NCBI GenBank assembly: GCA_019115455.1 | Contig: DXDN01000010.1 | Coordinates: 1 to 64,000 of the forward strand | Length of the DNA: 64,000 nucleotides | Source: Candidatus Eubacterium faecigallinarum | Lineage (GTDB): Bacteria > Bacillota > Clostridia > Oscillospirales > Acutalibacteraceae | Direction of reading: 5' to 3' | Part shown: in pieces, positions 1-64,000 of the stretch | Position numbering within the stretch: position 1 is the stretch's first letter | Layout of the letters: the number at the start of each line of letters is the position of its first letter | Notes under the pieces: model-generated | Seen by the model: the letters and a program-made list of their open reading frames with translations, nothing else | What the model was told of the DNA's origin: nothing | Databases searched by the model: none | Program-made: the position numbers and the translations under genes

Positions 1-98
1 GCTAATAAACTTGTGATAATATAATAGATGGAATGGTTATTATATCAGGTTTCTACCGTTGTATTAACCCTAAGCAGTAGCGGCAACTACTGCTTTTT
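1..98 (+). other. structured non-coding segment ending in a terminator; weak purine-riboswitch resemblance
   Basis: A perfect 8-bp stem (ATATAATA near 20-27, TATTATAT near 39-46) encloses a loop reading GATGGAATGGT. It is followed by GTTTCTACCG at 49-58, which resembles the J2/3 core of purine riboswitches. A terminator comes directly after. The closing P1 helix and the second conserved block of a purine aptamer are not visible, and the next gene downstream is on the opposite strand, so no regulated gene can be assigned. It could equally be the 3' end of a transcript from beyond the window. Confidence 0.25.
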
Positions 99-101
99 TT
101 A
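72..101 (+). terminator. intrinsic terminator
   Basis: AGCAGTAG (73-80) pairs with CTACTGCT (87-94) around a 6-nt loop, followed by a run of T. It ends a plus-strand transcript entering from the left edge. The stop codon of the convergent ImmA-type gene lies in the T run. Confidence 0.85.
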
Positions 102-611
102 TTGCCAATTGCGTTTAAATGCAATTTCAGCAGCTTGGTGAGATACCTTACACTTATCAGCTATTTCGTCTATTGACATGAATTGGGTTTGAGATTTCGG
201 TATCAATAAAGCACTTGCAAAAGTATTTGCTTGCCATTCGGGATTCATAAAAGCTGGTACTTCTATTTCGCTACGAGCAAACCTACAACCTTCTTTGTGT
301 AAAAAATAGTGACCTACTTCGTGAGCTATAGTAAAGCGGTCTCTTCCTTTATCGTTGCAAGCTCCTTCATAAACAGAACTTAATATTTTAATTTGATTTT
401 CACATGAGTCGTAATAGGCATATGTTTTATTAGGCAGTTCGTATGCCTCTACATAATCATAATTGAATGTAGAATCAATTGAGGGAATAACAAATTCTAC
501 AAACGAAACAATGTCAAAATAACAATTCATACAATCGAAAGTTCTGCGAATATTATCAGTTAGATTTTCAATTTTAGCCCTGCTTAGGGCAGGGGCAATT
601 TGAGTTGGCAT
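99..611 (-). CDS. ImmA/IrrE-family metallo-endopeptidase
   Basis: A 170-aa protein with the zinc-peptidase motif HEVGH at residues 97-101 (two metal-binding His, catalytic Glu), in the context typical of ImmA/IrrE proteases. Family members cleave or inactivate a partner XRE repressor in mobile elements, phages and toxin-antitoxin-like modules. The start ATG lies one base after the stop of the XRE gene, and its Shine-Dalgarno AAGGAGG is inside the last codons of that gene, so the two are cotranslated. The target is inferred to be the adjacent repressor. No integrase or excisionase is visible; a mobile element could lie left of the window. Confidence 0.88.
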   Translation of the reverse strand: MPTQIAPALSRAKIENLTDNIRRTFDCMNCYFDIVSFVEFVIPSIDSTFNYDYVEAYELPNKTYAYYDSCENQIKILSSVYEGACNDKGRDRFTIAHEVGHYFLHKEGCRFARSEIEVPAFMNPEWQANTFASALLIPKSQTQFMSIDEIADKCKVSHQAAEIAFKRNWQ

Positions 612-612
612 C

Positions 613-969
613 CTAGTCCTCCTTGTTAAGTATTTTTATAAGTTTTTTTATCTGATCGTCAGATAATCCATCAAATTTTCTTGCAAACACAAGTCCTAGG
701 TCTTTGCGGTTTTGAGATTGATTTGACAGATTAATACTTACATTTTCAATAGTGGAATGAAATGCCTGAATTAAATTTTTTTGTTCTTCACAGGGTACAT
801 TGTATACTTTGAATAATGTATCCATGAATTTTTTTGTTGGTTCTCTTTTTCCGTTTTCAATAGCTGATAAGTATGCTGGTGTAATTTCTAACTTTGCGGC
901 CATATTCTTTAAAATTTCATCATTATTAATTCTTATCCTTCTTAATTCTTTGCCTAAATCTGTTAGCAT
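613..969 (-). CDS. XRE-family helix-turn-helix repressor
   Basis: About 118 aa. The N-terminal half is a Cro/CI-type HTH: LGKELRRIRINN, then MAAKLEITPAYLSAIENGKR, with the recognition helix around ITPAYLSAIENG. The C-terminal half is a short helical tail. The ATG at 969 is preferred over the one at 975 because GGAGAG (976-981) then has a normal 6-nt spacing. It is cotranscribed with the ImmA-type peptidase, the usual repressor/anti-repressor pairing. It probably binds the repeated GTATTG/CAATAC motifs around its own promoter, one pair of which overlaps the -35 box, so autoregulation is likely. Confidence 0.88.
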   Translation of the reverse strand: MLTDLGKELRRIRINNDEILKNMAAKLEITPAYLSAIENGKREPTKKFMDTLFKVYNVPCEEQKNLIQAFHSTIENVSINLSNQSQNRKDLGLVFARKFDGLSDDQIKKLIKILNKED

Positions 970-1019
970 AACCATCTCTCCTATCGTTATCAAACAGTTC
1001 ATTACTATTGATTGATTTA

Positions 1020-1051
1020 AATATATCATAAAATTTCAGTATTGTCAATAC
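1020..1051 (-). promoter_or_regulatory. promoter and putative operator of the XRE/ImmA operon
   Basis: On the minus strand TTGACA (complement of 1043-1048), a 17-bp spacer and TATATT (complement of 1020-1025) form a near-consensus sigma-A promoter. The dyad GTATTGTCAATAC (1039-1051) sits over the -35 box, an arrangement expected of an autorepressor operator. Confidence 0.7.
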
Positions 1052-1389
1052 AAAAAATGCAAAAAACATAAACAAATTTGTTGATGATTTTATACTTTTA
1101 ATATAACTTATTAAGTGCTTGTATTGTTTACTTTTTGTGTTACTAATAGATAATTATAATGTCCAAAATTTTTTCTTTCTTTATTTGCTCGTATTGCTCA
1201 ATTTTTAATAATTTTTGATAATCAATACAAAAAACACATTTTTATAGATGCAAAGTATCTTATATCAGAAGAAGAAAAAAAGAATAGCAAAACTTTTTTT
1301 GCATTGAAAGTTAAAAAACAAAAAATTTGCAATTATTTCATTTGTAAACATGGATTGAAAAAATGTTCGGTATTGATAGTTTTAATAAT
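1052..1389. promoter_or_regulatory. AT-rich intergenic region with repeated GTATTG/CAATAC motifs
   Basis: No credible gene lies here. Besides the dyad at 1039-1051, the hexamer recurs at 1121-1126, 1191-1196 and 1370-1375 (GTATTG) and at 1223-1228 (CAATAC). The 13-mer TCAATACAAAAAA occurs identically at 1045-1057 and 1222-1234. These may be extra operator half-sites for the XRE regulator, though the region is AT-rich enough for some chance recurrence. Confidence 0.4.
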
Positions 1390-1425
1390 AAAAAAGCAAA
1401 AACGGTGGAATAGAAAAATCCACCG
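1390..1425 (-). terminator. terminator of the SASP gene
   Basis: CGGTGGA (1403-1409) pairs with TCCACCG (1419-1425). The minus-strand transcript continues into a T-rich tract. A T run on the other side makes it potentially bidirectional. Confidence 0.8.
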
Positions 1426-1437
1426 CTTTTTACATCA

Positions 1438-1680
1438 TTATACCGCAATATTGAATAGGTATGTAATCCTTTCTTTTTGCTTTGGAAACTGCCAATTTGA
1501 CCGCATAAATTCTACTGTTCGTACAGGACACATTATATTAACCATCTGACCGCCTACTGAACCAGCCTGCTTTGAAGTAAGGTCACCGTTGTAACCCTGC
1601 TTAAGGTTAACACCAACTTCTGAAGCAGCTTCCATCTTGAATCTGTTAAGAGCTTCCTGTGCCTCTGGTACTGTTGCCAT
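1438..1680 (-). CDS. alpha/beta-type small acid-soluble spore protein (SASP) with atypical C-terminus
   Basis: An 80-aa SASP. Residues 1-47 are classical: MATVPEAQEALNRFKMEA, then ASEVGVNLKQGYNGDLTSKQ and AGSVGGQMV. They include the KMEAASE segment cut by the germination protease GPR and the conserved GGQMV of the second DNA-binding segment. These proteins coat spore DNA and are made in the forespore. The start at 1680 has a good RBS (AGAGGTG); codons upstream of it are not part of the family. After GGQMV the usual short tail (KKMIE-type) is replaced by about 33 unrelated residues containing Cys and Trp. No alternative frame restores a typical tail. It is monocistronic with its own terminator. 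Confidence 0.9.
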   Translation of the reverse strand: MATVPEAQEALNRFKMEAASEVGVNLKQGYNGDLTSKQAGSVGGQMVNIMCPVRTVEFMRSNWQFPKQKERITYLFNIAV

Positions 1681-1853
1681 TTCTATTACACCTCTTTTGC
1701 TATTTAATTGCAGATTTGAAAAATAATCTTTTTGAAAAACCATTTCTCACGCCTGCAAATATAGTTTGTGAAATGATTTGCTTTTTACAATTGAAAAATT
1801 TTAACATTTATTTTTCTTGTAAATTACAAAAATATGAATAAAAAATATTTGTC

Positions 1854-1882
1854 TTAACTTTTTTCTTTGTCAATGTTATAAT
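1854..1882 (+). promoter_or_regulatory. promoter of the two-component system
   Basis: TTAACT (1854-1859), a 17-bp spacer and a perfect TATAAT (1877-1882) precede the response-regulator gene. The remaining AT-rich DNA between 1681 and 1853 shows no gene. Confidence 0.6.
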
Positions 1883-1966
1883 GAATTTATAAAGATATTC
1901 CAAAATATGAAAGGCAGATGTGCATCAAGCTTATTATTTGCGGTGTGCGTCACAGAGTTAACCGTT

Positions 1967-2662
1967 ATGGACAAAATCAAGGTTCTTATTGCAGAAGACG
2001 ATAAAGATATAATTGAAGTCTTAAAACTTTATATAGAGAGCAACGACATGGATGTGCTTGTTGCTCAGGACGGCGAAAAAGCGCTGGAACTTGCCCAACG
2101 CGGCGGTGCTTCCATCGCATTAGTAGACATAATGATGCCGAAATTAAACGGATACGAGCTGATAAAAGAAATACGCAAGACCAGCAGTATGCCGATAATC
2201 ATTGTTTCGGCAAAAAGTGCTGACAGCGACAAGGTGCTGGGGCTTGATATAGGAGCTGACGCTTTTATCACCAAGCCTTTTAATCCGCTGGAAGTGATTG
2301 CATACATCAAAGCCACGCTGAGAAGATGCGCCTACGCAGAAAACGGTAAAAGCGACAACTCTCAAATTATCTGTCTGAAAGAGCTTAAGCTCAACATCAA
2401 CGAGGGGGTTCTGACGAAAAACGACAAGGTTATCCCAATAACCGGCGCTGAAATGAAAATTCTTCAAAAGCTTATGGAAAATCCCAACAGAATTTTCACC
2501 AAAGCACAGTTATATAAATGCATAAACGACGATTATTTCTGCAATGACGAAAACACCATAATGGTTCACATATCAAACATACGCTCAAAAATCGAAGATG
2601 ATCCTACAAAGCCCAAATATATAAAAACGATGAGAGGTTTAGGGTATAAAATTGAAAACTAA
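1967..2662 (+). CDS. OmpR/PhoB-family response regulator
   Basis: 231 aa from the ATG at 1967. The receiver domain (1-120) has the acidic pocket AEDD, phospho-acceptor Asp54 in LVDIMMP, the switch Ser in IVSAK and the Lys in TKPF. The C-terminal winged helix (about 135-230) ends in the usual GLGYKIEN. The ATG at 1907 is rejected because the extra 20 residues lie outside the receiver fold, although the RBS before 1967 is weak. The 3' end overlaps the kinase gene by 11 nt. The pair lies directly upstream of the D-alanylation-like operon and is a plausible regulator of it, by analogy with DltRS, but this is inferred from position and the direct repeats at 4334-4353. Confidence 0.92.
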   Translation: MDKIKVLIAEDDKDIIEVLKLYIESNDMDVLVAQDGEKALELAQRGGASIALVDIMMPKLNGYELIKEIRKTSSMPIIIVSAKSADSDKVLGLDIGADAFITKPFNPLEVIAYIKATLRRCAYAENGKSDNSQIICLKELKLNINEGVLTKNDKVIPITGAEMKILQKLMENPNRIFTKAQLYKCINDDYFCNDENTIMVHISNIRSKIEDDPTKPKYIKTMRGLGYKIEN

Positions 2663-4244
2663 GAAAAAGAGCATACTGCGGATATGCCTGCTGCATTTCA
2701 CACTGTTTTCTGTAGTCATAATCGCCGTATTTTTTGCCACCGGGCAGATATCAAATTCTTTTTTTGAACATGCGCTGCCTATAATCGACGACATAATGAA
2801 ATATGAGGACAAGCTCAAAGCGGAGGATTATTCCTCAATCCCGATAAATAAAATGCGCAAAAGCAGTTTCGCCGTATTTGACGAAAATGATAATATGATA
2901 TATTTTTCCTCAAGCGATATCTTAAACGACCTTAATGAGGAAGATATTAAATTTATCAGCGACACATATAACGGAATATGGTTCAGTGTTTTAAAATTCA
3001 GCAATGACGGCAACGGAAACAGCGGCTACGTTATTATGAAAACCCGTTATGACGAGAAAACCAAGACGGACCGTGTACTTGACCACTGCTTTATTGACAA
3101 TGATTACAATATTCTTTCCGGAGATATGTTCCCCGGCAGAACAAAGCTTACAGAAAAAGAATTTGAAATTCTTTCAAAAGGAATATTGTCAAGCAAAAAG
3201 AATATTGAAAAAGCCTCGTTTACAACAGCGGATGGTCAAAAGCGTACGCTTGCCTTTATCTCTCCTTTAGATAATCAGAGCAGCTACAATATCGCTCAAA
3301 CAAGGTCACGTTTAGTGTGGCTTACTATGATACCTTTTTTGCTGGCGGTAATTTTGATTGAGACACGCTTTTTCGTACTGCACTTCAAAAAGGTCTTCAG
3401 ACCTCTTGACGATTCCATCAGGGATTACGAAGCAAGCAGACACTTTAATATAAATCAGTCGGATGTTCCGCAAGAACTTGAGACCTTTGTTTACGATTTT
3501 ACCGAGCTTATCGAAATTCTCGACCGTGAAAAAAGAAAAAACGAACAAGCTTACAAGGAAAAGCAAAGGGTATTTGCGAACCTTTCCCACGACCTGAGAA
3601 CTCCCCTTACAAGCATCCAGGGATATTCAAAGGCATTTATCGACGGAGTTGTTCCCGAGGAAAAAAAGAGCCAGTATATGAAGGCGATTTACGACAGAGT
3701 AATTGACGCGTCGGATATTATTGATTCCGTTTACGAATATTCAAGGCTTGAGCACCCTGATTTCATGGCTAATTTTGCAGAAGATGATTTTTGCGAATTT
3801 ATTAAGGAATATGCCGCTGAAAAATATACGGAACTGGAATTCAAAGGTTATAAAATGGAGGTTGAGATACCCGATAAAATCATCCTTATGAGCTTTGACA
3901 AAATTCTGATTACCAGGCTTTTTAATAATATAATCGGAAACAGCGTCAAATATAATGATACGAAAACGACAATCTATCTGATATGTAAAGAGGATGAGGA
4001 AAACAAGGAAGTATTAATAACCATTGCAGACAATGGAAAAGGCATGCCCGACGATGTCAGAAAAAGCATATTCAAACCCTTTGTTGTTGGGGACGAGGCA
4101 AGAACAAAAACGACGGGAACGGGACTCGGACTCACCATATCACGAAATATCGTCAGTCTTCACAAGGGTAAAATTGAATTTGTTTACCCGCCTCAAGAAC
4201 CGTACAGCACGCAGTTTAACATAACATTAAATGAAAATAATTAA
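2652..4244 (+). CDS. sensor histidine kinase
   Basis: 530 aa, TTG start at 2652 inside the end of the regulator gene, with AGGG seven bases upstream. Membrane segments lie at about 8-29 and 222-243, enclosing an extracytoplasmic sensor domain of about 190 aa. A linker leads to HisKA (NLSHDLRTPLTSIQGYS, His313) and a HATPase_c domain with N box (NIIGNSVKYND), G1 box (DNGKGMP) and G2 box (TGTGLGLTIS). The signal sensed cannot be read from the sequence; the periplasmic-type domain is not one I recognise. It is translationally coupled to the response regulator and ended by the terminator at 4259-4300. Confidence 0.93.
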   Translation: MKTKKKSILRICLLHFTLFSVVIIAVFFATGQISNSFFEHALPIIDDIMKYEDKLKAEDYSSIPINKMRKSSFAVFDENDNMIYFSSSDILNDLNEEDIKFISDTYNGIWFSVLKFSNDGNGNSGYVIMKTRYDEKTKTDRVLDHCFIDNDYNILSGDMFPGRTKLTEKEFEILSKGILSSKKNIEKASFTTADGQKRTLAFISPLDNQSSYNIAQTRSRLVWLTMIPFLLAVILIETRFFVLHFKKVFRPLDDSIRDYEASRHFNINQSDVPQELETFVYDFTELIEILDREKRKNEQAYKEKQRVFANLSHDLRTPLTSIQGYSKAFIDGVVPEEKKSQYMKAIYDRVIDASDIIDSVYEYSRLEHPDFMANFAEDDFCEFIKEYAAEKYTELEFKGYKMEVEIPDKIILMSFDKILITRLFNNIIGNSVKYNDTKTTIYLICKEDEENKEVLITIADNGKGMPDDVRKSIFKPFVVGDEARTKTTGTGLGLTISRNIVSLHKGKIEFVYPPQEPYSTQFNITLNENN

Positions 4245-4258
4245 ATAATGCAGTACAA

Positions 4259-4300
4259 AAACGCTTTGCTGAATCAAATTCAGCAAGGCGTTTTTTCTTT
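4259..4300 (+). terminator. intrinsic terminator after the two-component system
   Basis: AACGCTTTGCTGAAT pairs with ATTCAGCAAGGCGTT (one G-T pair), followed by TTTTTTCTTTT. It separates the regulator transcript from the acylation operon. Confidence 0.9.
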
Positions 4301-4333
4301 TCGACACAATATTTTAATCTTCTACAACAAATC

Positions 4334-4376
4334 TTAAGATTGTCTTTAGGTTGCATTAATGTAGGGATTTTATAAT
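4334..4376 (+). promoter_or_regulatory. putative response-regulator-activated promoter of the acylation operon
   Basis: Direct repeats TTAAGATTG (4334-4342) and TTTAGGTTG (4345-4353) are spaced 11 bp start to start, the geometry used by OmpR/PhoB-family dimers. The second repeat covers the -35 position (AGGTTG, a poor -35), exactly 17 bp from a perfect TATAAT (4371-4376). This is the expected layout of an activator-dependent promoter. The adjacent regulator is the obvious candidate, by inference. Confidence 0.55.
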
Positions 4377-4407
4377 CTGGGTGAAAAAACGAAAAGGAGG
4401 AAACCAT

Positions 4408-5916
4408 ATGAAAAACGTTCTGGAATATCTGGAAAAGACGGCTTCAGTAAAGCACGACCAGCAGGCAGTGGTGATGGAAGACCAGTCCGTTAGCTGGGCA
4501 CAGCTTGCAGAAATATCACAGCAAATAGGAACCGGACTTGCAAAGCACGTTAAGCCCAAGACTCCTGTCCCTGTTCTGGCAGAAAAAGGAATTGACACCC
4601 TTTGCGCCTTTTTCGGAATTGTTTACGCAGGCTGTTTTTACATTATGCTTAATCCCCAGCTTCCTGAGGCACGCCTTAAAAGCATTCTTGACACACTTGA
4701 AAGCCCGTGTCTGCTGACAGACGCCCAAAGTGCCTCTCTTGCCCACAGTTTAAGTGCCAACGTTATCGAAATAGAAGAACTCAAGGTGGAGGCAAATTAC
4801 GGGCTGTTAAACAAAATAAGAACTGCTCAGACAGATTCCGACCCGCTTTATGCACTGTTTACCTCAGGTTCCACAGGAGTGCCCAAGGGCGTACTTGTTT
4901 CCCACAGGAATGTAATTGATTTTATCGACACTTTCACAGGCACCTTTGATATCGGCGAGGGTGATGTTATAGCCAATCAGGCGCCGTTTGATTTTGATGT
5001 TTCGGTAAAGGATATATATTCATCCATTAAAACAGGCGCAAAGCTTGTGCTTGTGCCAAAGCAGCTTTTCTCCCAGCCTACGGAGCTGACGGTGTATCTG
5101 GAGAAAAACGGTGTTACCACTCTCATTTGGGCGGTGTCGGCGCTGTGCCTTATCAGCACGTTCCACTGCCTTGACTACTGCCGACCGCAGCTGATAAACA
5201 AAATCCTGTTCAGCGGCGAGGTAATGCCTGTCAAGCATCTTAAGGAATGGATGAGCTATTATCCCGACGCTGTTTTCGTAAATCTCTACGGACCTACAGA
5301 GATAACCTGCAACTGCACTTATCACATAGTGAATAACAACGATGGCTACGAAAGCGGCATACCCATCGGCAGAGCGTTTAAAAACCGGGAGGTTTTCCTC
5401 CTGGACAATGAAAACAACCTTGTTACGGAAAGCGGCAAAACAGGAGAAATCTGCGTAAGGGGCGTGTCCGTTGCTATGGGTTACTTTAACAATCCGCAGC
5501 AGACGGCGCTTGCCTTTGTTCAGAATCCGCTAAATAAAAAATATACGGATATAATCTACCGCACGGGAGATCTGGGCAAATATAACGAAGACGGCGAACT
5601 TGTTTTCAGCGGCAGAAAAGATTTTCAAATCAAGCACATGGGGCACCGAATCGAGCTTGAGGAAATTGAAAGAGCCATGACGGCGATAAACGAAATAAGC
5701 CGCGCGTGCTGTGTTTTTGATGAGAAAAAGAGCAAGCTGTTTGGTTTTTATACAGGAAATCTTGAAAAAAAGGAGCTTCACGGTGTGCTCAGCAAAACGC
5801 TGCCCGTTTATATGATACCGAGTGCTCTCAGGCAGATTGAAGAATTCCCGCTTAACAAAAACGGAAAAATCGACAGGAAACTGCTTTTTGAAATATACGG
5901 AGGCAGAAGAAGATGA
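4408..5916 (+). CDS. DltA-like amino-acid adenylating enzyme (carrier-protein ligase)
   Basis: 502 aa of the ANL superfamily, closest in layout to D-alanine:carrier-protein ligase. The start at 4408 follows AAAGGAGG; the longer frame is not used. Motifs: ATP loop LFTSGSTGVPKG, core NQAPFDFDVSVKD with the Asp that would hold an amino group, YGPTEITCNCTY, YRTGDL and the C-terminal catalytic Lys in NKNGKIDRK. It should adenylate an amino acid and load it onto the carrier protein at 7096-7329. The segment where DltA reads roughly STPSF is WAVSALCLIS here, so the substrate need not be D-alanine. It is the first gene of a tight five-gene operon; its stop overlaps the next start (ATGA). Confidence 0.88.
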   Translation: MKNVLEYLEKTASVKHDQQAVVMEDQSVSWAQLAEISQQIGTGLAKHVKPKTPVPVLAEKGIDTLCAFFGIVYAGCFYIMLNPQLPEARLKSILDTLESPCLLTDAQSASLAHSLSANVIEIEELKVEANYGLLNKIRTAQTDSDPLYALFTSGSTGVPKGVLVSHRNVIDFIDTFTGTFDIGEGDVIANQAPFDFDVSVKDIYSSIKTGAKLVLVPKQLFSQPTELTVYLEKNGVTTLIWAVSALCLISTFHCLDYCRPQLINKILFSGEVMPVKHLKEWMSYYPDAVFVNLYGPTEITCNCTYHIVNNNDGYESGIPIGRAFKNREVFLLDNENNLVTESGKTGEICVRGVSVAMGYFNNPQQTALAFVQNPLNKKYTDIIYRTGDLGKYNEDGELVFSGRKDFQIKHMGHRIELEEIERAMTAINEISRACCVFDEKKSKLFGFYTGNLEKKELHGVLSKTLPVYMIPSALRQIEEFPLNKNGKIDRKLLFEIYGGRRR

Positions 5917-7082
5917 GTTATGAAGAGCTTATAAAAAAATACGAAACGCCGTTTTACGCCTTTGATTTTCAGGTGCTCAGGGAAAGAATTGATTATATTA
6001 AAAATTCCCTGCCCCAAAATACGGCTCTTTGCTATGCTGTTAAGGCAAACACCTTCATTATATCGGAGGCTCAAAAACACGTTGAGCGGCTGGAGGTATG
6101 CTCAGAGGGTGAATTTGAAGTCTGCGAAGCGCTGGGCGTTGATATGGAAAAAATCGTGCTCTCAGGAGTATACAAAACGCCGAACTTCATCAGGCGTGTA
6201 ATAGAGCAGTACGATAATCTGGGAATATACACGGTGGAATCAATCTCCCAGTATGAGCTTTTGAAAAATCTGGCAAAGGAATTTGATAAAAAAATAAATG
6301 TGCTTGTAAGGCTCAATTCAAAAAATCAGTTCGGTGTAACCGAGGAGGATTTCAGACAAATTCTTGAGGAGAAAAACGAACGCATCAGCCTTAAGGGAAT
6401 ACAGTATTTCTCCACCACTCAAAAATCCTCGTTTAAAAAATTAAAAAGAGAGTTTGATTATCTCTCTCAGCTAATAAACCGAATTGAGGAAGAATATTCA
6501 ATCAAGATTCATGAGCTGGAATACGGAACAGGCTCGCCGGTATGCTATTTTAAAGAGGAGAGCTTTGACGAAGAGGAGTATTTTGAAATTCTTTCTCAGT
6601 TGCTGTCCAGCCTGCCTACTGACATAAAAATAACCCTTGAGATGGGAAGAAGCATAGCCGCCTCCTGCGGCACCTACTATTCAAAGGTTGTTGACAAAAA
6701 GAGCAACAAAGCAGGCAATTTTGCAATCATTGACGGCGGAATGAACCATCTTGTCTATTTCGGGCAAAGTATGGCAATGAAGCACCCTTATTTTGAAATG
6801 TATCCGCATCGTGCTGACGACAATGCCGAACTTTGGAATATCTGCGGCAGTCTCTGCACGGTAAACGACATTTTGGTAAAATCACTTCCTGTCACAAATC
6901 TTGATACAGGAGATATACTGATTTTCAAAAATACAGGCGCTTACTGCATGTGCGAGGGCATATCGCTTTTCCTCAGCCGTGAGCTTCCGGCAGTAGTCAT
7001 TGATGATAACGGCAATTCACAATTAGTAAGAAATCACTTTAAAACAAGCCAATTAAACAAACCAAATTTTAATTTAAAATAA
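5913..7082 (+). CDS. LysA-like fold-III PLP-dependent decarboxylase within the acylation operon
   Basis: 389 aa of the diaminopimelate/ornithine decarboxylase superfamily (alanine-racemase-like barrel plus beta domain). Visible motifs: PLP Lys44 in CYAVKAN, GTGSP (206-209) at the phosphate-binding glycine loop, EMGRS (243-247, equivalent to EPGR), IIDGGMNHL, and the C-terminal Cys315/Asp319 region, CGSLCTVND. Differences from LysA: the GIHFHxGSQ segment is GIQYFSTTQ (162-170), so the PLP-stacking His is absent, and CESGD is CTVND, so the substrate-reading Glu is absent. It is not diaminopimelate decarboxylase in specificity. Position between the ligase and carrier genes suggests it acts on the amino acid before or after loading. 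Racemisation is an alternative. Confidence 0.8.
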   Translation: MSYEELIKKYETPFYAFDFQVLRERIDYIKNSLPQNTALCYAVKANTFIISEAQKHVERLEVCSEGEFEVCEALGVDMEKIVLSGVYKTPNFIRRVIEQYDNLGIYTVESISQYELLKNLAKEFDKKINVLVRLNSKNQFGVTEEDFRQILEEKNERISLKGIQYFSTTQKSSFKKLKREFDYLSQLINRIEEEYSIKIHELEYGTGSPVCYFKEESFDEEEYFEILSQLLSSLPTDIKITLEMGRSIAASCGTYYSKVVDKKSNKAGNFAIIDGGMNHLVYFGQSMAMKHPYFEMYPHRADDNAELWNICGSLCTVNDILVKSLPVTNLDTGDILIFKNTGAYCMCEGISLFLSRELPAVVIDDNGNSQLVRNHFKTSQLNKPNFNLK

Positions 7083-7095
7083 AGGAGAAATAATT

Positions 7096-7329
7096 ATGGA
7101 AACTTTACTTGAAATTTTAGAGGACATCAGACCCGACGTTGATTTTAAAAACTGTAATACTTTAATTGACGACCACATTCTTGATTCACTGGCAATTATT
7201 TCGCTTATTGCAGAAATTGAGGACGAATTTGACATTACGATACCCACTGTTGAAATAGCTCCGAGGAATTTCAACAGCGCAAACGCTATATGGGATATGA
7301 TAAAGCGGCTTCAGGAGGACGATGAGTAA
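7096..7329 (+). CDS. DltC-like acyl/aminoacyl carrier protein
   Basis: A 77-aa acidic helical protein with the 4'-phosphopantetheine attachment serine at Ser31 in DDHILDSLAIISLI. Size and motif match D-alanyl carrier protein and other small peptidyl carriers. AAAGGAG lies seven bases before the ATG. Its stop overlaps the MBOAT start (TAATG), so carrier and transferase are translated together. The role inferred is to hold the activated (possibly decarboxylated) aminoacyl group for transfer by the membrane acyltransferase. It is distinct from the fatty-acid-type carrier protein at 52201-52428, which has the GADSLD motif. Confidence 0.88.
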   Translation: METLLEILEDIRPDVDFKNCNTLIDDHILDSLAIISLIAEIEDEFDITIPTVEIAPRNFNSANAIWDMIKRLQEDDE

Positions 7330-8912
7330 TGACCTATTTCGGCCCGGAATACTTTGCCCTTTTCCTGCCGATTGTCGCTCTGCTCTATTCCATAATGCCG
7401 AAAAAAGTACGCCCCTTTGTGCTTTTGCTGGCAAGCTACCAGTTCTTTTGGCTGATAAGCGGCAAGCTGATTGCGTATCTGCTTTTCTCCACCGTTTCGA
7501 TACACCATTTCGGGCTGTGGTTAGACAAGCTTCAGCGTGAGAAAAAACTGGCTGTAAAAGGGCTTGAAAAGGAAGAAAAAAAATCTGTAAAAGCGGCTTT
7601 TGACAGGCAGCAGAATCTTGTGCTCGCCTTTGCCGTTATAATTCATATAGGCTTGCTTGCCGTGCTAAAATACACACCCTTTGCGGTAAGCAATCTCAAT
7701 CTTATTCTGGCACACTTTAATGTTCAGGTAAGCAAGATCAGCTTCATGGTGCCTATCGGAATATCATTCTATACGCTTCAGGCAGTGTCATACATGACCG
7801 ACGTACGCCGTGGAACTGTGAAGGCAGACAAAAATCTGTTTCGCCTGGCGCTTTATATGAGCTTTTTCCCCCAGACAATGGAGGGACCCATCGCCAGGTA
7901 TTCGGACACAGCCCAGCAGCTCTTTAACGGAAAGCAAATTGATTACAATAATTTCGTTTTCGGCTTTGAAAGAATAGTATTCGGACTTTTCAAAAAAATC
8001 ATTATTGCCGACAGACTCAACGAATTTGTAAAATCCGTCTTTGACCAATATGAAAAATACGACGGCGGAATAATACTGATTGCGGCGATAGCGTATACCG
8101 TTGAGCTTTATATGGATTTTTCCGGCGCAATGGATATAGGTATCGGAAGCGCAAGAATATTCGGCGTAAAGCTGCCGGAAAATTTCAGACAGCCGTTTTT
8201 CTCAAAAAGCATTTCGGAATTCTGGACAAGATGGCACATTACACTTGGCACATGGTTCAGGGATTACGTGTATTACCCTGTATCATTTTCCGGCTTTTCA
8301 AAGAAGCTTACCGCCGCCGGCAGAAAACGCCTGGGCAATTATTTCGGGCCTCTTATGGCAGGAACTATCGCTCTTTTCTGCGTATGGTTATGCAACGGCA
8401 TATGGCATGGCTCAGCGTGGATGTACATATTCTTCGGCATGTATCACTTCGCAATGATTTTCACCGGCAACCTGTTTAATCCTGTCATAACAAAAATTTG
8501 CAGCAAGCTCCATATAAACAGGGAAAAAGGCCCTGTAGCGACAATAAGAATCGTTAAAACCTCTTTCCTTGTGGTGCTGGGTGAGATATTCTTCCGTGCG
8601 CACGGACTTGCTGAAGGTCTTCAGATGTTCGCAAAAATATTCACGAATTTTTCTCTCAAGGGCATTACATCAGGAGACATAACAAAGGCAGGACTTGATT
8701 ATCTTGATGTCATCGTCGTGCTGATTGCTGTGGCGGCTGTATTTGTCATCAGCGTTCTTAAAGAGAAAAATGTCGATATCTGCCAGCGTCTTTCCGAAAA
8801 AAATATTGTTTTAAGATGGGGCGTTGTTTTAGCTGCCGTTACGTGCATAATCGTTTTCGGAGCATACGGAGCCGAATATATACCAGTGGCTCCCATGTAC
8901 GCTGACTTTTAA
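7329..8912 (+). CDS. DltB-like MBOAT acyltransferase
   Basis: 527 aa, a polytopic membrane-bound O-acyltransferase. Conserved elements include SFYTLQAVSYMTDV, FFPQTMEGPIARY, YTVELYMDFSGAMDI, FWTRWHITLGTWFRDYVYYP (His303) and CNGIWHGSAWMYIFFG with the catalytic His360. DltB-type MBOATs move the thioester-bound group from the carrier protein across or onto the membrane side where the wall polymer is modified. A charged cytoplasmic-type stretch (about 68-95, KLQREKKLAVKGLEKEEKK) is longer than I expect for DltB. It is fused by start/stop overlap to the carrier gene and followed ten bases later by the DltD-like gene. Confidence 0.92.
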   Translation: MTYFGPEYFALFLPIVALLYSIMPKKVRPFVLLLASYQFFWLISGKLIAYLLFSTVSIHHFGLWLDKLQREKKLAVKGLEKEEKKSVKAAFDRQQNLVLAFAVIIHIGLLAVLKYTPFAVSNLNLILAHFNVQVSKISFMVPIGISFYTLQAVSYMTDVRRGTVKADKNLFRLALYMSFFPQTMEGPIARYSDTAQQLFNGKQIDYNNFVFGFERIVFGLFKKIIIADRLNEFVKSVFDQYEKYDGGIILIAAIAYTVELYMDFSGAMDIGIGSARIFGVKLPENFRQPFFSKSISEFWTRWHITLGTWFRDYVYYPVSFSGFSKKLTAAGRKRLGNYFGPLMAGTIALFCVWLCNGIWHGSAWMYIFFGMYHFAMIFTGNLFNPVITKICSKLHINREKGPVATIRIVKTSFLVVLGEIFFRAHGLAEGLQMFAKIFTNFSLKGITSGDITKAGLDYLDVIVVLIAVAAVFVISVLKEKNVDICQRLSEKNIVLRWGVVLAAVTCIIVFGAYGAEYIPVAPMYADF

Positions 8913-8921
8913 GGAGAGAAT

Positions 8922-9860
8922 ATGACTGAGAAATTTAAAATTTTAAAGATAGTTGTTTTCATCTGCGCTGTTTTTACTATTATCGGAGTGCTCTCTGTTA
9001 TGGTAAATCCTTACAACACAGGCGCAGGCGTGGACAAATTTGACAAGGTTGTAATCGATGCGGACTCAGAAAATGAAAATTCCATAGACGTTGTGGTTAT
9101 AGGCGACAGCGAGGCTTACCGCTCCATAATTCCGCCTGAAATGTACCGCAAATACGGCTTTACCTCGTACGTTGCCGCATCTCCTGCACAAAAGACATAC
9201 CAGTCCTATGACATGCTTGAGGCGATACTTGAAAGGCAGAAGCCCAGCGTTTGCATCCTTGAACCCAACGTACTGTTCAGGGACTACTCGATAGTTTCCT
9301 CAGTGTGGCCGAGATTTGAAAAGACATTTCCGATATTCAAATACCACAATGCGTGGAAAGGTGTTTTTGATTCTGACTACAAGTACGACGACCTGAGCTT
9401 TGACAGCTTTAAGGGATACAGATACATCGACTCGGTTAAGGCAACTAAAAATGTAAATTATATGGTGCAGACGGACAGCACGGAGCCTATCAGCACATCA
9501 AATATCAACGATTTTCGCAGGATATGCGGGCTTTGCGAAAAAAATGATATAAAACTTCTGCTTCTCAGAACGCCCAGCATAAAAAACTGGAACTATGCAA
9601 AATATGACGCAGTTCGTCAGCTTGCCGAAAAATACAAGGTAAAATTTATTGACCTTAATATGGACAACTCCATTGGTATTGACTGGACTCAGGACACCTA
9701 TGATAAGGGGGACCACCTGAATTACAGCGGCGCTGAGAAAGTCACGAATTTTCTGGGCGCATATCTTGACAAGCGTTATGACCTGCCGGATCACCGTGGC
9801 GACAAGGAGTATGCCTCCTGGGAAAAATCCGTTGAAAAATACTTGCAGAAAACAGATTAA
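8922..9860 (+). CDS. DltD-like SGNH-type membrane-anchored protein
   Basis: 312 aa. An N-terminal signal anchor (about 8-28) is followed by an extracytoplasmic alpha/beta domain. The nucleophile motif is VVVIGDSEAYRS (Ser63) and the C-terminal DKGDHLNYSG (261-270) supplies the Asp/His of an SGNH/DltD active site. In D-alanylation the DltD partner completes transfer of the aminoacyl group to teichoic acid; here it may do the same for whatever group the operon makes. It is shorter than typical DltD (about 400 aa) and closer to SGNH proteins paired with MBOATs in polysaccharide acylation. It is the last gene before the terminator at 9885-9910. Confidence 0.82.
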   Translation: MTEKFKILKIVVFICAVFTIIGVLSVMVNPYNTGAGVDKFDKVVIDADSENENSIDVVVIGDSEAYRSIIPPEMYRKYGFTSYVAASPAQKTYQSYDMLEAILERQKPSVCILEPNVLFRDYSIVSSVWPRFEKTFPIFKYHNAWKGVFDSDYKYDDLSFDSFKGYRYIDSVKATKNVNYMVQTDSTEPISTSNINDFRRICGLCEKNDIKLLLLRTPSIKNWNYAKYDAVRQLAEKYKVKFIDLNMDNSIGIDWTQDTYDKGDHLNYSGAEKVTNFLGAYLDKRYDLPDHRGDKEYASWEKSVEKYLQKTD

Positions 9861-9884
9861 AAAGCAGATAATAAGCATATTAAA

Positions 9885-9910
9885 AGGCGGGAGCAAATGC
9901 TCCCGCTTTT
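9885..9910 (+). terminator. terminator of the acylation operon
   Basis: GCGGGAGC (9887-9894) pairs with GCTCCCGC (9899-9906) around AAAT, followed by TTTT. Confidence 0.85.
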
Positions 9911-9992
9911 ACTGTGATTACGAAAAACTTTTAAAGCAAGCTATTATATGATTTTTAATTTGACGGCAAAGATAGTTTTTGTTAAAAACAAG

Positions 9993-10021
9993 TTGAAACA
10001 CGCCCGATTATGCTATATAAT
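9993..10021 (+). promoter_or_regulatory. promoter of azlCD
   Basis: TTGAAA (9993-9998), a 17-bp spacer and TATAAT (10016-10021), about 50 bp before the AzlC start. Confidence 0.7.
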
Positions 10022-10069
10022 ATATCCCCGAAACGCTTTACAAAGCTTTAATTTATTCGAGGAATTATC

Positions 10070-10780
10070 ATGAAAAAGAAAAGCAAAAAAGCAACAGCAT
10101 TATATGCCCTTAAGCAGTCGCTGCCCGTTCTTTTCGGCTATCTGTTTTTAGGCTCCGCCTTCGGCATAATGCTGTATGACGCAGGATACAACTGGATATG
10201 GGCAATTTTCATCTCAATAATCGTTTATGCCGGATCCGGGCAGTTTTTGCTGGTGTCCCTCATCTCATCTGCGGCAAGCCTTCCAACAGTGGCAATGATG
10301 ACGCTCTTCATAAACTCACGCCACATGTTTTACGGGCTCTCCCTCATTGACAAGTTCAAGGCGGCAGGCTGGAGATATCCGTTTATGATATTCTCGCTGA
10401 CGGACGAAACATATTCAGTAAATGTTTCCCTTAAATCCGTACCCGAAAATGTGGACGAGGCGAAAGCCCGCTTCCTTATCGGCGAATTTGACCATTTTTA
10501 CTGGATATTAGGCTCGGTAATCGGTTCTCTTGCCGGTCAGAACATCCCCATTGATTTTACCGGAATAGACTTTTCTATGACGGCGCTTTTTACCGTTATA
10601 TTCGTTGATTTGCTGGTGGATACAAAAAATAAAATATGCGGTATGGTGGGCATATTCTGCGCCTTCGTATGCCTTATGATTTTCGGCGCTGACAAATTCC
10701 TGCTTCCTACGCTGATGCTCACAGTAGTCTTGCTTATTGCCGCAAGACCTGCGCTTACACGGAAGGAGGGCGGCAAATAA
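10070..10780 (+). CDS. azlC: AzlC-family branched-chain amino acid exporter, large subunit
   Basis: 236-aa polytopic membrane protein with AzlC family features: LPVLFGYLFLGSAFGIM near the N-terminus, VYAGSGQFLLVSL, NSRHMFYGLSL and FSLTDETYSV. With the small AzlD partner it forms the azaleucine-resistance/branched-chain amino acid efflux pair. The start follows CGAGGAATTATC. The stop overlaps the AzlD start (TAATG), so the subunits are translationally coupled. Transported substrate is assigned by family only. Confidence 0.93.
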   Translation: MKKKSKKATALYALKQSLPVLFGYLFLGSAFGIMLYDAGYNWIWAIFISIIVYAGSGQFLLVSLISSAASLPTVAMMTLFINSRHMFYGLSLIDKFKAAGWRYPFMIFSLTDETYSVNVSLKSVPENVDEAKARFLIGEFDHFYWILGSVIGSLAGQNIPIDFTGIDFSMTALFTVIFVDLLVDTKNKICGMVGIFCAFVCLMIFGADKFLLPTLMLTVVLLIAARPALTRKEGGK

Positions 10781-11115
10781 TGCCTATTTCAACCAAGGAG
10801 ACCATTATTATAGTTATTGTAGCCGCCGTATGCACCTTTGCCACAAGGCTTGTGCCTTTCGTGCTGTTCAGCGGAAAGAAAGAGCCGCCTAAATTTGTAA
10901 ACTATCTTGGCAGTGTGCTCCCAGTTGCCATTATCGGCGTGCTGATTGTATACGGAATCGGCGACGTAAGAGATATGGGGCTAAACGGACTTTTGCCAAA
11001 ACTTATTGCCGTGGCTGTTACCGCTATTTTGCATTTCTGGAAAAGGAATACGCTTTTGAGCATTGCCGTCGGCACCATCGGATATATGCTTTTAATAAAT
11101 TTCGTGTTTAAATAA
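10780..11115 (+). CDS. azlD: AzlD-family small subunit of branched-chain amino acid exporter
   Basis: 111 aa with about four membrane segments. It carries the family signature TFATRLVPFVLF near residue 25 and ends in a hydrophobic helix. It is the obligate partner of AzlC immediately upstream and starts within that gene's stop codon. The terminator at 11136-11172 follows. Confidence 0.92.
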   Translation: MPISTKETIIIVIVAAVCTFATRLVPFVLFSGKKEPPKFVNYLGSVLPVAIIGVLIVYGIGDVRDMGLNGLLPKLIAVAVTAILHFWKRNTLLSIAVGTIGYMLLINFVFK

Positions 11116-11135
11116 ACAGATTAATCACTATAAGC

Positions 11136-11172
11136 AAAAAAGTGTCGGATTACTCCGGCACTTTTCTTTTTT
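11136..11172. terminator. bidirectional terminator between convergent genes
   Basis: AAAGTGTCGGA and TCCGGCACTTT pair (one G-T), with T runs on the plus strand and A runs before it. It serves azlCD and the convergent kinase-Nudix gene. Confidence 0.8.
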
Positions 11173-12130
11173 ATTCCCTTGTGATAATCAGCTTTAAGCT
11201 CTTATCGGGATTTTTTATTTCGTTTTTTATAAATTCAGGATAGAGTAATACCCTGTCCAAGCCGTTTATATCCAGCCACTCAAAGGTATTTGTTCTGCCG
11301 GGTTCCCGTGTTTCAAACACCGTTTCGTAATTATCGAAACCGGTATTTTCTATATTGGCAAGGTAGTACACGCCTATCTCGTGAAATTGTCTGCCGTCTT
11401 CAATAAAGAAACATTCGTTAATCCATAAGGGCTTTATGTCTGAAATCTCAACGCCAAGCTCTTCGAGGATTTCACGTGAGACGGCTTCCCTGGATGTTTC
11501 GCCGAATCTGACCCTGCCACCCACGAGATAATATTCGCCGCTTGATGTGTTCTTTTGGGCAAGCAGCTTGTTATTATGAACAATTACCGCCGCTGCCCTG
11601 TGGTTAAAAATTCCTTTTTCGGTATTAAGCGTTAAATCAAGGGAATTGATTTTTTCAATGTATTCGTCAGCCTCTTTGTGGGAGTGAAAAGTGACTGTTT
11701 TTTTGTTGTACTTTTTAATTAGCCTGAGTATTACAGGCTTTACGTCAGCGTTAAAATTCTTAATAAAATCAATGAACTCTTCGTTCACAGGAAGCTCGCA
11801 GGGCATTTCAGGGCGACCGAATTTTCTGTTTTTAGCCCCTTCTATGCAAATTTCCATAGGCAAATCAAATAAAAATATTAAATCCGCCTGTGAAATTCTC
11901 ATCTCAAGAGTGTTTCTGAAATTGCCGTCTATTATAAAGCTGTCCTTTTTCAGTATTTCTTTTTGTTTATCTTTCATTTCTTCCCTGGTGATATGCGAAG
12001 AGTCCTTGTTCCAGTAAATCGCATCCAGGCAAAACAGCTCTATACCCGTAGCTTTTTGCAGTTTTCGGCTGAAAGTACTTTTACCTGCACCCGAACAGCC
12101 GATAATGATAATTTTCTTGTAACTGAACAT
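11171..12130 (-). CDS. P-loop kinase-like / Nudix hydrolase fusion
   Basis: 319 aa with two domains. Residues 1 to about 170 are a P-loop NTPase of the adenylate-kinase-like topology-modulation type: Walker A IIGCSGAGKSTFSRKL, then FCLDAIYWNKD, IIDGNFRNTL and a lid-like NRKFGRPE. Residues about 175-319 are a Nudix hydrolase with the complete box GGRVRFGETSREAVSREI followed by LEELGV. The joined protein could phosphorylate a nucleotide-like compound and hydrolyse a diphosphate, but substrates are unknown. AGGAGG precedes the ATG. The leader contains a terminator-like hairpin and a 5S rRNA-like segment (12153-12219). Confidence 0.85.
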   Translation of the reverse strand: MFSYKKIIIIGCSGAGKSTFSRKLQKATGIELFCLDAIYWNKDSSHITREEMKDKQKEILKKDSFIIDGNFRNTLEMRISQADLIFLFDLPMEICIEGAKNRKFGRPEMPCELPVNEEFIDFIKNFNADVKPVILRLIKKYNKKTVTFHSHKEADEYIEKINSLDLTLNTEKGIFNHRAAAVIVHNNKLLAQKNTSSGEYYLVGGRVRFGETSREAVSREILEELGVEISDIKPLWINECFFIEDGRQFHEIGVYYLANIENTGFDNYETVFETREPGRTNTFEWLDINGLDRVLLYPEFIKNEIKNPDKSLKLIITRE

Positions 12131-12143
12131 TTTTCAAACCTCC

Positions 12144-12185
12144 TAAAAAAATAAGCTCTTGTATTTTCTAATAATACAAGAGCTT
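12144..12185 (-). terminator. terminator-like hairpin in the leader of the kinase-Nudix gene
   Basis: On the minus strand a perfect 13-bp stem (arms 12173-12185 and 12153-12165, 7-nt loop) is followed by a T-rich run, and the gene's AGGAGG comes directly after that. This is the geometry of a transcription attenuator. The 5' arm begins with AAGCTC, the last bases of the 5S-like segment, so the two structures compete. Confidence 0.6.
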
Positions 12186-12219
12186 TACTTCTGTGTTCGG
12201 AATGGGAACAGGTTATCTC
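12180..12219 (-). pseudogene. 5S rRNA-like fragment in a gene leader
   Basis: Read on the minus strand, CCTGTTCCCATTCCGAACAC followed by AGAAGTAAAGCTC matches the helix III/loop region of bacterial 5S rRNA almost exactly (clostridial and Bacillus 5S read CCnGTTCCCATnCCGAACAC and GAAGTTAAGCTC). The rest of 5S (terminal helix I and the helix IV/V arm) is missing: upstream lies an unrelated small hairpin (CAGTTGAAACTG), downstream the terminator-like stem. It is either a relic of an rRNA gene or a 5S-mimicking leader domain. Confidence 0.65.
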
Positions 12220-12386
12220 ATTTTTCGTCAGTTTCAACTGACAGGATTATTATATCATCAAAAGACACATTTAGCAATGAATATTTTTCTTCAATAATAT
12301 GTATTAAAAGAAATATTTTCAAAGCACATTAGATTGACAACTATTTAACAATTATATATAATTAAATCAAAAAGGGGGAGATTTTC

Positions 12387-13172
12387 ATGCGGAATAAAGC
12401 TTCCTCTTCAAGACTATGCTGCCTGTTAGCCGTATCCCTAATCCTGGCTGCTTACGTCTTGCAGAGGATTTTTCATATAGCATTTAACGTCACAAAGGAA
12501 CTGCTGATTATCGAGGCAATTTTATTTAGTCTCGCCAGCGCTGTTGTAATGCTCTTGATGACGAAAACTAAAGAGAGCTTTTACGGAATACTTTTGGCAA
12601 TTTTCGGTCTGAGGATGATGCCGCCGGACATAAACGGACTTGAATTGCTCAGCCCCCATGCCGACATACTGTACTTTATAGTAAAACAATTTTCTCTGCT
12701 TGTTTTTGCGGTGGGGATACTCTGGTTTTACGAAAAGCAGGAGAAACCGAAGCAAATAAAAGCGCTTCCCATTCTCGGTACTGTGCTTATCGTTGCGTTT
12801 TTCATGAAGGTTCAAAACGGGCTTACGGCTTATTTTGACCAGGTAGCGCAGGGAAATATGATGTACAGTTATTTTTCCGGATTTATTCTATATGCATTAG
12901 CTATGATGATTCTTCTGTTTATCGCAGTACGCTCGGATATATCCGGTGCAATGCTGATAACGGACTATCAGCTGGTGGCGCTGGCGCTTAATTTCGGCAG
13001 AAGGGTATGCGCTGTTGCAATCAATCTTATAAACGGAACTCATATCAGCCGCAGTTACTATTGCTGGCTGGCAATATATGTTTTCTTCTTTGCCGCTTTT
13101 CTTGCGTTGAGAATAAAAAAGTTAAAACAGCAGTCGCCTGAAAAGCAGAACATAACACAAATCACGGCATAA
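12387..13172 (+). CDS. polytopic membrane protein of unknown function
   Basis: 261 aa. About seven hydrophobic segments: near residues 8-25, 34-55, 65-75, 88-110, 125-140, 155-180 and 220-245. The C-terminus is basic and cytoplasmic-like (RIKKLKQQSPEKQN). AAAGGGGGAG lies seven bases before the ATG. I recognise no family; the overall form resembles small integral membrane sensors or hypothetical proteins of gut clostridia. The next gene starts 32 bases downstream and may be cotranscribed. Confidence 0.75.
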   Translation: MRNKASSSRLCCLLAVSLILAAYVLQRIFHIAFNVTKELLIIEAILFSLASAVVMLLMTKTKESFYGILLAIFGLRMMPPDINGLELLSPHADILYFIVKQFSLLVFAVGILWFYEKQEKPKQIKALPILGTVLIVAFFMKVQNGLTAYFDQVAQGNMMYSYFSGFILYALAMMILLFIAVRSDISGAMLITDYQLVALALNFGRRVCAVAINLINGTHISRSYYCWLAIYVFFFAAFLALRIKKLKQQSPEKQNITQITA

Positions 13173-13204
13173 ACATTAAAATAAAAAAATATGAGGAGAA
13201 ACCT

Positions 13205-14095
13205 ATGACAAACGATAATAATAACAACAATAACAACTACACAAACAATTCTAACGATCAGCAGTATTCTCAGCCAAATCAAGATGAGAACAATAAGCAG
13301 TATTATCAGCCGACTCAGGAGCAGAGCAATCAGCAATACTATCAACCGCCACAAGATCAAAATAATCGGCAGTACTACCAGCCGCCGCAGGGCAATCAGC
13401 AATATTATCAGCAGCCCTACGGTCAGCAAACCTACGGACCGATGCCTCCTCAGGAGGAAAAGGCCAGCGTTGGACTTGCAATCCTGTCTTTTATTATTCC
13501 GCTGGCAGGTCTTATAATCTTTCTTGTAAAAAAAGACTCTCGTCCAAAGACGGCAAAAGTCAGCGGTATATGTGCGCTGGTGAGCTTCATAATCAATATT
13601 GTTTTTACTATCGTCATTTACGGAGTTATGGGTACTGCTATGCTCAGTGGTGTTACTGAAGATGCTATCAACGATTTCTCATATTACGAAGAGTTCGACG
13701 CCAATGACTATGATTATAATGACGCCGATGATTATAATTATGATTATAATATTGAAGAAGAAGCAACACAGGAAACCACTTCAGCCAGCTCCTCCGATTC
13801 TTCCCTCACTCTTGAGCAGCAAAACGCTATTAGGTCAGTAGAATCATATTTGAGCTTCACATCCTTTTCAAGAACAGGCTTAATCGATCAGCTTGAATAC
13901 GAAGGATATTCTACAGAAACAGCTACTTTCGCTGTTGACAATTACAATATCGACTGGAATGAGCAGGCGGCTAAAAAGGCTCAGGAATATCTTGATTTCT
14001 CATCTTTTTCAAGAGATGAGCTTATAGATCAGCTTGAATACGAGGGCTTCACTGCCGAGCAGGCTGAATACGGAGTTACAGCAGTCGGATATTAA
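13205..14095 (+). CDS. Q/N/Y-rich membrane protein with C-terminal Ltp-type repeats
   Basis: 296 aa. Residues 1-80 are low complexity: Asn-rich, then QQYYQPPQDQNN-type repeats. Two membrane segments follow (about 92-110 and 123-147, ILSFIIPLAGLIIFLV and VSFIINIVFTIVIYG), a DUF4190-like hairpin. An acidic Asp/Tyr stretch (about 160-190) and a Ser/Thr linker lead to two tandem Ltp repeats of about 45 aa, each with YLxFxSFSRxxLIDQLEYEG and a closing AxFAV or AEYGV. Ltp repeats occur in surface lipoproteins and infection-blocking phage proteins. Repeats probably lie outside the cell and the Q-rich tail inside, but topology is inferred. Confidence 0.85.
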   Translation: MTNDNNNNNNNYTNNSNDQQYSQPNQDENNKQYYQPTQEQSNQQYYQPPQDQNNRQYYQPPQGNQQYYQQPYGQQTYGPMPPQEEKASVGLAILSFIIPLAGLIIFLVKKDSRPKTAKVSGICALVSFIINIVFTIVIYGVMGTAMLSGVTEDAINDFSYYEEFDANDYDYNDADDYNYDYNIEEEATQETTSASSSDSSLTLEQQNAIRSVESYLSFTSFSRTGLIDQLEYEGYSTETATFAVDNYNIDWNEQAAKKAQEYLDFSSFSRDELIDQLEYEGFTAEQAEYGVTAVGY

Positions 14096-14124
14096 TATTC
14101 AAAATCTGCAATAATTCATAAAAC

Positions 14125-14160
14125 AAGCGGAGTACAAATTAATTTGTACTCCGCTTTTAT
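14125..14160 (+). terminator. intrinsic terminator
   Basis: AAGCGGAGTACAAATT pairs with AATTTGTACTCCGCTT, then TTTAT. It ends the 12387-14095 transcript and may also serve the convergent SecB-like gene. Confidence 0.85.
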
Positions 14161-14180
14161 ATTATGTTAAACTACCATTT

Positions 14181-14588
14181 TCAGTTGAGCGGTGACTGCT
14201 CGCCGCCTTTGGGATTGTTATTCACACGCACCGTATCCTTGTTAAGCTTCATAATGGGAATCAAAAGTCCCGGCATTCCGGTGAACGAGGCGGCAGTATT
14301 GACTATCTGCCTTACAAACGGGAACAACTGGTCAAAGGAACCTGTATGGATATCCGGCTTTTCGTCCTCTTCACCGTAGGTAAATTCCGCTACCATTTCA
14401 ATCTTCATTTCAAAGGGATTGAGGTCTGCGTCCATTATTCTCAGCTCAAGCCTGCCCACGCAGGTCTTGTTATCGTCCATATAATTAACATTGTATTTAA
14501 GCTGGTTCTGGAGTTTAAGCTGTGTGCCGGGTTTTGCCCTGTTTTCTATTTCAAGGCGGTTCACCTTATATCCTTTAAGTTCAATCAT
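14181..14588 (-). CDS. SecB-like (DUF1149-type) chaperone-fold protein
   Basis: 135 aa. The closing part FDQLFPFVRQIVNTAASFTG and MPGLLIPIM matches the SecB signature, in which a Phe-Pro-Tyr/Phe-aromatic helix is followed by a Pro-rich PPLLLPPI-like strand. The N-terminal half is beta-rich as in the SecB fold. Gram-positive SecB-like proteins serve as chaperones, some for toxin-antitoxin systems; no toxin neighbour is seen. It lies two bases after the stop of the upstream GH28 gene, so it is probably cotranscribed with it, though the functional link is unclear. Confidence 0.65.
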   Translation of the reverse strand: MIELKGYKVNRLEIENRAKPGTQLKLQNQLKYNVNYMDDNKTCVGRLELRIMDADLNPFEMKIEMVAEFTYGEEDEKPDIHTGSFDQLFPFVRQIVNTAASFTGMPGLLIPIMKLNKDTVRVNNNPKGGEQSPLN

Positions 14589-14590
14589 AC

Positions 14591-15970
14591 TTACACCTCG
14601 CTGTATTTTACGTTATTGAATTTGTAATCCTCAACGCTTGGGTCAACCGCATGTCCGCTGAAACGGACAAGCTCAAGATTTTCCACATTTTCAGCGTCAA
14701 TAGCATGCTTGTAATTATCGCACACCTTGCCCCAGCGTGTTTTCGTTTTCTCAATTCTTACGTTTTTAGCATATCTGATAAAGAATGCGGAGTTGTCGTA
14801 TTCCTCAACACCCCAGTCAAGGCACGGGCGCAGGTCATAAAGTCCGCACTGCCACTTGCTGGTTCTGTTCAACTCTATGCGGCAGTTCTCAAAGGTAACG
14901 TCCTCAATAATGTTGTCAGCGTTGCCGTGGATTAGCACACCGTTTTCGCCCTTGGCAGTAACGTTGAAGAAGCGTATATTTTTAATTTTTCCGCTCTGAG
15001 TATTCTCATCCCTGTTAAATGTGGTTATTACTATCGGTTCGGCAGTTCCCCACCAGTCAGGGCAGAAACGGCGTGTTTCGACAATAATGTTCTGATATGT
15101 AACGTTCTCAACATTTCCGCCGTCACGAATCTGTATTGAAAGGCCTCTGTTTGACCTGCTGATAATACAGTTTGATACAATAACATTTCTGAAATTACCA
15201 ACGCCCTCCGTACCTATTTTTATTGCGGCGGAGGTGGACACCAGCGTGCAGCCGTCGATAACTATATTCTCGCAGGGACCGTATTCCTCGTTGCCCTTGG
15301 AAGCTTTAAGGCAGATACAGTCATCCGCACAGGTAACATGACAGCCGAGAATTCTGACATTTGAGCAGTGATCCGGGTCAATACCGTCGCTGTTAGCCAC
15401 GTCAAGGTCGTTTAATATTCTTATTCTGTCAATAAGCACATCGTCACAGCCTGCCGGATGAAGCGTCCAGAACGGAGCGTCAACGACAGTAAAATCCTTA
15501 AAGGTAATATGATTGCTCTTCTCGACATAAATCACGGTAGGACGCGGATAGAAATCGCCTGTAACGTAATACCTGTCCTTACGCTGAACAAATGCGTGGC
15601 CGTTGGCGTCGATAGTGCCCTCGCCGCTGATTGTGCAGTGGTCTGCCTCATAGGCATAAATAAATACAAAGCTGGGCTTTCCGGTTACAGGGTTGCCTAT
15701 CAGCGCTGTTTTCGGGTCGTTAATAAGCTTGTTGGGGCGTATATAGCCGTCAATATTGCTGGTAGCCTTGAGCCTTGCGCCCTTTTGGATATGCAGGTCT
15801 ACATTGGCTCTCAGGCGAATGGACTCTGAATAATACACCCTGCCGCTGGGCAGAACTACCTGTCCGCCGCCGTTTTTAGCGCAGTCGTCAATAGCATGCT
15901 GAATGGCAAACGCGTCATTTGATATTCCGTCGCCCTTGGCGCCGTACTGCATAATATTATAAATTTTCAT
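14591..15970 (-). CDS. glycoside hydrolase family 28 (polygalacturonase-like)
   Basis: 459 aa with no signal peptide, hence likely intracellular. The N-terminal segment YGAKGDGISNDAFAIQHAID is typical of pectate-lyase-like beta-helix proteins. GH28 motifs: NSDGID (193-198) and ADDC (215-218) carry the catalytic aspartates, and RGLSIQIRDGG includes the basic substrate-binding residue. The canonical GHG block is replaced by STSAAIKIGTE, as in exo-acting or rhamnogalacturonan-type members. It probably trims galacturonide oligomers taken up by the cell. An RBS (AGGAGATAAGT) precedes the ATG. A SecB-like gene follows. Confidence 0.9.
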   Translation of the reverse strand: MKIYNIMQYGAKGDGISNDAFAIQHAIDDCAKNGGGQVVLPSGRVYYSESIRLRANVDLHIQKGARLKATSNIDGYIRPNKLINDPKTALIGNPVTGKPSFVFIYAYEADHCTISGEGTIDANGHAFVQRKDRYYVTGDFYPRPTVIYVEKSNHITFKDFTVVDAPFWTLHPAGCDDVLIDRIRILNDLDVANSDGIDPDHCSNVRILGCHVTCADDCICLKASKGNEEYGPCENIVIDGCTLVSTSAAIKIGTEGVGNFRNVIVSNCIISRSNRGLSIQIRDGGNVENVTYQNIIVETRRFCPDWWGTAEPIVITTFNRDENTQSGKIKNIRFFNVTAKGENGVLIHGNADNIIEDVTFENCRIELNRTSKWQCGLYDLRPCLDWGVEEYDNSAFFIRYAKNVRIEKTKTRWGKVCDNYKHAIDAENVENLELVRFSGHAVDPSVEDYKFNNVKYSEV

Positions 15971-16093
15971 ACTTATCTCCTGTTATGCGTAATTTCTATT
16001 TTATGATATCACAAACCTTGATTCATTACAATGATTATAACTAAATAACTAAAAAATGTGTGCATATCCAATCCAAATTGCGCAAATAGCACA

Positions 16094-16122
16094 TTGACAA
16101 GTGACACCGCATATAATATAAT
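16094..16122 (+). promoter_or_regulatory. consensus promoter of purA
   Basis: A perfect TTGACA (16094-16099), exactly 17 bp and a perfect TATAAT (16117-16122). The expected start of transcription is around 16129, the first base of the following hairpin. Confidence 0.85.
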
Positions 16123-16127
16123 TAATT

Positions 16128-16170
16128 AAGGGCAACAGCAGTACTCCGCTGATGCCCTTAATTTTTCTTT
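16128..16170 (+). terminator. terminator-like hairpin at the start of the purA transcript
   Basis: AAGGGCA (16128-16134) pairs with TGCCCTT (16153-16159), with an inner CAGC/GCTG pairing, followed by AATTTTTCTTT. It lies between promoter and gene, begins at the predicted +1 and leaves about 26 bases to the purA ATG. It could attenuate transcription or protect the 5' end. Confidence 0.6.
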
Positions 16171-16185
16171 ACGGGAGATTTAACA

Positions 16186-17466
16186 ATGGTAAGAGCAATC
16201 GTAGGCGCAAACTGGGGAGATGAAGGCAAGGGCAAGATCACCGATATGTTTGCCGGACAGAGTGACATCGTTATCCGCTTTCAGGGCGGAGCTAACGCAG
16301 GTCATACTATAATCAACGAACACGGCAGATTTGCGTTTCACCTTATGCCGTCAGGTGTGTGCTATGACCACACTACCTGCATCATCGGAAACGGTGTGGC
16401 GCTTGATATTAACAAGTTCTTTAACGAGCTTGAGGATGTCAAAAAAGCCGGACTTAACCCAAAGCTTCTTGTAAGCGACAGGGCTCAGATACTTATGCCT
16501 TATCACATTCTGCTTGATGAATATGAGGAGGAGAGGCTTGGCAAAAACGCTTTCGGCTCCACGAAATCAGGAATTGCACCTTTCTTCAGCGACAAATATG
16601 CTAAAATCGGCATCCAGGTAAACGAGCTGTTTGATGACGAAACACTCAAAGCAAAGCTTAAGAATATCTGCACCCTTAAAAATCTTACCTTGAAATATGT
16701 ATACAAAAAGCCGCTTCTTGACGAAGACGAACTTTATGCCACATGCGTTGAATACAGGGATAAAATTGCTCCGTATGTCTGCGATACTCATACATATCTC
16801 GCAAACGCTCTTAAAGAGGGCAAAAACATTCTTCTCGAGGGTCAGCTTGGTACTCTTAAGGACCCTGATTTCGGTATCTATCCCATGGTTACATCATCTT
16901 CTACTCTTGCAGGCTACGGCGCTGTAGGAGCAGGACTTCCCCCTCACAGCATTGAGGACATCGTTGTTGTAACAAAGGCATATTCCTCAGCAGTAGGCGC
17001 AGGAGAGTTCGTGTCGGAAATTCTTGACGAGGACGAGGCGCAGGAGCTTCGTATCCACGGCGGTGACAAGGGCGAATTCGGAGCCACCACCGGCAGACCC
17101 AGACGTGTCGGCTGGTTTGACTGCGTTGCCACACGCTACGGCGTTGCCTGCCAGGGAGCCACTCAGGTGGTTATGACAGCGCTTGACTGCCTGTCATATC
17201 TGAAGGAGATAAAGATCTGCACCGGATACGAGGTGGACGGCAAGGTAATCAAGGACTTCCCCACCACTCCGACGCTGAAAAAGTGCAAGCCTGTTTTCAA
17301 AACAATGAAGGGCTGGCACTGCGACATCCGCGGAATCAGAAATTATGACGAGCTTCCCCAGGAAACAAAGGACTACGTTGAATTCATTGAAAAAGAGCTT
17401 GGCTACCCGATCACAATGGTTTCAAACGGACCTGAAAGAGAAGCTATTATCTACAGAAACAAATAA
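16186..17466 (+). CDS. purA: adenylosuccinate synthetase
   Basis: 426 aa, full length. It joins IMP and aspartate using GTP in AMP synthesis. The N-terminal GTP loop VGANWGDEGKGKITD, the IMP-binding GGANAGHTI and the C-terminal region with GATTGRPRRVGWFDC are intact. A GGGAG RBS precedes the ATG. It is monocistronic: a consensus promoter with a hairpin at +1 lies before it and a strong terminator after it. No other purine gene is adjacent. Confidence 0.97.
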   Translation: MVRAIVGANWGDEGKGKITDMFAGQSDIVIRFQGGANAGHTIINEHGRFAFHLMPSGVCYDHTTCIIGNGVALDINKFFNELEDVKKAGLNPKLLVSDRAQILMPYHILLDEYEEERLGKNAFGSTKSGIAPFFSDKYAKIGIQVNELFDDETLKAKLKNICTLKNLTLKYVYKKPLLDEDELYATCVEYRDKIAPYVCDTHTYLANALKEGKNILLEGQLGTLKDPDFGIYPMVTSSSTLAGYGAVGAGLPPHSIEDIVVVTKAYSSAVGAGEFVSEILDEDEAQELRIHGGDKGEFGATTGRPRRVGWFDCVATRYGVACQGATQVVMTALDCLSYLKEIKICTGYEVDGKVIKDFPTTPTLKKCKPVFKTMKGWHCDIRGIRNYDELPQETKDYVEFIEKELGYPITMVSNGPEREAIIYRNK

Positions 17467-17492
17467 TTATTAATAAACCACATAACATAAAC

Positions 17493-17540
17493 AAAAGGGC
17501 TGTGATGTCTGCATTTTGGCAGGTCATCACAGCCCTTAAA
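17493..17540. terminator. bidirectional terminator
   Basis: AAGGGCTGTGATG (from 17495) pairs with CATCACAGCCCTT (to 17537). It lies between convergent purA and the secreted dockerin-like gene. Confidence 0.8.
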
Positions 17541-17608
17541 AATTGTCTTTATTTATTCCAACGGAGATTCGCCGTGCTTTTCTTGAATAAAACTGAGGCA
17601 GAACTGTA

Positions 17609-18805
17609 TTACTGTGCGGTCAGACTCAGCGAAGGATAATCACTTTTGTCAAAGTTAATATATTCATTGAAATCCTGCTGCTTGCTCTCAAGCTCGCTGC
17701 CGCTGAAATTCTTAATTATATGAACAAGGTCCTTGGCATTAATTGTACCGTCATTGACATAGTCAAGATTTACAACCTCAATCGGCGCAAAATCATTACC
17801 GCTCTGCTGGGAGCCTATAGTCATCAGCACCTGTCTGCTCAAAACGCTTTCGCCGCTTATCGTTATACTGAGCTGACCGGAATTAGTGGCAAAATAATAA
17901 CTGCCGTTGCTGTCTGTAGTGGTAATCAGCGAATTTGTGGCGTTGTTTAAGATTCTTGCGTTTTCCACCGGGTCGCCGTTGGTGTCAACAATTGTTCCAG
18001 TTACCGCATACATAGCGTTTATCTTAATCGGCACGTCAAAATCAACGGAAGCGTCGGCAATCTTTATCGTCAGGGTATTCGCCGTGTATTCAGGCGTTTC
18101 CTGGGGATACCAGTGATTTTCACTCTGAGTATGCTTAAACAGGATATCATAGCCGTCTATCTGGTCCTTGCCGATTACGGTGCTGGTTCTTCCGTCAGCG
18201 TAATTTACCGTTATTTTCATATTGGCAATTATTTTGCTGATATCGTAATAAAAATAAGAGTACAACCCGCTCGGGTCTTTGGCCCAGTTGCCGTCCACAT
18301 AGGCGCTGAGCACGGCAGGACACGAAAGCTCGATACTTTCAACGATTTTCTCATAATACTCATCGCATCTGAGCATAACCGTCATAGCAGTAGCCTTGTC
18401 AATGGTGTAATCAAAGCTCCAGCCTGCTGCGTAATAATACGTAACTCCCTTTTCAAGATAATATGTAAGGCAAAACTGAAGTATGTTATGCCCGTTTTCC
18501 TGATAATTCGGGTCGCTGTTTGAAAATTCAAGCTGTTTATATACTTTCTTGCCGGTTTCCGGGTCCTTTTCCTTGACAAACAAATATGCCTCAGACGCAG
18601 GAACATTATATGACAAAAAAGAATATGTCCCTGACGCAACAGGTGTAAAGGTATACCAGTTCATATCCCCTGCGCCGTCAAGAATATTAGTCACTTTAAC
18701 ATCAAGCTGTATTGGTCTTGTGGTGGCAAATGCTGAGATTGAAGCCGACATGCACGATAGTAATAACAAGACTGCAAGTAAAACAGAAATTAATTTCTTT
18801 TTCAT
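17609..18805 (-). CDS. secreted beta-rich protein with carboxypeptidase-regulatory-like domain and a single dockerin-like EF loop
   Basis: 398 aa. Signal peptide (1 to about 27, KKKLISVLLAVLLLLSC; the Cys is followed by MSAS, not a clear lipobox). Residues about 30-140 form a beta-rich jelly-like domain. A second beta region spans 150-265. A carboxypeptidase-regulatory-like Ig domain (about 270-330, TGTIVDTNGDPVENARI and DSNGSYYF) follows. The tail carries DYVNDGTINAKDLVHIIKNF, the Asp-rich calcium loop and helix of a type-I dockerin, but only one clear copy instead of two. Dockerins anchor enzymes to cohesin scaffolds in ruminococci; a half-dockerin may be non-functional or pair differently. 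No catalytic domain is recognised. Confidence 0.8.
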   Translation of the reverse strand: MKKKLISVLLAVLLLLSCMSASISAFATTRPIQLDVKVTNILDGAGDMNWYTFTPVASGTYSFLSYNVPASEAYLFVKEKDPETGKKVYKQLEFSNSDPNYQENGHNILQFCLTYYLEKGVTYYYAAGWSFDYTIDKATAMTVMLRCDEYYEKIVESIELSCPAVLSAYVDGNWAKDPSGLYSYFYYDISKIIANMKITVNYADGRTSTVIGKDQIDGYDILFKHTQSENHWYPQETPEYTANTLTIKIADASVDFDVPIKINAMYAVTGTIVDTNGDPVENARILNNATNSLITTTDSNGSYYFATNSGQLSITISGESVLSRQVLMTIGSQQSGNDFAPIEVVNLDYVNDGTINAKDLVHIIKNFSGSELESKQQDFNEYINFDKSDYPSLSLTAQ

Positions 18806-19050
18806 TTCAGGTCCTTTCCGTCAAGCGTGACATACCATGTTATCTAATCATCAAAATTATAATCATATGTATTATAACACATATCAAAAAAAGAATAAAG
18901 CACAATTTTAATTGCTCCTGATGCCATTACCAACTGACAGCACGTGCAAAATACCATGTTCTTTTGCCGCGGCTATTGTGTTTCATACGCTTTAATGGTA
19001 AAATAATAGACACATGATAAATAAAGAACACACCCTCCCAGGAGTAAAAT
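18806..19050. other. divergent intergenic region
   Basis: AT-rich, no gene. ATACCATGTT occurs twice (about 18832-18841 and 18951-18960), a possible repeated operator for the TetR regulator. A TATAAT-like -10 for the minus-strand gene lies near 18874. Confidence 0.35.
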
Positions 19051-19683
19051 ATGAAAAGAAACGACAAAACGGTTGACCTTAGAATTATAAAAACAAAGAA
19101 AGCAATCAGGGACGCTTTTCTTGCGTTAATTGAGGAAAAAGGATTTGAGCGTATCTCTGTAAAGGAGATAACCGAAAAAGCCATGATAAGCAGAAACACC
19201 TTTTATCTTCATTATTCGGATAAAAACGACCTGTTTAATAAAATATGCGATGATTTGATGCGCACCCTGTTTTTCAGGGCAGGAAAACAACTCAGGCGTG
19301 TGCAGCAAAATGAATTTACGCTCGCAAGCGTGGCAAGCATCATCAAAAGCGCTATGGCGGCGGTTGATGACGACAGGGAGGAATACAGGGTGTTTTTCTC
19401 CGACTCGGATATCTCCGGTATTTTAACACTTAAGATAAACACAATTGCCAGAAGATTTCTTGACCTTATTAAGGATGATATTGAGGGAATAAGCGAATGG
19501 TCCATGGCATACACGGTGTCAGGATTTTCAGGAGTAATAAGATACCACGTGCTTCACGGCGCTGAGGATCTCGACGCGGAATGTCAGAATTTCACGAAAA
19601 TCCACCTTAAAAGCATAATAGAAATTGCCCGCAATTCAAGAAACGGAAAAAACAAAGATGAAAAAGAAAAAGCGCAGTGCTAA
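19051..19683 (+). CDS. TetR/AcrR-family transcriptional regulator
   Basis: 210 aa. The N-terminal HTH is clear: RIIKTKKAIRDAFLALIEEK, then FERISVKEITEKAMISRNTF and YLHYSDKNDLF, the TetR DNA-binding pattern. The remaining ligand domain, with a C-terminal helical bundle, resembles Firmicute regulators with a TetR_C_7-like domain. Its end overlaps the start of the following kinase gene by 26 bases in another frame, implying a TetR-kinase-regulator operon. AGGAG lies before the ATG. The ligand is unknown. Confidence 0.9.
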   Translation: MKRNDKTVDLRIIKTKKAIRDAFLALIEEKGFERISVKEITEKAMISRNTFYLHYSDKNDLFNKICDDLMRTLFFRAGKQLRRVQQNEFTLASVASIIKSAMAAVDDDREEYRVFFSDSDISGILTLKINTIARRFLDLIKDDIEGISEWSMAYTVSGFSGVIRYHVLHGAEDLDAECQNFTKIHLKSIIEIARNSRNGKNKDEKEKAQC

Positions 19684-21175
19684 AAACCTAAAAATTAAAA
19701 CAAGAATAATACTGACATCGGTGCTTGCAATCGTTATCCCCATTGTCGCGCTGTTATCATTTTCGCCGGTGCTGGTAAATACAATATCGGCATATTTTAG
19801 CTTCTCATCAGTAACCACAAATACATACAGCGCCATTAACCAGCTGCAGTGGACTCAGACAATATCAAGCATAACCGACGAACTTATAAGCGACAACAAC
19901 GATAGTCAGAAGCTCAATAACCTAAGCGATTTTCTATCTCCGCTGGAAAAGCTTAATTGCCTTATTTACATTGAAAAAGACAGCCATGTATTCTACAAAA
20001 CAGAAAATGCCGGCAATATCCCTGAAAAGGCAAGGGCTGTAGTTGATACAGACTTCTCAAAAAATCTTAACTACTTCGGCAGTAACGGACTTTTGATAGT
20101 TAATCACACGCAGCTTGACTCCGCCTCTCCCATGTACACACTGGTAATTGTCAACCAGGATTACACCGTAAACGACGCATCCCAGCGGCTGAGCGCACAG
20201 GAACTTACAGAGCTATTACTGGGCAGGACCGGTATTATTGTGCTGATTACCGCTGTGCTATTTGTAATCGCTATCTCGGTAATATCGCTTATAACCAGTA
20301 AAACCATAGTTGACCCCATTAAAAAAATATCCCACGGCGCTGATGAGATTGCCATGGGTAATCTTGACTATGAAATTGACTACAAGTCCACAAACGAGCT
20401 GGGTCAGACCGCCCGAAGCTTTAACGACATGCGAGTAAAGCTGAAGGAATCAATTGAGCGCCAGCACAAGGCGGAGGAGGAACGCAAGGTACTTATTGCC
20501 GGTATAGCGCATGATATGCGAACTCCGCTGACATCAGTAAAAGGCTATGCCGAGGGGCTTGCCGACGGAATTGCCGATACACCCGAAAAGCAGAAAAGAT
20601 ATATAAAAACCATCTGCGATTCCATAGCGGACATGGAAAAAATACTCGATGATCTGCTGACCGTATCAAAGCTTGAGCTGATAAATTACGAGCTGAGCAA
20701 AACTGACGTGAGCGTCAAGGAATTTTTTGACGACGGAGCTCAGGAAATCAAAACACTGCTGGACAGCTGCGGCTTTGATTTCAGCTATGAGAACAAGTGC
20801 AGTGACGAAACTGTGATATGCATTGACTCAGATCGTTTCTCACGCGTTATCAGCAACATTATTTCTAACAGCATAAAGTATGCCCGCGATGACATCAAGG
20901 GGAAAATAAGTATTGTAATCGACGAATATGAACGCTCCGTAATAATTGAGATTTCGGACAACGGCATAGGAGTTGACAGGGAGAGCCTGCCAAAGATATT
21001 TGATACCATGTACAGAACGGATCCTGCACGCACCAAAGTATCTCAGGGCTCAGGGCTTGGGCTGGCAGTGTGCAAGCAGATAGTAGAGCTTCATTCCGGA
21101 ACAATCTGGGCAAGAAGCGACGAGGGCAAGGGGTTATCGGTATTTATCTCCCTTCCTAAAAAAGAGGTGTTTTAA
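19658..21175 (+). CDS. sensor histidine kinase with HAMP domain
   Basis: 505 aa. The ATG at 19658 (MKKKKRSAKN) gives a basic N-terminus before the first membrane segment (about 17-38). An extracytoplasmic domain (about 45-185) is followed by the second membrane helix (about 190-213), HAMP (TSKTIVDPIKKISHGADEIA), HisKA with His285 in GIAHDMRTPLTSVKGYAEGL, and HATPase_c (NIISNSIKYA, DNGIGV, GSGLGLAV). It is encoded before its regulator, the reverse of the other two systems in the window, and starts inside the TetR gene. The stop is immediately followed by the regulator start. The signal is unknown. Confidence 0.92.
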   Translation: MKKKKRSAKNLKIKTRIILTSVLAIVIPIVALLSFSPVLVNTISAYFSFSSVTTNTYSAINQLQWTQTISSITDELISDNNDSQKLNNLSDFLSPLEKLNCLIYIEKDSHVFYKTENAGNIPEKARAVVDTDFSKNLNYFGSNGLLIVNHTQLDSASPMYTLVIVNQDYTVNDASQRLSAQELTELLLGRTGIIVLITAVLFVIAISVISLITSKTIVDPIKKISHGADEIAMGNLDYEIDYKSTNELGQTARSFNDMRVKLKESIERQHKAEEERKVLIAGIAHDMRTPLTSVKGYAEGLADGIADTPEKQKRYIKTICDSIADMEKILDDLLTVSKLELINYELSKTDVSVKEFFDDGAQEIKTLLDSCGFDFSYENKCSDETVICIDSDRFSRVISNIISNSIKYARDDIKGKISIVIDEYERSVIIEISDNGIGVDRESLPKIFDTMYRTDPARTKVSQGSGLGLAVCKQIVELHSGTIWARSDEGKGLSVFISLPKKEVF

Positions 21176-21862
21176 ATGAGCAGAATTCTTATAATTGAAG
21201 ACGACAGCAATATCCTACAGCTTGAAAGGGACTATCTTGAGGCGGCAGGATTTGAAACAGAGGTTGCCACCGACGGAGAAACAGGAAGCCAAAGGGCAAT
21301 CGGCGAGCATTTTGACCTTGTACTGCTTGATATAATGCTGCCGGAACTAAACGGCTTTCAGGTGTGCAAAAAAATAAGGTCATTAAAAGACATTCCCATT
21401 ATTCTTGTAAGCGCAAAAAAAGATGATTTTGACAAGATAAACGGTCTGGGACTTGGTGCTGACGACTACGTTGTCAAACCGTTTTCGCCCAAGGAACTGG
21501 TGGCAAGAGTAAAGGCGCATATCGAAAGATATAACCGTCTGACAAAGACCGCACGCCCTAATCCGGATGTCTTAGAGGTAAGCGGGCTCAAACTAAACAA
21601 GGACACCGGCGACGCCCGAATAAACGGCAAGGACCTTAATCTGACAAAAAAGGAATTTGAAGTGCTTTACCTGCTGGCTTCCCAGCCTGACACAGTATTC
21701 ACAAAAAACGAGCTTTTTGAAAATGTGTGGGGATATGACTCCCTGGGAGATACATCAACGCTCACAGTGCATATTAACAGGCTGCGTGACAAGTTCAAGG
21801 AAGCTGATGAGAACGCAGATTTTATTAAAACAATTTGGGGCAGGGGCTACAGATTCAAATAA
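21176..21862 (+). CDS. OmpR/PhoB-family response regulator
   Basis: 228 aa. Receiver domain with IEDD, phospho-acceptor Asp52 in LLDIMLPELNG, the Ser/Ala switch VSAKKDD and VKPFSP. The winged-helix effector ends in TIWGRGYRFK. It begins directly at the stop of the kinase gene, with AGAGGTG as RBS inside the kinase end, so the pair is coupled. Targets are unknown. The terminator at 21874-21910 closes the operon. Confidence 0.94.
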   Translation: MSRILIIEDDSNILQLERDYLEAAGFETEVATDGETGSQRAIGEHFDLVLLDIMLPELNGFQVCKKIRSLKDIPIILVSAKKDDFDKINGLGLGADDYVVKPFSPKELVARVKAHIERYNRLTKTARPNPDVLEVSGLKLNKDTGDARINGKDLNLTKKEFEVLYLLASQPDTVFTKNELFENVWGYDSLGDTSTLTVHINRLRDKFKEADENADFIKTIWGRGYRFK

Positions 21863-21873
21863 ACTGCAAAGCA

Positions 21874-21910
21874 AAAGCGCCGTCTGAACAATCAGTTCAG
21901 ACGGCGCTTA
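21874..21910. terminator. bidirectional terminator
   Basis: AAGCGCCGTCTGAAC pairs with GTTCAGACGGCGCTT. The T run is better on the minus strand, serving the G5/3D protein gene. Confidence 0.75.
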
Positions 21911-21928
21911 ACAATTCTGATAGTATAT

Positions 21929-23170
21929 TTACCAACCGAGTCTTACAATCTCTATTGAACAGCTTCCTGTTCCGTATCTGTAGCAGGCAGCGTGACCTTC
22001 TGGAGTGAAGATATCAATTCTGCCGACAGTGGAAAGTCCTGAGCCGCCGCGGTCCACAACGGTGTAATTCTGACCGTTTACTTTAATGACCGAGCCCATA
22101 GGAAGCCAGTTGCAGGCAACATAATACGGATTTGACATGCCGTTATATACTCTCTTGCCGCTGGCGGTAACGCCTGAGCCTGAGCCGCATTTGCCGCATG
22201 CACAGTAATGAGTATATCTGCCTGAGATCTTCTGACCTACAGTATAACCGTTTTTAGAGGTTACTCCGTTCGATTTTACAGTTGATGAACCGGAGGATAC
22301 TTTCTTAGTACCTACGTTTACAACTTTGTTTACAGGTTCTTTAACGGTAACACGTTCGGTTTCTGTTCTGTTTTCTTCTTTACCGTTCACATATTTTACA
22401 TTGTATGTGACCTGATCCTCACCGTTTACACCCTCGGTAACAACCTTTTCGGTGCCCTCGTTCATTGAGGATTTCTTAACGGTGGTTGTTTTATATTTAA
22501 CAGTTTCGGTCTCTGTTACTGTTTTATATTCAACACGGTAAACAGTTACCTTCATATCAGCTTCAAGCTGAGTGTCAAGGGACGGCTTAGTATAATCGTC
22601 CTTACCCAGGGTAATCTGAGCCAGCTCCAGCAAATCCTTTACTGTGCCCTGGTAGATAGCGTACTTTGTATCTTTTCCGTCCGCTGTAAGTGTTACGGAT
22701 TTTGCCGACTTGATAGTAATTACCATTCCGTCAACAACAGGATCCGTAAGCTCATAATTCATCTTTGTGTCATTGTTTAATTCAATACCGAGACTTTCAA
22801 GAGCCTCTCCCACTGTGTCCTCATAAACACTGTAGGTGTTGATGACTGAGTCAAATTCAACATTGATACTGTTCAATTTGTCAATCTTGATTGTTCCGCC
22901 CTCACCGGAATTGAACTGGCTGATGTCCAGCTTGTCGCTGTCGGCGAGAGTAATGTTAGCTTGTGCCAGGATTTCGATTGGTTCCGTTTCATTGGTTGTA
23001 ATTACAATTGCGTCATTATTATCAACTACAATCTCAACATTATACTGTGATGCAAGTCCTGCAAATGCAGTGGTTGCAAAGATTGCAATTGAAAGGACAA
23101 AAGTAATTACTGCTATCAGAACTGCACGGCTGATGCCTTTGAGTCCCTTCGCATTTGATTGGTTAATCAT
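21929..23170 (-). CDS. G5 and 3D domain-containing wall protein (YabE/Rpf-like)
   Basis: 413 aa from the ATG at 23170, chosen because AAAGGAG lies just upstream. A membrane anchor or signal (about 16-38, AVLIAVITFVLSIAIFATTA) is followed by DUF348-type beta modules (about 45-195), a G5 domain (TEKVVTEGVNGEDQVTYNV, about 245-290) and a C-terminal 3D domain with the conserved Asp residues (VVDRGGSGL, GRIDIF and a His). 3D domains act as lytic transglycosylases in wall growth or spore germination. A consensus promoter (23297-23325) and an mRNA-leader palindrome lie upstream. Confidence 0.92.
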   Translation of the reverse strand: MINQSNAKGLKGISRAVLIAVITFVLSIAIFATTAFAGLASQYNVEIVVDNNDAIVITTNETEPIEILAQANITLADSDKLDISQFNSGEGGTIKIDKLNSINVEFDSVINTYSVYEDTVGEALESLGIELNNDTKMNYELTDPVVDGMVITIKSAKSVTLTADGKDTKYAIYQGTVKDLLELAQITLGKDDYTKPSLDTQLEADMKVTVYRVEYKTVTETETVKYKTTTVKKSSMNEGTEKVVTEGVNGEDQVTYNVKYVNGKEENRTETERVTVKEPVNKVVNVGTKKVSSGSSTVKSNGVTSKNGYTVGQKISGRYTHYCACGKCGSGSGVTASGKRVYNGMSNPYYVACNWLPMGSVIKVNGQNYTVVDRGGSGLSTVGRIDIFTPEGHAACYRYGTGSCSIEIVRLGW

Positions 23171-23226
23171 CTTAATCTCCTTTGTCATTGTCGGAAACAT
23201 TAGGTTTATTCAAATTTGTCCCAATG

Positions 23227-23361
23227 TTAGTGATAAATATCACTAAACAGAAGAATTACTTTCTGTTTTCACCGTTATTATTACCGAACGCAAGACATTA
23301 TAGTCATAAGTGCATAAGATGTCAACAATTCAAAGCCTGTGATTTTGTGCACAATGCACAA
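23227..23361 (-). promoter_or_regulatory. promoter and two palindromes of the G5/3D gene
   Basis: On the minus strand TTGACA (complement of 23320-23325), 17 bp and TATAAT (complement of 23297-23302) form a perfect consensus promoter. An inverted repeat TTGTGCA-N3-TGCACAA (23345-23361) lies about 20 bp upstream of the -35. A 20-base inverted repeat (arms TTAGTGATA and TATCACTAA, 23227-23246) lies about 45-60 bases into the transcript. The former fits an operator, the latter an operator or RNA hairpin. Confidence 0.6.
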
Positions 23362-23644
23362 ACGATTCAATTTTGATGGACCGTAAACAGCTTGACATTA
23401 CTACATATAGTGGTGATATGTTTTATTGCTTTAGTGTGTGATTATTTTTTTTTGTAAAAAGGTTAGAAATCGGCAAAACAAATCTTACAATTTGTAACAT
23501 TTTAATTTTTGAATAATTCAAACCACAATATATTGATGAATAAAAGGCAATTTCTGATTTTTTTAACAACATACAGATTTAAGAAAAATACTGACAAAAT
23601 ATGACATTTCATAATTATTTCCAAAAATAATACAAAATGTTTAC
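23362..23644. other. AT-rich intergenic region without a recognisable gene
   Basis: This stretch between the G5/3D promoter and the terminator of the next operon is very AT-rich. No ORF with a credible start or composition is present, and no conserved RNA structure was recognised. Confidence 0.5.
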
Positions 23645-23688
23645 ATAAAAAAATCCATACGGAAACAGTCTCAGCCGTATGGATTTTC
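23645..23688 (-). terminator. terminator of the three-gene unknown operon
   Basis: On the minus strand AAAATCCATACGG pairs with CCGTATGGATTTT around a 12-nt loop and is followed by seven T. Confidence 0.85.
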
Positions 23689-23774
23689 ACCCTTAATTTC
23701 TGTTAAGTTTTTCTAATATATAATTTATATATTATATATAATTATAAACATTATATTACTGTGTTATCAATAAA

Positions 23775-24590
23775 TCAGCCTTTCTTTTTCTTTTGGTAAT
23801 ATTTCACAAGAAAGGCAGTCGCCGCCGCCAGTATGAATGCACCAAAAAATGCCATAACACAGAAAGATGCTGCCGCCTGGGATTTCAGTGCGTCGGCGTA
23901 AATTTGGGGAGTAATCCTAATATCGACAGATAAGCTTACAACAGCACCAACAGCCCCTGTTAAGAAAACAGAAGCGCCCACAGCCGAAAATGATGACGCC
24001 AGCGCTCTGCCGCGCTCGCTCTTTTGGCTGAACAAAACGCTTATAAGCATTATGCACACAACAACGATAAGGAGACCTACCGAGGCAAATTTTGCGTGAT
24101 CATCCTTAACATCTGCTGCAAAATCCGAAAGCTGACTGCTGTCTTTTATGCTGAAGCAATCGGAATACACCTGCGCGGCATAAACCGCAGTATTGTGCAC
24201 CTGTGCTTTGTCATAATCCATATTATTGCCGTCGAGATATTCTATACAAAGGTCCTCAAATCTTGAGACCAGATCATCATTGTAGCTATACGTATCAGCG
24301 CCGCTGAATATGTTGCGGACAGAGGATTCCACGCTTGGGGTACTTTTGTTCAGCACTGTTTCAAACACTCTCGACGGGATACCGCTTGCCGCTTCAACAG
24401 CTTTTATCCTGTCCTTAAAATTTTCAAGACACGCATTATTTACTGAATCCGAGGCAAGAAAACGTGCCGCAACATTTTCATTTATCATCAGCTGACTTAT
24501 TGTCTGTGAACTGAAAAACATCAGAGCCCCTGCCGCCATAAGCAGTGACAATATAAAGGAGAGCACTTTTCGTGATTTTGTAAGCGACAT
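23775..24590 (-). CDS. membrane protein of unknown function (operon with sortase-like protein)
   Basis: 271 aa. First membrane segment about 12-33; then about 140 extracytoplasmic residues rich in Asp, Asn and Ser with several helices. Three more membrane segments follow (about 169-190, 200-225 and 240-262), and a basic tail YYQKKKKG. I recognise no family. It is the last of three closely spaced genes (13- and 14-base gaps), so it probably works with the sortase-like protein encoded upstream. Confidence 0.75.
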   Translation of the reverse strand: MSLTKSRKVLSFILSLLMAAGALMFFSSQTISQLMINENVAARFLASDSVNNACLENFKDRIKAVEAASGIPSRVFETVLNKSTPSVESSVRNIFSGADTYSYNDDLVSRFEDLCIEYLDGNNMDYDKAQVHNTAVYAAQVYSDCFSIKDSSQLSDFAADVKDDHAKFASVGLLIVVVCIMLISVLFSQKSERGRALASSFSAVGASVFLTGAVGAVVSLSVDIRITPQIYADALKSQAAASFCVMAFFGAFILAAATAFLVKYYQKKKKG

Positions 24591-24602
24591 AACGTTCCCC
24601 CC

Positions 24603-25235
24603 TTATCCTATAACGGCATTGCCGTCAGTCATTTCGCACACTACTGCAAGATATTTGTCAGATATGCCGACTCCGTCGCCGTCGTCAACGCAAATAACCA
24701 TCGCCCTGCCGATTCCGTCAGCCTGCTTTACCGCATTGCCGAGGCTGTCAGCCTTGGAGGTCTTTACCACAGTATAGGTGTATTTGCCGTAAGGAAAATC
24801 AACATCCACGGTATCGCCTGTTTTAAGGGATTTTACAAACTGAGCGTCAGCTTTGTAGCAGGTGCATACCATGGCGCCTGTCTGACCCGCAAGCTTGCCG
24901 TCGAAAGAAACATTCATTCTTCCAACTGCATTAACCTCATTTGCGTCGTATATAAGCTCCATGGTGCCGTAATCCGCAGTTACACTGCCCAAAATTGTAT
25001 TTGACGCATAAGCAGGAATATCTGATTTTTTTATATCCCCGTTGCTAAAATCAATTTTTTCAGCTGTTACCGTCTGCTCTTTTTCATAATCGGAAAGCGC
25101 CGTATCTTCACTCAAAAATGAAAAATCGGACTCAAAAGTGCTTTCCAAGGCAAAAAACAGGGCAGTTGTAACAACTGCCGCTACGAGCGGTATAATTACC
25201 GCATTCTTAACAAATTTTCTTTTATAACGGTCCAT
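24603..25235 (-). CDS. membrane-anchored sortase-like protein with degenerate active site
   Basis: 210 aa. A membrane anchor (about 10-30) is followed by an extracytoplasmic beta-domain. Residues about 80-205 resemble the sortase barrel: AMVCTCYKADAQFVKSLKTG then DTVDV matches the region around the catalytic His and the following LKVGD strand. GRAMVICVDDGDGVGISDKY then LAVV matches the TLVTC...NTHRLLV strand. Cys182 sits where the sortase Cys is, but the His position reads Cys-Thr-Cys (124-126) and the Arg position reads Lys. It is either a sortase relative with altered chemistry or a binding protein. The assignment rests on my reading of spacing, not an alignment. Confidence 0.5.
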   Translation of the reverse strand: MDRYKRKFVKNAVIIPLVAAVVTTALFFALESTFESDFSFLSEDTALSDYEKEQTVTAEKIDFSNGDIKKSDIPAYASNTILGSVTADYGTMELIYDANEVNAVGRMNVSFDGKLAGQTGAMVCTCYKADAQFVKSLKTGDTVDVDFPYGKYTYTVVKTSKADSLGNAVKQADGIGRAMVICVDDGDGVGISDKYLAVVCEMTDGNAVIG

Positions 25236-25249
25236 CAGTCTGTCCCTCG

Positions 25250-26098
25250 TTATCTGTTATTAAGATCCTGTGACTGCAACGCGTTTTGCATAAATCCTTT
25301 TCTCTTCTTCTTTGGTTTATATGGAGGAGGATTTTTCAGCTTTTTGGTAAGGCTGTTATTTTTGGCGGTGATCTTGTTTATCTCGTGCACCGGTCCTGAC
25401 ATATAATCGGACATATACTTGTCCGCAACTTCCATAAGCTTTGGATCGTTCTTCATCTCGCCGAGAATCGTTACGCCGATAATATCCTGCACCTCGTTGG
25501 TGCCGTCCTCATATACTTCGTTAAGCATTTTAAAAAGTTTCTTAACGTCAGTTTCGGAGCCGTTGGCAATCACGTCAATTATCCTTGCCGAACCCTTTTC
25601 CATAAAGAATGTTTCAGGCAGGAATTCGCCGTACTGAGCGATATTTGCTCTGATATCATCCTTCATATCGGGATAAAGAGTAGCAAATCGGTTGGCAAGA
25701 GAATCGGTATCGTAGCTTACAACACCGTTTTTAGCCTTAGTCCTTGACACAGCCTTGGGCATCTTGATCTTGTCAAGATCAACCTTTTTTCTTGACTTGA
25801 ACAAAGAAGTTATCTCGTCGTTGATTTCGTTTGCCAGTGATTTTGCGTCACGCTCGTCATAGCTTTCTGCGTCAAAAAGGCTGCGGGAAATCGTATTAAA
25901 TTCGGCATTTTCACTGTTTTCATAAGCACATTCAAATGCCATAATACTGCTTGACGAATCATATACTATTCTGTAAATTCCTTTTTCACCGGAAAAGCTG
26001 ATGCTTTCATCAGTGGCTTTATCCTTCTTAAATTCAAGCTCTTTGTTTGTGCTGTCGAGCTGTTTTTCAATGATTCTGAATACTTCAGTTATTTCCAT
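25250..26098 (-). CDS. cytoplasmic protein of unknown function (first gene of operon)
   Basis: 282 aa with no signal or membrane segment. The N-terminal half (1 to about 125) is mixed alpha/beta. A helical part (about 130-235) includes VKKLFKMLNEVYEDGTNEVQ, DIIGVTILGEM and MEVADKYMSDYM, resembling helical repeat proteins of the DUF7674 type. The tail is basic and proline-rich (KNPPPYKPKKKRKGF). It leads the operon with the sortase-like and membrane proteins. I cannot assign a function. Confidence 0.7.
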   Translation of the reverse strand: MEITEVFRIIEKQLDSTNKELEFKKDKATDESISFSGEKGIYRIVYDSSSSIMAFECAYENSENAEFNTISRSLFDAESYDERDAKSLANEINDEITSLFKSRKKVDLDKIKMPKAVSRTKAKNGVVSYDTDSLANRFATLYPDMKDDIRANIAQYGEFLPETFFMEKGSARIIDVIANGSETDVKKLFKMLNEVYEDGTNEVQDIIGVTILGEMKNDPKLMEVADKYMSDYMSGPVHEINKITAKNNSLTKKLKNPPPYKPKKKRKGFMQNALQSQDLNNR

Positions 26099-26253
26099 AG
26101 CGTATCACCTATAATATTATTTCGCTATATTATAACATTGCAAAGTGAATTTGTCACTAATTTTTATTTATTATTTTATTTATATTTTAATATGTTGATT
26201 ATTGATAATCATTATGATACAATATTATGAATAATTGTGGGAGTATGAGCGTT

Positions 26254-27324
26254 ATGAATTCTAAAATTACACTTGGTATTATATTCGGCGGAGTTTCATC
26301 AGAGCATGACATAAGCTGTATCTCGGCAAAGGGCATAATATCTAACCTCGACTACAGCAAATACAATGTGGTGCTGATAGGAATCACAAAGGAAGGAAGA
26401 TGGTTCCTATATAACGACGACGTAAATCTTCTTGAAAACGACAGATGGATATATTCAAAGAGCCTTGTTCCTGCATTTATCTCACCCGACACATCAGTAC
26501 ACGGTATAGTAACTTCACGCGGAGAAGTTTTCAGCCTTGACGTTGTTTTCCCCGTGCTTCACGGCAAAAACGGAGAGGACGGAACGATTCAGGGACTGCT
26601 CCAGATGGCACAGATTCCTTTTGTCGGATGCGACGCAACCTCATCAGGGGTGTGCATGGATAAGGCGTTTACAAACGCCGTTATGGACACATTTAATATC
26701 CCGCAGGCTAAATGGTGTTCAATCACTCAGTATGACTACAGAAACGACCCGCACTCAGCTATAGAAAATGCTGTTGATAAATTAAGTCTTCCCATATTTG
26801 TAAAACCTGCCAACGCAGGCTCTTCAGTAGGAATATCCAAGGCTCACACCACGGACGAACTTGCCGCCGCCATTGATAAAGCCTTTAAAGAGGACAAAAA
26901 AGTTGTGCTGGAGGAGTTTATCGACGGCTTTGAGGTAGAATGTGCCGTTATGGGCAATGCAAACCCTGTTGCCGCAGAGGTAGGGCAGATAGTGGCCGCC
27001 GCAGAATTTTACGACTATGACGCAAAATACAACAATCCTCAGTCACAGCTCCACATACCGGCACTCATCAGCGAGGAAAAGAGAAACGAGGTAAGAAGCC
27101 AGGCGATAAAAGCATACAAGGCGCTGGGATGCGAGGGACTTGCAAGAGTTGACTTCTTCGTCACCAAGGATGACGGCAGAGTACTTCTCAACGAGGTAAA
27201 CACAATCCCCGGTCAGACTCCTATCAGCATGTATCCAAAGCTGTTTGAAGCGGTAGGCGTTCAGTATTCCGAGCTAATTAACAAGCTTATCGGTTTTGCC
27301 CTTGAAAGAGGAGGAAAATTCTGA
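26254..27324 (+). CDS. ddl: D-alanine--D-alanine ligase
   Basis: 356 aa, an ATP-grasp ligase making the D-Ala-D-Ala end of peptidoglycan precursors. Motifs: GGVSSEHDIS at the N-terminus, FVKPANAGSSVGISK in the central domain, and the C-terminal RVDFF...LLNEVNTIPGQTPISMYP. The ATG at 26254 is chosen because GGGAG lies ten bases upstream; an in-frame ATG at 26227 is possible. The omega-loop region follows D-Ala-D-Ala rather than D-Lac type as far as can be seen. It overlaps murI by one base (TGATG). Confidence 0.95.
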   Translation: MNSKITLGIIFGGVSSEHDISCISAKGIISNLDYSKYNVVLIGITKEGRWFLYNDDVNLLENDRWIYSKSLVPAFISPDTSVHGIVTSRGEVFSLDVVFPVLHGKNGEDGTIQGLLQMAQIPFVGCDATSSGVCMDKAFTNAVMDTFNIPQAKWCSITQYDYRNDPHSAIENAVDKLSLPIFVKPANAGSSVGISKAHTTDELAAAIDKAFKEDKKVVLEEFIDGFEVECAVMGNANPVAAEVGQIVAAAEFYDYDAKYNNPQSQLHIPALISEEKRNEVRSQAIKAYKALGCEGLARVDFFVTKDDGRVLLNEVNTIPGQTPISMYPKLFEAVGVQYSELINKLIGFALERGGKF

Positions 27325-28166
27325 TGGATAAAAGACCCTTGGGTGTTTTTGATTCAGGTCTTGGCGGACTCTCGGCAGTAAAGGCAATCCTCAAATATCT
27401 GCCGCAGGAGGATATTGTATATTTCGGAGATACCGGCAGAGTACCCTACGGAACCCGAAGCGAAAAAGCCATTGAACTCTACGCAAAAGAAGATATCGCT
27501 TTTCTTGAAAAGTTTAACTGCAAGCTCATTATGGCGGCATGCGGAACCGTATCATCAGTTGCGAAAAATGCTGTCGCATCGGTGAAAGAGCCCTTTGTGG
27601 AGGTAGTTTCCCCTGCCTGTGCCGCCGCAGTCAAAGCCACTAAAAACAAGCGCATCGGCGTTATGGGCACTTCCGCCACAATAAACAGTGGCTCATACGT
27701 AAAAAAAATAAAGCAGTTAGACCCTGAGATCGAGGTTGTAGGAGTTTCCTGCCCTATGCTGGTTTCACTGGTGGAAAACAACTGGATTGACAGCAACGAC
27801 ATTATTGCCATTGAAATGGTAAAGAGATACGTAAAGCCCCTGACAGACAAAAAGGTGGACACAATAATACTCGGATGCACCCATTTTCCTCATCTTTCCC
27901 CTGTTATTAAAAAGGTTGTCGGTGAAACGGTAACGCTGATTGACACGGGGTATGAAGCGGTTATGAGGGCAAAGACTGTGCTTCAGGAAAACGGACTTTT
28001 GAACGAGCCGGGTCACAAGGGCGAATCGTCATATTATATTTCAGACAGGACTCAGAATTTTTCCGAAACGGCGAAGACCTTGCTTGGAGAAGACATTTCC
28101 GACAAGGCAAACTTTATTGATATAAACAAATTTGAAAAAGAACTTACAAGTAAAGGATATGAATAG
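27324..28166 (+). CDS. murI: glutamate racemase
   Basis: 280 aa, supplying D-glutamate for peptidoglycan. The start is DSGLGGLSAVKAI. The first catalytic cysteine lies in MAACGTVSSVA (family usually ACNTAS, so the Asn is Gly here). The second is in ILGCTHFPHL. It directly follows ddl in a wall-precursor operon and overlaps the DUF1934 gene start by eight bases. Confidence 0.94.
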   Translation: MDKRPLGVFDSGLGGLSAVKAILKYLPQEDIVYFGDTGRVPYGTRSEKAIELYAKEDIAFLEKFNCKLIMAACGTVSSVAKNAVASVKEPFVEVVSPACAAAVKATKNKRIGVMGTSATINSGSYVKKIKQLDPEIEVVGVSCPMLVSLVENNWIDSNDIIAIEMVKRYVKPLTDKKVDTIILGCTHFPHLSPVIKKVVGETVTLIDTGYEAVMRAKTVLQENGLLNEPGHKGESSYYISDRTQNFSETAKTLLGEDISDKANFIDINKFEKELTSKGYE

Positions 28167-28590
28167 AACACTAATCGAAATAACGGGCACCCAGCGTGTT
28201 GACAGCCAGAAAAGTAAACTGGAGCTTACAACGGTGGGCACCATTGAGGAAACGGCTGACACTTACATAATAAATTACACTGAGGAGCAGGAGCCTCCGT
28301 CACATCCGGTAATGGTCAGCGTAAAAATACAAAAAGATGAAAAAAAGGTGGAGATGATACGCTCAGGCGCATTCGACTCCTGCCTAATAATAGAGAAATC
28401 CAAGCGTAATCTCTGCCCTTACGGTACGGAATACGGAGATATCCTTATGGGAATATCGGGTCATACCATCGACAGCGAATACGCAGGAGAAAGAGGAAAA
28501 TTCGTGTTTTCCTACGATATTGATATAAACGGAGCGCTGGTCTCCCGAAATGAAGTAAAAATGATTTTGAAAAATCAGGATTCGGAGTAA
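28159..28590 (+). CDS. DUF1934 (YwiB-like) beta-barrel protein
   Basis: 143 aa from the ATG at 28159, preceded by AAAGG. It is beta-rich with the pattern of the YwiB/DUF1934 calycin-like barrel: IEITGTQRVDSQKSKLELTT, YIINYTEEQE, KVEMIRSG and the C-terminal ISGHTIDSEYAGERGKFVFS. Gene order murI-DUF1934-argS is seen in other Firmicutes. The function is unknown. Confidence 0.85.
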   Translation: MNRTLIEITGTQRVDSQKSKLELTTVGTIEETADTYIINYTEEQEPPSHPVMVSVKIQKDEKKVEMIRSGAFDSCLIIEKSKRNLCPYGTEYGDILMGISGHTIDSEYAGERGKFVFSYDIDINGALVSRNEVKMILKNQDSE

Positions 28591-28596
28591 GAAAAA

Positions 28597-30285
28597 ATGT
28601 CAAAAATAGTAAATGCCACTGAAAATTCATTAAAAAAGATGCTTCAGGACGCCACAAACGCAGCAATAGCCGCAGGCGAACTGCCTCAGGCTGAAATAGC
28701 AGAATTTATTGTAGAAAAGCCGTCAAACAAAGCAAACGGTGATTTCTCCTCAAACATAGCAATGGCTTGCGCAAAAAGTTTCAAAAAAGCGCCCAGAGCT
28801 ATTGCCCAGAGTATCGCCGATCATATTGATCTTAGCGGTACTGTATTCGAGCGTATGGAGATTGCAGGTCCGGGATTTCTTAATTTCTTCCTGTCAGGCG
28901 AGTATTACAGCTCGATACTCAGGGACATATTTGCCTGCGGCGACGATTACGGCAGGTCAGATTACGGCAACGGCAAAAAAATAATAGTAGAATTTGTATC
29001 AGCCAATCCCACAGGTCCTATGCACATAGGAAACGCCAGGGGCGGAGCTATCGGCGACTGCCTTGCAGGCGTGCTTGACAGGGCAGGATACAATGTATGG
29101 CGTGAATTTTATGTAAACGATGCCGGAAATCAGATTGAAAAATTCGCCACATCTCTGGAAGTGAGATATCTCCAGCATTTCAAGGACGATATTGAGATGC
29201 CTGAGGACGCTTATCACGGCGCAGATATCACTGAACACGCCGAGAATTTCATCAAGGAATACGGCGACAAATATGTTGAATCCCCCAGCGAGGAAAGAAG
29301 AAAAGCGCTGGTGGAATTTGCCCTTCCTAAAAATATTCAGGGACTTGAAAGAGACCTTAAAAGATACAGAATCACTTATGATAACTGGTTTAAGGAGTCC
29401 TCTCTCCACAAGGACGGCTCAGTTGACAAGGTTATCAGCGCTCTTAAAGAAAAAGGCGTTACCTACGAGCAGGACGGTGCGCTATGGTTCAAAGCATCAG
29501 AATTCGGCAATGATAAGGATATAGTTCTTATCCGTGCCAACGGACTGCCCACATATATCGTGCCGGACATTGCATATCATTACAATAAGCTTGTAACCCG
29601 CGGATTTGACAAGGCAGTGGATGTGTTGGGCGCAGACCACCACGGATATGTGCCGAGAATGAAAGCGGCTCTTACTGCGCTGGGACTTGACGCCGGCAGA
29701 CTTGACGTTGTTATCATGCAGATGGTAAGACTCGTCAGGGACGGCGAAACCATAAAACTTTCAAAGCGTTCCGGAAAAGCAATTACTCTTAACACTCTTA
29801 TTGACGAGATACCGCTTGACGCCGCAAGATTCTTCTTCAATCTCAGAGAGCCTAACTCTCATTTCGACTTTGACCTGGAGCTTGCCGCAAAGAAATCAAA
29901 TGAAAATCCTGTTTACTACGTTCAGTACGCTCACGCGCGTATATGCTCTATAATCAAAAAGGCTCAGGAAATGGGCGTTGAGCTGAGAACGCCCACTGAC
30001 GAGGAGCTTCTGATGCTAAACAGCAGCGAGGAGAGAGAGCTTATCAGCCACCTGTCCATGCTGACAAACGAGATAGTTGCGGCGGCAAAGGCTTATGACC
30101 CTGCCAAGATAACTCATTACGTAACACAGCTTGCAACGCTGTTTCATAAATTTTATAACGCTCAGCGAGTTATGTGTGACGACGAAGGGCTGATGCAGGC
30201 AAGGCTCTACCTTTGCACGGCAGTTAAAAATACTATCAGCAATATTCTCAACATGCTTAAAATTACCGCTCCGCAGGTAATGTAA
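28597..30285 (+). CDS. argS: arginyl-tRNA synthetase
   Basis: 562 aa, class I synthetase attaching arginine to its tRNA. It has an N-terminal additional domain (about 1-110), the HIGH motif as HIGN in SANPTGPMHIGNARGG, the KMSK-like KLSKRSGK, and the C-terminal DALR anticodon-binding domain ending in KITAPQVM. It begins six bases after the DUF1934 gene, so it belongs to the ddl-murI operon. Confidence 0.97.
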   Translation: MSKIVNATENSLKKMLQDATNAAIAAGELPQAEIAEFIVEKPSNKANGDFSSNIAMACAKSFKKAPRAIAQSIADHIDLSGTVFERMEIAGPGFLNFFLSGEYYSSILRDIFACGDDYGRSDYGNGKKIIVEFVSANPTGPMHIGNARGGAIGDCLAGVLDRAGYNVWREFYVNDAGNQIEKFATSLEVRYLQHFKDDIEMPEDAYHGADITEHAENFIKEYGDKYVESPSEERRKALVEFALPKNIQGLERDLKRYRITYDNWFKESSLHKDGSVDKVISALKEKGVTYEQDGALWFKASEFGNDKDIVLIRANGLPTYIVPDIAYHYNKLVTRGFDKAVDVLGADHHGYVPRMKAALTALGLDAGRLDVVIMQMVRLVRDGETIKLSKRSGKAITLNTLIDEIPLDAARFFFNLREPNSHFDFDLELAAKKSNENPVYYVQYAHARICSIIKKAQEMGVELRTPTDEELLMLNSSEERELISHLSMLTNEIVAAAKAYDPAKITHYVTQLATLFHKFYNAQRVMCDDEGLMQARLYLCTAVKNTISNILNMLKITAPQVM

Positions 30286-30315
30286 TATATACTAAACCCG
30301 TAAGAAAGGAAAATC

Positions 30316-31734
30316 ATGTCACAAATCAAGAGCAAAATACTTCACAAGGTCGGTAACAGACTGTTTAAGTATATCTACAAAGACCCAAAAAAGAATATGC
30401 TCAGGCTTGTAAAAACAGGCAAGGTTTTTGCCGGGAAAATGTACCCTGAAAGCACATTTACCAAACCCATTGAAATTATTTCGGATGAAAGTAACGTTTG
30501 GCATCAGTTCCTTTTCCGTGGGATTGATGAGGTTGACCATGAATTTCTCAGGAAAGCCGTGCTCACCTTCGGCATTGACCTGGGGCTTATCGGCACCTCC
30601 ACTCTCAGAAAAAAGAGGGATGAGGAGCACTGCAATATCCCATGGGTAGTTCTTATGGACCCCACGTCGGCATGCAATATGAGATGCAAAGGCTGCTGGT
30701 CGGCAGAATACGGCTACAATTCAAATCTCACCCTTGATGAGATGCGCCGAATCGTCAGCCAAAGCAAGGAACTTGGTACGCATTTCTTTATGTACACCGG
30801 CGGCGAACCGCTTATCAGAAAGAACGATATTCTCACCGTGGCACGTGAAAATCCGGACTGCCTTTTCCTTGCCTTTACTAACGGTACCCTGGTGGACGAA
30901 AAATTCTGCGAGGATATGAAAGCGTGCGGCAATCTGTCGCTGGCGCTCTCTATTGAAGGCAGCGAGGAAACCAACGACAGCAGGAGGGGCGCAGGCGCTT
31001 ATCAAAAAACTTTCAGCGCAATGAGGCTTCTGAAAAAACACAAGTGCCTTTTCGGCACTTCCATATGCTACACCAGCGTCAATTACGAGGCGGTAACCTC
31101 GGATGAATTCTATGACCTTATGATTGAAAACGGCGCACGTTTTGCATGGTTTTTCCACTACATGCCGGTAGGCAGCGACGCAGATACGAACCTGCTGCTG
31201 TCTCCTGAACAGCGTGAGCACGTATACCGCAGTATCCGTGAAAAAAGAAATTCAAAAACCGGAAAGCCTATATTTACCGTAGATTTCCAAAACGATGCTG
31301 AATTTGTCGGCGGATGCATTGCCGGCGGCAGAAATTATTTTCACATTAATTCCGAAGGCGATGTGGAGCCCTGTGTATTTATTCACTATTCCGACTCGAA
31401 CATACGCCAAAAGAGTATCAGCGAATGCCTTAAATCCCCTCTTTTCAAGGAATACTACAAGGGACAGCCTTTTAACGACAATATGCTCAGACCCTGCCCG
31501 ATGCTTGAAAATCCAACAGCGCTGAGAAATATGGTTAAAAAGACCGGTGCCAAATCTACAAACCTTATTCAGGCAGAAAGCGCTGAGGAACTCTGCTCAA
31601 AATGCGACGAATACGCAAGACTGTGGGCACCCAAGGCAAAGGAGATATGGGAAGAGCAGGAGCGGTTTAAGCCGTTTACACAGTATTACCGCGACACCCC
31701 TGAGGGCAAAGCCCAGTTAGGCAAAAAATCCTAA
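30316..31734 (+). CDS. radical SAM protein with SPASM-type C-terminus
   Basis: 472 aa. About 110 N-terminal residues precede the radical SAM core: DPTSACNMRCKGCWS contains the CxxxCxxC cluster that binds the SAM [4Fe-4S]. MYTGGEPLIRKND is the GGEP motif. C-terminal Cys residues (GGCIAGG, EPCVFIHYS, LRPCPML, CSKCDEYA) indicate an auxiliary cluster as in SPASM enzymes. Such proteins modify peptides or proteins, but no precursor peptide is seen nearby. AAGAAAGGA precedes the ATG. A terminator follows. Confidence 0.88.
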   Translation: MSQIKSKILHKVGNRLFKYIYKDPKKNMLRLVKTGKVFAGKMYPESTFTKPIEIISDESNVWHQFLFRGIDEVDHEFLRKAVLTFGIDLGLIGTSTLRKKRDEEHCNIPWVVLMDPTSACNMRCKGCWSAEYGYNSNLTLDEMRRIVSQSKELGTHFFMYTGGEPLIRKNDILTVARENPDCLFLAFTNGTLVDEKFCEDMKACGNLSLALSIEGSEETNDSRRGAGAYQKTFSAMRLLKKHKCLFGTSICYTSVNYEAVTSDEFYDLMIENGARFAWFFHYMPVGSDADTNLLLSPEQREHVYRSIREKRNSKTGKPIFTVDFQNDAEFVGGCIAGGRNYFHINSEGDVEPCVFIHYSDSNIRQKSISECLKSPLFKEYYKGQPFNDNMLRPCPMLENPTALRNMVKKTGAKSTNLIQAESAEELCSKCDEYARLWAPKAKEIWEEQERFKPFTQYYRDTPEGKAQLGKKS

Positions 31735-31748
31735 TAAAATTATAAAAC

Positions 31749-31793
31749 AAAACGCAAGGTTCAGCTCAAATGCCGCCTTGCGTTTTATTTTTT
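31749..31793 (+). terminator. intrinsic terminator
   Basis: AACGCAAGG (31751-31759) pairs with CCTTGCGTT (31776-31784), followed by TTATTTTTT. Confidence 0.85.
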
Positions 31794-31811
31794 ATATTAC
31801 TTTTTCTTATA

Positions 31812-33428
31812 TCATTTTTTCTTAGCGTGATTTTCCGCCGCCGCTGTTACAAATCCTCTGAAGAGCGGATGCGGTCTGTTGGGTCTTGACTTAAATTCGG
31901 GATGGAACTGACACGCCACGAACCACGGATGCTCCGGTATCTCTATCATCTCAACAATATGATTGTCAGGCGATGTTCCGGCAAAAATCATTCCGCCGTT
32001 TAAAAGCTCCGTGCGGTAATCGTTGTTCACCTCATATCTGTGTCTGTGGCGCTCATAAATCATTGAGGCGCCGTAAAGCTCGTATGATTTTGACTGAGGA
32101 TTAAGCGAGCAAGGATACTGTCCCAAACGCATAGTACCGCCCATATCGGTTACGTCCTTCTGCTCTGGAAGAATATCGATTACCGGATACGGTGTTTCAG
32201 GATTTATCTCCGATGAATTTGCGCCCTCCATTGACAATACGTGCCTTGCAAATTCGATAATGGCAATCTGCATACCAAGACAAATTCCGAGATACGGCAC
32301 GTTGTGAGTCCTTGCGTACTCACATGCCTTGATTTTGCCCTCGATGCCTCGTGAGCCAAATCCGCCGGGAACCAAAATTCCGTCCATATCGCCGAGAATT
32401 TCGTCAATATCTGCGTCCTCTGCCTCAAGGCTCTCGGAATCTATCCACTTAATTTCAACTGCGCTTCTTGTCTCAATACCGCCGTGCTTAAGCGCTTCGT
32501 TTACTGATATATATGAATCGTGAAGTTCAACATACTTGCCGACCATGCCGATTTTTACTGTCTGTACAGGATTTCTCAGCGCTTCAAGCATTGCCGTCCA
32601 GTCGGTAAGGTCAGGCTCAGGGCATTCGATACCAAGCTTTTTAAGCACCACGTCGTCCATCTTCTGCTCACGGAGCATCATAGGAACAGCGTAGAGTATA
32701 TCGCAGTTATTATTTTCTATAACACATTCCTTGTCAACATTGCAGAAAAGCGCAACCTTGTTTTTTATGTCGTCAGTAAGCGGATGCTCTGTACGGCAAA
32801 CTATAATATCGGGATGAATACCCAGGGAAAGCATTTCCTTTACAGAATGCTGAGTGGGCTTTGACTTAAGCTCGTCCGAAGCCGCAAGGTACGGCACCAG
32901 CGTAACGTGAATAAACAGGCAGTTACTGCGTCCCACCTCAAGGGAGAACTGTCTTATCGCCTCAAGAAACGGCTGTGACTCGATATCGCCGACAGTGCCG
33001 CCGATCTCCACAAGGCAAACGTCGGCTCCCGTATCGGCATTTCTTGCGATTGAACGCTTTATTTCATTTGTAACATGAGGAATTATCTGAATAGTCTGGC
33101 CGCCGTAAACGCCCTTTCGCTCGTCGGAAATAACCTTCCAGTACACTCTGCCGCTGGTCAGGTTGGAATTCTGCGAGAGGCTCTCGTCAATAAAGCGCTC
33201 ATAATGACCCAGGTCAAGGTCGGTTTCCGCTCCGTCGTCTGTAACAAAAACCTCGCCGTGCTGAACAGGATTCATTGTGCCGGGGTCTACGTTAAGATAC
33301 GGGTCCAGCTTCTGCGCCGTAATCTTAAGCCCTCTGGATTTAAGCAGACGTCCCAGCGACGCAGCTGTTATTCCCTTTCCCAGACCGGACACTACTCCGC
33401 CGGTTATAAAGATATATTTTGTGTCCAT
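31812..33428 (-). CDS. pyrG: CTP synthase
   Basis: 538 aa, full length. The synthetase domain starts [17 protein letters not shown] (P-loop). The glutaminase domain (about 295-538) has the oxyanion [11 protein letters not shown], nucleophile Cys in [11 protein letters not shown], and the His-x-Glu in [11 protein letters not shown]. It converts UTP to CTP with glutamine. AAGGAGGA precedes the ATG. The DUF1846 gene lies 44 bases upstream on the same strand. Confidence 0.97.
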
Positions 33429-33472
33429 TTTCAGTCCTCCTTGTTTTATTTATACATAGTTTATATACAGAA

Positions 33473-34951
33473 TTAAAGCGCCTTTTTCTTGTCCGTTTTT
33501 GGTGAACAGGTAAGGTGCATGCCCAGATGCTTGATGATATTTTCATCCACCTGGGAAATCATTACTGACGAATGCATCTCGCAGCCCTTTAGATATGAAA
33601 GCTGCTCCAGCGCTTTTTTCGCATTTTTATCACTGACTGCCGAAACTGACAATGCCAGCAGTACCTCATCCGTGTGAAGTCTCGGATTTTTATTGCCGAG
33701 ATGATTTATCTTAAGCTCCTGAATAGGTTTGATGACCTCTGGAACAATAAGCAGTACGCTGTCATCAATTGAGCCCAGGTGCTTAAGCGCATTAAGCAGC
33801 ATTGCAGACGCGCATCCCAAAAGGGACGAAGTCTTGCCGGTTATCACCGTGCCGTCGTTAAGTTCCACTGCGGCGGCAGGCTGACCTGTCTGCTGTGCGA
33901 TTTCTTCCGCTGCCTTAGCACATTTTCTGTCGGCTGTGGTAAGCTTAGCATTTTCCATCAAAAGCTCAAGCTTATATATTTCGTCATTTTTATTACCGTT
34001 TTTAAGGTTATTGCAGCATGCTGTATAATACCTGCGTATTATTTCCTGCTTTGCGGCTTCACACACGGCGTCGTCATCAAATATACAGTTTCCAGCCATA
34101 TTTACACCCATATCAGTGGGTGATTTATAGGGGCACTCGCCGTAAATCTTGTCAAAAGTTGCCTTAAGAACAGGGAAAATTTCCACATCTCTGTTGTAAT
34201 TAACAGTGGTCTTCCCGTAAGCCTCAAGGTGCCACGGATCTATCATGTTAACGTCGTTAAGGTCCGCCGTTGCCGCCTCGTAGGCTATATTTACCGGGTG
34301 ATTAAGCGGCAGATTCCATATGGGGAATGTTTCAAATTTAGCGTATCCGGCTTTGATTCCGCGCTTATTTTCATGATAAAGCTGAGAAAGACAGGTTGCC
34401 ATTTTGCCACTTCCGGGACCGGGAGCGGTTATTACCACAAGCTCACGTGAGGTTTCAATATAATCATTTTTGCCGTAGCCCTCGTCGCTGACAATATGGC
34501 TTATGTTGGCAGGATATCCCTCAATAAGATAATGGCGGTATGATTTGATTCCCGCCTTTTCAAGTTTCTTTTCAAAGGCGTTTACCCTCGGAGTGGACAC
34601 ATATTTTGTAAGCACCACGCTGCCCACAAAAAGACCTCTGCCGGTGAAAGCGTCAATAAGTCTGAGAACATCATAATCATAGGTAATTCCCAGATCGCCT
34701 CTAACCTTGCTTTTTTCAATATCCTCGGCGCTTATCACAACAACTATTTCAGCACGGTCCTTTAGCTGAAGAAGCATCTGAAGCTTGCTGTCAGGCTGAA
34801 ATCCCGGCAACACACGCGACGCATGATAATCGTCAAAAAGCTTGCCGCCGAATTCGAGATACAGCTTGCCGCCGAACTCGTTTATTCTCTCTTTAATTCT
34901 GCTGGACTGCATCTGAAGATACTTGTTGTTATCAAAGCCTGTTTTGTACAT
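33473..34951 (-). CDS. DUF1846 family protein
   Basis: 492 aa, matching the usual length of DUF1846 proteins found in clostridia and streptococci. The start at 34951 (MYKTGFDNNKYLQMQSSRI) follows AGGAGAGG. The family pattern includes EFGGKLFDDYHASRVLPGF, EIVVVISAEDIEKSKVRGDL and the phosphate-loop-like ITAPGPGSGKMATCLSQLYH. Structures of relatives suggest a nucleotide-binding fold; the reaction is not known. It lies upstream of pyrG on the same strand and may be cotranscribed. Confidence 0.92.
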   Translation of the reverse strand: MYKTGFDNNKYLQMQSSRIKERINEFGGKLYLEFGGKLFDDYHASRVLPGFQPDSKLQMLLQLKDRAEIVVVISAEDIEKSKVRGDLGITYDYDVLRLIDAFTGRGLFVGSVVLTKYVSTPRVNAFEKKLEKAGIKSYRHYLIEGYPANISHIVSDEGYGKNDYIETSRELVVITAPGPGSGKMATCLSQLYHENKRGIKAGYAKFETFPIWNLPLNHPVNIAYEAATADLNDVNMIDPWHLEAYGKTTVNYNRDVEIFPVLKATFDKIYGECPYKSPTDMGVNMAGNCIFDDDAVCEAAKQEIIRRYYTACCNNLKNGNKNDEIYKLELLMENAKLTTADRKCAKAAEEIAQQTGQPAAAVELNDGTVITGKTSSLLGCASAMLLNALKHLGSIDDSVLLIVPEVIKPIQELKINHLGNKNPRLHTDEVLLALSVSAVSDKNAKKALEQLSYLKGCEMHSSVMISQVDENIIKHLGMHLTCSPKTDKKKAL

Positions 34952-35011
34952 ATTTCCTCTCCTGAACACGGGCAAAGCAACACAATGCCCAAAAATACTG
35001 CCGTTTATAAT

Positions 35012-35045
35012 ACAAAAAACGGCTGTACCGAATGTACAACCGTCT
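35012..35045 (-). repeat. imperfect hairpin upstream of the DUF1846 gene
   Basis: ACGGCTGTAC and GTACAACCGT form an imperfect inverted repeat around CGAAT, about 60-90 bases upstream of the start at 34951. It could be an RNA leader hairpin or operator. Confidence 0.4.
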
Positions 35046-35177
35046 GTACTTACATATTATACAGTAAAAAATCCCGTAAATCAATAGGCTGTATTAATTT
35101 TTTTATTCTTTGCAAATTGATTTGGCTCCGCTATTATGTTATTATAAACACATAATAATCCGACAGGAGGTGACAGC

Positions 35178-35840
35178 ATGGGGGATAAAATTTTTGTGCT
35201 TGAGGACGACGCGTTTTTGCGTGAAGGGCTTTGCGACATGCTGGAAAAAGAAGGATATACTGTAACCAGTGCAGGAACCTGCGCCGATGCTGAGAAAACG
35301 CTCGAAAGTTCATCATTCAGGCTTATAATATTAGATGTTATGCTTCCAGACGGAAACGGATTCGACCTTTGCTCAAGGGTTCGTAAATCAGGATGCGGCA
35401 CACCCATACTTTTCCTTACCGCATGTGACGACGAGATACAGATAGTAAGGGGGCTTGACAGCGGCGCTGACGATTATGTGACTAAGCCTTTTAAACTACT
35501 TGAGCTGCTTTCAAGAGTAAGGGCGCTCCTCAGAAGGAGCAACAGTTTCACCTTTAAGAGCAACGACGTGGTAATAGACACCAGCAATATGACCGTTCGC
35601 AAAAACGGTGAAAACATATTTGTAACACCGACGGAATTTCAGATCCTTTCAATTTTGATCAGAAACAGCGGTGTAATTGTTAAGCGTGATACCCTGCTGC
35701 AAAATATATGGGACAACAACGATATTTTTATAGACGACAACACGCTGTCGGTGCATATCAGCAGACTGCGTGAAAAAATAGGCGCTGAGCACATAGCCAC
35801 CGTGCGCGGTATCGGCTACAGATGGGAGGAAAAAGCATGA
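35178..35840 (+). CDS. OmpR-family response regulator
   Basis: 220 aa. Receiver domain with LEDD, phospho-acceptor Asp53 in ILDVMLPDGNG, switch Thr in FLTA and VTKPF. The winged helix ends in IATVRGIGYRWEE. AGGAGGTGACAGC precedes the ATG. The stop overlaps the kinase start (ATGA). The phosphate transporter genes downstream suggest a link with phosphate, but a hairpin (36791-36816) separates them and the sequence is no closer to PhoP than to other OmpR regulators by eye. Confidence 0.93.
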   Translation: MGDKIFVLEDDAFLREGLCDMLEKEGYTVTSAGTCADAEKTLESSSFRLIILDVMLPDGNGFDLCSRVRKSGCGTPILFLTACDDEIQIVRGLDSGADDYVTKPFKLLELLSRVRALLRRSNSFTFKSNDVVIDTSNMTVRKNGENIFVTPTEFQILSILIRNSGVIVKRDTLLQNIWDNNDIFIDDNTLSVHISRLREKIGAEHIATVRGIGYRWEEKA

Positions 35841-36742
35841 CGGCAAATGTAACGGCGATTATCATTTGCGCCGCTGTGCTTGCGATAGTCTGTATTGTAC
35901 TTGCTGTTTATATTATCCGTCAGCAAAAAAAGATAAAATTTCTTACAAGAAGTATCGACAAATTCATTGAAAAAGGTGAAATCACCGATTTCAGCGTGTG
36001 CGACAATTCTTTGGCAAGGCTTCAAAACAGTGTATCAGAGCTTGAAAACATGATAAAGCTGGAAAAAAGCAATACCATTTTTCGAACAAAGAAAAACACG
36101 GAATTTATATCCGACATATCGCATCAGCTAAAAACTCCACTGGCAGGCATACGCCTTTACTGCGAAATGCAAAACAACGAATCCCCCTCGGAATACGTAA
36201 AAAAAGAGCTTCAGCTTATAGAGAAAATGGAAAATCTTGTGCAAAGGCTCATAAGACTTGAAAAAATCAGGTCAGACTCCTACGTTATGGATTTCAGACC
36301 ATGTGAAATCAGCGAAATCGTAAACATAATAATAGCGGATTTCCGTCATCTTTTTCCTGAAAAAAATTATACTGTAAGCGGCAAAAGTATGCTAAGATGC
36401 GACAAGGCTTGGATAAGCGAGGCTATAGGAAATATTATAAAAAATGCCAGCGAGCACACCGCCGCCGACGGCAGGGTCAGCGTTGATATATCGGAAAGCG
36501 AAAACTCAACAATAATTGAAATTCTCGACAACGGCGGAGGAATCTCTCCTGATGAGATACCAAAACTTTTCAAAAGATTTTACAGAACGGACAATTCTGC
36601 CCCAAACAGCGCAGGCATAGGTCTGCCGATAACCAAAGCAATCGTGGAAAAGCACCACGGTATCATAACGGTGGAAAACAAAAACGGCGGTCTCTGCGTG
36701 ACAATGTGCTTTCCGCATATTGACGGATGCACAGCGATATAA
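35837..36742 (+). CDS. short sensor histidine kinase with one membrane segment
   Basis: 301 aa from the ATG at 35837. One membrane helix at the N-terminus (about 5-27) with almost no extracellular part; then a coiled linker, HisKA with His96 in ISDISHQLKTPLAGIRLY, and HATPase_c with NIIKNASEH, DNGGGISP and NSAGIGLPITKAIV. The minimal sensor suggests it reads an intramembrane or partner-protein signal. The start overlaps the regulator stop and has GGGAGG upstream. Signal and targets are unknown. Confidence 0.9.
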   Translation: MTANVTAIIICAAVLAIVCIVLAVYIIRQQKKIKFLTRSIDKFIEKGEITDFSVCDNSLARLQNSVSELENMIKLEKSNTIFRTKKNTEFISDISHQLKTPLAGIRLYCEMQNNESPSEYVKKELQLIEKMENLVQRLIRLEKIRSDSYVMDFRPCEISEIVNIIIADFRHLFPEKNYTVSGKSMLRCDKAWISEAIGNIIKNASEHTAADGRVSVDISESENSTIIEILDNGGGISPDEIPKLFKRFYRTDNSAPNSAGIGLPITKAIVEKHHGIITVENKNGGLCVTMCFPHIDGCTAI

Positions 36743-36787
36743 TCTCAGGCGAATAGTTTCTCTGCAAAAAATTTTGATTGACTGAAT

Positions 36788-36835
36788 TAGCGGCACAAAT
36801 TATAATAAATGTGCCGGTTAAAATTTATTTTTTAA
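36788..36835 (+). terminator. weak terminator-like hairpin
   Basis: CGGCACA (36791-36797) pairs with TGTGCCG (36810-36816), followed by GTTAAAATTTATTTTTT. It separates the two-component genes from the phosphate transporter. Confidence 0.5.
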
Positions 36836-36926
36836 TTCGCACTGAAACAGCGGCAATTACACACCGCCTTCAACAGGCACAGACAGCACAGTCACTGTAT
36901 TATTGACTGCAATCAGAGGAATTTAT

Positions 36927-37982
36927 ATGGATATTTCTTTTTCTGCTTTTTTTGAAGCAATGATGGGCAATCCCGTATTGCTCATAACCGTTGTTCTGAC
37001 GCTGGGCGTCATTTTTGTAAACGGATGGACAGACGCTCCAAACGCCATCGCCACCTGTGTAACCACAAGGTGTATGGGAGTTAAGAGCGCAATCATAATG
37101 AGCGCCGGTTTCAATTTTCTGGGCGTACTCATTATGACCAAGATAAACAGCTCCGTTGCCAGCACCATAAGCAATATGGTAGATTTCGGCGGGGACACCA
37201 GGGAAGCGCTGATAGCTCTCTGCGCAGCGCTGTTCTCCATAGTAGTTTACAGCGTGGGTGCGTCTTATTTCGGAATACCCACCAGTGAGAGCCACAGCCT
37301 CATAGCCGGACTGTCCGGAGCGGCAATCGCAATTCAAAACGGATTTGACGGTATCAACATGAAGGAATGGGGCAAAGTTCTCTACGGACTTGTTCTGAGC
37401 CTGATTCTGGGATTCGTGCTGGGCTGGATAGTATGCAAGCTCGTAACACTGCTCTTTGCCCGTGCGGACCGCCGCAAGACGAACTCGTTTTTCAGGGGCG
37501 CTCAGATATTCGGCGCTGCGGCAATGAGCTTTATGCACGGCGCTCAGGACGGACAGAAATTTATCGGCGTACTCTTCCTTGGTCTTGCGTTCTCACACGG
37601 TCAAAACGATGTAAGCGGTATAGCAATCCCCGTATGGCTGATGCTTCTTTGCAGCGTGGTTATGGCGCTGGGCACCAGTGTAGGCGGTGAAAAAATAATT
37701 AAATCAGTCGGTATGGATATGGTAAAACTTGAAAAATACCAGGGCTTTTCTGCTGATATAGCTGCGGCGCTTTGCCTTCTGTTTTCCAGCATTTTCGGCA
37801 TCCCGGTATCCACAACCCATACAAAAACCACAGCAATCATGGGCGTTGGCTCCGTGCGCAGAATCTCCGCTATCGACTTTAACGTAGTTAAGGACATGAT
37901 GCTCACTTGGGTGTTTACATTCCCGGGCTGCGGACTGATAAGCTTTATTATGGCAAAAATATTTATCGCATTGTTCAACTGA
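36927..37982 (+). CDS. Pit-type inorganic phosphate transporter
   Basis: 351 aa, about ten membrane segments. PHO4 family signatures: NGWTDAPNAIATCVTTR near the N-terminus and SHGQNDVSGIAIPVWL in the second half, each with the GxNDxxN-like repeat, plus PTSESHSLIAGL and PVSTTHTKTTAIMG. It couples phosphate uptake to H+ or Na+. The ATG at 36927 is preceded by AGAGGAATTTAT. The DUF47 gene follows 31 bases later, a common pairing. Confidence 0.93.
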   Translation: MDISFSAFFEAMMGNPVLLITVVLTLGVIFVNGWTDAPNAIATCVTTRCMGVKSAIIMSAGFNFLGVLIMTKINSSVASTISNMVDFGGDTREALIALCAALFSIVVYSVGASYFGIPTSESHSLIAGLSGAAIAIQNGFDGINMKEWGKVLYGLVLSLILGFVLGWIVCKLVTLLFARADRRKTNSFFRGAQIFGAAAMSFMHGAQDGQKFIGVLFLGLAFSHGQNDVSGIAIPVWLMLLCSVVMALGTSVGGEKIIKSVGMDMVKLEKYQGFSADIAAALCLLFSSIFGIPVSTTHTKTTAIMGVGSVRRISAIDFNVVKDMMLTWVFTFPGCGLISFIMAKIFIALFN

Positions 37983-38013
37983 TATTCTTATATAACCTAC
38001 AAGGAGAACGCTT

Positions 38014-38637
38014 ATGTCAAAAAAACAGGACGCTTATTATTTCAACAACTTTATAGAATGTGCCGAATGTGCATGCAAAGCGGTGCATCTTCTGGACGAA
38101 ATAATGAACAATTTTAATCGGGGCGAATTATCAGACTATTTAAACAAAATGCACGAATTAGAGCATTCTGCCGACAACAAAAAACATGAGATGCTCAACA
38201 CTCTCATTAAGGCATTTATCACTCCCATTGACAGGGAGGACATTCTTCAGGTCAGCCAAAATATTGATGAAATGACGGATAAAATTGAGGACGTGCTTAT
38301 CAGAATCTACTGCAACCATGTGGAGAGTATCCGTCCCGATTTCATCGAGCTTGTGCACGTTGTCACAAAATGCTGTGACGAAGTGCTGGGACTTATGAAA
38401 TGTTTCCCCGACTACAAGCGCTCAAAAAGCATTAAGGAGCATATCATCAGCATTAACTCCTATGAGGAGGAGGCTGACAAACTTTATATTAAGTGCATGT
38501 ATAATCTCCACGATAGCAGCAATGATTTAATGGAGATAATATCATGGCGTGAGATCTATACGTATCTTGAGAAATGCGCCGACACGGCGGAGCACATCGC
38601 CGACATTGTGGAAAGCGTTATTATGAAAAACAGCTGA
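38014..38637 (+). CDS. DUF47/PhoU-like partner of the phosphate transporter
   Basis: 207 aa, helical and cytoplasmic. The pattern LHELEHSADNKKHEML-like (here MHELEHSADNKKHEML) and DREDILQVSQNIDEMTDKIE with ISWREIYTYLEKCADTAEHI is diagnostic for the DUF47 family, whose three-helix PhoU-like bundles bind metals. Such proteins are encoded with Pit transporters and appear to regulate them. AAGGAG precedes the start. A strong terminator follows. Confidence 0.93.
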   Translation: MSKKQDAYYFNNFIECAECACKAVHLLDEIMNNFNRGELSDYLNKMHELEHSADNKKHEMLNTLIKAFITPIDREDILQVSQNIDEMTDKIEDVLIRIYCNHVESIRPDFIELVHVVTKCCDEVLGLMKCFPDYKRSKSIKEHIISINSYEEEADKLYIKCMYNLHDSSNDLMEIISWREIYTYLEKCADTAEHIADIVESVIMKNS

Positions 38638-38647
38638 TTAATAATAA

Positions 38648-38683
38648 CAAAGCCGCTGATTACAGTAATCAGCGGCTTTTTGT
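38648..38683 (+). terminator. intrinsic terminator
   Basis: AAGCCGCTGATTAC pairs with GTAATCAGCGGCTT, then TTTTG. Confidence 0.9.
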
Positions 38684-38711
38684 TGACTTATTATATAAAA
38701 CATAGTAAAAT
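38683..38711 (+). promoter_or_regulatory. promoter of glyS
   Basis: TTGACT (38683-38688), 17 bp, TAAAAT (38706-38711). The predicted leader is only about 22 bases, so no T-box is present. Confidence 0.65.
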
Positions 38712-38739
38712 GATAGCATACTATTGGAGGTTTCAGCAT

Positions 38740-40119
38740 ATGGTTAATTCAGACAAAACGATGGAAAAAATAGTTGCCCTTTGCAAGGGCAGAGGTTTCA
38801 TTTTCCCGGGCAGTGACATTTACGGCGGTCTTGCTAATACATGGGATTACGGTCCCCTTGGCGCAAGGCTCAAAAACAACGTAAAGGACACCTGGAGAAA
38901 AAGATTTATTCAGGAAAGGAAAAACAGTTACGAGGTTGACGCTGATATTCTTATGCACCCGAGAGTATGGGAAGCCAGCGGTCACGTTGCGTCATTCTCC
39001 GACCCGCTGCTGGACTGCAAGGAATGTAAGATGCGCCACAGAGCGGATAACCTTATAGACGATTTTGACCCCGATGCCCATGCCGACGGTATGACCAAGG
39101 AGGAAATGTTCCAGTACATCAAGGACCACAGCATTCCCTGCCCAAACTGCGGCAAGCATAATTTTACGGATATAAGAGAATTTAACCTTATGTTCCAGAC
39201 ATACAGGGGCGTTACCAACGACAGCAAGAGCATTATCTATCTCCGTCCGGAAAACGCTCAGGGTGAATACGTAAACTATGTAAATGTTCAGCGTACAATG
39301 AGAGCTAAACTTCCCTTCAGCATCGGACAAATAGGCAAAGCTTTCAGAAACGAGATAACTCCCGGTAACTTCACATTCAGAACAATTGAATTTGAACAGA
39401 TGGAATTCCAGACCTTCTGCAAAGAGGGCACCGACGGCGAACTGTATGATTATTTCAAGCAGTACGGCAAAAAATATTTTGAAGATCTCGGCTTGGCTGA
39501 GGAGCATCTTCGTTATCACGACCACGAAAAGCTCGCTCACTACGCCAAGGCGGCATGCGACATTGAATTCCTGTTCCCATTCGGCTGGGGCGAAATCAAC
39601 GGCACTCATAACCGCACCGATTTTGACCTGACCAGGCACCAGGAATACAGCGGTCAGAAAATGGAATATCTTGACCCTGTTACCAATGAAAGATACATTC
39701 CGTATATCATTGAGTCAACATACGGACTTGACAGAACTGTGCTTGCGCTCATCTGCGAGGCATACGACGAGGAAGTGCTCGATGAGGAGAAGAATGACAC
39801 CAGAGTGGTTCTTCACTTCAACCCTGCTATCGCTCCTTACAAGGCGGCAGTTCTTCCGCTGTCCAAAAAGCTTTCAGACAAGGCTTGGGAGGTATGCGAA
39901 GAACTCAGCAAATCATTTATGACAGATTTTGACGAAACAGGCTCCATCGGCAAGAGATACCGCCGTCAGGACGAAATCGGCACTCCGTTTTGTATCACAT
40001 ATGACTTTGACTCACAGGAGGACGGCTGCGTAACCGTCCGTGACCGTGACACTATGGAGCAGGTTCGTATTCCTATTTCTGAACTCACACAATTTATCGA
40101 AAGCAAAATTAAATTCTGA
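38740..40119 (+). CDS. glyQS: glycyl-tRNA synthetase, dimeric type
   Basis: 459 aa, class II synthetase of the alpha2 type. The start at 38740 follows TTGGAGG; the upstream 20 codons are not part of the family. Features: [20 protein letters not shown], motif 2 region [17 protein letters not shown], a Cys-rich insertion ([11 protein letters not shown] and CPNCGK) that may bind zinc, ESTYGLDRT in motif 3, and a C-terminal anticodon-binding domain. It charges tRNA-Gly. Confidence 0.97.
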
Positions 40120-40144
40120 TTACAGATGAAAAGAGTTTGTATAA

Positions 40145-41584
40145 ATGATTAATATTAACAGACCGCTTGTAAAATCACAGGCACGTCAGATAATAAAGGG
40201 CAAGGTTTTCGCGCTCTTTATTATCGTTGCTGTTGTGTCAATACTTATCAGCGGCACATCAACGACTTTCAGCATTATCTCAAACTACAATCAAATAAAT
40301 GATTTCAGTCAGGACGGCTATTTTGACGAATACGATGATTTTGACGCTGATTATTTCGGTGATTTTAACGGCAACGGCAATCCTATCGAGGACTTTGAAT
40401 TCAGCTCAACTGCCGCAAATACATCAGCTAATCAAGCCGTAATCCCCGCAGAATCCCCTGTCTTAATGGCAACCGCAGTTTTGGCAATCGGTAGTATTTT
40501 GGGAAATCTTCTCTATCTGATTTTTTCTCCTATGAGCGTAACGACTGAGGGCATGTTTGTGTCCCTTGTCAGGAGAAATGCAAATGAGAAATTTGAGCTT
40601 GGCAAAGAGCTTTCAGGAATTTTCAGCAACACTTTTAACGCCACATTCGGAAAAAAATTAGTATTAATAATCCTGTTAGGTATAATAATGTTTTTCCTGT
40701 CACTGCTCTTAGTATTTCCGGCAATCATATTCTACTACAGCGCATACTTTGCGCCTAAGATTATGAATGACTATCCGAACATTAAGCCCTCACAGGCAAT
40801 AAGCCTTTCCAAAAAGATTGTGAGAGGGCACCGCGGCGAGCTGTTTGTGTATGACCTCAGCTTTTTGCCGTGGTTATTCCTGACTATAATAACGGTGGGT
40901 ATCGCAGGAATATATACAATTCCGTACAAACGCACAGCTGATGCGCTTTATTACGAGAATTTCCGCTTAAGAGCGCTTGCCAACGGCGTTGTTACCGAGG
41001 ATGATTTCCTGTCAGAGCAGGAACTGATGATGAAATACAGCAACGCAGGATTTAACGGCTATAATAATCCTTATCAGCAGGCTTCGTCGCCGTACTACAA
41101 TCCGTCAAACAGTGCGCCTTACAGTCAGACACCGCCGCCGTATGCGAATTATTCGCCGTATCAGCAGTATCAGCCACAGGCACCACAGCCGAACGCACAG
41201 TATTCGCCAAACGGTTTCAATCCTCTTGGATACGGAAACGGCACGTTTTATGAGCCTGATTTCAGCATGGCTCAGCCATATGCTCCGGCTGCCGGCGGTA
41301 ATTTCGACGGCACAGCGGCATATAATCAGCCAAACGAGCCAACTTATCAGCCCCCTGAGCAGAATTATCAGCCGCAGGGCGGCTATCAACAGCCTGTAAA
41401 TGAGCAATATCAGCAGACAAAAGAGGCTCAGCCTGCTGAGCAGCCACCAATCAATTACGCTGAAAACTCAGAAATAAAAGCAGAGGACACCGCTTCCGCT
41501 CAAAACGAAACTGAGCAAAGCGAAAACGTCAGCGACACCACTGACAAGGACACGGACAGTTTCTCTGATACTGACGAAGAATAA
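40145..41584 (+). CDS. DUF975 membrane protein with Tyr/Gln/Pro-rich tail
   Basis: 479 aa. Residues 1 to about 285 are a DUF975-type membrane region: KSQARQIIKGKVFALFIIVA at the start, a hydrophilic Asp-rich loop (55-85), then segments about 107-130, 170-200 and 235-258. The motif DYPNIKPSQAISLSKKIVRG followed by HRGELFVYDLSFLPW is typical. Residues about 300-430 are low-complexity cytoplasmic-like sequence built of YNPYQQ, QYQPQAPQP and NYQPQGGYQQP units. The last 45 residues are acidic. It resembles the tail at the N-terminus of the Ltp protein at 13205-14095. The function is unknown. The RBS is weak; a terminator follows. Confidence 0.85.
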   Translation: MININRPLVKSQARQIIKGKVFALFIIVAVVSILISGTSTTFSIISNYNQINDFSQDGYFDEYDDFDADYFGDFNGNGNPIEDFEFSSTAANTSANQAVIPAESPVLMATAVLAIGSILGNLLYLIFSPMSVTTEGMFVSLVRRNANEKFELGKELSGIFSNTFNATFGKKLVLIILLGIIMFFLSLLLVFPAIIFYYSAYFAPKIMNDYPNIKPSQAISLSKKIVRGHRGELFVYDLSFLPWLFLTIITVGIAGIYTIPYKRTADALYYENFRLRALANGVVTEDDFLSEQELMMKYSNAGFNGYNNPYQQASSPYYNPSNSAPYSQTPPPYANYSPYQQYQPQAPQPNAQYSPNGFNPLGYGNGTFYEPDFSMAQPYAPAAGGNFDGTAAYNQPNEPTYQPPEQNYQPQGGYQQPVNEQYQQTKEAQPAEQPPINYAENSEIKAEDTASAQNETEQSENVSDTTDKDTDSFSDTDEE

Positions 41585-41592
41585 TAAAAAAT

Positions 41593-41627
41593 AAACCGGG
41601 ATGTCAAATATCCCGGTTTTATTTTTT
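41593..41627 (+). terminator. intrinsic terminator
   Basis: ACCGGGAT pairs with ATCCCGGT, followed by TTTATTTTTT. Confidence 0.85.
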
Positions 41628-41685
41628 GTAATAAGCAACAGATTTTTCAGTTCAAAATCTGCCGAACGTCACGGCAAAGCCGCTG

Positions 41686-41943
41686 TCAGAGCTGATTTTC
41701 TTCCTGATATTCCTTGGAAAATTCCGTGTTCAGCTTATCGGGGACGGGTACTCCCATCTCGGTTTTCTCATCAGGCTGCACGGTGGGATTAGTTACCCAG
41801 CTGCTGTAGCGGTTTGTTAAGTCCCTTTCAAGTCCGTACTTTGCCTTATAGCTTTTTCTTACTTTTTTTAAGCTCGGCGATGTGTTGCTGTTATTAAGAC
41901 TGCTTTGCGTCTGCTGCGGTTTTTTTCTGCTAATTTTGTGCAT
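41686..41943 (-). CDS. small basic protein of unknown function
   Basis: 85 aa from the ATG at 41943 (MHKISRKKPQQTQSS). The N-terminal half is basic and Ser/Asn/Gln-rich; the C-terminal half (KYGLERDLTNRYSSWVTNPT) is more ordered in appearance, followed by an acidic end. The start overlaps the last 14 bases of the 52-aa ORF upstream in another frame, implying translational coupling. No family is recognised; phage-derived or sporulation-associated roles are possible. Confidence 0.55.
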   Translation of the reverse strand: MHKISRKKPQQTQSSLNNSNTSPSLKKVRKSYKAKYGLERDLTNRYSSWVTNPTVQPDEKTEMGVPVPDKLNTEFSKEYQEENQL

Positions 41944-42088
41944 TTTCCGCCGTGCCTTCCGCAACTGCTTTAAGATCCGCCAAGGAATTAATCTTGGCTC
42001 CGCTTTGGATTATTGATTCCTGTATCATTTCCGGCAGTGAGTTAAAGTATTCCTGCATCTGCGGTGTTAAATTAAACATATCTGGCAT
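41930..42088 (-). CDS. 52-aa small protein
   Basis: The ORF starts at 42088 with AAAGGAG nine bases upstream. It reads MPDMFNLTPQMQEYFNSLPE, then MIQESIIQSGAKINSLADLK and AVAEGTAENAQN. It is amphipathic helical in character: NSLPEMIQESI is the type of segment seen in small coat-associated proteins of clostridia, but I do not recognise a family. It is coupled to the 85-aa ORF. Codon use and RBS make it a likely real gene. Confidence 0.6.
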   Translation of the reverse strand: MPDMFNLTPQMQEYFNSLPEMIQESIIQSGAKINSLADLKAVAEGTAENAQN

Positions 42089-42147
42089 AATAAAAAACTC
42101 CTTTCACGTTTATTCTGCGCCAAAGAAGTTCTTTTATTTATGTTATA

Positions 42148-43176
42148 TTAAATTAATTCGCTGATAATATAATTTGAGACCAGCATTCCTTTTTCGGTAA
42201 GAGCGATTCTGCCGCCGTTTTCAGTCAGAAGTCCGCTTTTGCAAAATCGGCTGTAATCTTTTTTTACAAGATTTTTTTCAATGCCCTTGTTAAGCCTGAG
42301 ACCCAGCATGATTTTTTCCTCATCAGTGCCGCCGTCACCGTCATCGACTATATTAAAATCCCTGTCGTAATAAAATCGTTTTTTATTAAAATAAGAATGA
42401 GCGGACGCACCGAGACCGAGATATTCCTCAAGCTCCCAGTATTTAAGATTATGTCTGCTCTCAAATCCCGGTTTTGAAAAATTGCTTATTTCGTACTGGT
42501 CAAACCCAAGGGATCTAAGACTGCTGACAGTTTTAAGATACATATCGCAGACCGTGTCCTCATCCGGAAGATCAAGGCGGTCTTTCATTTCAAAAAACTT
42601 TGTGTTTTCCTCGATTTTCAGCATATAGGCGCTGATATGAGTAACGTCCATTTGGCTGATAAACTCAAATGTCTCGTCAAGACTGTCTATCGTCTGGCGA
42701 GGTATGCCCAGCATAACGTCAAGGCTTATATTATATATACCCGCTTTTTTGGCGTCGTTAACCGCTTTTGCCACCTGAGCCTGACCTGCGGCTCTGCCAA
42801 GAGCAAAACGCTCACTGTTTCTGGCGCTTTGCATACCGATGCTGACTCTGTTTACACCGAAAGCGGCATAATCCTCAAAATCCTTTTCCAAATCCTTGGA
42901 CGGATTACACTCAACTGTTATCTCGCAGTCAGGAGAAATATTGAAATTCTCCCTTGCCGCACGTATTATTTCACCTATAAGTCGGCTGGCGAGCACGGAG
43001 GGCGTTCCGCCTCCTAAATACACGGTATCAAACGAAGAGTTATATTTTTTCATCTCGTCAATTAGGCGGCTGACATATTTTTCAGCGGCGTCCTGCTGAT
43101 ATCTGACGCTGTAGAAATCGCAGTAAGGGCACTTTGAACGGCAAAAAGGTATATGAATATACAATCCCCTGCTCAT
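42148..43176 (-). CDS. hemW: HemW-like radical SAM protein (coproporphyrinogen III oxidase-like)
   Basis: 342 aa. LYIHIPFCRSKCPYCDF holds the CxxxCxxC cluster with the family's extra Cys spacing. TVYLGGGTPSVL is the glycine-rich SAM region. Later motifs include ECNPSKDLEKDF, GVNRVSIGMQSA and a C-terminal winged-helix-like HemN_C domain. HemW proteins insert or carry heme; true coproporphyrinogen oxidase activity is not implied. The gene ends 60 bases before the small-ORF pair and may share their transcript. Confidence 0.92.
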   Translation of the reverse strand: MSRGLYIHIPFCRSKCPYCDFYSVRYQQDAAEKYVSRLIDEMKKYNSSFDTVYLGGGTPSVLASRLIGEIIRAARENFNISPDCEITVECNPSKDLEKDFEDYAAFGVNRVSIGMQSARNSERFALGRAAGQAQVAKAVNDAKKAGIYNISLDVMLGIPRQTIDSLDETFEFISQMDVTHISAYMLKIEENTKFFEMKDRLDLPDEDTVCDMYLKTVSSLRSLGFDQYEISNFSKPGFESRHNLKYWELEEYLGLGASAHSYFNKKRFYYDRDFNIVDDGDGGTDEEKIMLGLRLNKGIEKNLVKKDYSRFCKSGLLTENGGRIALTEKGMLVSNYIISELI

Positions 43177-43298
43177 ATTATCGCCTCCCTGCCGTGTTTA
43201 ATTGATTTACATAATGATTTTACTTTATAAAATATAAAATTGCAAGTGGCGTGAAAATATGATAGAATGAAATCAAGATAAAGAAAGGGGTATTCTTT

Positions 43299-43907
43299 AT
43301 GAAAGACTACGTAATCACAATCTCAAGGCAGTTTGGTTGCGGCGCTCACGAAATTGCCACTAAGCTGTCGGAAAAGCTGTCGATCCCGTACTACGACAAG
43401 GAAATATTAAAGCGTGCCGCCAAGGACAGCGGATTTGATGAAAGGCTCTTCGTTTTCTATGACGAGAAGCCCACCGGAAGTTTCCTGTTTAACATATCCG
43501 CAGACGGGTACACCACTGTTACGGATACAGGAATAACCCTTGAGGATAAAATTTTCCAGTATCAGTTTGACACCATCCGCAAGCTGGCAGAGGAAGGCAG
43601 CTGTATCATCATCGGAAGATGCTCCGACTATGTGCTCAGGGATTTTCCGAATCTGCTGAAGATTTTCCTCCACGCAAACAACGATTTCAGACGAGAAAGA
43701 GTCATCAATCAGTACGGCATCAGCGAGAAATCCGCCGCCAAGGAAATAAAGACTACGGATAAAAAAAGGGCTCGTTTCCACAATTTTTACAGTGAGTACA
43801 AATGGGGCGACGCCTGCAACTATGACCTTTCAATTGATGTGTCACGCATCGGAATCGACGATACTGTGGAACTTATTGCAGATTATATTAATAAAAAATA
43901 CGCATAA
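43299..43907 (+). CDS. cytidylate-kinase-like P-loop protein
   Basis: 202 aa. The N-terminal ITISRQFGCGAHEIATKLSE matches the P-loop of the cytidylate-kinase-like family (Pfam Cytidylate_kin2 type), which differs from canonical Cmk. IIIGRCSDYVL and the helical RRERVINQYGISEKSAAKEI with ARFHNFYSEYKWGDACNYDL follow the family pattern, including the final aspartate-rich end. The substrate is not established for this clade. AAAGGGG precedes the start. A terminator at 43917-43952 lies between it and the convergent gene. Confidence 0.9.
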   Translation: MKDYVITISRQFGCGAHEIATKLSEKLSIPYYDKEILKRAAKDSGFDERLFVFYDEKPTGSFLFNISADGYTTVTDTGITLEDKIFQYQFDTIRKLAEEGSCIIIGRCSDYVLRDFPNLLKIFLHANNDFRRERVINQYGISEKSAAKEIKTTDKKRARFHNFYSEYKWGDACNYDLSIDVSRIGIDDTVELIADYINKKYA

Positions 43908-43916
43908 TAAACAAGT

Positions 43917-43952
43917 AAACCGCCTGAGATTAACTCAGGCGGTTTTAATTTT
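43917..43952. terminator. bidirectional terminator
   Basis: AACCGCCTGAG pairs with CTCAGGCGGTT, followed by TTAATTTT. Confidence 0.85.
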
Positions 43953-43964
43953 ATACTTAACAAA

Positions 43965-45647
43965 TTATTTAAGCACCTTGAAATCGACCTTGCCGATCTT
44001 TGTTCTCGGCAGTTCGTCGATATAAACTATCTCCTTAGGCACGGACCATTTTGAAAGATTCTGCATACCGAACTCAATAATCTTTTCTGTCAGCTTATCT
44101 TCGTCATCGCCGGCAAATTTCTTGTTCTTTACAACAAATAGCTTGAGCTGAGTCTTGCCCTCCTCGCCTGTTCCGATAACGCAGCAGTCGTAGATTTCAG
44201 CCATAGCTCTGTATGCCTCTTCAATGAATGAGGGGTAAACAAGATATCCGCTGATCTTGTATACTCTCTTAAGTCTTTGACGATAATAAATATCGCCGGT
44301 CTCTTCCTCAATAAAGCACATATCACCGGTATGAAGCCATACTTTGCCGTCGTCGTGCTTAACAAGCACCTTGGCTGTCTCCTCAGGATCGTGATAATAA
44401 CCCTCCATAAGTGTGGGACCGTAAACGCAAAGCTCTCCGTCCTCGCCCTTAACTTCTTCGGTAGTTCCGGGCTTAACAGTCATAACCTCGATATTATAGC
44501 AAGGTATACCTATGCAGCCCTGAGGAGCCTCACGTCTTGGATCTGTAAAGGAGCAAACGGTTACACACTCCGTAAGTCCGTAGCCGGAAACGAAATGGCA
44601 TTTTGCGCCGTTATCCTTAAGAAGTCTATCCATCTTCTCGGTAAGAGAGTAAGGAACAACATCTCCGCCTGAGCCGATAAGCTTCATGTTGGACATATCA
44701 ATTCCCTTGAGGTATCCTGCCTTATAAACTTTTTCAAAGAAATCAGGCACACCGAAAACATAATTGATATGATATTTCTTGATTGCGTCGGAGCACATCT
44801 TTGCGTCAAACTGCGGGAACAGAGCCTGGGGCATACCTGTGCAAATTGAAACGTGCATACAAAGAGCAAATCCAAAGCCGTGGAAAACGGGCAGAGCTGT
44901 AAGCATTGCGTCTGTTTTGGCATCGACCTTCATTTCAAGCACGTTTTCAACAACGTCAAGAAGCTGATAGGAAAGGTTGTTAATAGCCTCGTTTGAGAGC
45001 TGAACACCCTTAGGGTTACCTGTTGTTCCGCCTGTCATCATGATAGCCGCAACAGCAAGAGGATCTGAGGCAACTTCAACGGTATTTCCGTCCTCGATAA
45101 ACTTTTTGCCTTCTTTAAGAAATTCTTTCCAGTCGATATTTTTTCTTACTTCTGTAGCAGGAGCGGTCTTGCCCTTTATTTTCTTCTTATATACCTGATT
45201 TGCAAGGAAGCCATAAATTGTCTTTGGAAAATACTCGGCTGTCTTGCAGCGAACAACGGTAAGATTCTTCATTCCCTGGAATGATTTTTCAGACACGTCA
45301 AAGCAAAAAGCAAACTTTGCTCCCACAAGGTTAACGGCATACTGAGCCTCGCTTGCCACTGAAAGCGGGTGAAGCATTGAGGCAATGGCGCCGATCTTAT
45401 TTACAGCATAAATCGCTGTGATACACTGGGGCATATTCGGAGCGCAGATGATAACTCTGTCGCCTTTTCTTACGCCGTTTGCCAGCAGTGCGGCGGCACA
45501 AAGGTCAACCATCTCCTCGGCTTTTTTCCAGGTAACTGTGTTGTTGTAATAATAAAAGCATGGCAGATCGGCATTCTGAGCTGCTGAGTCTGCGAACTTT
45601 TCATACATAGTCTTTTTTACATCATATCTGGTGGTGTATTCTATCAT
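43965..45647 (-). CDS. AMP-binding acyl-CoA synthetase-like enzyme
   Basis: 560 aa, ANL superfamily. The start at 45647 (MIEYTTRYDVKKTMYEKFAD) follows CGGAGGATTACAT. The AMP loop is MMTGGTTGNPKG, followed by ALPVFHGFGFAL, GYGLTECVTV, LHTGDMCFIEE and the C-terminal catalytic Lys in LPRTKIGKVDFK. It resembles long-chain or aryl acyl-CoA ligases of clostridia; the acid substrate is not determinable. It is monocistronic on the minus strand; the divergent membrane-protein gene shares its upstream region. Confidence 0.92.
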   Translation of the reverse strand: MIEYTTRYDVKKTMYEKFADSAAQNADLPCFYYYNNTVTWKKAEEMVDLCAAALLANGVRKGDRVIICAPNMPQCITAIYAVNKIGAIASMLHPLSVASEAQYAVNLVGAKFAFCFDVSEKSFQGMKNLTVVRCKTAEYFPKTIYGFLANQVYKKKIKGKTAPATEVRKNIDWKEFLKEGKKFIEDGNTVEVASDPLAVAAIMMTGGTTGNPKGVQLSNEAINNLSYQLLDVVENVLEMKVDAKTDAMLTALPVFHGFGFALCMHVSICTGMPQALFPQFDAKMCSDAIKKYHINYVFGVPDFFEKVYKAGYLKGIDMSNMKLIGSGGDVVPYSLTEKMDRLLKDNGAKCHFVSGYGLTECVTVCSFTDPRREAPQGCIGIPCYNIEVMTVKPGTTEEVKGEDGELCVYGPTLMEGYYHDPEETAKVLVKHDDGKVWLHTGDMCFIEEETGDIYYRQRLKRVYKISGYLVYPSFIEEAYRAMAEIYDCCVIGTGEEGKTQLKLFVVKNKKFAGDDEDKLTEKIIEFGMQNLSKWSVPKEIVYIDELPRTKIGKVDFKVLK

Positions 45648-45772
45648 ATGTAATCCTCCGAAAAAAATGTTGAACACATATCTTTAATGTGTACATTTAT
45701 TACTGATAAATTATATCAAATACATAAATATAATTCTATACAAATCAAAATAATTTATCTTTATTTAATAAT

Positions 45773-45800
45773 TTGACTTTTTTGTTATCTATGGTAGAAT
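45773..45800 (+). promoter_or_regulatory. promoter of the YjdF-like gene
   Basis: TTGACT (45773-45778), 16 bp, TAGAAT (45795-45800). Confidence 0.5.
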
Positions 45801-45833
45801 AAAAAAGAATTTTCAGTTGCAGAGGTGTGGCAA

Positions 45834-46508
45834 ATGGCATATAAAATAAAAAAAGACCCCATTGAAAAAATTCCTAAAGCTCAGCTCGTTTTCTGGATAA
45901 TTGTAAGGATCTCTATGATAATATGCGCCGCATACTCTTTCATAACAGGCGACGTCGTTATGGGGTTTGAAAGTGTGTTCTGTTTTATTTTTACTCATTT
46001 GTGGGACATGTTTCAAATTTTCGGCAACGGCAGCTTTATTGAGGAAGTGCCGCCGCTGAGCCAGACGATGCTTAATATTATCATCTTTGTCGGCATTGTC
46101 ATCGGTTCATATTTCGGATTTTTTGACAGATTCATGTGGTTTGACAATATGATGCACGTTGTGTCAGGTTTCGTATGCGCGTCCTTCGGGTATGATTTTG
46201 CGTGCATAATCCAGCGTAAAAAAGGGCAATGCGCGGCTACGCTTGCGGCGATTTTTGCTCTGATGTTCGCTTTGTCCATAGCCGTGGGATGGGAGTTTTA
46301 CGAATTTCTCATGGACACGTTACACGGCACAAATCTTCAGCTTGCCAAAGCAGGAGAGGAAACGGCAATGTTTGACCTGTCAAAATACCGTAACGAATAC
46401 GGATATCTCGGACTTGTGGACACTATGACAGACATGATGATGAACGCCGTGGGCGGAGTCATAGGAATGATATTTATGATAATTCTCAGAAACAGAAAGA
46501 AAAAATAA
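45834..46508 (+). CDS. YjdF/DUF2238-like membrane protein
   Basis: 224 aa with about six membrane segments. The conserved features of the YjdF-type family are present: FDNMMHVVSGFVCASFGYD, AVGWEFYEFLMD and DTMTDMMMNAVGGVIGM, with His, Glu and Asp residues inside the membrane region. The start at 45834 is preferred to 45825 because AGAGGTG is then well placed. The function of the family is unknown. A strong terminator follows. Confidence 0.85.
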   Translation: MAYKIKKDPIEKIPKAQLVFWIIVRISMIICAAYSFITGDVVMGFESVFCFIFTHLWDMFQIFGNGSFIEEVPPLSQTMLNIIIFVGIVIGSYFGFFDRFMWFDNMMHVVSGFVCASFGYDFACIIQRKKGQCAATLAAIFALMFALSIAVGWEFYEFLMDTLHGTNLQLAKAGEETAMFDLSKYRNEYGYLGLVDTMTDMMMNAVGGVIGMIFMIILRNRKKK

Positions 46509-46542
46509 TGCAAAAAATGTCGGTATAAACAATATGATATTT

Positions 46543-46590
46543 ATAAACGGAAAAGGAATTCAATTATATTCTTTTTCCGTTTATTTTTTT
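46543..46590 (+). terminator. intrinsic terminator
   Basis: AAACGGAAAAGGAAT pairs with ATTCTTTTTCCGTTT, followed by ATTTTTTT. Confidence 0.85.
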
Positions 46591-46660
46591 ACATTTTTTT
46601 CACTTTCATTAAAATATAATATCCCTGATGAATTGGGGTGCATGAATGAAAGGGTAAAAA

Positions 46661-48715
46661 ATGCAGGTCAGGGATAAAATAAAAATCAACAATTCATACA
46701 AACAGATATTTAAAGAGGTGCTCAAACGCGGAATATGGTTCGTTCTGGCGTTTGTGCTTAGTTTTTCTTCAGTGGTTGGCGGAAGCTGTCCGTTCGCTGT
46801 ATCGCTGATAACAGTGTCAAACAAAAAGAATTTTCTCTTTTCGGCAGCGGGTGCCGGACTGGGATACATAATATTCTGCGACAGCTCCGACGCCATAAGA
46901 TATTTCAGCGCTGTTATCATCGCCGCCCTTGGCACGCTGGCAATAAATCTTTTTAATTCAGGAAAAGACTTTTTCATGCCGATGATCGTGTCATCGCTAT
47001 CCGTACTTTCCACAGGAATAGTAATGAACATAAAAAATCAGGACGTTTTGGGAGCATATGCCCTTACCGTCGGGGAAGCGGTGCTGGCTCTGGGCGCATC
47101 CTTTTTCTTCTACAGGACAGCTCACTGCAATTTCAAAAGGCTGAAATACAAGGCGCTGGAGCTAACAGATACCACTTGCCTTCTGGTATCTGCGGCGGTG
47201 GTGCTGACGGGTCTCTCCTTTCTGGAAATCAAGGGGGTTTCGCCTGCAAGGATCATCGCTGTTTTATTAATCCTTATCGCAGTTAGGTTCGGCTCTCAGA
47301 CCTGGGGACTGATTATTGCTCTGTGTCTGGGCTTTGCGCTGGGAATCAGCCGTGAAAACAGCATGTTCCTGCTGGGAGCTTATGCTTTTTCAGCGCTGGT
47401 TTGCGGTCTTTTTACAAATATTTCAAGCCTCGGTATAGGGATAAGTTTTTCGCTTTCAATGGTATTTTTCGCAGTGGCGGCGGATATGGGCTCCTTTTCG
47501 GTATGCAGCGTGATAGAAAGCATAGCGGCGTCCGTAATAATGGTGCTTCTGCCGGAAGCGCTGACCGAAAAAATATCAGACTTTTTTGAGAGCGGAGCAG
47601 ACATCGCCCCTGACGGCAGCCTCAGGCAAAGCCTTGTGGTCAGGCTGAGATTCGCATCTTCCGCTTTGGCTCAGGTGAGCGAAAGCGTGAGGGACGTGCG
47701 TGAAAAAATCAACCAGATGGGAAAAACACAGCCCATAGAAAGCGAACTCAGAATGGTGGCGGCGGACCAGTTCTTCTCTATTTCCGACATGCTGGGGGAT
47801 CTTGCATTTGAATTTGACGAGGCGGAGATATTCGATTTTAAATCCGCCGGCAAAATAAGACGAATGCTGGGCGGTTATGATATCTATCCCGAAAATATTT
47901 CCGTAATTGTGGACAAGTTTGACCGCATGAGAATTGAAATTCTCGCCTCTTCAAAAACTACGGGACTCGACAGTCCTAAAATAAAAAATGAGCTGGAAAA
48001 AATCTGTTCCAGAGATTTTGAAAAAATACGCACCAACTACTCAGGCTCCAATTTGATGATAACCGTGATAGAAAAGCCGAATTTTAAAATGAGCTTCGGA
48101 TTCGCTCAATACTGTGCCGAGGGCAAGCTGTGCGGCGACACTATCAAGACTATCAACGACACAAGAGGTCATATGATTTTCATAATAAGTGACGGCATGG
48201 GTAAGGGCGGACGAGCCGCCCTGGACGGCGCTATGGGAGCAGGTCTGCTGTCAAAGCTTCTGTCTGCCGGGTTCGGCTTTGACTCCTCGCTCAAAGTGGT
48301 AAACAGTGCGCTTCTTGTTAAAAGCAGTGAAGAAAGTCTTGCTACGCTGGACTGCGCCTGTGTGGATCTTTTTACCGGAAAATGCGAATTTTTTAAGGCG
48401 GGAGCGCCCAGGTCCTACATTGTCAAAAAAAGCAGTCTGACCAAATGCGAGCTCTCCTCTATGCCGGCAGGCATACTGCGGGGAATCGAATTTGCAAAGC
48501 GCACTACGGTGCTGAATGTAGGCGACGAGATAATAATGATGAGCGACGGCATAACCGACGTGGGAGAGGATTTACTGGATGAATTTCTGAAATATGACGA
48601 CAGCGACAGTCCCAACGACAGGGCAAAGGAAATTCTTGACTTTGCCCTGGCGCACAGCGACTCACGTCACAGGGACGATATGTCAGTCATAGTTGCAAGG
48701 CTTATAAAGGGATAG
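46661..48715 (+). CDS. spoIIE: stage II sporulation protein E
   Basis: 684 aa. About ten N-terminal membrane segments (about 25-310) with SSVVGGSCPFAVSLI, then a central region (about 320-480) and a C-terminal PP2C-type phosphatase (about 480-684) with the metal-binding IISDGMGKGGRAALDGAMGA and IIMMSDGITDVGEDL. SpoIIE dephosphorylates SpoIIAA to release sigma-F in the forespore and takes part in polar septation. The presence of the full protein shows a sporulating organism. It is followed two bases later by a SIS-domain gene. Confidence 0.95.
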   Translation: MQVRDKIKINNSYKQIFKEVLKRGIWFVLAFVLSFSSVVGGSCPFAVSLITVSNKKNFLFSAAGAGLGYIIFCDSSDAIRYFSAVIIAALGTLAINLFNSGKDFFMPMIVSSLSVLSTGIVMNIKNQDVLGAYALTVGEAVLALGASFFFYRTAHCNFKRLKYKALELTDTTCLLVSAAVVLTGLSFLEIKGVSPARIIAVLLILIAVRFGSQTWGLIIALCLGFALGISRENSMFLLGAYAFSALVCGLFTNISSLGIGISFSLSMVFFAVAADMGSFSVCSVIESIAASVIMVLLPEALTEKISDFFESGADIAPDGSLRQSLVVRLRFASSALAQVSESVRDVREKINQMGKTQPIESELRMVAADQFFSISDMLGDLAFEFDEAEIFDFKSAGKIRRMLGGYDIYPENISVIVDKFDRMRIEILASSKTTGLDSPKIKNELEKICSRDFEKIRTNYSGSNLMITVIEKPNFKMSFGFAQYCAEGKLCGDTIKTINDTRGHMIFIISDGMGKGGRAALDGAMGAGLLSKLLSAGFGFDSSLKVVNSALLVKSSEESLATLDCACVDLFTGKCEFFKAGAPRSYIVKKSSLTKCELSSMPAGILRGIEFAKRTTVLNVGDEIIMMSDGITDVGEDLLDEFLKYDDSDSPNDRAKEILDFALAHSDSRHRDDMSVIVARLIKG

Positions 48716-48717
48716 AT

Positions 48718-49791
48718 ATGAAAAAGAAATCAAAAAAATTTTTAAAGAAAAGCAGGGATCCGCACCTGGATATACCAGTTACCGACAGGGGCGATTTCCC
48801 CGATTTTATGAGAAAAGAGATTTTCACACAGCCTCAGCTTATTGAAAAGCTATGCGAAAAGTATATATGGGCGGAAAAAATTCATTTTGAGCATTTGAAA
48901 ATAAAGGCTGAAAAAATCCGCCGAATATATATCGCCTCCAACGCCTGCGACTACGGCGCAGCGCTGTCCGGTGCATACAATTTTGAAGTTTTGGCGGACA
49001 TACCCTGCGCCGCCTGCCTTTTGAGTGAATTTAATTTTTCAAATCCGATACTGGACAAAAACACGCTGGTAATACTTATCAGCGCCTCAAAGGACGATAT
49101 GCCGTGCAGTCAGGCACGCATCAGAGCAGAAAAAAGCGGTGCCAAAATAGTAGGCATCTATAACCGCGAGCAGGAGAGCGAAGACTCCTTAAGCCTGGAT
49201 TTTATCGAAAACGCAGCCGTGTCCACCGCCGCATATACGCTTCGTTACACGGTGCTGACTTTGCTCGCCCTTTATATCGGCGAGAAAAACCAGGTCATTA
49301 CCGAGCTTTATATACGCATTGCCACGAAAATGCTGATGTCGCTCAATGACAAAATAAAGTACATTCTTGAAAACGAATACCTTATCAGACACATCAGCAG
49401 CAAAATAAGCTGTGAAAATCTTGTGCTTACCGGCACTAATGTGGATCTTGCCGCCGCCGGTTATGCGGCATATCTTTTTTCATTTGCCTTTGGGCGTGAC
49501 GTAAGAGCCTTTGCCGCAGGTCAGATAAACAGCTACCCCATAAATAAAAGCAATGTTATCGGGCTTGCCTCCAACGAAAATTTTTACGCCGTGCTGAATG
49601 ACAGCGTGCAGTGCCGGGTACACATAATACCGAAAAGTATCCCCTCAAAAAGCGGTGACTTCATTGATTATGATGATTCCATACCGCTGTTTAATCCCCT
49701 GCTCGGCAGTGTTGTCTGCCAGCTGATGGCATATAATATTGCAAAAAATAATAACACCCAGCTTGAGCAAAGCAAAAGCGGTACAGGGTAA
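48718..49791 (+). CDS. double SIS-domain protein
   Basis: 357 aa. A basic N-terminus (KKKSKKFLKKSRDPH) is followed by MRKEIFTQPQLIEKL, close to the entry of the GlmS/AgaS isomerase region (MxKEIxEQP). Two SIS domains are present: YIASNACDYGAALSGAYNFE with LISASKDDMPC, and LVLTGTNVDLAAAGYAAYLF with later GLASNEN. It could bind or isomerise a phosphosugar, but lacks the glutaminase part of GlmS. It starts two bases after spoIIE, so it is expected to be cotranscribed with it. Its 3' end forms half of the following terminator. Confidence 0.85.
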   Translation: MKKKSKKFLKKSRDPHLDIPVTDRGDFPDFMRKEIFTQPQLIEKLCEKYIWAEKIHFEHLKIKAEKIRRIYIASNACDYGAALSGAYNFEVLADIPCAACLLSEFNFSNPILDKNTLVILISASKDDMPCSQARIRAEKSGAKIVGIYNREQESEDSLSLDFIENAAVSTAAYTLRYTVLTLLALYIGEKNQVITELYIRIATKMLMSLNDKIKYILENEYLIRHISSKISCENLVLTGTNVDLAAAGYAAYLFSFAFGRDVRAFAAGQINSYPINKSNVIGLASNENFYAVLNDSVQCRVHIIPKSIPSKSGDFIDYDDSIPLFNPLLGSVVCQLMAYNIAKNNNTQLEQSKSGTG

Positions 49792-49815
49792 ATCCTGTAC
49801 CGCTTTAAATTTTAT
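49775..49815. terminator. terminator overlapping the SIS gene end
   Basis: AAAGCGGTACAGG (49775-49787) pairs with CCTGTACCGCTTT (49794-49806), followed by AAATTTTATT. It contains the SIS stop codon and lies between convergent genes. Confidence 0.75.
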
Positions 49816-49819
49816 TAAA

Positions 49820-50659
49820 TTAAAGATGATATATGATATCGTCACTCTTCCACCTGAAGAAGAGAATTCCTATACCCAGGGTTAAGACAGATACCACTGC
49901 GGCATAAAGCAGAAGCTTCCAGCTCATTATATATCCGTAAAGAACGCACTGCCTGAAAAGCTCTATCATCGAATATAGAGGATTTATCTTAATTACTATT
50001 TTTATCCAGTCGGTGGTTATATTCTGGAGCGGATAAAGAATCGGCACCATATAAAACAGCAGCTGGGTAATAACGTCCCAAATATATTCAATATCCCTGA
50101 AATATACGCACAGCACTGAAAGTATCAGTCCGACACCGGTGCTGAAAAGCAGCAGCAAAAACATCGGAACAAAGCAAAGCAGAGCATAGCCCGTGATATA
50201 GAGCCCGTCACCTCCGCTGATGCCCGTAACTTTAAAGAATATCCACACGCATATATAACACAAAAGGGATATGGCAAAAGTTACGAAATTGCTGAATATT
50301 GATGATAAGGGGTACATATACTTAGGCACGTACACCTTTTTGATAATTGCCTGATTCCTTCTAAAAGAAGTCATCGCCTGCTTAGTGGATGTGGTAAAAA
50401 AGCTGAATAAAAGCCTTCCGCTGAAAAGAAACACAGGATAACAAACAATGTATTTGCTGTGCTTACCGAAAATGCCGCCGAATACAACTGAGAGAACAAC
50501 CATGTTCAAAAGCGGCTGCAAAAAGCTCCAGAAAATACCCAGCCACGAATTGCGGTATTTGAGCTTAACATTCTTCATAGTAAGCTCTTTTAGCAAGTTT
50601 TTATATTTATGAAAAACATCAACGCCGTGTTTAAGCTCGGCTGTTTCATTTATTTTCAC
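49820..50659 (-). CDS. ABC-2 type polysaccharide-export permease
   Basis: 279 aa, GTG start at 50659 with GAAGGTG upstream. About six membrane helices. The N-terminal cytoplasmic helix and RNSWLGIFWSFLQPLLNMVV match the Wzm/TagG-type permease pattern (KxRYRxSxLGxxWSxLxPL). The C-terminal IVIKINPLYSMIELFRQCVL is also typical. It should pair with an ATPase to export a lipid-linked polysaccharide or teichoic acid, but no ATPase gene is adjacent on either side. It has its own promoter at 50719-50747. Confidence 0.9.
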   Translation of the reverse strand: MKINETAELKHGVDVFHKYKNLLKELTMKNVKLKYRNSWLGIFWSFLQPLLNMVVLSVVFGGIFGKHSKYIVCYPVFLFSGRLLFSFFTTSTKQAMTSFRRNQAIIKKVYVPKYMYPLSSIFSNFVTFAISLLCYICVWIFFKVTGISGGDGLYITGYALLCFVPMFLLLLFSTGVGLILSVLCVYFRDIEYIWDVITQLLFYMVPILYPLQNITTDWIKIVIKINPLYSMIELFRQCVLYGYIMSWKLLLYAAVVSVLTLGIGILFFRWKSDDIIYHL

Positions 50660-50718
50660 AAAAGCACCTTCTTTTGTTATAAGCAAGTTAATTGTGCATA
50701 TACGCTAAATGTGCGTGC

Positions 50719-50747
50719 ATTATAACACACAAAGCAAATTTTTTCAA
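50719..50747 (-). promoter_or_regulatory. promoter of the ABC-2 permease gene
   Basis: On the minus strand TTGAAA (complement of 50742-50747), 17 bp and TATAAT (complement of 50719-50724). Confidence 0.7.
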
Positions 50748-50757
50748 CTTTAGCACA

Positions 50758-50783
50758 AGATAATCAACACGTGTTGATTATCT
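50758..50783. repeat. perfect 26-bp palindrome at the aroK 3' end
   Basis: Arms of 13 bp meet at CACGTG (left arm AGATAATCAACAC). It includes the aroK stop codon and lies just upstream of the permease -35. No T run follows, so it is more like a DNA-protein site than a terminator. Confidence 0.7.
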
Positions 50784-51266
50784 GAACATTTCGGCAATTT
50801 CCAGCGCAGTTTTTCTGACAGACATATTTCCGTCCACCACATAATCCGCCGCGCTCAGATATTTTGGTCTGCGCTCAAGGTAAAGTGCCTTTGCTTTTTC
50901 CCTGTCCTGAAAAAGAGGACGTGACTTTGAATCGCCGATACGCTGGCAAATCACGTCAAAATCCGAATCGAGAAAAACGATTTTGCCGCCCTGCTTGAGC
51001 GCAGTTACATTTCGCTCAAAAGTAAGCGCTCCGCCGCCTGTGGATACCACGCAGTTTTTAAACTGAGATATCTTTTTGCAGCATTCGTGCTCCAAGTCAC
51101 GAAAATAATCCTCGCCGTGCACAGTAAATATCGCCTTTATGGCAATTCCGTTTTCACGCTCTATCATCTCGTCGATATCAATAAATTTTCTTCCCATTAT
51201 TTTCGCAAGCTCAAGCCCCACTGTGGTCTTGCCGCTGCCCATAAAACCGCAAAGAATAATGTTCAT
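50778..51266 (-). CDS. aroK: shikimate kinase
   Basis: 162 aa. P-loop GFMGSGKTTVGLELAK, the shikimate-binding DIDEMIERE and STGGGALTF, and the lid Arg in SRPLF. It phosphorylates shikimate for aromatic amino acid synthesis. The ATG overlaps the aroE stop (TAATG), giving an aroE-aroK pair for consecutive steps. The stop codon lies inside a perfect palindrome. Confidence 0.95.
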   Translation of the reverse strand: MNIILCGFMGSGKTTVGLELAKIMGRKFIDIDEMIERENGIAIKAIFTVHGEDYFRDLEHECCKKISQFKNCVVSTGGGALTFERNVTALKQGGKIVFLDSDFDVICQRIGDSKSRPLFQDREKAKALYLERRPKYLSAADYVVDGNMSVRKTALEIAEMFR

Positions 51267-52093
51267 TATTTTTTAAGCTCTCTTTCCGTTATGTCAATAA
51301 CCGCTTTTATCTGCTCATCGGTGAATTTTACACCAAGCCAAATCTCCTGCGCCACCGCCGCCTGCCAAACAAGCATCGGAAGTCCGTTTGAATACTTGGC
51401 GCCGGCATCTTTTGCATAGCTGACAAGCAGTGTTTCAAGGGGATTATACACGGCATCGAATACAGCCGAGCATCTCTGAACCTGTTTTTTAGGTAAAACG
51501 CAGGCGTCTGATTTCGGGAACATACCCACAGGCGTTCCGTTTATAAGTATATCGTAATCGCCGTCAATGCTGTCAAGGTTCTTCACCGTCACATCACGCT
51601 CAAGCTTTTGGCGTATTTCCTGAGCGATATTTTCCGCAGCAGGGATATCGGAATCACGCACCGCCAAGGTAAGCGACGCACCCGCCATTACACTTTCAAA
51701 GGCAAACATTCTGGATACGCCGCCGCTGCCGCACAAAAGTACGTTGCCGCCGAGTTTGATGCCTGCCATCTCCATCGCCCTGAGAAATCCGAAACAATCG
51801 GTATTATAACCGATTTTCGTGCCGTTATCATTGAATACGGTATTAACCGAGCCGAAAAGCTCCGCTCTGTCGGAAAGCTTGTCCAAAAAAGATATTATTT
51901 GAGTTTTGTGGGGAATAGTTACGTTAAATCCCTTAAAATTCATCAGCGTGCCGATACCGTCTGACAAATCGTCGGGATGTATCTGCATAAGCTCGTATGA
52001 AGCGTCAATACCGTTGATTTTAAAAAGTTCCCTGTGAATAACGGGCGACATTGAGTGCCCCAGGGGATATCCTATGAGTCCGAATTTTTCCAT
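51266..52093 (-). CDS. aroE: shikimate dehydrogenase
   Basis: 275 aa from the ATG at 52093, preceded by CAGAGG; the upstream 28 codons are not part of the family. Substrate motif GYPLGHSMSPVIH at the N-terminus, catalytic Lys in NVTIPHKTQI, Asn-Thr-Asp in YNTDCFGF, and the NADP loop LCGSGGVSRMFA. It reduces 3-dehydroshikimate; aroK follows with a one-base overlap. Confidence 0.95.
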   Translation of the reverse strand: MEKFGLIGYPLGHSMSPVIHRELFKINGIDASYELMQIHPDDLSDGIGTLMNFKGFNVTIPHKTQIISFLDKLSDRAELFGSVNTVFNDNGTKIGYNTDCFGFLRAMEMAGIKLGGNVLLCGSGGVSRMFAFESVMAGASLTLAVRDSDIPAAENIAQEIRQKLERDVTVKNLDSIDGDYDILINGTPVGMFPKSDACVLPKKQVQRCSAVFDAVYNPLETLLVSYAKDAGAKYSNGLPMLVWQAAVAQEIWLGVKFTDEQIKAVIDITERELKK

Positions 52094-52118
52094 TTTTAAA
52101 CCTCTGCTAAAAAAATTA

Positions 52119-52147
52119 TTGACAATTGAATATGAATTATATAATAT
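52119..52147 (+). promoter_or_regulatory. promoter of acpP
   Basis: TTGACA (52119-52124), 17 bp, TAATAT (52142-52147), in the divergent aroE/acpP gap. Confidence 0.65.
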
Positions 52148-52200
52148 GATAATAACATAACAAAACAATATTAACAACTACTTTTTGAGGTGAAGCTTTT

Positions 52201-52428
52201 ATGGTATTTGAAAAAATCAGGGCAATTCTTGCCGAGCAGCTTGATGTTGACGAAGACAGTATCACCGCTGAAAGCCTTATAGTTGAGGATCTCGGCGCCG
52301 ACAGTCTTGATGCCATTGACATCGTTATGTCAGTTGAGGACGAATTCGGAATAGAAGTACCCGACGAGATAGTTGAAAAGATGGAGAGCGTCAACGACAT
52401 TATCACCTTTGTTGAAAACAACATATAG
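52201..52428 (+). CDS. acpP: acyl carrier protein
   Basis: 75 aa, acidic. The phosphopantetheine motif EDLGADSLDAIDIVM carries the modified serine. The sequence is that of a fatty-acid synthesis ACP, unlike the DltC-like carrier at 7096-7329. It is monocistronic; no fatty-acid synthesis genes are adjacent. A GAGGTG RBS precedes the ATG. Confidence 0.94.
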   Translation: MVFEKIRAILAEQLDVDEDSITAESLIVEDLGADSLDAIDIVMSVEDEFGIEVPDEIVEKMESVNDIITFVENNI

Positions 52429-52507
52429 GACATATTAAATGATATGTGCATTTAGACGCTGAATAATGTAATCATCATTGACTTTAAAAATTAAATAAAG
52501 TAAAATA

Positions 52508-52535
52508 AAAGCAGGTATTATGCCTGCTTTTTTGT
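52508..52535 (+). terminator. intrinsic terminator
   Basis: AAAGCAGG pairs with CCTGCTTT, followed by TTTTG. Confidence 0.85.
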
Positions 52536-52589
52536 TTTGTGAAACGTAGAAAATAACAACCTATATAAATTTTGAGAGGGGAAATTTGT

Positions 52590-54092
52590 ATGGCTGAAAA
52601 ATATGTTATGGCGCTTGACCAGGGCACCACGTCGTCACGTGCCATAATATTCAACAAAAAAGGCGAAATCGTAGCAAAAGCTCAAAATGAATTTAAGCAG
52701 TATTATCCGCAAAACGGATGGGTCGAGCATGACCCGATGGAGATTCTGTTTTCCCAGATAAGCGCTATTCTTTCATGCCTCAGGCTTGAAAAAATAAACC
52801 CGAAGGATATTATCGGACTGGGAATTACAAATCAGAGAGAAACCACCATTGTATGGGACAAAAAAACAGGCAAACCGGTATGCAATGCCATCGTATGGCA
52901 GTGCCGCAGGACGGCTCCTTACTGCGAGGAATTGAAGGCGCAGGGACTCAGCGACTATATAAAAAACACCACAGGACTGCTGATTGACGCCTATTTCAGC
53001 GCAACTAAAATCAAATGGATTCTGGACAATGTTGACGGAGCGAGACAGAAGGCGGAAAACGGCGATCTGCTGTTTGGCACGGTGGACACTTGGCTTATCT
53101 GGAACCTGACCAACGGCAAGGTTCACGTTACCGATTACTCCAACGCCTGCCGCACAATGCTTTTTGACATTGACAAATTGTGCTGGGATCCGTTTCTTTG
53201 TGAAAAGATGGGAATACCCATGAGCATGCTGCCTGAGGTTAAACCATCCAGCTGTATTTACGGAAATGTTGCCAAGATAACAGGAATCGAAGATATCGAG
53301 GGCGTACCCATTGCAGGAGCAATAGGCGACCAGCCGGGAGCGCTGTTCGGTCAGGGCTGTTTCAAGGAAGGTCAGGCTAAGAACACTTACGGAACAGGCT
53401 GTTTCCTTTTGATGAATACAGGCTCAAAGCGTGTAAACTCACAGTCTAACCTGCTGTCAGGTATTGCATGGGGTATTGACAACAAGATTACTTATGCCCT
53501 TGAGGGTTCGGCATTTAACGCAGGCTCGGTTATTAAATGGCTCAGGGACGAGGTGGAGCTGATTCATTCCGCACCTGAATGTGACGAGCTCGCCGAAGAG
53601 GTACCCGATTCCGGCGGACTGTATTTTGTTCCCGCCTTTACGGGGCTTGGCGCTCCGTACTGGGATATGTACGCCAGAGGAACAATGATAGGTCTTACCA
53701 GAAGCGTAAACAGAAAGCATATTTGCCGTGCAGTGCTTGAAAGCATCACCTACCAGATGACGGATCTTTTAGAAGCGATGATCAGCGACTCAGGCATTAT
53801 GCTTAAAGATCTTAGAGTTGACGGCGGAGCGTCGGTATCAAACATAATGATGCAGATTCAGGCGGACATGACCGGCGTGACCGTAAACAGACCTAAGAAT
53901 ATTGAAACTACAGCTCTCGGCGCGGCATACTGTGCAGGACTTGCCACAGGTCTATGGTCCGGCACTGACGAGATTGAGGAAAACAGACAGGTTGACAAAC
54001 TCTTTATTCCGTCAATGGAGATATCTGTAAGAAATAAAAAATATGCCGACTGGAAGCGCGCGGTTGAACGCTCAAGAAACTGGGAAAGATAA
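52590..54092 (+). CDS. glpK: glycerol kinase
   Basis: 500 aa, FGGY kinase. [16 protein letters not shown] at the start (phosphate 1 loop), the glycerol-binding [10 protein letters not shown], and the C-terminal [18 protein letters not shown] region. It phosphorylates glycerol with ATP. The start at 52590 follows GAGGGGAAATTTGT. No glpF or glpD lies nearby. Two dehydrogenase genes follow on the same strand and may be cotranscribed. Confidence 0.95.
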
Positions 54093-54131
54093 ATAATAAA
54101 CAATTAAATAATTTTTGAAAGGAGTTTCATT

Positions 54132-55241
54132 ATGGGTAAAGTTGTATGTCCATGGGATCTTATCACAAATTTCGTAACCGATGCATTTGTCGGCTACGGC
54201 GTGCCGAAAGAGGACGCTGAAATCTGCACGGACGTCCTTCTTGAATCAGACAGACGAGGAATTGAAAGCCACGGCTGCAACAGATTCAAGCCTATTTATC
54301 TTGACAGAATAAAGGCAGGTATCCAGAAGCCTGTTACCGAGTTTGAGATAATTAAAGAAACACCCACAACGACAGTTGTTGACGGACACGACGGTATGGG
54401 TCAGGTCATCAGTCACAGAGCAATGCAGATGGCTATTGACAAGGCTAAGGAATACGGTATGGGCATGGTTGCCGTGCGCAACTCCTGCCACTACGGCATC
54501 GCCGGATATTACGCAACCATGGCTACAAAGCAGGGTTGCATCGGTATCACCGGCACCAACGCAAGACCGTCTGTTGCACCCACCTTCGGTGTGGAGGGTA
54601 TGTTCGGAACCAACCCTCTTACAGTAGGTATCCCGTCTGACGAGGATTTCGATTTCGTTATCGACTGTGCAACGTCAATAACTCAGAACGGCAAGATTGA
54701 ATATTACGCCAGAATCGGCGAGGACGTTCATCCCGGAACTATCATCGGCAGAGACGGACAGCAGATTGAAGGCGACGCAGAGGTTGCGCTTAAGAAGATT
54801 CGTCAGGGTCAGGCAGCGCTCACAACTCTGGGTGGCATAGGCGAGGCTCTGGGCGGATACAAGGGATACGGTTACGCTATGGTTATCGAGTTGTTGTCGG
54901 CAATTCTTCAGGACGGCAGCTACGGCAAGGATCTTGACGGCAAGGACGAGAACGGAAATATCAGACCGTACCGCCTTGGTCACTTCTTTATTGCCATTGA
55001 CACAAACCATTTCTTAGGCGAAGAGCTTACAAGGAAAAAGGCGGGCGACATTATCCGCTCCGTAAGAAATTCCGAAAAAGCTCCCGGCTGCGACAGAATA
55101 TACTCTGCCGGCGAAAAGGAATGGGACGTTTGGCAGCAGAGAAAGGACAGCGGAGTGCCTATCAACGAGTCCGTACAAAAGGAACTTATCGAAATTCGTG
55201 ACGAGCTCGGTCTTACACAGTACAAATTCCCTTGGGAGTAA
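54132..55241 (+). CDS. Ldh2-family malate/L-lactate dehydrogenase
   Basis: 369 aa of the LDH2/MDHG2 oxidoreductase family (malate, lactate or ureidoglycolate dehydrogenases unrelated to classical LDH). Signatures: SDRRGIESHGCNRFKPIYLD, VAVRNSCHYGIAGYYATM with catalytic His, and NPLTVGIP. KGYGYAMVIELLSAIL is near the C-terminus. Its neighbour is a malic enzyme, so malate is the likely substrate. AAAGGAG precedes the ATG. Confidence 0.93.
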   Translation: MGKVVCPWDLITNFVTDAFVGYGVPKEDAEICTDVLLESDRRGIESHGCNRFKPIYLDRIKAGIQKPVTEFEIIKETPTTTVVDGHDGMGQVISHRAMQMAIDKAKEYGMGMVAVRNSCHYGIAGYYATMATKQGCIGITGTNARPSVAPTFGVEGMFGTNPLTVGIPSDEDFDFVIDCATSITQNGKIEYYARIGEDVHPGTIIGRDGQQIEGDAEVALKKIRQGQAALTTLGGIGEALGGYKGYGYAMVIELLSAILQDGSYGKDLDGKDENGNIRPYRLGHFFIAIDTNHFLGEELTRKKAGDIIRSVRNSEKAPGCDRIYSAGEKEWDVWQQRKDSGVPINESVQKELIEIRDELGLTQYKFPWE

Positions 55242-55270
55242 AAATCACAAACAGCAGAGGTAAATAAACT

Positions 55271-56440
55271 ATGGATTATCGTAAAGAATCATTAAAATTA
55301 CACGGTGAATGGAAAGGCAAGGTAGAGATCACTGCCAGAGCAAAGGTAAACGACAAGGATTCTCTTTCACTGGCATACACTCCGGGTGTTGCAGAGCCGT
55401 GTCTCGCCATCAAGGAAGATTATAAAAAGAGCTGGGAGCTTACCCGCCGCTGGAACATGGTGGCAGTTATCACCGACGGCACGGCGGTTCTGGGACTCGG
55501 AGATATCGGTCCCGAGGCTGGAATGCCTGTAATGGAGGGCAAATGTGTGCTCTTTAAGGAATTCGGCGGAGTAGACGCATTTCCGCTTTGTGTTCGCACA
55601 AAAAATGTTGACGAATTTGTGGAAACGGTTTATAACATCAGCGGCTCCTTCGGCGGCATAAATCTTGAGGATATCGCCGCCCCCAGATGCTTTGAAATAG
55701 AGGAAAAGCTGAAAGCTAAATGCGATATTCCGATTTTCCACGACGACCAGCACGGCACGGCAGTTGTTGTTTCGGCTGCGCTTATCAACGCAACCAAGCT
55801 TACCGGCAAGGCGCTGTCTGATTGCAGAGCCGTTATAAACGGAGCAGGCGCGGCAGGTATCGCCATAGCTAAGCTGCTTATGACTCTCGGTCTGCGTGAC
55901 GTTATCCTCTGTGACAGAAGCGGTGCGATTTACGAGGGCAGAGATAATCTTAACCCGTCAAAAGAAACTATCGCCAAGGTAACCAACAGAGAGATGACAA
56001 AGGGTACACTTGCAGAGGCTGTTAAGGGCACCGATATCTTCATCGGCGTTTCCGCTCCCGGTGTTCTCACTCCCGAAATGATTAAGACCATGAACAGCGA
56101 CTCCATTATTTTGGCAATGGCTAATCCGACTCCGGAAATTATGCCTGACGAGGCTAAAGCGGCAGGAGCAAAAATCGTCGGCACCGGCCGTTCTGATTTC
56201 CCGAATCAGATAAACAATGTTGTGGCATTCCCCGGAATTTTCAGAGGTGCCCTGGACGTAAGAGCAAGCGATATTACAGAAAATATGAAGATCGCCGCCG
56301 CTTACGCCATAGCTTCACTTGCTGACGACAAGCTGAGCGAGGATTACATTCTCCCCTACGCTTTTGATGAGCGAATCAAGGATACTGTTGCAAAAGCAGT
56401 AGCCGAAGCCGCTGTCAAAGACGGAGTTGCCAGAATCTAA
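55271..56440 (+). CDS. NAD(P)-dependent malic enzyme
   Basis: 389 aa, short bacterial type. The N-terminal LAYTPGVAEPCLAI, catalytic Tyr/Lys region and the metal-binding FHDDQHGTAVVVSAAL with RAVINGAGAAGIAIAKLL (dinucleotide loop) are intact. The C-terminus ends ASDITENMKIAAAYAIASLA. It decarboxylates malate to pyruvate. With the Ldh2-type enzyme upstream it forms a malate-centred pair. Confidence 0.96.
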   Translation: MDYRKESLKLHGEWKGKVEITARAKVNDKDSLSLAYTPGVAEPCLAIKEDYKKSWELTRRWNMVAVITDGTAVLGLGDIGPEAGMPVMEGKCVLFKEFGGVDAFPLCVRTKNVDEFVETVYNISGSFGGINLEDIAAPRCFEIEEKLKAKCDIPIFHDDQHGTAVVVSAALINATKLTGKALSDCRAVINGAGAAGIAIAKLLMTLGLRDVILCDRSGAIYEGRDNLNPSKETIAKVTNREMTKGTLAEAVKGTDIFIGVSAPGVLTPEMIKTMNSDSIILAMANPTPEIMPDEAKAAGAKIVGTGRSDFPNQINNVVAFPGIFRGALDVRASDITENMKIAAAYAIASLADDKLSEDYILPYAFDERIKDTVAKAVAEAAVKDGVARI

Positions 56441-56466
56441 GCTAATTTGAAAACATTATAATATTA

Positions 56467-56503
56467 AAACGCTGTGATGCTTATGCGTCACGGCGTTTTT
56501 TAT
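56467..56503 (+). terminator. intrinsic terminator
   Basis: AAAACGCTGTGATGC pairs imperfectly with GCGTCACGGCGTTTT, then TTA. Confidence 0.8.
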
Positions 56504-56934
56504 TTGTATTATTATAGCCATTTACGCATCGTGACAATATTATATAAAATTATATATTTTTAGATATATTAATTACATTAATATAATGCGTCATAATATA
56601 CACTGCTTACTGATTAATTCTGCCGAGTGAATATTCCTGTTAATTCACTGCAAAATAATACCAAAACTTTCTGAAGAATCATCATTTTAAATTTAGCTAT
56701 CTTGTCAAACAAAATCGTTGTTTATTGGACATAAGCCTATTATTTATTGACATTTTGTCAATACTTTTGTGCGTTTTTTGTAAATTAGTAACAATTATTA
56801 CAAAAAGGTTACAAGCAACCTTGTTTAGCTTTCCCATAGATTACCGACTGCCGTTTATGTTAAAATGCAAAACGATGTTGAACAAACGGCAGATTTTGCC
56901 AATAATTGGCGCCGCCGTTTTGGAGGAGGCAGCA
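56504..56934. promoter_or_regulatory. long leader region of the CHAP gene with several hairpins
   Basis: No gene. Three inverted repeats are visible: TATTGACA-N3-TGTCAATA (56745-56763), CTGCCGTTT (56848-56856) with AAACGGCAG (56884-56892), and GCCAAT-A-ATTGGC (56898-56910). The last lies just before the RBS. The second and third would form RNA hairpins in the 5' leader. No known riboswitch consensus was recognised. Confidence 0.5.
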
Positions 56935-57585
56935 ATGAATAAGCTTATAAAAAGCATTATCGCAACTGTTTTATTAACCATCGCAATTATAACCATATAT
57001 CCTGTAACAGCTATGGCAGAGGAATTCCATCCTCGCCTTACAGCGCCGTCAGGAGAACCGTATTACACATCTGAGCTTAACACCTATTCTCAGACCGGCT
57101 ACGGAATGCCCAACTGTGTGGCATACGCCTTTGGAAGAATATATGAACTCAACGGCGAAAAGCCGAAAATTGACCGCGGCAATGCAGGCGAATGGTGGTT
57201 TATCAACAAATCAAACGATTATTATGAATACGGCAGTGAGCCTAAACTTGGCGCAGTCGCCTGCTGGTCAGGTCACGTGGCGGTAGTTGAGGATATCGCC
57301 GACGACGGAGCTATAACTGTTTCGGAATCCCACTGGGGTTCAACATATTTTAATACTAATGTATATTATGATATGTACTCACACTACGGACAAACCTTTT
57401 ACGGATATATTTACGCATACAATGAGCCTGAGGAGGAGCCGGAAATAAAGGAACCGCCGGCATATAAAATGGAGGAAGAATATTTTGAGCCTCAGGAAAT
57501 GACATGTTTCACCGCTTTGGAATTCTCCCAGAGCAACAACACGATAATGAATCCAAATAACAACAGCCTGCTTAACGCAAATTAA
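56935..57585 (+). CDS. secreted CHAP-domain peptidoglycan hydrolase-like protein
   Basis: 216 aa from the ATG at 56935, which follows GGAGGAGG; the longer frame upstream is untranslated leader. Signal peptide (1 to about 28, ending TAMA). The CHAP domain spans about 40-160 with catalytic Cys61 in MPNCVAYAFGR and His114 in WSGHVAVVED. The C-terminal 50 residues are acidic then Asn-rich. CHAP enzymes cut peptide or amide bonds in peptidoglycan. It is monocistronic with a structured leader and a terminator. Confidence 0.9.
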   Translation: MNKLIKSIIATVLLTIAIITIYPVTAMAEEFHPRLTAPSGEPYYTSELNTYSQTGYGMPNCVAYAFGRIYELNGEKPKIDRGNAGEWWFINKSNDYYEYGSEPKLGAVACWSGHVAVVEDIADDGAITVSESHWGSTYFNTNVYYDMYSHYGQTFYGYIYAYNEPEEEPEIKEPPAYKMEEEYFEPQEMTCFTALEFSQSNNTIMNPNNNSLLNAN

Positions 57586-57618
57586 GCGCAAATGAGGCTG
57601 ATAATATTATGACAATAA

Positions 57619-57654
57619 AGTAGCGGCAGTGCTTAGGCACTGCCGCTTGTTTTG
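57619..57654 (+). terminator. intrinsic terminator
   Basis: AGCGGCAGTGC pairs with GCACTGCCGCT, followed by TGTTTTG. Confidence 0.8.
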
Positions 57655-57702
57655 ATAAATATTTCAAAATAATGAATTTTTTTCTTTTTTTGAAAAAAAG
57701 TA

Positions 57703-57731
57703 TTGACAAAACAAAAAAACGGATATACTAT
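57703..57731 (+). promoter_or_regulatory. promoter of the heat-shock operon
   Basis: TTGACA (57703-57708), 17 bp, TACTAT (57726-57731), just upstream of the CIRCE operator. Confidence 0.75.
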
Positions 57732-57741
57732 AATAACAGAA

Positions 57742-57768
57742 TTAGCACTCGGGTAATTAGAGTGCTAA
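57742..57768 (+). promoter_or_regulatory. CIRCE operator
   Basis: TTAGCACTC, nine bases and GAGTGCTAA: a perfect match to the CIRCE consensus bound by HrcA. It lies directly downstream of the -10 box, so the encoded repressor controls its own operon. Confidence 0.97.
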
Positions 57769-57796
57769 TCACTAAATACAAAAGAGGTGCAGGAGG

Positions 57797-58825
57797 ATGA
57801 TCAGCGAAAGGCGTCTGGCAATACTTAATTTAATAATTGAGCATTATATCCAGACCGGCGAGCCCATGGGGTCGAAAACGCTGTGCAGCCTTTTGCCCTA
57901 TTCCGTATCAAGCGCCACGGTCAGAAACGAAATGGCTTATCTGTCACAGATAGGATATCTTGAGCAGAGGCACACCAGCGGCGGACGAATTCCCAGCAAG
58001 GCGTCATACAGATATTACGTTGACAATCTTATGGAACCGCAGGAATTATCCGACTATGAAAAGAGCATTATTTCCGAACTGCTTTCGGTAAATGCCGGTG
58101 ATCCGGAACGTCTGCTAACCGACGCGGCGGCACTGCTTTCCCAGTACACAAACTGCACAGGCTTCTGTTGCTTGCTGGAGGATCCGCTGGATTGCATTCA
58201 GGGTGTTGACCTTATACCGGCAGGCAATTCAAAAGCGATGCTGGTTATGCTTACAGCCGGAAGCAAAATCAAATCGTCACTGATAAATATTCAAAAACCT
58301 ATCAGCGATGATTTCCGATATCTTTTTTATGAGGTTATTAAAAGGCTGTTTGCAGGCACGGCGCTCAGTGAAGTCAACATAGCGCTGATTCAGCGCTGCG
58401 TACTCATCGCAGGTGAAAAGGTATTTGACCTTTTGCCCGTTTTGACGTCACTGTGTTCTCTTTGTGCTGAGGCGTCAAAAAGCAAACTGGTGCTTGAGGG
58501 TGAAACGAATCTCTTGTCCCACGGTGAAGAACTGGGCAACGAGGTTTACAAAATTCTCTCATTTATGACCGACAAAAAACGGCTTACTGATTTTTCAAAA
58601 TCATTTGCCGAATCAAACGCAAAACAGGCTATGTTCATCGGGGACGAAAATCCCCTGTATGAACTGAAGAACACGACCACCGCCGTATCCAAATTCACTT
58701 ACGGCAGAAATCAGGTGGCAACGCTGGGCTTTATAGGTTCAACGAGGATCGACTATGAAAAGATAATCCCCGTTTCCGAATACATTTTCAGCACGGTGGA
58801 TAATTTGCTTGCAAATAACCACTGA
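57797..58825 (+). CDS. hrcA: heat-inducible transcription repressor HrcA
   Basis: 342 aa. N-terminal winged helix: MISERRLAILNLIIEHYIQT and GEPMGSKTL, SSATVRNEMAYLSQIGYLEQ, RHTSGGRIPSKASYRYYVD. A GAF-like domain follows, ending GPTRIDYEKI-like (here GSTRIDYEKIIPV). It represses class I heat-shock genes through CIRCE and is stabilised by GroEL. First gene of hrcA-grpE-dnaK-dnaJ. Confidence 0.97.
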   Translation: MISERRLAILNLIIEHYIQTGEPMGSKTLCSLLPYSVSSATVRNEMAYLSQIGYLEQRHTSGGRIPSKASYRYYVDNLMEPQELSDYEKSIISELLSVNAGDPERLLTDAAALLSQYTNCTGFCCLLEDPLDCIQGVDLIPAGNSKAMLVMLTAGSKIKSSLINIQKPISDDFRYLFYEVIKRLFAGTALSEVNIALIQRCVLIAGEKVFDLLPVLTSLCSLCAEASKSKLVLEGETNLLSHGEELGNEVYKILSFMTDKKRLTDFSKSFAESNAKQAMFIGDENPLYELKNTTTAVSKFTYGRNQVATLGFIGSTRIDYEKIIPVSEYIFSTVDNLLANNH

Positions 58826-58843
58826 CTGTAAAGGAGGCACAAA

Positions 58844-59374
58844 ATGAGCAAAAAGAAATCAGAAAAAAACAAAGAAGAAGAGATTAAAGAAAACATAAAC
58901 ACTACTGAAAACGAAGAAAAAGAAACAGAAAATCAGGATGAAAATCCCCTTGAAAAGGAGCTTGCCGACACAAAGGAGCAGCTTCTGAGAGTCACAGCGG
59001 AATATGCAAATTTCCGCAAGCGCTCTGAAAAGGAAAAAAATGAGAGCTTCGCCTTTGCCACTGCCAAAGCGGTGGGAGAGATTCTCGGTGTTATCGACAA
59101 TCTCGAAAGGGCACTTTCAAACGAGCACGAGGATTACGAGGGGCTTAAAAAAGGCGTTCAGATGACCTATGACGGTCTTATGGCGTCGCTTAAAAAACTT
59201 GGAGTTACAGCCTACGGAGAAAGCGGCGACAAATTCGACCCCAATTACCACAACGCAGTTATGCACGTTGAAGACGACAGTCTTGAGGCGAATGTAATCA
59301 CCGACGTTTTCCAAAAGGGCTATAAAATTAATGACAAGGTTGTCAGACCTGCAATGGTCAAAACAGCCAATTGA
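58844..59374 (+). CDS. grpE: GrpE nucleotide exchange factor
   Basis: 176 aa. A charged N-terminal tail (about 1-45, Lys/Glu/Asn-rich) precedes a coiled coil (ELADTKEQLLRVTAEYANFR) and the C-terminal beta domain (FDPNYHNAVMHVED, VFQKGYKINDKVVRPAMVKT). It releases ADP from DnaK. AAGGAGG precedes the ATG, 18 bases after hrcA. Confidence 0.96.
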   Translation: MSKKKSEKNKEEEIKENINTTENEEKETENQDENPLEKELADTKEQLLRVTAEYANFRKRSEKEKNESFAFATAKAVGEILGVIDNLERALSNEHEDYEGLKKGVQMTYDGLMASLKKLGVTAYGESGDKFDPNYHNAVMHVEDDSLEANVITDVFQKGYKINDKVVRPAMVKTAN

Positions 59375-59377
59375 TAA

Positions 59378-61237
<1,860 letters not shown>

Positions 61238-61423
61238 TAGAAGAATAAGATAACAATGCGGCGGCGGGATGTGCAAATATCCCGCCACTGCACCATTTAA
61301 AAACACAGTTACGGCAATCTTAGCCTTATGCCGGGGATTCTTTTTGTCCGTGCAGGATTTTATAACAAATATATGATTTCCCCTGCACGCTTGGTATGAG
61401 GCGATATAATCGGAGGTGTATTA
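61238..61423 (+). other. dnaK-dnaJ intergenic region with two hairpins
   Basis: GGCGGGAT (61263-61270) pairs with ATCCCGCC (61279-61286) but lacks a T run. CGTGCAGG (61349-61356) pairs with CCTGCACG (61382-61389) around a 25-base loop. These could set different dnaK/dnaJ mRNA levels or mark processing sites. No ORF is present. Confidence 0.55.
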
Positions 61424-62566
61424 ATGCCTGAGGAAAAAAGAGACTATTATGAAGTGCTGGGAGTCAGCAAAAACGCCAGCGAAGACGAAATAAAAAAAGC
61501 ATACAGAAAAACCGCAAAGAAATATCACCCCGATCTGAATCCGGGCGACGCCGAGGCTGAGGCAAAATTCAAGGAATGCAACGAAGCTTACGAGGTACTG
61601 TCAAATCCGCAGAAAAAGGCGAGATATGACCAGTTCGGCTTTGCCGGAGTTGACCCCAATTACGGCGCAGGTCAGGGCGGCTCAGGATTTGGAGGCGGAT
61701 TCGGCTTTGACGGCGATATTGACCTGGGCGACATATTCTCCTCCTTCTTCGGAGGCGGATTCGGCGGCGGCAGAAACCCAAATGCTCCCCAGAGAGGGCG
61801 AGATCTTCAGACATCAGTCAGCCTTACATTTGAAGAGGCTGCAAAAGGATGCAAGAAGACTGTTGAGGTTATGCGTGTTATGGACTGCAGCGAATGCGGC
61901 GGTACCGGAGCTGCCAAGGGTACTTCGCCCACCACATGCCCGGATTGTCAGGGCAGGGGCGTAATCAGCGTTCAGCAGAGAAGCCCCTTTGGCGTTATGA
62001 CTACTCAAAAGACCTGTACACGCTGCGGCGGCACAGGAAAAATAATAAATTCCCCATGCCACAAGTGCAACGGCAAGGGCAAGGTTCGTACAAGAAAGAA
62101 AATTGATATCAACATTCCTGCCGGAATTGACAACAACCAGGTAGTTAACGTCCGCGGATTCGGAAATGCCGGCTCGAACGGCGGCCCGTCAGGCGATCTT
62201 AAGGTGGTTGTTAACATAAAGAAGCACCCGTACTTTAACCGTGACGGCTACAATGTATGGGTAGACAGGCACATTTCAATTGTTCAGGCTACTCTCGGTG
62301 CGGAAATTCAGGTACCCACCCTTGACGGAGATACAAAGCTGAACATACCTGCCGGAACACAGCCCGGCGAGGTCTTCACTCTCAAAGGCAACAAGGGTAT
62401 CCAGCGGCTTAACGGCATAGGAAGAGGCGAGGAATATGTACGCATCGTAGTTGATATTCCCAAAAATATTTCAAACGAACAAAAGGAGCTTCTTCGTCAG
62501 TTTGACAAGGATTATGTTCCTCCAAAGGGCAAGGAAGGCTTCTTTGATAAATTTAAAAAGAAATAA
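61424..62566 (+). CDS. dnaJ: Hsp40 co-chaperone DnaJ
   Basis: 380 aa. J domain (1 to about 70) with the HPD motif in [11 protein letters not shown]; Gly/Phe-rich region (about 75-125); zinc domain with four CxxCxGxG-type repeats ([32 protein letters not shown]); C-terminal substrate domain. It stimulates DnaK ATPase. CGGAGGTG precedes the ATG. Confidence 0.98.
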
Positions 62567-62576
62567 ACAAATAAAA

Positions 62577-62616
62577 AATACCGTTTAAAGGTAATCCTTT
62601 AAACGGTATTTTTTTA
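62577..62616. terminator. bidirectional terminator after dnaJ
   Basis: ACCGTTTAAAGG pairs with CCTTTAAACGGT, followed by ATTTTTTT. The stop codon of the minus-strand 58-aa ORF is in the T run. Confidence 0.9.
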
Positions 62617-62790
62617 TAAATCATCTGCGTCCTGAACAGGCTGTTCCAGCTCGTCATTGTAATACATATCCGCCGGGATTCCGGTATAGCTGCCGTCAAC
62701 GTCGCAGTTTACCATCTCCGGGCTGATATATGACGTAAGGTCAATAACGGGCTTTTTGTCCTTGTTTTTCTTTTCATTTTTCTTTTTCAT
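62614..62790 (-). CDS. 58-aa charged protein of unknown function
   Basis: The start at 62790 has GGGGTGAG upstream. The first 14 residues are almost all Lys, Asn and Glu; then PVIDLTSYISPEMVNCDVDG and SYTGIPADMYYNDELEQPVQ, and an acidic end. I recognise no family. The short conserved-looking centre and clear RBS support a real gene. It lies 42 bases after the actin-like gene on the same strand, which could be cotranscribed with it. Confidence 0.55.
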   Translation of the reverse strand: MKKKNEKKNKDKKPVIDLTSYISPEMVNCDVDGSYTGIPADMYYNDELEQPVQDADDL

Positions 62791-62832
62791 AAACTCACCC
62801 CTATTTATTTTATACAGGGGAAAGTTATTTAT

Positions 62833-63456
62833 TTATATTTTTTCAACATCTACGGCTGATATTTTTTGCATAAATTCTTTGGGAGTAATCATCCGCCCCA
62901 TATCAACATACTCGTCCATATTCATATTAAAATTATTTACGAACACAGGCACGCTGTTATATTCCACATCTATATGAATAACTTTGGCGTCGCTCATAAC
63001 TTTTTTCGGGTCGCAGGTGTGAATATCGTAAAGCTTTTTGACTACGGTTTCATTATTTCTGACGTACTCGAGAATCACGTTTCTGGAGGATTTTGACACA
63101 GAAATATACCTCGACTGCGTTTTTGACAGCGCCAGCGCCATAGGAAGCTGGGCAACTGCCTTGCAGGCTCCTGAATTGACGAAAAATTCGTTTATAAAAA
63201 TAGATTCCAGCTTGCTGGTGTCATCAGGAACGATAATTGCAAGTATATATTTGTTGAGCTTCTTGCCGTAAAGTTTCTTCATAAACTCCTTAAAATAGTA
63301 CTGGTCCTCGGCAATTTTCTCGGCAAACTCATGATAAAAAGGAATGTTCGGCGACGGATTCAGCGACGGCATGCTGAATGACTTGAACTCGTCGCTTTCC
63401 TTGTCCTTGACGAGAATATCGTTATTCGTAATTATCATGGGAATTGTTTTTGCCAT
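62833..63456 (-). CDS. protein with distant actin/MreB-like region
   Basis: 207 aa, soluble. Residues about 70-115 (ILAIIVPDDTSKLESIFINE, then FFVNSGACKAVAQLPMALAL) follow the actin/MreB/FtsA pattern of a strand, a helix and an AGAxxVxxxxxPxAAAxG loop, but lack the usual phosphate loops elsewhere. The rest is not recognised. It may be a degenerate or N-terminally reduced actin-fold protein. The resemblance is by eye only. A weak AGAAATGG-type RBS precedes the ATG. Confidence 0.5.
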   Translation of the reverse strand: MAKTIPMIITNNDILVKDKESDEFKSFSMPSLNPSPNIPFYHEFAEKIAEDQYYFKEFMKKLYGKKLNKYILAIIVPDDTSKLESIFINEFFVNSGACKAVAQLPMALALSKTQSRYISVSKSSRNVILEYVRNNETVVKKLYDIHTCDPKKVMSDAKVIHIDVEYNSVPVFVNNFNMNMDEYVDMGRMITPKEFMQKISAVDVEKI

Positions 63457-63601
63457 TTCTTCACCGCCTTAATTTTATCATTATTATTTTACTACATATA
63501 GTATTTTAAATCAATAAAATTTAATTTTTTTAAAAATATGGTGCAATACTTTCCATTTTATGTTACAATGTCATAGTGATAACCCCGAAAGGAGAATGAC
63601 C

Positions 63602-64000
63602 GTGTCCGATCAGAACGAAATTGACGATATTTTAAATGAACTTAAAAATAAAAAGATGGGCGGCGCAAGCGCACCCGGTAACGATAAAAAATCCGATGAC
63701 TTTTTCTACTCTTTCACCTCACCGAAAAAAGAAGATAAACCGGTAACCGAAGAAAGCCAGATATTCAATATCGGCTTTGACGCTCCAAAGAAAGAACAGG
63801 AAGCCAAGCATCTAGACAATAATTTTGACATAATCAGCGATTCTTTTAAAAAGAGCAATCCGGAGAATGATATGCAAGACAAAATACGCACAGATATGCC
63901 TGATGGAAAAAAACCGAAAAAAAATCAGAATAAAAAGAAAAAGGCAATTATCATTACAGTTGCAGTCATACTTGTAGTGGCAATCATAGCCGCTGTGGCT
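63602..64000 (+). CDS. membrane-anchored protein, 3' end beyond window
   Basis: Open to the right edge, about 133 codons visible. The GTG at 63602 has AAAGGAG seven bases before it; the ATG at 63596 in the same frame is too close to that site. The N-terminus is hydrophilic and Lys/Asp-rich (about 1-110), with FFYSFTSPKKEDKPVTEESQ and a cluster KKPKKNQNKKKKA. A membrane helix then begins (AIIITVAVILVVAIIAAVA). This is a single-pass protein with a cytoplasmic N-terminus; the extracellular domain that would identify it is outside the window. Confidence 0.75.
   Translation, partial: MSDQNEIDDILNELKNKKMGGASAPGNDKKSDDFFYSFTSPKKEDKPVTEESQIFNIGFDAPKKEQEAKHLDNNFDIISDSFKKSNPENDMQDKIRTDMPDGKKPKKNQNKKKKAIIITVAVILVVAIIAAVA

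Follow-up and report, generated by a model that had tools for sequence, protein, structure and literature searches.

A dlt-like operon with an embedded PLP decarboxylase-like gene in Candidatus Eubacterium faecigallinarum: a candidate system for altered aminoacylation of wall polymers

What would a D-alanylation-like operon attach to a surface polymer when, beside its ligase and carrier, it encodes a PLP enzyme of the decarboxylase type? This question is raised by a locus in the window (the whole 64,000-nucleotide stretch of DNA analysed), in which five plus-strand genes, A, P, C, B and D, lie at 4408-9860, flanked by two hairpins. They encode a stand-alone AMP-forming amino acid ligase (A, 4408..5916; domain search, pocket code and tree), a fold-III PLP decarboxylase-like enzyme (P, 5913..7082; domain, structure, residue and tree evidence), a stand-alone carrier protein (C, 7096..7329; PP-binding match at 2.7e-5 and L-x-S motif), an MBOAT acyltransferase (B, 7329..8912; domain search and motifs) and an SGNH-type protein with a putative DltD-like role (D, 8922..9860; motifs and predicted fold), the Pfam/NCBIfam matches being AMP-binding (A), Orn_Arg_deC_N and Orn_DAP_Arg_deC (P), PP-binding (C) and MBOAT (B). 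These coordinates and domains agree with the five-gene operon proposed in the sequence-only reading of the locus. The start codon of A is the ATG at 4408, preceded by AAAGGAGG (SD). Overlaps of 4 bases between A and P and of 1 base between C and B, and 13 bases separating P from C, fit the overlaps and gaps of that reading; the B-D gap is 9 bases, outside the 10-13 that it had given.

A terminator-like hairpin with an 18-pair stem and a T tail (4257..4295, +) lies between the upstream kinase gene and A, and a hairpin scan found a second terminator-like hairpin after D (9887..9906, assigned to the + strand, listed by the scan on the - strand), so that the span 4334-9910 would correspond approximately to one transcription unit. 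Upstream, domain searches identified an OmpR-type response regulator (1967..2662, +), possibly regulating the operon, and the sensor histidine kinase that pairs with it (2652..4244, +); in 8/38 related loci, a close homolog of this kinase precedes A at a distance of about 600 bases or less. AzlC/AzlD were considered as operon members and rejected, AzlC being nearby in only one of the 38 loci.

The five genes are complete in 35/38 related loci, which indicates that their association is not due to chance. The complete loci show five gene orders (A-P-C-B-D in 26, A-C-P-B-D in four, A-P-B-D-C-B-D in two, P-C-A-B-D in two and B-D-A-P-C in one), and the three incomplete ones comprise two A-P loci, both at contig ends, and one A-P-C locus (G697, L166), adjoined by neither B nor D. 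The genome samples behind these homologue searches overlap and contain the organism's own genome. Thus, the co-occurrence of the PLP gene with a dlt-like set, anticipated by the sequence-only reading, is observed across genomes, and the linkage is kept despite rearranged gene order, where a lack of conservation had been named beforehand as refuting. Weak P-like matches (around 1e-32 to 1e-36; five genomes from family f51 and two from f146) were not counted as part of the system; B and D were not found in the five of these seven loci that were inspected (L167, L168, L172, L170 and L171), the contig of L170 (3578 bases) being too short to tell. Spread by plasmids was also rejected, as the best 20 of 193 plasmid records were all below 30% identity, and all 193 below 60%.

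The operon shares with the Dlt pathway the grouping of ligase, carrier, MBOAT and SGNH partner, the His of the WHG motif and the carrier Ser, and differs from it by the additional PLP decarboxylase, the order A-P-C-B-D and the ligase pocket. Sequence scores set it apart from canonical dlt operons, with A, C and B falling far below the Dlt cut-offs: A reaches 297 bits with the DltA equivalog TIGR01734 (cut-off 559.85, attained in 0/295 order-sample genomes, canonical-looking dlt loci included), C reaches 40 and 25 bits with the DltC equivalogs (cut-offs 68 and 52) and B 164 bits with the DltB equivalog (cut-off 375). A is related to DltA and lies outside the canonical DltA clade in the tree, and its pocket differs from the DltA rows of the alignment. 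The carrier has 77 residues, with its phosphopantetheine Ser31 in a DSL motif (L-x-S in 36/36 relatives). B contains the MBOAT His360 in WHG (37/37 relatives) and ends in the hexapeptide PMYADF (with Tyr524), in which Pro replaces Phe at position 1 of FXYXXF; the C-terminus is [PF]xYxxF in 35 of the 37 relatives and the remaining two finish in LIYAGF. FXYXXF was described as the C-terminal acyl-shuttle motif of MBOAT proteins (PMC12148441), and a motif of this kind, resembling those of PatA and DltX, is located here on B itself, whereas in the Dlt pathway it is on DltX. PatA/PatB and AlgI-type MBOAT-SGNH systems likewise have an FXYXXF-like hexapeptide fused to the MBOAT and a separate SGNH protein; however, these other pathways have no carrier and evidently use acyl-CoA (PMC12148441), while the window operon encodes both ligase and carrier.

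No Pfam or NCBIfam match was obtained for D at 1e-3, the DltD family included, and its GDSL match is sub-threshold (E 0.015). Nevertheless, D has GDSE (Ser63) and DKGDHLN (Asp261, His265) motifs, one N-terminal TM helix and a predicted SGNH fold, and the strict motif is matched in 30/37 relatives. A, C and B broadly resemble DltA, DltC and DltB, and B is the sole MBOAT of the genome (no second gene by PF03062 search), which could be taken to mean a genuine D-alanylation operon in which P is a racemase or an unrelated passenger. We regard this as very unlikely, given the scores above (297/560, 40/68 and 164/375 bits for A, C and B), the position of A outside the DltA clade, the retention of P beside the other four genes in 35/38 loci through reordering, and the invariance of the decarboxylase Cys and Asp of P. 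The latter also disfavours the earlier suggestion that P makes a D-amino acid.

The best PDB sequence match of P is BtrK (2j66, 5.5e-28), and BtrK also takes ranks 1 and 2 in a Foldseek search with the P model, in both cases ahead of LysA structures by a narrow margin only. Lys44 is present in 39/39 P proteins, and Cys315, Asp319 and Tyr344 (the Tyr of GAY) in 38/38 aligned ones, all four being common to LysA-type enzymes in general. P and BtrK share several changes relative to LysA: an aromatic residue in place of the H-x-GSQ His, CT..D instead of CE..D (the LysA Glu is Thr or Ser in 38/38 aligned P proteins, and Thr in BtrK) and the absence of RPAxY. CT..D is, however, also found in the siderophore-cluster enzyme L072 and is not specific to carrier-bound decarboxylases. 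In a tree with all 57 rows kept, all 39 P proteins group in a single clade (100/100, stem 2.92), which is not inside a BtrK clade and whose join to the rest is weak (66/63) and was flagged for long branches. A role of P as housekeeping LysA was rejected: P reaches 186 bits with the LysA model TIGR01048 (cut-off 298) and lacks the LysA substrate residues, whereas a second LysA-like gene elsewhere in the genome, also below the cut-off, scores 271 bits (against 183 for P in the same comparison) and retains CE..D and RPAIY.

A rival reading starts from this relationship to LysA. A might load meso-diaminopimelate by one amino acid end and P decarboxylate the other end on the carrier, yielding lysyl, perhaps D-lysyl, esters. 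Within fold III, P belongs with LysA and BtrK, Glu348 (invariant in 38/38 aligned P proteins, missing there in the BtrK and LysA rows) and Arg356 (37/38) could hold the second amino acid end, the far-carboxylate Arg of LysA would be dispensable if that carboxylate were the thioester, and the pocket of A combines an acidic residue (D197) with a basic one (K201). Nonetheless, the LysA Glu of CE..D is replaced throughout the aligned P proteins, as in BtrK, and with another LysA-like gene in the genome the detour would be needed only for D-lysine, so that we consider this route quite unlikely. With its gene linked to that of a carrier, P is a candidate for a decarboxylase of carrier-bound aminoacyl groups.

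Several natural product pathways offer precedents. In butirosin synthesis, whose ligase BtrJ is of a different kind from A, the carrier BtrI is combined, as here, with a fold-III PLP decarboxylase sharing the pocket changes of P, for a small-molecule product and with P in a separate clade. BtrK was described as decarboxylating glutamate bound to the carrier (PMC7857480). Vicenistatin VinN/VinO/VinL and fluvirucin FlvN (PMC11284099), and bolagladin BolO/BolC/BolN, in which feeding beta-alanine failed to rescue a bolN deletion (PMC7756342), unite AMP ligase, carrier and PLP decarboxylase to give a beta-aminoacyl-carrier; they also belong to natural product pathways, and A has neither the VinN loop nor its Lys-Arg pair. 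A ligase and fold-III decarboxylase pair was also named for the exosortase A-associated system (TIGR03098 and TIGR03099), and these models match A and P far under their cut-offs (195/592 and 170/478 bits), both families being hypothetical. Among the open-licence PMC papers listed in our searches, judged by title or start of abstract, we found none on a dlt-like operon joined with a PLP decarboxylase.

The pocket of A varies with the presence of P. The pocket code of A in the window is D V K A L S L C N K, in what we take to be GrsA numbering, anchored by motifs; pocket positions 235, 236, 301, 330 and 331, and DltA D197, L198 and C269, are confirmed by PMC11253843. The pattern DVKA[LIM]S[LV]CNK is present in 35/39 P loci, window included, and in 1/40 P-less loci, the latter being hand-picked stand-alone ligase ORFs, a subset of those found; the four P loci that deviate are the A-C-P-B-D subtype. 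Genome G442 (72% complete) has the code, and no P was found there in the locus stretch or in the order-wide genome search. In the ligase tree (75/82 rows kept; L113, L115, L126, L146, L167, L168 and L172 omitted), the P-linked A proteins and the one P-less A with this code form a single group of 40 with support of 91/91, slightly below the firm-support mark of the tree tool.

These pockets bear on whether P acts on the carrier or on free Glu, Asp or another free amino acid; in the latter case A would activate the product or an unrelated amino acid and the linkage would be one of supply only. Most fold-III decarboxylases do use free amino acids, CT..D occurs in L072, and Lys239 is not P-specific (19/40 P-less loci), so that the pocket lysine alone demands no on-carrier step. 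Yet Cys-Asn at positions 330/331 tracks P (35 type I P loci, and only L127 among the 40 P-less ones), several pocket changes are common to P and BtrK, and a pocket lysine would be needless for free beta-alanine or GABA; a free amino acid as the substrate of P thus appears unlikely to us.

The ten-residue code alone was not decisive for the substrate, since it agrees poorly with the codes that PMC12283262 gives for Glu/Gln and Asp/Asn (3/10 residues with DAQDLGVVDK and 2/10 with DLTKVGHVGK). According to the rule of PMC11253843, A has the VinN-type residues Asp235 and Ser301, while the shortened beta13-beta14 loop and the Lys-Arg pair of VinN were not found in alignments inspected by eye. Side-chain activation is therefore unsupported by the loop mark, and on sequence grounds the missing loop counts against a simple beta-Asp reading. 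For the altered aminoacylation envisaged beforehand, the dlt-like set with a conserved PLP decarboxylase (BtrK its nearest solved relative), the linkage and the non-DltA ligase pocket give support, and its simple beta-Asp version is weakened.

The sequence shows five proteins with their catalytic residues and a conserved linkage of their genes, and it is from these that we infer substrate, product and acceptor. We propose that A would adenylate an acidic amino acid (L-Asp as first candidate, Glu as second), most likely at the side-chain carboxylate, and load it on Ser31 of C, where P would decarboxylate it to an omega-aminoacyl group. B would then transfer this group from the carrier to Tyr524 in the hexapeptide at the C-terminus of B, which would stand in for DltX. 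From there D would esterify hydroxyls of a polymer outside the cell, for which a poly(glycerol phosphate) teichoic acid is plausible; like the D-Ala ester, the product would carry a free ammonium group. In outline, with no amino acid named, we give on-carrier formation of a decarboxylated aminoacyl group, followed by its export, about an even chance (roughly 0.5); beta-alanine as that group is a doubtful guess, and GABA a more doubtful one.

As for the acceptor, the genome has four PF04464 glycerophosphotransferase matches and one PF00884 match, which make a glycerol phosphate polymer plausible, although all lie on contigs other than that of the window. SGNH partners serve many acceptors, and the D model resembles thioesterase I and sialate O-acetylesterase, with PatB at rank 43, so that peptidoglycan, a capsule, a glycolipid or a secreted small molecule could be decorated instead. 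The best models of the kinase (VanS, PnpS, WalK and BaeS, every score far under cut-off) speak against such an acceptor, which we hold to be somewhat unlikely.

The same order also contains A-C-B(-D) and A-GNAT-C-B operons without P, whose ligases fall in the same clade as A (100/100), with a carrier and a long MBOAT with, mostly, a shuttle-like C-terminus. Their pocket codes differ from that of A, except in L127, and four of them have a GNAT where P would sit. We tentatively suggest, at a little short of even odds, that the window represents one lineage of a large, undescribed branch of carrier-fed MBOAT-SGNH systems in Clostridia. In this branch the ligase pocket and a carrier-stage tailoring enzyme (PLP decarboxylase or GNAT) would change together, so that the tailored amino acids esterified to wall polymers would differ between lineages; in the lineage of the window, D-alanine would be replaced by an omega-amino acid (beta-alanyl, GABA) or a lysyl group, formed while bound to the carrier.

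In Gram-positive bacteria, both surface charge and sensitivity to cationic peptides are set by D-alanylation, and beta- or gamma-amino esters should resist hydrolysis better than alpha-amino esters. Our search of open-licence PMC found no case of carrier-bound decarboxylation feeding polymer decoration. If our proposal is true, carrier-bound decarboxylation, known from antibiotic pathways, would be tied to polymer decoration, and a group of Clostridia that carries another, carrier-decarboxylated aminoacyl group would represent new wall chemistry.

The five-gene operon of the sequence-only reading was borne out, on the plus strand: a ligase (A, 4408-5916), a fold-III PLP enzyme (P, 5913-7082), a carrier (C, 7096-7329), an MBOAT (B, 7329-8912) and an SGNH-type protein (D, 8922-9860), with neighbours overlapping or standing 9-13 bases apart. 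The start codon of A is the ATG at 4408, preceded by AAAGGAGG, and the unit is limited upstream by a terminator-like hairpin (4257-4295) and downstream by a hairpin (9887-9906). Our searches of the open-licence PMC literature listed no description of this five-gene set; its components are known individually, whereas we had not met them combined in this way. Upstream, Pfam/NCBIfam scans identified an OmpR-type regulator and a histidine kinase, the latter nearest to the VanS, PnpS, WalK and BaeS models with scores far below their cut-offs. Of 38 related stretches, 9 encode on the same strand a kinase scoring above 300 bits against that of the window; in 8 of these 9 it precedes A by no more than about 600 bases. 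Downstream, AzlC is encoded (Pfam) and a further ORF was taken for AzlD. Elsewhere, the window encodes a NUDIX domain joined to an AAA/kinase-like N-terminal part, the latter under cut-off (11171-12130, minus strand), and a radical SAM protein with a SPASM domain (30316-31734, plus strand); since an alpha/beta-type small acid-soluble spore protein is also encoded (1438-1743, minus strand; Pfam), the source organism is probably a spore former.

The presence of P was scored at E 1e-30 or better in overlapping samples, each including the genome of the window: P was detected in 16/200 genomes of the family, 17/394 of the order, 19/391 of the class (5 weak) and 6/398 of the phylum (2 weak). A contig search with P returned 10 loci, comprising five of the system (L018-L022, 62-73% identity) and five distant LysA-like genes. 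Conserved co-occurrence of the PLP gene with the dlt-like set, which the sequence-only reading had proposed as a check, was examined in 38 related loci (33 flanks from P genomes, including 7/12 of one set, plus L018-L022), 35 of which hold all five genes, in the orders A-P-C-B-D (26), A-C-P-B-D (4), A-P-B-D-C-B-D (2), P-C-A-B-D (2) and B-D-A-P-C (1). Two loci have A-P alone, at contig ends (L051 and L060), and one has A-P-C alone (L166), the MBOAT matches of its genome being on other contigs; one system comes from another class of the phylum (L169). The two MBOAT-SGNH pairs of the A-P-B-D-C-B-D operons (L040 and L044) may share one carrier. A weaker P relative (E ~1e-33 to 1e-36) occurs inside long gene clusters of family f51 (L167, L168 and L172), with a different ligase (code PIGVLGAARK), a weak carrier match and no B or D within the stretches examined.

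P holds both fold-III decarboxylase domains (Pfam), and scores 186 bits against the LysA model (cut-off 298) and 170 bits against TIGR03099 (cut-off 478). Its best PDB match is BtrK (5.5e-28), the butirosin enzyme that decarboxylates carrier-bound glutamate, the best LysA being at 7.8e-26; with the P model (pLDDT 83), BtrK takes Foldseek ranks 1 and 2, LysA and SbnH being close behind. We aligned P with the LysA-like protein of its own genome, Parabacteroides LysA, BtrK, the PLP enzymes of carrier-containing plasmid clusters from Paenibacillus (L069), Rahnella (L070) and Streptomyces (L071), and that of a siderophore cluster (L072). P retains the PLP lysine, the E-x-GR arginine, the C-x3-D cysteine and aspartate and the GAY tyrosine. 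The LysA glutamate after the cysteine is absent, being Thr in P, BtrK and L069-L071, but equally in L072 of the siderophore cluster. The RPAxY motif that both LysA rows have is missing. The histidine of Parabacteroides LysA and L072 is Phe or Tyr in P, BtrK and L069-L071, and likewise Phe in the LysA-like protein of the same genome. The latter scores 271 bits versus 183 for P, both under cut-off. Assignment of P as LysA was thus rejected, given the loss of the LysA glutamate and RPAxY and the higher score of the other LysA-like gene; P is a decarboxylase-like enzyme. K44 is invariant in 39/39 P proteins, as are C315, D319, Y344 and E348 in the 38/38 reaching these residues. Glu348 (6954-6956) is clade-specific, absent at that place from the LysA and BtrK rows, and possibly serves substrate recognition. 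All 39 P proteins fall into a single clade (support 100/100, stem 2.92); support for its join to the remaining tree is low (66/63), and long branches were flagged there. The Paenibacillus ligase adjoining its PLP enzyme has VinN, the ligase of the vicenistatin pathway, as best solved relative (319 bits); for the Rahnella ligase this is an NRPS, followed by VinN.

The ten pocket positions of A follow the usual numbering, anchored by motifs and partly confirmed by PMC11253843. The window code is D V K A L S L C N K, and DVKA[LIM]S[LV]CNK (type I) occurs in 35/39 P loci, with an exact match in 29. The remaining four, the A-C-P-B-D subtype (L050, L052, L053 and L064), carry IARS[CI]SQASK, in which Ile replaces the amino-binding Asp and Arg stands at position 239; their ligase substrate probably differs again. 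Of 40 ligase loci without P, compared from the same order, one has the pattern (L127, from a genome 72% complete, on a contig ending within B). Cys301 and Asn302 (positions 330/331), together with Gln365, distinguish type I from the five other groups compared, L127 being outside this comparison. Codes of P-less loci include canonical DltA-like ones (L107-L109), SMxVLALDIK and DAKVAGLGMK, and DLKA[AI]G[LM]VDK or DAKAFALVDK where a GNAT gene stands between A and C. Such A-GNAT-C-B operons (L116, L121, L124 and L136) have a GNAT-domain protein of ~255 aa in the place of P; in the two scanned (L116 and L124) the product of the next gene is large and contains a polysaccharide deacetylase domain, and the L116 code, DLKAIGLVDK, has 5/10 residues in common with a Glu/Gln code given in PMC12283262. 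In the ligase tree, A-C-B-D type ligases form one clade separate from canonical DltA (100/100), and P-linked ligases plus L127 one group of 40 (91/91, below the firm-support mark of the tool). Since the pocket pattern tracks P loci and these ligases group together, the arrival of P was apparently accompanied by a change of the pocket.

As to the amino acid, VinN activates the beta-carboxyl of 3-methylaspartate and has a loop one residue shorter, with Lys-Arg there (PMC11253843). A lacks both features, in alignments compared by eye, but like VinN has Asp at 235 and Ser at 301. It also has Val at 236, a change that, according to the same paper, all sequenced TycA variants from a selection for beta-Phe carry. 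Lys at 239 would suit a carboxylate, but is also found in 19/40 P-less ligases. The window code matches the NRPS codes for Glu/Gln (DAQDLGVVDK) and Asp/Asn (DLTKVGHVGK), given in PMC12283262, at 3/10 and 2/10 positions, respectively.

The operon fails every Dlt family model tested and by these models falls outside Dlt: A reaches 297 bits against DltA (cut-off 560), B 164 against DltB (cut-off 375) and C 40 against DltC (cut-off 68). A passes TIGR01733 (339 bits, cut-off 317). D, with a single N-terminal hydrophobic helix and GDSE and GDHLN motifs, matched no Pfam or NCBIfam family at 1e-3; its model has a predicted SGNH fold (pLDDT 78), with thioesterase I at Foldseek rank 1 and PatB at rank 43. 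The strict D motif is present in 30/37 proteins, the exceptions being two cut at contig ends (L048 and L052), GDHPN in L162 and more divergent forms in L163, L164, L165 and L169. The carrier serine motif is found in 36/36 C proteins and WHG in the 37/37 B proteins found among the 38 loci. B ends in [PF]xYxxF in 35/37 and in LIYAGF in the other two; such an end is absent from 3/3 canonical DltB proteins of the order. FXYXXF is described as an acyl-shuttle motif, borne by DltX in the Dlt pathway and MBOAT-fused in PatA-like systems, and MBOAT-SGNH pathways other than Dlt as lacking a carrier, in PMC12148441. Compared with that account, the window differs from Dlt in having the shuttle-like motif on B instead of DltX, and shares the fused shuttle with PatA-like systems but additionally encodes a carrier. 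Because the operon contains a carrier and B this C-terminal motif, the system is predicted to unite a donor side supplied by a carrier with a shuttle fused to the MBOAT.

No pointer to a specific acceptor was seen in the window among the ORFs scanned. A glycerol phosphate polymer is plausible, since the genome has four PF04464 matches and one PF00884 match, all on other contigs. We propose that the operon works like Dlt, probably with an on-carrier decarboxylase.
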